From Thermococcus sp. (lineage in GTDB: Archaea; Methanobacteriota_B; Thermococci; Thermococcales; Thermococcaceae), in NCBI GenBank assembly GCA_027001105.1, contig JALTMZ010000130.1, forward strand, positions 1-15,613: a stretch of 15,613 bases of DNA, read 5' to 3'. Of the stretch, positions 1-15,613 are shown piece by piece (within the stretch, counting starts at the first letter, position 1; each line of letters starts with the position of its first letter). A program made the position numbers and the translations under genes. The notes below the pieces were generated by a model. It was not told the origin of the DNA. It did no database searches and saw only the letters and a list, made by a program, of their open reading frames with translations.

Positions 1-509
1 GCATATCCAACTCCGAATGATGTATCATTGGCCAGAGGAATTGGATTCTCCTTTGCTTTGTTGAATACGCTTACCAAATCGACGCTTCCTTGACCAATTC
101 TTGAATCAATAACAACGTGCTCCTCAACGTTTAAGTGTCTAACAGCTTTTCTCAGATACTCTTTTGCGGCCTTTATTGCAACTTCATGGACTGGAAACAT
201 TTCTCTATCAATGAACTCGACGGCTCTACCAGAGAGAAGGATATAGATCGGCTTTATGACCTCTCCACCACCAAACCTTGGATAAGCCCTACCACCTACA
301 ACTTCAACTTGATCGGTGTTGTGGTGAAGTATAATTCCGTATCTTTTGATATACTCTCTTGAAAGAGCCCTGCTTACCGCTTCAGCTATACCGTCAGCTA
401 TGCTGTCCGGGTGTCCAATTCCCTTTCTTTCAACTAATTCAACCTTCTGCATCTCTACTGGAGTCCTAATGAGCTCTTCCACAACTATATTCCTCTTTTT
501 CTCTGCCAT
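1..509 (-). CDS. mat: S-adenosylmethionine synthetase, archaeal type (3' part cut off by window edge)
   Basis: Makes S-adenosylmethionine from methionine and ATP in the cytosol. Only the N-terminal ~169 codons of a family usually about 400 residues long are present; the gene runs off the left edge. The reverse-strand translation starts [17 protein letters not shown] and contains the archaeal signature [16 protein letters not shown], then [12 protein letters not shown] and [15 protein letters not shown], characteristic of archaeal MAT rather than the bacterial MetK form. The ATG at 509-507 is preceded by AGGTGAT (513-519), which fixes the start. A TATA-like box lies at 553-566. The gene diverges from the H/ACA RNA at about 650. 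SAM made here would feed, among others, the radical SAM enzyme encoded at 12792, but there is no operon link. Confidence 0.93.
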
Positions 510-552
510 GAGCATCACCTGTGAAGCTTTTCATGCATAGCTCTGAAGGTTC

Positions 553-566
553 GTTTATATATTTTT
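553..566 (-). promoter_or_regulatory. Probable mat promoter (TATA-like box)
   Basis: On the minus strand this reads AAAAATATATAAAC, a good TATA box. A start of transcription about 25 nt downstream would fall near 530-535, giving a short leader of about 25 nt that contains the AGGTGAT ribosome binding site. Position and composition are seen; the promoter function is inferred. Confidence 0.6.
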
Positions 567-620
567 CGGCATATCTTTATAGAGAGAATATAACTGAAAG
601 TTATTAAACAGAGAAAATCC

Positions 621-628
621 TTAAAATT
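621..628 (+). promoter_or_regulatory. Probable promoter of the first H/ACA RNA
   Basis: TTAAAATT preceded by A-rich sequence and CC. Its centre is about 26 nt before position 650, just ahead of the GC-rich structured RNA. It is a weak match to a TATA box, so the call rests mainly on spacing. Confidence 0.4.
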
Positions 629-649
629 CATGGCAGAGATAAAATAGTG

Positions 650-811
650 GACATCCGACCCTGCCCGGTGGCCCGACCGCGGGAGCGTTTGGGCAGCTAT
701 GAGCGCGAGGGACGATGCCGGGCGGACAGGGCTTGGCCTCCGGGGCCGCTCGAGGAAAGCCGACAACGGCTGACGATGAAGGCGGTAGGATATGCCAAGC
801 CCATATTTTTT
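650..811 (+). ncRNA. H/ACA box guide RNA, two hairpins
   Basis: A GC-rich island in AT-rich DNA with two tandem hairpins, each ending in an ACA-type box. Hairpin 1 has lower stem 661-668 (CTGCCCGG) paired with 718-725 (CCGGGCGG, one G-U pair), followed directly by ACA at 726-728. Hairpin 2 has a perfect 9-bp lower stem, 729-737 (GGGCTTGGC) with 794-802 (GCCAAGCCC), followed directly by ATA at 803-805 and a T6 run. Inside hairpin 1 an upper stem (about 678-681 with 704-707) leads to a UGA/GA kink-turn-like element (683-684, 700-702), the L7Ae site expected in archaeal H/ACA RNAs. Hairpin 2 has an inner AGCCG/CGGCT stem and TGACGATGA. Unpaired segments on both sides of each upper stem form the expected pseudouridylation pockets. 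By family, it guides rRNA pseudouridylation with Cbf5, Nop10, Gar1 and L7Ae. Targets are not assigned. Ends are approximate. Confidence 0.85.
806..811 (+). terminator. T-run ending the H/ACA RNA, overlapping next promoter
   Basis: Six T residues directly after the ATA box of the H/ACA RNA, typical of intrinsic archaeal termination. The same stretch read on as TTTTTTAAG (806-814) lies about 26 nt before a likely start of transcription near 836, so it may double as the TATA box of the translin-like gene. Confidence 0.5.
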
Positions 812-844
812 AAGTTTTTCCTCTAACAAGTTTTGGTGGAGACA

Positions 845-1462
845 ATGAAAATTGCGGAGATAATAACCGAAATCAGAGAGGTTCTTGATGAGAAAGATGC
901 GCTGAGAGAGGAAGCTCTAAAAACAACAAGAGATATTGTTCGTTTAAGCGGCGATGCAATAAAGGCCCTTCATAGAGAGAATTTCGAGTTGGCTGAGGAG
1001 AGGCTCAATAAAGCTCAGGAATTAGTTAAACACCTTAAAGAGATGCTCAAAAATCACCAAGATTTGTATTTCACAGGCTATGTTCAAAATGCACATCAGG
1101 AGTTTGTAGAAGCAATGCTCTTTTACAGCTATCTGAAAGACCAAGAGTTCCCTTCCCCAGGAGAACTTGGAATTCCAGAGGCAGATTATGTCTTAGGCAT
1201 TGGAGATTTCATTGGTGAGCTGAGAAGATATTTCCTAATTCTGCTCATGAATGGGAACATAGCAAAAGCAGAGAAGGTCTATCATTTCATGGAGAGTGTT
1301 TATGAAGAGCTCATGACTCTTGAATATCCAAAGGGATTGGTGAATATAAGACAGAAACAAGATCAGGCTCGCTACATTCTGGAGAGAACACTTGAGGATT
1401 TAACGAGAGCAAAGATAAACAAAGCTTTAGAGGAAAAACTCGAAGAGGCTTTGAAGAGATGA
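845..1462 (+). CDS. Translin-family protein (archaeal)
   Basis: A 205-residue, almost wholly alpha-helical protein. The patterns [17 protein letters not shown] near residue 40, [16 protein letters not shown] near 75, and the acidic-rich [20 protein letters not shown] match the archaeal translin family (a predicted nucleic-acid-binding group, COG2178 type), whose eukaryotic relatives bind single-stranded RNA and DNA and form the RNase C3PO with TRAX. The EAMLFY and DxxGELRR regions carry the acidic residues expected in TRAX-like nuclease subunits, so a ribonuclease role is possible but not shown. The ATG at 845 is chosen because GGTGG (835-839) lies 5 nt before it; the upstream TTG in frame is part of this site. 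It opens a plus-strand gene string and overlaps endonuclease V by ATGA. Confidence 0.8.
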
Positions 1463-2040
1463 GCAAGGCTAATGTGAATTTCAAAAAGATCGCTGAAGTG
1501 CAGAGAAAGCTCAGCAAAAGAATAGTTGAAAAACCATTGGATATTTCGCGAATTAAGACGATTGGTGCAGTTGATGTTTCGTATAAAAAAGACAGGGCAA
1601 AGGCAGCTTTTGTTTTGTGTTCTTTTCCTTCATGTGAGATTTTGAAAGCTAAAGTCATTGAGACTAACGTTGATTTTCCATATATCCCAACATTTTTCTT
1701 TTTGAGGGAAACGAGACCCGTTTTGTTAGCACTCAAGGGAGAAAGGTTCGATGTTCTCTTAGTTGAGGGACACGGCAAAGCTCATCCAAGGGGCTATGGT
1801 TTGGCATCTCACATTGGTTTGCTACTTAAAAAGCCCACGATTGGAATTGCTAAGAAACCTTTGAGAGGATATCCAGAAGGTTCTCTTGTGAAAGTGGGAA
1901 AAGCTTATGTAAGCGTTGGAAATTTAATTGATTTGAACTCTGCAGCAAAAATTGTAGAGATGGTAAATGAGAACGGCTATCCCAAGCCGCTTAAAATTGC
2001 AGATAGACTTTCAAAGGGTGCTGAAAATGAAAAAGCTTAA
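1459..2040 (+). CDS. nfi: Endonuclease V (deoxyinosine 3' endonuclease)
   Basis: Cleaves the second phosphodiester bond 3' of deoxyinosine, starting repair of deaminated adenine; in some lineages it acts on RNA inosine. The 193-residue protein has the family motifs in order: GAVDVSY with catalytic Asp39, the strand-separating wedge PYIPTF at 74-79, FLRE with Glu84, and [18 protein letters not shown] at 103-120, then a C-terminal [10 protein letters not shown]. Archaeal and bacterial enzymes normally have DG in the third motif (Asp110 in the Thermotoga numbering); here it is Glu103, codon GAG. The protein is also shorter than the roughly 220 residues common in the family. It begins inside the stop of the translin-like gene (ATGA) and its end overlaps the riboflavin kinase start by 14 nt, so the genes are probably co-translated. 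Confidence 0.9.
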
Positions 2041-2662
2041 ATTAATCCTACAGATTGCAAAAAACGGTGCAATTGGTGAGAAGGCTAAAATTACTCTCCG
2101 AGAACTATCAAAAGAGCTCGAAGTGTCTCCTCAAACTGTTTTAAGATGGCTTGATGAACTTGAAAAAGAAGGGTATATAACGCGCACAGTTGAAGGAAAG
2201 AAAACCTGCATCGAGCTGACTGACAAAGCTCTGATGTACCTGGAAGAGCTTTATGAACAACTCTCGAATGTTTTATATCAAGGGGTGATAATTGGAGAAG
2301 TTATTTCGGGACTTGGAGAAGGAGCATACTATGTGAGACAGTATGCTCCCCTAATTAAGGAGTATCTTGGATTTGAACCATATCCCGGCACACTCAACAT
2401 AAAGATAATTTTCCCAAAAACTATTTTTGATGCACTATGCAACGTCAAACCAATACTGATTCCAGGGTTTGTTAAGAATGGAAGGACTTTTGGAGATGTT
2501 AGAGCGTATAAAGTTAAAATAAACGGAATTGAAGGTGCCATAGTGATACCTTCCAGAACCATACACCCCCCGAGAATTGCCGAGGTTATAGCACCCGTTT
2601 ACTTGAGGAGGGAACTTAACCTGAAAGATGGCTCAAGAATAAAGCTGAAGGTGATAAGATGA
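2027..2662 (+). CDS. ribK: CTP-dependent riboflavin kinase with N-terminal winged helix (RbkR-like)
   Basis: Phosphorylates riboflavin to FMN using CTP, the archaeal alternative to ATP-dependent RibF. Residues 1-80 form a winged helix-turn-helix ([19 protein letters not shown] followed by [10 protein letters not shown]), and residues about 85-211 form the kinase, with [12 protein letters not shown], the nucleotide/Mg loop [11 protein letters not shown], and PSRTIHPP. The fused form is known from archaea as RbkR, a kinase that also represses riboflavin genes, so autoregulation and control of rib genes elsewhere is likely here, but no operator was recognised. The ATG at 2027 was chosen for GGGTG at 2016-2020; the longer in-frame start at 1967 lies deep in endonuclease V. 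It overlaps endonuclease V by 14 nt and the next gene by ATGA. Confidence 0.9.
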
Positions 2663-3183
2663 AAAAAGAAATTATGGGCATACTTGGCTTTGGAGGGCTG
2701 GGCATTACCTTAAGCTTTTTTCTGATAGTCATGGTGTATCCTTCATATACAGCCATTGAAAAACTCATGCCTCTTTATCTTGGAGGTCTAATACTGGGTG
2801 GTATTTTTGGCATGGTTAAAGGGAATATTAACGCCAGTGGATATGCATTCATATTGGGATTTTTGATAACCACTATCCTCCATATCCTGTGGATTAGTTT
2901 TCCTTTCAAAGTATCTTATGCTTTTGCTTTTTTAGCTTTGGTTGTCTTTGTGATGTGGATCGTGGAATCAACAAGTACTCTGGATATAGCGATTGTCCCA
3001 TTTGCATATTTTGGAGGGTTCATCCTTGCAGCCATTCTGTTTAGGAATGTTGAAATGTACAAGATTGAAGGCTCGGTGATGAGCATTGTTCTTGTTGGTG
3101 TTGTGGGGGCGGGAATAAGTCTTTTAATGAGCATGTTCAAAGCATTTGTTGAAACAGCACAGACAGCTAAGAAGAAAATTTAA
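2659..3183 (+). CDS. Small integral membrane protein, function unknown
   Basis: A 174-residue hydrophobic protein with about five predicted membrane segments: [20 protein letters not shown] (near 8-27), a Gly-rich segment [15 protein letters not shown] (near 40-54), a third near 60-80, a fourth at [14 protein letters not shown], then [14 protein letters not shown] and the C-terminal segment [20 protein letters not shown]. It ends with a short basic tail (AKKKI), suggesting a cytosolic C-terminus. I recognise no family. The start overlaps the riboflavin kinase stop (ATGA), so it is probably in the same operon. A flavin-related transport role is conceivable from the neighbour only; nothing in the sequence supports it directly. 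Confidence 0.75.
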
Positions 3184-3217
3184 AAGCAGAAAAAAGAACT
3201 TAGATGTGGTGGTTGGA

Positions 3218-3427
3218 ATGGTAATGAGGCTGTCAAAACTTTACGGGAAACAGATATACAACACCAGAGGATACTACGTTGGCTATGTTGATGAGGTTTT
3301 GATTGACATTGATAGGGGGCATGGAAAGGTTTTAGCCCTTGGATTGCCCGGCGAGAAAGTCGGAATTCCCTACGACAGGGTCACTGCGATTGGGGACATC
3401 ATTTTGGTTAAAGCCAAGGAGGAGTGA
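3218..3427 (+). CDS. PRC-barrel domain protein, single domain
   Basis: A 69-residue protein made of one PRC-barrel beta-barrel domain: RLSKLYGKQIYNTRGYYVG, VDEVLIDIDRGHGKVLALGL, and the closing strands KVGIPYDRVTAIGDIILV. Such small archaeal PRC-barrel proteins occur widely; haloarchaeal relatives act as adaptors with SepF in FtsZ-based division, while bacterial relatives occur in photosynthetic reaction centres and in RimM. Which role applies here is unknown. The ATG at 3218 is chosen since GGTGG (3208-3212) lies 5 nt before it; a second ATG at 3224 is possible. It follows the membrane protein after 34 nt and converges on the DHH gene with only 5 nt between their stops. Confidence 0.8.
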   Translation: MVMRLSKLYGKQIYNTRGYYVGYVDEVLIDIDRGHGKVLALGLPGEKVGIPYDRVTAIGDIILVKAKEE

Positions 3428-3432
3428 TCTTT

Positions 3433-4896
3433 TCAGCCCTCTTTTACCCCCAATGCTTCAAGGAATTTTTCTGTTATAGCCTCTTCTGCAAGTCTTAGTA
3501 ATGAGCTCTTATCCTTTGCCAGTTTAAATATTCCAAGACTTATCCTTGCCCCTCCAGACTGTGCATGACCCCCTCCGCTACCTATGTCCCCAAATGCATC
3601 CTTTAGGACTTTTCCAATGTTGATTCTCACATCCCTTGTCCTGGCGGATATCTCAATTCTATCATCAACTATTCCAAAAACAAGGACTGTAGTTATTCCC
3701 TCAAGCCTTAGGAGGAAATCAGCTGATTCTGCTATGGCGTCTCTGTTCGTTATAAATCCAACGTTCGAAATAACCACGTTCTTGTATATTTTTCTGTTAA
3801 GAATTGCTCTGGCGAGGATCTCAGCAGTTTCTGTTGAGATATCCGGATGCTCGATTTTATCAAGCAGTTCGTAGTTGACTTTCTCTGCCAAGAATTCAAT
3901 GGCTTTCAGGTCAACATGGCTAAGCTTTGAAAACTTCTTTGTATCAACATAAACGCCATAGAACAAACCGGTGGAAAGGGTTTCGTTTAGTGGCAAATTA
4001 AGAGCCTTAAAGTACTCGGCAAGTATTGAGGAAGTTGCATTGACCTCAGGTCGTATATCAACAAATGCATCTTGGGGCAGCTTTTCTTTGAGGCTTTGAA
4101 GAATTTGATGATGGTCAATGATAATTTGAATCTTTTTGAAGTCATCCTCTTCAAGAATTGTAAGATTCCCATTGGGCTGGGAGTCTATAAGAGCAATGAA
4201 AGGGTATCTTTTAATCTCATAAGAACCCCTTGAAACTTTGCTCATGTCAACTCCAAGAACATTTAAAAGGGCTTTATTTTCGTGATGGGTAATTTCTCCA
4301 CCATACACTATATGCACTTTAAATCCAAAGTTTTGTGCTATTGTCTTTAATGCTGCCGCACTTGCCATGGAATCTGGGTCGGGATTATCGTGCATAACTA
4401 TTAGAAGACCGTCTCCTTTTTGTTTGAGCTGCTGGAGTTTTTTAGCAAGAAGATTTGCATTCTTCTTTTCCCCAAACATCTCAACTATATCAACAACGAC
4501 CTTAGAGATAGCCTTTCTTGGAGATACAGTGTAGTCTATTTTAACCTCTGTTTCAAATTCTTCCTTAATTTGATTCACAATATCCTCCTGGCTTACATCA
4601 TCAGGAAGAATCGTAAGAATAGGAATTGATTTGTTGTTTGAGCGTATTACTTGGATGGTGCGCTTTATTGTGGGAACATCCATTGTTGTAATGATCGCTA
4701 AATCGGCCTTATCTATGTGCGCCTTGAGTAGAGTGGCAGTATATGAAAAATCACCGTGAACAACTTGAAAGCCACTTTCAGATAGTGACCTGGCTCGTAG
4801 CTCATCTTTTTCAATAATTGTGATATCAAACTCCCCTTTCAAAGCTTCTGCGATAGTTCTTCCAATTGCCCCTCCACCAAGTATGAGGACCTTCAT
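3433..4896 (-). CDS. TrkA_N (RCK)-DHH/DHHA1 phosphoesterase
   Basis: A 487-residue fusion. Residues 1-115 form a Rossmann-type TrkA_N/RCK domain with GGGAIG at 7-12 and an acidic end to strand 2 (IIEKDE), expected to bind NAD(H) or another nucleotide. Residues about 160-320 form a DHH phosphoesterase with the metal motif DNPDPDS near 168-174 and IDHHQ near 260; residues about 370-475 form DHHA1 with GSGGGHAQSGGARI near 440. This resembles NrnA/GdpP-type enzymes that degrade nanoRNA, pAp or cyclic di-AMP. The RCK part suggests ligand control or a link to potassium uptake, since RCK domains regulate K+ channels. The substrate cannot be read from sequence. ATG at 4896 is chosen for GGTGGG at 4901-4906; the GTG at 4905 is part of that site. 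It diverges from the three-module protein. Confidence 0.85.
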   Translation of the reverse strand: MKVLILGGGAIGRTIAEALKGEFDITIIEKDELRARSLSESGFQVVHGDFSYTATLLKAHIDKADLAIITTMDVPTIKRTIQVIRSNNKSIPILTILPDDVSQEDIVNQIKEEFETEVKIDYTVSPRKAISKVVVDIVEMFGEKKNANLLAKKLQQLKQKGDGLLIVMHDNPDPDSMASAAALKTIAQNFGFKVHIVYGGEITHHENKALLNVLGVDMSKVSRGSYEIKRYPFIALIDSQPNGNLTILEEDDFKKIQIIIDHHQILQSLKEKLPQDAFVDIRPEVNATSSILAEYFKALNLPLNETLSTGLFYGVYVDTKKFSKLSHVDLKAIEFLAEKVNYELLDKIEHPDISTETAEILARAILNRKIYKNVVISNVGFITNRDAIAESADFLLRLEGITTVLVFGIVDDRIEISARTRDVRINIGKVLKDAFGDIGSGGGHAQSGGARISLGIFKLAKDKSSLLRLAEEAITEKFLEALGVKEG

Positions 4897-4920
4897 TTTT
4901 CCCACCTTTAATACAATAAT

Positions 4921-4931
4921 GTTTAAATATT
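4921..4931 (-). promoter_or_regulatory. Probable promoter of the DHH gene
   Basis: Minus-strand ATTTAAACATT in an AT-rich stretch, about 25 nt before the GGTGGG ribosome binding site of the DHH phosphoesterase gene. This implies a very short leader. Inferred from position. Confidence 0.45.
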
Positions 4932-4983
4932 AGCGTGGATGTATTTTAGTAAGAATGCCCTTTCAACGATTTTTGGAGAGTAG

Positions 4984-4993
4984 TGATATATAT
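4984..4993 (+). promoter_or_regulatory. Probable promoter of the three-module protein gene
   Basis: TGATATATAT, a TATA-like box about 25 nt before the GTGGTGA ribosome binding site at 5011-5017. A start of transcription near 5013-5015 would leave almost no leader. Confidence 0.5.
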
Positions 4994-5020
4994 ACCTAAT
5001 GGTATATGTGGTGGTGAAAT

Positions 5021-6820
5021 ATGCAGCTACCTAAAATGCAGCCGTTTAAAGAAAATATTGTGTCTACAAGCAAGGATGACTTTGTATCACTTATCCGTGA
5101 AGTCCTCACTAATGCTAATGGGGCATTTATCAAAATATTTACCAAGGACTCTAATGAGAAATACTATTTCACGGTATTAACGGACAACTCAAAGATACTC
5201 GCAGCTTATGGAAAGTTTCTGATCGCGAATAAAGATGTAATCGGGAAGGAAGCCCTGGATGCTCTCAGGTTGCTCCTTTCAAATCCAATGGTCGTTGATG
5301 TATATACCCTCGATGAGATAACGCTTAAGCTGTCTATTGCAGACAACATTGAGATCTACAGCGCAACCCCCAAAATTGGCATTGAGGAATTCCTTGAAGT
5401 TCCCAGGCAGAGTGAGTTTTCTGAAGTTCTTGAAAAGGAGAAACTCCTGGAACAGGTTTTAGAAAAAGTTAAGAGGGAGGAGAGAATAAAACCTGCACCT
5501 CAAATTGAGAAAGTCAAAGAGGTGGAAAGGGCAAAAGTTCCAGAGATAACAGAAAAACCCCCGGAGGAAAAGCCAGTCAAAGTTCCTAAAGAGGCTTCTA
5601 AACCAGTTCCTCAAAAGGTAGCTAAAAAAGAAGAGCCTAAGGTGAAGATTGAAATAATTGGAAGCGAAGCATTTAAACCGGCTCTTGAAGAGGCGTTCAA
5701 AGAGTACTCAAAAGTTCTTCTCAATGACATTAAGAAGATGAACGATACAGTCCTTAATGATATAGAAATTCGCGGTGAAATTGGAACTGGGGTAGTATAC
5801 TTAACAATTCAGCTCAATGCAAATGTCGAGGACGAAAAGAATATCGAAATTGCAAAAAGAAAGATTCTATTCTTTGCCAATAGGCACATACCTGTTATAG
5901 GGAGAGTTTCTGGGCTGAAGCCAATAATTAGAACCGTAAAGGTGAACGTGATAGCTGGTGAGAAAGTTGATACCATGGAAGAAAAAGAAAGAGGAGAGGT
6001 TGAGCTGTGGCGACTTAAAAAGCCACCGACAGTTCAAGTTACTCCCAAGATATCTCTTACAATTGATCCAGAATTCAGAACATACTTTAGTGCCTATTCA
6101 AAGGCTCTTCTAAGGGACATAGAAGATGCGGGGATTAGAGTTGAAAAGATGGAAGTAGAAGTCGAAGGACGAAAAGAGCACGAAATTAACATAAAGCTTC
6201 ACGCTTCTGCAACCAATATGAGCAGAATCCAGATCGAATCATTTGTAACTGCTCTTGCTAAAAAGCATGCTCGGGAAATAGGAAAAGCCCTTAAGAAATA
6301 TGTATGGGTGCACAGGGTAGAGGTTGAAAGTATAATGCCTCAGCAACCATCGAGTGCCATGGAATCTCAAGTAAGTACAAAAGCTGCAGAAATCCTCAAG
6401 AAAAAATCGGAAATAGAAAAAGAGGTAGAAAAACTTCTTAAAGAGGCAGGTATTAAGGAGCTGTCGTTCCTAACTGAAGACAAGAAAAGAGATGTAGAGC
6501 AAACGTTGCTCAAAAGCCGTATTGAACCTGCCATGGAAACTTTGAAATCAAGGGTTCAGAACGACCTTAAGTTGCTTCCGAGGGTCACTTTTAAGTGGCT
6601 CAAGATGAACTGGAACTTCACGGGTTCAAACGTGGAAGTTATATTTGAAGTCAGCTTTGCAAAAGAGGAAGTTGGGGGATTATTTGGGACATTTTCAGGG
6701 ATTTCTGACGATAAAATAAAAGAAGATGCTATTAGGACAATAAAGAAGGCTATGGAAGATGTTTCAAGAGAATATGGCGTAAATATTGTCCCAAAAAGAA
6801 TAAACGTCCTTGTCCGCTGA
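5021..6820 (+). CDS. Unknown 599-residue protein with three tandem alpha/beta modules
   Basis: Function not recognised. Residues 1-125 form a small alpha/beta domain (SLIREVLTNANGAFIKIFTK, then YYFTVLTDNSKILAAYG) of the kind seen in archaeal uncharacterised families that sense or bind something; I suspect a DUF2226-like domain but cannot confirm it. Residues about 130-207 are a charged, Pro- and Lys-rich linker. Then come three similar modules of about 95-105 residues, at about 208-312, 343-437 and 497-599, each with a helix, a pair of beta strands, a long helix and a final strand. YSKVLLNDIKK in module 1 matches YSKALLRDIED in module 2; the strand ends VNVI, VESI and INVLV correspond. A coiled-coil segment lies at about 445-480. 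No signal peptide or membrane segment is seen, so it is probably cytosolic. The start is fixed by GGTGGTGA just before ATG. Monocistronic. Confidence 0.75.
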   Translation: MQLPKMQPFKENIVSTSKDDFVSLIREVLTNANGAFIKIFTKDSNEKYYFTVLTDNSKILAAYGKFLIANKDVIGKEALDALRLLLSNPMVVDVYTLDEITLKLSIADNIEIYSATPKIGIEEFLEVPRQSEFSEVLEKEKLLEQVLEKVKREERIKPAPQIEKVKEVERAKVPEITEKPPEEKPVKVPKEASKPVPQKVAKKEEPKVKIEIIGSEAFKPALEEAFKEYSKVLLNDIKKMNDTVLNDIEIRGEIGTGVVYLTIQLNANVEDEKNIEIAKRKILFFANRHIPVIGRVSGLKPIIRTVKVNVIAGEKVDTMEEKERGEVELWRLKKPPTVQVTPKISLTIDPEFRTYFSAYSKALLRDIEDAGIRVEKMEVEVEGRKEHEINIKLHASATNMSRIQIESFVTALAKKHAREIGKALKKYVWVHRVEVESIMPQQPSSAMESQVSTKAAEILKKKSEIEKEVEKLLKEAGIKELSFLTEDKKRDVEQTLLKSRIEPAMETLKSRVQNDLKLLPRVTFKWLKMNWNFTGSNVEVIFEVSFAKEEVGGLFGTFSGISDDKIKEDAIRTIKKAMEDVSREYGVNIVPKRINVLVR

Positions 6821-6830
6821 TTTTTAAATT

Positions 6831-6889
6831 TTATCAGCACTCAAGATCATCATCATTGCAGAGCTCAGTTCTGCCGAGGTCATCATCTG
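6831..6889 (-). ncRNA. C/D box methylation guide RNA (first)
   Basis: On the minus strand, in order: C box ATGATGA (6886-6880), 11-nt guide CCTCGGCAGAA, D' box CTGA (6868-6865), 8-nt spacer, C' box ATGATGA (6856-6850), 12-nt guide TGATCTTGAGTG, D box CTGA (6837-6834). All four boxes match consensus, and spacing is that of archaeal C/D RNAs that guide 2'-O-methylation with L7Ae, Nop5 and fibrillarin. By the D+5 rule the D' guide would modify G in a target UUCUG..., and the D guide C in CACUC.... I could not place either target. A TATA box on the same strand at 6910-6917 is correctly spaced. The 3' end lies 14 nt past the stop of the plus-strand gene. Confidence 0.9.
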
Positions 6890-6909
6890 AAATTTTTCAA
6901 CTTTAAATG

Positions 6910-6917
6910 CTTATAAA
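6910..6917 (-). promoter_or_regulatory. Promoter of the first C/D RNA
   Basis: Minus-strand TTTATAAG, a strong Thermococcales-type TATA box, centred about 25 nt before the C box of the C/D RNA. Confidence 0.7.
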
Positions 6918-6947
6918 TTCATTTATGATATTTGTCGAAACGTTAAG

Positions 6948-6955
6948 TTTTTAAG
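6948..6955 (+). promoter_or_regulatory. Probable promoter of the EamA gene
   Basis: TTTTTAAG centred about 26 nt before the ATG at 6977. With no convincing ribosome binding site before that ATG, this spacing suggests a leaderless mRNA starting at or next to the start codon. Confidence 0.45.
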
Positions 6956-6976
6956 TTAAGTGGAAGACGAGATCAC

Positions 6977-7846
6977 ATGAGCCCGTTGATGTTCGGAGTA
7001 ATATTGTCACTGCTGTCAGCGTTTGGGTGGGGAGTCTCTTCAATACTGTTGAAAATAAGCATGAAAAACAAAGGTGCCATAACGGTAAATATAGTTAGGC
7101 TCTACATTATTGCCGTTGTCTATGCAATCTTCTTTACGGTTAATGGAAACTGGAGAGAAGTTTTAAACTTAACACCTCTTCAGCTTATGATTGCATTTGT
7201 CTCTGCCCAGTTTGGGTTTGTTATCGGAGATTACTTTTTCTTTAATGCCATGAAAATCATGGGTGTTTCAAGGACGGTGCCTATAACTTCATCTTATCCT
7301 CTCTGGGCAATTTTGTGGGCATATTTGTTTCTCGGAAGAAATATCAGCCCACAGATAATATTTGGTGCATTTTTAATAGTCCTCGCTATTATAATTGTAC
7401 GGCAGGGAGAAATAGAAGAACATTTGAATATGAAGGGTTTTGTATTTGCTCTCTTAGCACCTCTATCATGGAGCTTTGCCATAATTACCATGGAATGGCT
7501 CTCTGCTCAAATTTCACCTTTTACATTGGCCGGGCTTAGGATGATGTTTGCTGCTTTGGGAATTAGCGTATTTGCCAAGAAATATGAGAGCGAGATAAAA
7601 ACAATTACAAAAAGAGAATTAATGGCATTAGCAGGAGCAGCGTTTTTAGGCTTATTCATTGGACAGTATTCCTTTGTGAAGGCTGTTAGTTTGGTTGGTT
7701 CCCCAATTGCAGCCCCAATTACAGCCATAAACCCGATTATCTCAGCAACATTGGCTATTCTTATTCTAAGAGAACCTCCAAACAGCAAAATTTTGACAGG
7801 TTTAGTGATGGCAGTGATTGGTGTAATATTGATAAGCACGGCATAA
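6977..7846 (+). CDS. EamA-family (drug/metabolite transporter) permease
   Basis: A 289-residue integral membrane protein with ten predicted membrane segments in two EamA repeats, residues about 3-137 and 150-288. The first repeat has SAFGWGVSSILLKISM and ends with GAFLIVLAIIIVRQGEIEE; the second has LLAPLSWSFAIITMEWLS and AAPITAINPIISATLAILILREPP, the conserved Pro and Glu-Pro of the family just before the last segment, GLVMAVIGVILI. Family members export or import small metabolites such as amino acids or nucleotide sugars; the substrate here cannot be told. The ATG at 6977 lacks a clear ribosome binding site, but a TATA-like box 26 nt upstream fits a leaderless transcript. An ATG four codons later is an alternative. 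Confidence 0.88.
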   Translation: MSPLMFGVILSLLSAFGWGVSSILLKISMKNKGAITVNIVRLYIIAVVYAIFFTVNGNWREVLNLTPLQLMIAFVSAQFGFVIGDYFFFNAMKIMGVSRTVPITSSYPLWAILWAYLFLGRNISPQIIFGAFLIVLAIIIVRQGEIEEHLNMKGFVFALLAPLSWSFAIITMEWLSAQISPFTLAGLRMMFAALGISVFAKKYESEIKTITKRELMALAGAAFLGLFIGQYSFVKAVSLVGSPIAAPITAINPIISATLAILILREPPNSKILTGLVMAVIGVILISTA

Positions 7847-7849
7847 AGG

Positions 7850-7857
7850 TTAAATTT
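7850..7857 (+). promoter_or_regulatory. Probable promoter of the second H/ACA RNA
   Basis: AAAGG followed by TTAAATTT resembles a BRE plus TATA box. Its centre is about 26 nt before position 7879, where the GC-rich RNA begins. It sits just behind the EamA stop codon. Confidence 0.5.
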
Positions 7858-7878
7858 TCATTATCCTAATTACTACTG

Positions 7879-8040
7879 CCGACAGCGAGGGTACAATTCG
7901 TACCCTCGTGGGCTCGGTCGAACCCGCCTCCGCAAGAACTCGGGCTCGATGAGCGGAGTGTGCTCACGCCGAGCCCATAGGGCCGGTGCATCCGCCCCCG
8001 TGAGCCATGAGCGGGGAGTCTCTGTTGCCGGCCCACACTT
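7879..8040 (+). ncRNA. H/ACA box guide RNA (two pocket hairpins plus a 5' hairpin)
   Basis: A second GC-rich island. The 5' element is a perfect 9-bp hairpin, CGAGGGTAC (7886-7894) with GTACCCTCG (7900-7908), without an ACA box of its own. The middle unit has lower stem 7910-7917 (GGGCTCGG) with 7969-7976 (CCGAGCCC), then ATA at 7977-7979; its upper stem is CTCCGC with GCGGAG and it has a TGA element. The last unit has stem 7980-7986 (GGGCCGG) with 8028-8034 (CCGGCCC), then ACA at 8035-8037; its upper stem CCCCG (7996-8000) with CGGGG (8012-8016) closes a K-loop with TGA (8001-8003) and GA (8009-8010). These are the defining parts of archaeal H/ACA RNAs acting with Cbf5 and L7Ae in pseudouridylation. 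Targets were not assigned. Ends are approximate. Confidence 0.85.
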
Positions 8041-8047
8041 TCAAAAC

Positions 8048-8055
8048 TTTTATAA
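8048..8055 (+). promoter_or_regulatory. Promoter of the HTH-CBS gene
   Basis: TTTTATAA centred about 26 nt before position 8078. The predicted leader is about 12 nt and contains the GGTGG ribosome binding site. It begins only 10 nt after the ACA box of the H/ACA RNA, whose 3' end must lie next to this box. Confidence 0.6.
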
Positions 8056-8089
8056 TCCTCAAAGTTAATTTTAATAACTGGTGGTTATT

Positions 8090-8650
8090 ATGGTAATTCT
8101 TCCCCGTCCAATTGATCCGCGAGAGATAAGGAGAATCAGAAAAGAGCTTGGAATTACCCAAGAGGAACTTGCGAAAAGGGCAGGTGTCACCCAAGCATAT
8201 ATAGCTAAGCTGGAAAGCGGGAAAGTTGATCCCAGACTCTCAACTTTTAATCGAATTCTTGAGGCTCTTCTTCAGTGTAAGAAAGCCCAGCTGAAAGCTA
8301 AAGATGTTATGTCCTCTCCGATAATTGCTGTTAAGCCATATGATCAAGTGGACAAGATAATTAAGCTGATGAATGAACATAACATATCCCAAGTTCCAGT
8401 GATTGCGGGAAACAAAGTTGTTGGTTCAGTAACTGAAAGAACATTAGTCAGGAAAAGCCTGGAATATGAAGATATTTACGAAAGAAAGGCCATGGAAGTC
8501 ATGGAGGAGCCTTTTCCAATAGTTAATGATGAGGAGGACATTGAGGTTGTTAAATATCTCCTTGAAGAGCATCCAGCGGTTATTGTGCAGAATAAAGAGG
8601 GAAAGCCTGTAGGAATAATAACCCGCTCAGACCTGTTCCGGCTTAAGTGA
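8090..8650 (+). CDS. HTH transcriptional regulator with a CBS domain pair
   Basis: A 186-residue protein. Residues about 10-62 form a Cro/CI (XRE)-type helix-turn-helix: IRRIRKELGITQEELAKRAG followed by VTQAYIAKLESGKVDPRLST. Residues about 70-125 and 133-186 form two CBS domains (KAKDVMSSPIIAVKPYDQV; VVGSVTERTLVR; AMEVMEEPFPIVNDEEDIE; PVGIITRSDLF). CBS pairs bind adenosine nucleotides or SAM, so this is probably a nucleotide- or SAM-responsive DNA-binding protein, a layout common in Euryarchaeota. Its targets are unknown. The ATG at 8090 is preferred over the GTG at 8081 because GGTGG (8080-8084) lies 5 nt before it. The gene's stop codon abuts an antisense C/D RNA. Confidence 0.88.
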   Translation: MVILPRPIDPREIRRIRKELGITQEELAKRAGVTQAYIAKLESGKVDPRLSTFNRILEALLQCKKAQLKAKDVMSSPIIAVKPYDQVDKIIKLMNEHNISQVPVIAGNKVVGSVTERTLVRKSLEYEDIYERKAMEVMEEPFPIVNDEEDIEVVKYLLEEHPAVIVQNKEGKPVGIITRSDLFRLK

Positions 8651-8700
8651 TCAGCCAGCCGTCCACTCATCATCCCTCAGCGTCGGAAGGCATCGTCACC
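8648..8700 (-). ncRNA. C/D box methylation guide RNA (second)
   Basis: On the minus strand, in order: C box GTGACGA (8699-8693, one mismatch to RTGATGA), 12-nt guide TGCCTTCCGACG, D' box CTGA (8680-8677), 3-nt spacer, C' box ATGATGA (8673-8667), 12-nt guide GTGGACGGCTGG, D box CTGA (8654-8651). This is the standard archaeal layout. By the D+5 rule the D' guide would act on a G within CGUCGGAAGGCA, the D guide on a C within CCAGCCGUCCAC; I could not place these in rRNA or tRNA. A same-strand TATA-like box at 8723-8730 is correctly spaced. The D box starts right after the stop codon of the HTH-CBS gene, so the RNA 3' end is antisense to that gene's end. Confidence 0.88.
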
Positions 8701-8722
8701 ATTATACTACATCTACCTGCAA

Positions 8723-8730
8723 TTTTTAAA
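8723..8730 (-). promoter_or_regulatory. Promoter of the second C/D RNA
   Basis: Minus-strand TTTAAAAA, about 26 nt before the C box. It lies directly behind the cbiZ stop codon, so the sRNA may be made from this box or by read-through from cbiZ. Confidence 0.5.
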
Positions 8731-8732
8731 TC

Positions 8733-9320
8733 CTAATCTTTGATTTTCTCCCATTTGACTAAGCTTTCCTTTAGGGCTTTTCTTACGGCTTTTCCGATTA
8801 AGATGCCAAGCTTTGTTGCGGTTCCAGCCCACTCTTCTCTCCCTTCATAGGCAAACACCCCAATCCCATCACTCGTAGTTCCTGTTGCGTTGTAGCCAAG
8901 CTTCAGCAGGGTGTAAGTTTTTGCTTCCGTTGCAGTCATTATAGCGTTTGCCAATGCTCCAACGGTTAACCCCTCATGTACTATGATAACAATGTTTATC
9001 GTTCCGGGCTTCCATGGTGGAGGCTCGTCACCTGCTATGGCAGGATTGGTTATCCCGGCTGTTACAAACGCCTCAACTCTTCCATTTTTTGCATGGACAA
9101 GAACTTTTGGAATATCTGCCGCTGTCATGAAGCCCACAAAATTCTTTAATCTGTTCCTCGTTTCAAAATTAAGGCAATCTTCTTTGTAGTTGCCGCTGTA
9201 GTTCTTGTGAACGTGCATGAAGAAGAAGCCATTAGCTTTAAATAACCCGCCATTATGGGGGGCGTTGCTTAAGCTGAGCATTGGCTCCTTGAAGGGATGG
9301 ATGTAGTGTTTGCCAACCAT
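8733..9320 (-). CDS. cbiZ: Adenosylcobinamide amidohydrolase
   Basis: Cleaves the aminopropanol side chain of adenosylcobinamide to give adenosylcobyric acid, the archaeal route for salvaging incomplete corrinoids. The 195-residue length is close to that of stand-alone CbiZ. Family patterns seen are LSNAPHNGG near 16-24, FVGFMTAADI in the middle, VTAGITNPAIAGDEP, VGALANAIMTATEAKTYTLL, the Gly/Thr-rich TGTTSDGIGVFAY, and EWAGTATKLGILIG near the C-terminus. The ATG at 9320 has only a distant GGAG (9332-9335), so the start is less sure than for other genes here. The product, cobyric acid, is also the product of cbiP at 13517, so the two genes feed the same pool. Stands alone and diverges from a small membrane protein gene. 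Confidence 0.92.
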   Translation of the reverse strand: MVGKHYIHPFKEPMLSLSNAPHNGGLFKANGFFFMHVHKNYSGNYKEDCLNFETRNRLKNFVGFMTAADIPKVLVHAKNGRVEAFVTAGITNPAIAGDEPPPWKPGTINIVIIVHEGLTVGALANAIMTATEAKTYTLLKLGYNATGTTSDGIGVFAYEGREEWAGTATKLGILIGKAVRKALKESLVKWEKIKD

Positions 9321-9376
9321 GGAGTCTAATACTCCTTTTTGTTTAAGAGCTTAATGATGTGAAAGTTCAGAACACT

Positions 9377-9391
9377 ACACTTTTTAAGTGT
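9377..9391. promoter_or_regulatory. Palindrome in the cbiZ/membrane-protein intergenic region
   Basis: ACACTTTTTAAGTGT is a perfect 6-3-6 inverted repeat with a TATA-like core (TTTTTAAG), located between the divergent cbiZ and 9430 genes. It could be an operator or part of a promoter. No second copy was noticed in the window. Confidence 0.4.
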
Positions 9392-9429
9392 CAGCGAGAA
9401 AATGGATGAACACATTGGGAGGTGTAAAA

Positions 9430-9723
9430 ATGGATCCAATGGAAAAGATGCTTGATGAAATTGCACAAAATCCTAAGATGAGAAAAAAGCTGAAAGTCAA
9501 AGCAATGCTTTCACTTGTGTTGTTCTTTGTGTTTCTCTTAGCGCTATTCACTGCAATAGGCATGCTATGGACTACAAAAAACGGAACATTCCTTGGAATG
9601 ACCAAGGCTCAAATCTTTGCACTTAGAACAAAAGTCGCTCTCGTTATGAACATCCTTATCATTGCTCACATCATAGTCAATCGCAAGATTTTTGTGAAGG
9701 AGCTTAAGATTCTTTTTGGGTGA
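9430..9723 (+). CDS. Small membrane protein with two membrane segments, function unknown
   Basis: A 97-residue protein. A charged N-terminal stretch (MEKMLDEIAQNPKMRKKLKVK) precedes a long hydrophobic segment, AMLSLVLFFVFLLALFTAIGM (about residues 25-45), a short loop (TKNGTFLGMTKAQIFA), and a second hydrophobic segment VALVMNILIIAHIIV (about 70-84), with a basic tail. No family was recognised. The strong ribosome binding site GGGAGGTG at 9417-9424 fixes the ATG at 9430 rather than the GTG at 9388. It lies between cbiZ and cobT, so a cobalamin-related membrane role is possible by position only. T-rich sequence follows the stop. Confidence 0.75.
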   Translation: MDPMEKMLDEIAQNPKMRKKLKVKAMLSLVLFFVFLLALFTAIGMLWTTKNGTFLGMTKAQIFALRTKVALVMNILIIAHIIVNRKIFVKELKILFG

Positions 9724-9785
9724 TTTTGCTTTTTATTTTGTTGGGCTGTTAATTATGCTGAATAAAACATAAAACTAAGAAAGAG
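9724..9785. terminator. Convergent terminator region
   Basis: Between the converging 9430 gene and cobT. The plus strand has T-rich runs at 9724-9741 (TTTTGCTTTTTATTTT). The minus strand has T-rich sequence in the 9762-9785 stretch, behind the cobT stop. No stable hairpin is needed for termination in these archaea. Confidence 0.45.
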
Positions 9786-9792
9786 CAACGGA

Positions 9793-10794
9793 TTAACCCT
9801 TCCCTCCAATCTCCATAAGCCTCTCATAAAGCTCATCAACTTTCTTCGCAACATCATCAACGGTAAACCCCTTCTTAACGGCCAGCCAAACTGCTCCTCC
9901 TGCTCCAACGCCTTCTTTCACATAGCCTCTCTCATAATCCTGCAGACCCTTGAACTTGCTCTTCGAAAAGTCAAGCTCAGCATAGTAGTAAATTATGCCA
10001 ATATCTTTTGCCGTCTTCTTAAACGTTGAACTCTCATCATTTACAACCCACTTTGTCGTGGCAATCATGAATCTGCTCAAATCTTCTCCCATTGCTTTGA
10101 GCAGAGCAGCTACTGCAAGCATCTGAGTTCCGCCAGCTAAGACAACATCACCTTTGAATCCTTGAGAAATTCCAATGACGGTTGCCATCATTGGGTCGCC
10201 AAACTCCTCCAATGCTTTTAAAGGCTCGTCTGCAAATCCACCTTTTTCAATGCCAGCTCTCTTAAAGCCTTCCGTGATTACCTGCTCCTTTAAGCTTTGG
10301 GGATTATTTGGAGCTGCTGAGCTTGTTCTTGCATCATACCCCAAAGCCCAAAGAACAGCTTGAGCCGTTGTCGTTCCTCCCGGCGTTGACTCACCAATTA
10401 CGATTTCTCTCAGATTAAGTTTGCTCAGCTGCTCTCCAAAGAGCTTTGCCTTCTCTATTATCTTTTCTGCTTCCGGGAGGGCTTTCTCTCTGCGGAAGTC
10501 CCTTCCGACTACGTCGCTTATGTGAACGTGAGGAACTAAGGGAGCTAAATAAGTCCCTCCCCTAACAATTACAATTGGAAAATCAGCCAGCTCCTTAGCG
10601 GCTTTAGTGATTATAGCCGGTGTTGGGTGCCCTTCTGGAGTTACAGGGATAACGTCAATGATTTTAGGCTTTTCATAAAACAGATATTCGGCATCAGCAG
10701 GCGGCGTCAATTTGGTTAACTCCGGAGTTGCTCCAGCAACACTTATCCCCGGGATTGTGCTTACCTCAGTGTTCCCCAAAACTACCAGCATCAT
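9793..10794 (-). CDS. cobT: Nicotinate mononucleotide-dependent phosphoribosyltransferase CobT-like (UPF0284 type)
   Basis: Expected to activate the lower-ligand base of cobalamin: NaMN plus 5,6-dimethylbenzimidazole or another base gives the alpha-ribotide joined later by CobS. The 333-residue protein has [22 protein letters not shown] at the N-terminus, [16 protein letters not shown] near 75-90, [21 protein letters not shown] near 135-155, [18 protein letters not shown] near 220 and [12 protein letters not shown] near 300, matching the archaeal/cyanobacterial UPF0284 branch rather than classic bacterial CobT. The ATG at 10794 is chosen because AAGGGTG (10801-10807) lies 6 nt before it; the next ATG at 10791 is possible. 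Diverges from btuF across a short shared promoter with two TTGG-N9-CCAA sites. Confidence 0.88.
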
Positions 10795-10805
10795 AATCTT
10801 CACCC

Positions 10806-10822
10806 TTGGCAATTTTATCCAA
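10806..10822. promoter_or_regulatory. Candidate operator, copy 1 (TTGG-N9-CCAA)
   Basis: TTGGCAATTTTATCCAA, an inverted repeat of 17 nt. It overlaps the first bases of the cobT ribosome binding site on the minus strand and lies just before the shared TATA box. A second copy with the same spacing is at 10861-10877. Confidence 0.5.
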
Positions 10823-10827
10823 CAAGC

Positions 10828-10834
10828 TTATATA
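10828..10834. promoter_or_regulatory. Shared TATA-like box of the cobT/btuF divergent promoter
   Basis: TTATATA on the plus strand, TATATAA on the minus strand. It is the only good TATA box in the cobT/btuF intergenic region. It is spaced for a plus start near 10857 and a minus start near 10805, so it may serve both directions. Confidence 0.5.
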
Positions 10835-10860
10835 CCCTTCGCTCATATTTTTGCTGAAGA

Positions 10861-10877
10861 TTGGACAAATAATCCAA
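10861..10877. promoter_or_regulatory. Candidate operator, copy 2 (TTGG-N9-CCAA)
   Basis: TTGGACAAATAATCCAA, 17 nt with TTGGA/TCCAA arms. It lies directly after the predicted btuF start of transcription and directly before its ribosome binding site (AAAGGTGAG), a position suited to repression. Its centre is 55 nt from that of copy 1. Confidence 0.5.
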
Positions 10878-10889
10878 AAGGTGAGAATC

Positions 10890-12755
10890 ATGAAAAGAAA
10901 AGTCGCCCTGATTTTGACAATTTTGATGTTTGGAGTAATAATAGCGGGCTGTATAAATCAACAGAGCCCCTCCACCCCAAGCACAACCCCAACAAGTACG
11001 ACTACCCAAGCAACCTCCTCAAACTCAAAAGAGATGACAGCAGCCCACACAACCTCAACTACAAAAGCTCCAACGGAGACTGAACAGCGAAAGTATCCGA
11101 TAACCATCACTGATTTTGCAGATAGAAAAGTTACCATCGAAAAAGAACCTCAGAGAATTGTTTCCTTAGCTCCAAGTATAACCGAAACCTTATACTTCCT
11201 CGGGGCTTTGGATAAAGTTGTAGGTGTTACCAAATATGATGATTTTCCCCCCGGAGTGCAGGAAGATAGAACAATTATTGGTGGATTCAGCAATCCAAAC
11301 ATCGAGATAATTGCATCTCTGAAACCTGATCTAATCATCGCTACATCTATGCACCTGAAATATCTCACTCAACTTGAGCAGATTGCCCCGGTTATAATAA
11401 TTGATCCTAAGAATATGGAGGACATCTACAAAGCAATTGAACTTCTTGGCAAGGTTGTCAACAAGGAAGAACAAGCACAAAAAGTTATTGCAGATATGAA
11501 GTCAAAAGTTGAGGAAATCCAAAATGCAGTTAAGGGCAAGTCAAAAGTCAAAGTCTTTTATGTTGTCTGGAATAACCCCCTGATGACCGCTGGAAAGGGA
11601 ACTTTCATTGATGACCTGATTGAATTAGCCGGTGGAGAAAACGTATTCAGTGATGTTGAAGGATGGGCACAGGTAAGTGTAGAGCAGGTTTTAGCTAAGG
11701 ATCCAGAGGTCATAATTCTCACGCCTCATTGTGGAATGACGGTTCAGGATGTATATCACAGCGAACTTTCAAAGACAACTGCCGCCAAGGAAGGAAAGGT
11801 GGTGGTAATTCAAAACGACAATGTCCTTGTAAGACCCTCTCCAAGGATTGTTATTGGGCTCGAAGAGCTTGCAAAAGTTATTCATCCTGATGTATTTGGA
11901 GGAAAGTATCCCCTCACTGTTATTGATTTCATGAACAGAACAGTCACAATTGAAAAAGAACCCCAAAGAATTGTCTCACTTGCACCAAGCATAACAGAAA
12001 CCCTGTTCTATATAGGTGCCGGTGATAAGGTTGTTGGTGTTACAAAGTACGATGACTTCCCACCACAGGTATTGAACATAACCAAAATTGGGGGATTCAG
12101 CAACCCGAACATTGAGATAATAGCATCCCTTAAACCAGACCTTATAATAGGCACTTCAATGCATCTTAAGTATCTTAAACAATTGGAACAGATTGCTCCG
12201 GTTATAATAGTTGCTCCAAGGAACTTAGAGGAGATTTACAAGCAAATAGAACTTTTGGGAAAAGTTACCAACAGGGAGGAATATGCACAAAGTGTTGTTA
12301 ATGAAATGAAGGCAAAAGTTGAGTACATAACTTCAAGGGTTAGGGAGAAGCCAAAACCAAAGGTTTTCTTCATAAGCTGGTGGAACCCAATTTACACTCC
12401 TGGTAGAGATACGTTCCAGGGTGATCTTATTGAATTAGCCGGTGGAGAGAATGTATTCAATGATTTAACCGGCTGGGCACAAGTTAGCATTGAGCAGGTG
12501 TTGGCGAGAAATCCAGAAATCATAATACTTTCAGCTCATGCTGGAATTTCACCAGAACAGCTCTGTGAGACAGAGCTCGCAAAGACAGATGCAGTAAAGA
12601 ACGGTAGGGTCTATGTTATAAGCGACGACAACATAATTTCGCGTCCAGGACCCAGGATTGTGCTGGGTTTGGAGGAGCTGGCAGAATTCATACATCCTGA
12701 AGTTTTCAACTATGAACCACAACCGTTGAAGTGTAGTGCCTCGGCCTCTGGTTAA
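10890..12755 (+). CDS. btuF: Cobalamin/siderophore-type binding lipoprotein with two tandem BtuF domains
   Basis: A 621-residue surface lipoprotein for uptake of corrinoid (or a metal chelate) by an ABC transporter. Residues 1-21 are a lipoprotein signal peptide with lipobox IAGC and Cys21. A Ser/Thr-rich linker follows (about 22-66), then two complete periplasmic-binding-protein domains of the BtuF/FhuD class at about 68-335 and 338-605. Both carry RIVSLAPSITETL, KVVGVTKYDDFPP, GGFSNPNIEIIASLKPDLII, EQIAPVII and ELAGGENVF-GWAQVS-EQVLA. Single-domain proteins of this family are about 260-370 residues, so this is a duplication fused in one chain. B12 specificity is inferred from the cob neighbours; iron chelates remain possible. 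The ATG at 10890 follows AAAGGTGAG and begins the signal peptide. btuC/btuD are absent here. The radical SAM gene follows after 36 nt. Confidence 0.88.
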   Translation: MKRKVALILTILMFGVIIAGCINQQSPSTPSTTPTSTTTQATSSNSKEMTAAHTTSTTKAPTETEQRKYPITITDFADRKVTIEKEPQRIVSLAPSITETLYFLGALDKVVGVTKYDDFPPGVQEDRTIIGGFSNPNIEIIASLKPDLIIATSMHLKYLTQLEQIAPVIIIDPKNMEDIYKAIELLGKVVNKEEQAQKVIADMKSKVEEIQNAVKGKSKVKVFYVVWNNPLMTAGKGTFIDDLIELAGGENVFSDVEGWAQVSVEQVLAKDPEVIILTPHCGMTVQDVYHSELSKTTAAKEGKVVVIQNDNVLVRPSPRIVIGLEELAKVIHPDVFGGKYPLTVIDFMNRTVTIEKEPQRIVSLAPSITETLFYIGAGDKVVGVTKYDDFPPQVLNITKIGGFSNPNIEIIASLKPDLIIGTSMHLKYLKQLEQIAPVIIVAPRNLEEIYKQIELLGKVTNREEYAQSVVNEMKAKVEYITSRVREKPKPKVFFISWWNPIYTPGRDTFQGDLIELAGGENVFNDLTGWAQVSIEQVLARNPEIIILSAHAGISPEQLCETELAKTDAVKNGRVYVISDDNIISRPGPRIVLGLEELAEFIHPEVFNYEPQPLKCSASASG

Positions 12756-12791
12756 TCTTTCTCCTCCCTACCATTTCTTTTGGTGGTTGCC

Positions 12792-13514
12792 ATGACGAAT
12801 GTTTATCACATTGTCAAGTTTCAAAGCGGAGATGCATATGTGCTCTTCCATGGTTGTCATTGGCGCTGTTCTTATTGTGTATGGGCGTTTGAAAAATGGA
12901 ATCTGTGTCTTCCAGATGATTTAAAGAGAAAGCTTGATAAGCTGTGGATCCAGAGGGATATTAAATTTTTGAGCATTGAGGAAGTTGTGAGGATTTTAAA
13001 GAAAAATGGTGTTAAGCTGGCTTTTTTCGGAGGCGGAGAACCTACAATTGATAGAGAGCTCAAACCATTGATAAAACGGTTGAAAAAAGAAGGGATTGAT
13101 GTATGGCTTATCACTAACGGTGAGCTTTTGGATAAGGAACTTGTCGAGTTGGTGAAGGGAGTAACATTCAGCATAAAAGCCCTTGATGATGAGCTTCACA
13201 AGAAAATAACTGGTGTTTCTAATCATAGGGCTCTTGGAAACTTTAAACGCTTTGCAAAAAGCGGGAAAATAGTTGCCGAAACTGTTTATGTTAAAGGTAT
13301 AGTAGAGTGTGATGAAATATTAAAAATAGCCAAATTCATAGCATCACTAAATCCAAAAATCAGGTTCAGAATTGATCCTCTTGTCCAGAACCCCGTATAT
13401 GAAGAGGTTGATGAATGCATAAGGAAAGTGAGAAAAATCCTGCCAAACACGTATAGAATAAGGGGAACAGGAAAAGGTAAACCTCCTACTTTGCTTTATC
13501 CTGAGGTGAGTTAA
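12792..13514 (+). CDS. Radical SAM protein in the cobalamin cluster
   Basis: A 240-residue radical SAM enzyme. Cys22, Cys26 and Cys29 form the CxxxCxxC motif (CHWRCSYC) that binds a 4Fe-4S cluster; GGGEPT at 80-85 is the GGE SAM motif, followed by WLITNGELL and a C-terminal [11 protein letters not shown]. It is short and has no visible auxiliary-cluster (SPASM-like) Cys set; its overall pattern is like pyruvate formate-lyase activating enzymes and related small radical SAM proteins. The substrate is unknown. It sits 36 nt after btuF and 2 nt before cbiP, so it is very probably co-transcribed with cobalamin genes; a part in corrinoid remodelling or lower-ligand supply is inferred from place only. 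GGTGG at 12782-12786 fixes the ATG at 12792 over a TTG at 12780. Confidence 0.85.
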
Positions 13515-13516
13515 AT

Positions 13517-14968
13517 ATGGGGAAAGCCCTCATGATCCAGGGTACTTCATCAGGGGCTGGAAAATCTCTCCTGGCATTAGCCCTGGGCAGAATCCTCACA
13601 AATATGGGCTACGATGTAGCTCCGTTTAAAAGCCAAAACATGAGCCTAAACTCTGCCCCAAGCATAGAAGGAGGAGAGATCAGCAGAGCGCAGTATTTAC
13701 AAGCTTTAGCGTGCAGAAAGAAGCCTTCAATAAATTTTAACCCCATTTTACTTAAGCCAGAGGGGAATATGAGGAGTCAGGTTGTATTTATGGGAAAGCC
13801 AATAGGAAGTGTCTTCGCTCGTGAATATATGCTCTCAAAGAAAGAGGAACTTTTCAAAAAAGCCATGCAGGTTTTAGATGAGCTTTTGGAAAAGCATGAC
13901 ATCGTTGTAATTGAAGGTGCTGGGAGTCCAGTCGAAATCAACCTCAAGGATTATGATATTGCAAATATGCGTGTTGCAAAACATGCAAACGCCAGAGTCA
14001 TTCTCGTTACGGACATAGATCGAGGCGGTAGTTTTGCCTCAATAGTCGGCACAATGGAATTATTAAGTAAAGAAGAGCGGGAACTCGTAATCGGCTTTGT
14101 CTTTAACAAGTTTAGGGGAGATGCCTCTCTGCTAAAACCTGGTTTCGATTATCTTGAGAAGAGATACGGTAAGAAGGTTTTGGGTGTGATACCATACAAG
14201 GAGCATAAAATCCCAGAAGAGGACTCTCTCGTTGAATTTCCAAAAGTCAAGGGTGATTTGCACATTCAAATCGTTAAGCTCCCCCATATAAGCAACTTCA
14301 CGGATTTTGAACCTCTCCACTGGGCAAACGGGGTTGATTATGTCACAAAAGCGGAAGAAATCGAAGGGGATTTAATCATAATTCCCGGAAGCAAGAACAC
14401 GGTTGAAGATCTGCTCTGGATGAGGGAGAACGGCATTGAAGATGCAATAATCCAGGCACATAGAGATGGGGCATTCGTTGTAGGGGTCTGCGGTGGCTTT
14501 CAGATGCTGGGGGAAAAGATCATTGATGACATAGAATCGAAGCGTGGTGAGGTTAGGGGCATTGGTCTGCTGAAAGCTAAAACAGTGTTTGCTGAAACCA
14601 AGAGAACAAACCATTTAAAGGCTGAAATTATGTGGGAGCCTATGAGAGGCTTAAACGTTGAAGGTTATGAGATTAGGATGGGGCGCTCTGTATCAAAAAA
14701 GCCATTCTCAATAATATGTGAAATAAACGGAGCCAAGGCTTTTGAGCCCGAAGGGGCTGTTGGGAAAAGGGTTTTTGGCACTTATCTCCACGGAATATTT
14801 CACAACTTTGAATTTACGGAGCAGTTTTTGAACATGCTTCGCTTAGAGAAAGGTCTTGAACCAATAACAGTGCAGAAGTGGAGTATTGAAGAGGAAATCG
14901 AGAAATTTGCAAAGATTGTTGAGAGGAATCTCGACATTAACTATATTTTGGACAGCTTGGGGCTGTAA
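13517..14968 (+). CDS. cbiP: Cobyric acid synthase (glutamine-dependent)
   Basis: Amidates side chains b, d, e and g of adenosylcobyrinic acid a,c-diamide using glutamine and ATP to make adenosylcobyric acid. The 483-residue length is normal. The N-terminal dethiobiotin-synthetase-like ATPase domain has the P-loop [17 protein letters not shown] at about 8-24, KSQNMSLNS near 36-44, and [13 protein letters not shown]. The C-terminal glutamine amidotransferase domain has [13 protein letters not shown] with the nucleophile Cys325, and TYLHGIFHN with His425. GAGGTGAG a few bases before ATG supports the start. It follows the radical SAM gene closely and is the last gene of the btuF string. Its final 28 nt overlap the 3' end of cobY on the other strand. 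Confidence 0.96.
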
Positions 14969-15498
14969 ATCAGCTTTGCAATTTTTTCTGCGAGCTCCAG
15001 CTCTTCCGGGATGTTCACATTCAGGGCCAATAATGGATTTGTAAGCTTGAAGAACTCTTCCCCTTCTTCAGCTACGGCATTTAATCCAACAATTGCACAA
15101 CCCCGATAAATGATAGGACTAAGGTCTCTCGGGACAATGCTTAGGGGAAGAACTCCTGTTAAGCTTTTTCTTCCGTCAAAGGCTTTCTTGATGAGCCAGA
15201 AATCGCTCGCTTTCACAAAAGGAACGTCTGCAGAGATGCTTATAAACGGTCCAAATTCCTTTAAAAGCTCTTGAATATCGTGAACGTAACCTTTTCCACT
15301 TGTTTCAACAAAAGGAATCCCTTCTTTAATGCAGAACTTCCTCGTTTTGGGTGTATTTTTGCTCAATGCAACTAAAACTTCATCAACTTTTTCTGCCTGC
15401 TCATAAATCCAGAGGAGCATCGGTTTATTGGCTATCCTGAGGACGGGCTTTTCCTTTCCCATTCTGGTAGATTTTCCGCCTGCTAAGATGATTATCAT
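14941..15498 (-). CDS. cobY: GTP:adenosylcobinamide-phosphate guanylyltransferase
   Basis: Transfers GMP from GTP to adenosylcobinamide phosphate, giving the GDP form used by CobS; it is the archaeal non-orthologous replacement of the bacterial CobU nucleotidyltransferase activity. The 185-residue protein has the nucleotidyltransferase loop [14 protein letters not shown] at 5-18, an acidic ISADVPFV motif near 94-101 that should hold Mg, and [21 protein letters not shown]. It lacks the kinase P-loop, as expected for CobY. The ATG at 15498 has GGTGG 5 nt before it; the upstream GTG in frame is part of that site. It overlaps the cobS stop by ATGA, so cobS-cobY are co-translated, and its end overlaps cbiP. 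Confidence 0.93.
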
Positions 15499-15613
15499 AG
15501 GTACCACCAAGTGAAAGCCAAGATCAAAAGTGTTCCGCCCCTCGTTATCTCAGCCACTGCTCCAATGCAGTCACCATTTAAACCGCCAAAGTTGTCTAAG
15601 CTAAGCTTTATGA
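15495..15613 (-). CDS. cobS: Adenosylcobinamide-GDP ribazoletransferase, C-terminal fragment (5' part beyond window)
   Basis: Joins adenosylcobinamide-GDP with alpha-ribazole (or its phosphate) in the membrane, the last step of nucleotide loop assembly. Only the last 38 or so codons lie in the window. The visible C-terminus, translated on the minus strand, has [20 protein letters not shown], the conserved GGxxGDxxGAxxE motif of CobS, followed by the final membrane segment [11 protein letters not shown]. The stop TGA overlaps the cobY ATG. It is truncated only by the window edge. Confidence 0.88.

Follow-up and report, generated by a model that had tools for sequence, protein, structure and literature searches.

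The window analysed here, i.e., the whole stretch of 15,613 nucleotides from Thermococcus sp. (assembly GCA_027001105.1, contig JALTMZ010000130.1), contains a divergent pair of B12-linked genes, cobT and btuF, whose common upstream region carries two copies of a palindrome. The genes and sites discussed below are the following:

8081..8650, plus strand: HTH-CBS protein gene (Pfam HTH_3 and two CBS stretches)
9793..10794, minus strand: cobT, nicotinate mononucleotide-dependent phosphoribosyltransferase (NCBIfam TIGR00303, 328 bits, cut-off 240)
10806-10822, no strand assigned: site 1, TTGGCAATTTTATCCAA, candidate operator between the TATA element and the cobT start
10828-10835, no strand assigned: TATA-like element, CTTATATA, read from the sequence, between sites 1 and 2
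10861-10877, no strand assigned: site 2, TTGGACAAATAATCCAA, candidate operator between the TATA element and the btuF start codon
10890..12755, plus strand: btuF, B12 ABC transporter substrate-binding protein with two tandem binding domains (Pfam PF01497, two stretches)
12780-13514, plus strand: radical SAM protein gene, after btuF
13517-14968, plus strand: CobQ/CbiP-type amidotransferase gene

The cobT product has no Pfam matches, and its start, as judged from the sequence, is probably the ATG at 10794, with the mechanical open reading frame extending to 10812. The btuF product scores 247.9 bits against the NCBIfam model NF002894 BtuF (cut-off 234) and 346.4 bits against TIGR04281 (cut-off 325). 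The spacing of the radical SAM and CobQ/CbiP-type genes (12780..14968) suggests that they probably form one transcription unit with btuF. The window also encodes cbiZ and a MobA-like nucleotidyltransferase (cobY, read from the sequence), as well as three RNAs above the Rfam gathering scores, namely HgcF (7878-8048), HgcE (691-822) and a C/D-box RNA like sR5 (8650-8702). A search of a plasmid collection returned no matches.

The first-pass annotation had described two TTGG-N9-CCAA palindromes between cobT and btuF, and both are exact, with centres 55 bp apart and the TATA-like element between them. This element is nearly symmetric (its reverse strand reads TATATAAG) and probably serves both cobT on the minus strand and btuF on the plus strand; relative to btuF, site 1 lies just upstream of it. 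Copy 1 had been placed at the start region of cobT, and it is indeed near that start, but since translation probably begins at the ATG at 10794, this copy belongs to the upstream region or leader of the gene. No motif was seen in front of cbiZ when the window was checked again, in agreement with the first reading. When the 94-bp gap (10796-10889) was dinucleotide-shuffled 20,000 times, at least one site occurred in 92 of the shuffles and two sites in none. Across the whole window, the loose TTGG-N9-CCAA pattern occurs three times against 0.53 expected, a count reached in 3 of 200 shuffles; the third match (12255-12271) is within the btuF coding sequence. The window's own genome contains 37 loose sites versus 17 for the reversed pattern, and by itself the loose pattern is weak genome-wide evidence.

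DNA similarity to window positions 10600-11200 was detected in 29 of 61 genomes, and all 29 belong to the Thermococcaceae, the family of the window. The core of the motif was defined as GGA-N7-TCC with an A/T-rich centre and at most one arm mismatch. It was found upstream of all 28 scored Thermococcaceae cobT genes, a set that was gathered via the same DNA similarity and is therefore partly dependent on the site; conservation in orthologous regions, the test proposed together with the original reading, is thus borne out. The site is located at -10 to -21 from the script-called start codon in 26 of these promoters, and in the remaining two (L007 and L014) only the btuF-side copy was scored. The window cobT was scored from an in-frame GTG start; relative to the ATG at 10794, which is the likelier start, the centre of copy 1 is at -20, as in many other cobT promoters. 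Among cobT upstream stretches in named contigs (20 of 80 loci, inspected by eye), the site is present in assemblies assigned to Thermococcus, Thermococcaceae, Thermococcales and Thermococci, and no site was seen in those from Archaeoglobus, Euryarchaeota, Aciduliprofundum, Thermoplasmata, Thermoproteales and Methanopyri.

In the scored btuF promoters (14 rows, of which 12 are distinct), a site occurs on either side of the TATA element, the near one at about -18 to -21, and the spacing within the pair varies from 31 to 55 bp with no evident helical regularity. A TATA-like element lies between or at both sites in the scored relatives, and in one btuF promoter (L038) the upstream site overlaps it. 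The pair persists where the neighbouring gene is not cobT, being shared with btuR (L053), with the HTH-CBS gene (L251) or with an unrelated hydrolase-like gene read from the sequence (L029). Because the pair flanks the btuF TATA element even at these loci, we predict that it constitutes a double operator of btuF, the upstream member of which may be used by cobT as its own operator in the genus of the window.

The motif was sharpened to TTGGA-N7-TCCAA with an A/T centre (TTGGANNWWWNNTCCAA) after the cobT sites had been seen. This strict form has 150 sites versus 30 for the reversed pattern in 94 Thermococcaceae genomes and is present in 59 of them. In 24 genomes outside the family, there are 23 strict sites versus 3 reversed, with a strict match in 13 genomes; the ten of these 23 sites that were examined all fall inside reading frames, none of which matches the reference B12 set. 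The reversed-pattern control thus runs low, about one chance site per genome is to be expected, and the evidence therefore rests on the location of sites. An equal frequency in random DNA had been named at the outset as an argument against the motif; on this point the raw counts are moderate evidence, given the low control, and the location is far from random. Indeed, in a survey of every strict site in 11 near-complete Thermococcaceae genomes, 34 of 47 sites precede a small set of B12-linked genes, whereas 12 are inside unrelated reading frames and one is between unrelated genes; these 13 look like chance occurrences.

The 34 target sites are distributed among cobT/btuF loci (9), nrdD (9), acs (6), mutase genes (5), meaB (2), btuC (1), cbiB (1) and a DASS transporter gene (1), so that 25 of them are away from the cobT/btuF locus that served to sharpen the motif. 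One representative each of cobT, btuF, mcmA1, mcmA2, meaB, nrdD, acs, the DASS protein and btuR was identified by Pfam or NCBIfam models; for the DASS protein the DASS model is just under its cut-off and Pfam CitMHS well over, and for acs, the product of which is an ADP-forming acyl-CoA synthetase alpha-type protein, TIGR02717 is just under. The identities of btuC, cobS and cbiB were read from the sequence. A site was found at cobS in one of four cases and at cbiB in three of five, two of them weak, and both genes are poorly supported as targets. The protein with the ENANRYPGP sequence was initially considered as PEP carboxykinase, which is ruled out by Pfam and NCBIfam, both giving NrdD. A 692-aa protein with a signal-like N-terminus and no Pfam match (L039:3429-5504) is encoded divergently from a btuC-like gene, with a site between the two.

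The promoters of mcmA2, mcmA1, nrdD, the HTH-CBS gene and an ArsR gene were gathered by protein family, which avoids selection by site, and those of acs and DASS genes were drawn from 30 ArsR loci, the ArsR gene being present in 88 genomes. The counts exclude the mcmA1 promoter of the window's own genome, which is truncated at a contig end, as well as unscorable loci of nrdD (three of ten) and HTH-CBS (one of 22). Under the core definition, the site is present in all promoters of mcmA2 (15/15), mcmA1 (14/14), nrdD (7/7) and DASS (4/4) and in 16 of 25 acs promoters, and in none of the 21 promoters of HTH-CBS used as a control; in shuffled mutase promoters, the core appeared in 189 of 5800 trials. 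A stricter definition (at most two arm mismatches with GG and CC intact) retains 13/15 mcmA2, 12/14 mcmA1 and 7/7 nrdD promoters, again with 0/21 for HTH-CBS, and gives 13/27 for ArsR, where most matches are about 110-118 bp upstream, in the gap that separates the ArsR gene from an acs or DASS gene.

A second, strand-specific element, TGTAAA, was noticed in 13/14 mcmA1, 9/15 mcmA2 and 18/25 acs promoters and in none of the cobT (0/28), nrdD (0/7) and HTH-CBS (0/21) promoters. It may belong to another regulator, perhaps a PH1932-like ArsR protein.

The sites take two kinds of position. At cobT, btuF (near site), btuC, nrdD, meaB and DASS genes, the site centre is about 9-23 bp before the start codon, a repressor-like position (class R); the btuC and meaB sets among these were gathered by site. 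No convincing TATA match is visible in several nrdD promoters, and some carry an additional site farther upstream. At mcmA1, mcmA2 and 22 of 31 acs promoters, six of the 31 having been gathered by site, the motif lies upstream of the TATA element, an activator-like position (class A). The acs genes are inconsistent: G018 (L049) has a class R site, other genomes have class A sites, and 9 of the 25 promoters lack the core. The repressor-like position at meaB, a mutase helper, is likewise hard to fit into a simple scheme. By eye, a carboxyltransferase gene of one genome (G075, L237:2004-3569, PF01039), perhaps encoding the methylmalonyl-CoA decarboxylase alpha subunit, has an exact site in a class A-like position upstream of a TATA-like element.

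Among the 51 class A promoters, the distance between the centres of site and TATA element is 42.5-44.5 bp in 31, 31.5-35.5 bp in six, 22.5-24.5 bp in eleven and 17.5 bp in three, so that 48 fall at about 43, 33 or 23 bp. The three 17.5-bp cases are acs sites of Pyrococcus-like genomes (group g2), and at btuF the upstream site, presumably a repressive one, is about equally far from the TATA element. The increments of about 10 bp suggest a constraint that keeps the site on the same helical face. With a period of 10.5 bp, the observed phasing is reached by 3 of 20,000 random sets for 16 distinct gene-distance pairs and by 321 of 20,000 for 8 hand-grouped events, figures that refer to a pattern spotted post hoc in related genomes and fitted nearly as well by periods of 10 and 11. 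In the mutase promoters, another conserved element between the site and the TATA element could on its own account for the fixed spacing.

We consider it likely that the palindromes are operators of one DNA-binding protein and delimit a B12-linked regulon of the Thermococcaceae, in which this protein would repress or activate depending on the position of its site. In the proposed mechanism, a single sequence-specific protein, probably a homodimer, would bind the palindromes across the regulon. At cobT, btuF, other B12 acquisition genes and nrdD, the protein would block initiation from a position between the TATA element and the start codon, and at btuF it would occupy two sites bracketing the TATA element. 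At both mutase genes and many acs genes, the protein would sit about 23, 33 or 43 bp upstream of the TATA element, where it would probably help to recruit the transcription machinery. The signal would most likely be adequate cobalamin, with the DNA-bound state corresponding to the B12-replete state, and a regulator active at ample B12 would dispense with B12 uptake and NrdD and promote the mutase. The class III ribonucleotide reductase encoded by nrdD is B12-independent, and NrdJ is B12-dependent. NrdJ was found in all 15 genomes and NrdD was over the cut-off in eight of the 15; in the window's own genome, which is 80% complete, no NrdD was found. Most NrdJ genes (L281-L300) and the NrdD gene of one genome (G004, L277/L279) show matches in separate pieces of one long frame (up to 2130 aa), an intein-like arrangement. 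A proteome study lists a CobT homologue of Thermococcus kodakarensis (TK0853) as raised in stationary phase (PMC4870337); such a rise would fit depletion of the vitamin and is silent on the cause.

The suggestion that a protein represses the cobalamin genes, made in the first-pass annotation, is supported by the conservation of the sites, their location at target genes, the absence of riboswitches and the occurrence of sites upstream of TATA elements, from which we infer the protein, the repression and the response to B12. The present analysis adds a sharper motif, a regulon that is wider than the cobalamin genes, and the activator-like position at the mutase genes, which probably makes the regulator dual-acting. 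A chance origin of the palindromes is hardly conceivable: although loose sites outnumber reversed ones only about twofold in the window's genome and the 13 chance-like strict sites do exist, all scored cobT promoters and the independently gathered mutase and nrdD sets keep the core, and none of the shuffled gaps held two sites; conservation in gene sets gathered regardless of site refutes this explanation. An RNA element, either a B12 riboswitch or a leader hairpin, is very improbable as well and largely refuted. Many sites fall within the expected leader or close to it, and a palindromic sequence is capable of folding, but the mutase sites and the upstream btuF site are upstream of the TATA element, outside the expected transcript. 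The cobalamin riboswitch RF00174 was found in none of the 94 Thermococcaceae genomes searched with the stricter filters and in 8 of 14 control genomes; it is also absent among the 13 Rfam matches of the window at E-values up to 1. The riboswitch reading was therefore rejected, and the missing riboswitch together with the sites outside the expected transcript favours a DNA-binding protein.

Two other explanations retain the protein and are unlikely. In one of them, a B12-linked protein would repress all targets, and the mutase sites upstream of the TATA element would be repressive too or would serve a divergent neighbour. Most target classes do show the repressor-like position, some mutase genes have a divergent neighbour (a PHP or Toprim gene), and the three 17.5-bp acs sites are about as far from the TATA element as the upstream btuF site. 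However, the distance between site and TATA element at mcmA1 and mcmA2 is kept though the divergent neighbour differs or is absent, and the clustering of 48 of the 51 class A distances would be unneeded for plain steric blocking. The other explanation, also improbable in our judgement, replaces B12 by a linked metabolic state such as propionate, succinate or methylmalonyl-CoA flux, the B12 genes following as cofactor supply. It would account for the mutase, meaB, acyl-CoA synthetase, DASS-type transporter and G075 carboxyltransferase genes among the targets, whereas nrdD, btuF, btuC and cobT are genes that a B12 signal would be expected to control and show no obvious connection with propionate metabolism; in addition, one metabolic signal would have to switch uptake and mutase in the directions suggested by the site positions.

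As to the identity of the proposed regulator, the HTH-CBS protein encoded 2 kb away is a candidate that we offer as a lead only and judge possible but doubtful. Its gene is present in all 22 Thermococcaceae searched, with orthologues in seven of eight genomes outside the family, where the sites examined do not mark B12 genes; none of the 21 scored HTH-CBS promoters (22 loci) has a site. The gene adjoins cbiZ in the five examined genomes of group g1 and is directly upstream of btuF in G033. In G013 and G008, a single gene stands between it and either a btuF match or a double site like that of btuF, and in G027 the intervening gene alone was observed. For the other 12 Thermococcaceae, the 1.5 kb examined showed no link to a B12 gene. 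A 403-407-aa protein with a signal-like N-terminus and a sub-threshold Pfam match only (L248:182-1402) adjoins the HTH-CBS gene, and in a distant archaeal genome (G060, L269) an HTH-CBS relative with 33% identity is convergent to an epimerase-like gene, which itself follows a mutase large-subunit gene. A more elaborate scheme, speculative and rather unlikely as a whole, would involve a single cobalamin-sensing factor that shuts off B12 acquisition and the B12-free ribonucleotide reductase and switches on the mutase pathway. This factor might be the HTH-CBS protein, the CBS pair of which would sense adenosylcobalamin or an adenosyl ligand related to it; activation would depend on the helix face, and sites would have moved in whole turns (about 43, 33 and 23 bp) with their function kept.

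The ArsR protein like PH1932 (PDB 1uly), of which a pair could be imagined as the regulator, seems an unlikely choice. It occurs in all 74 good genomes and in 88 of 94 overall, and the 30 ArsR loci, many of which have no site, carry acs beside the ArsR gene in 25 cases and a DASS gene in four. With this near-universal distribution and so many loci lacking a site, it is improbable as the regulator of the regulon; more likely, it serves acs locally, perhaps via TGTAAA. At 29 of the 30 loci (L071-L100), the genes for the PH1932-like ArsR, often a DUF211 protein, and a second ArsR cluster beside the acs or DASS gene. A search with PF02310 in 15 genomes gave matches in frames of two size classes, about 150 aa (mutase subunit; one annotated) and about 420-540 aa, the latter known by length alone; none of these was an evident PF02310-HTH fusion. 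DUF4443 and Lrp-like HTH genes adjoin a target. In our literature search, we recognised no paper describing this motif, a B12 regulator of the Thermococcales or a protein replacing riboswitches there. The sites themselves are ready bait for the regulator, with about ten target genes for which opposite responses are predicted. Should the shifts by whole turns in front of the mutase genes prove robust, they would document, in natural promoters, that activation in archaea depends on the helix face.

Riboswitches are well-known bacterial sensors of B12, and bacterial cobalamin riboswitches control B12-independent isoenzymes such as ribonucleotide reductase. RF00174 is described as having a role at bacterial B12 synthesis and transport genes (PMC545781). 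The kinds of targets are alike in the two systems, comprising B12 uptake and B12-independent isoenzymes. The means is different, being here a DNA palindrome, located in part upstream of the TATA element, in a family with no riboswitch in 94 genomes.

Among archaea, a 'CBL-box', i.e., a DNA signal that lies in front of B12 genes in some archaea and would be recognised by a hypothetical regulator, was reportedly proposed by Rodionov et al. in 2003. The present motif may be the same signal, as both are conserved DNA signals before archaeal B12 genes, here at 28 of 28 cobT promoters and in 34 of 47 sites. If so, the existence of the motif is not new, and novelty could be claimed for the wider regulon and the positional split only insofar as they are absent from the 2003 paper. 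The dual use of site position has a parallel in the Thermococcales glycolytic motif (TGM) recognised by Tgr/TrmBL1, where palindromes after the BRE/TATA serve repression and those before it activation (PMC4158304). Sites after the TATA element at some genes and before it at others are common to both systems, whereas the TGM reads TATCAC-N5-GTGATA and is tied to a sugar signal, and the motif described here reads TTGGA-N7-TCCAA and marks B12-linked genes.
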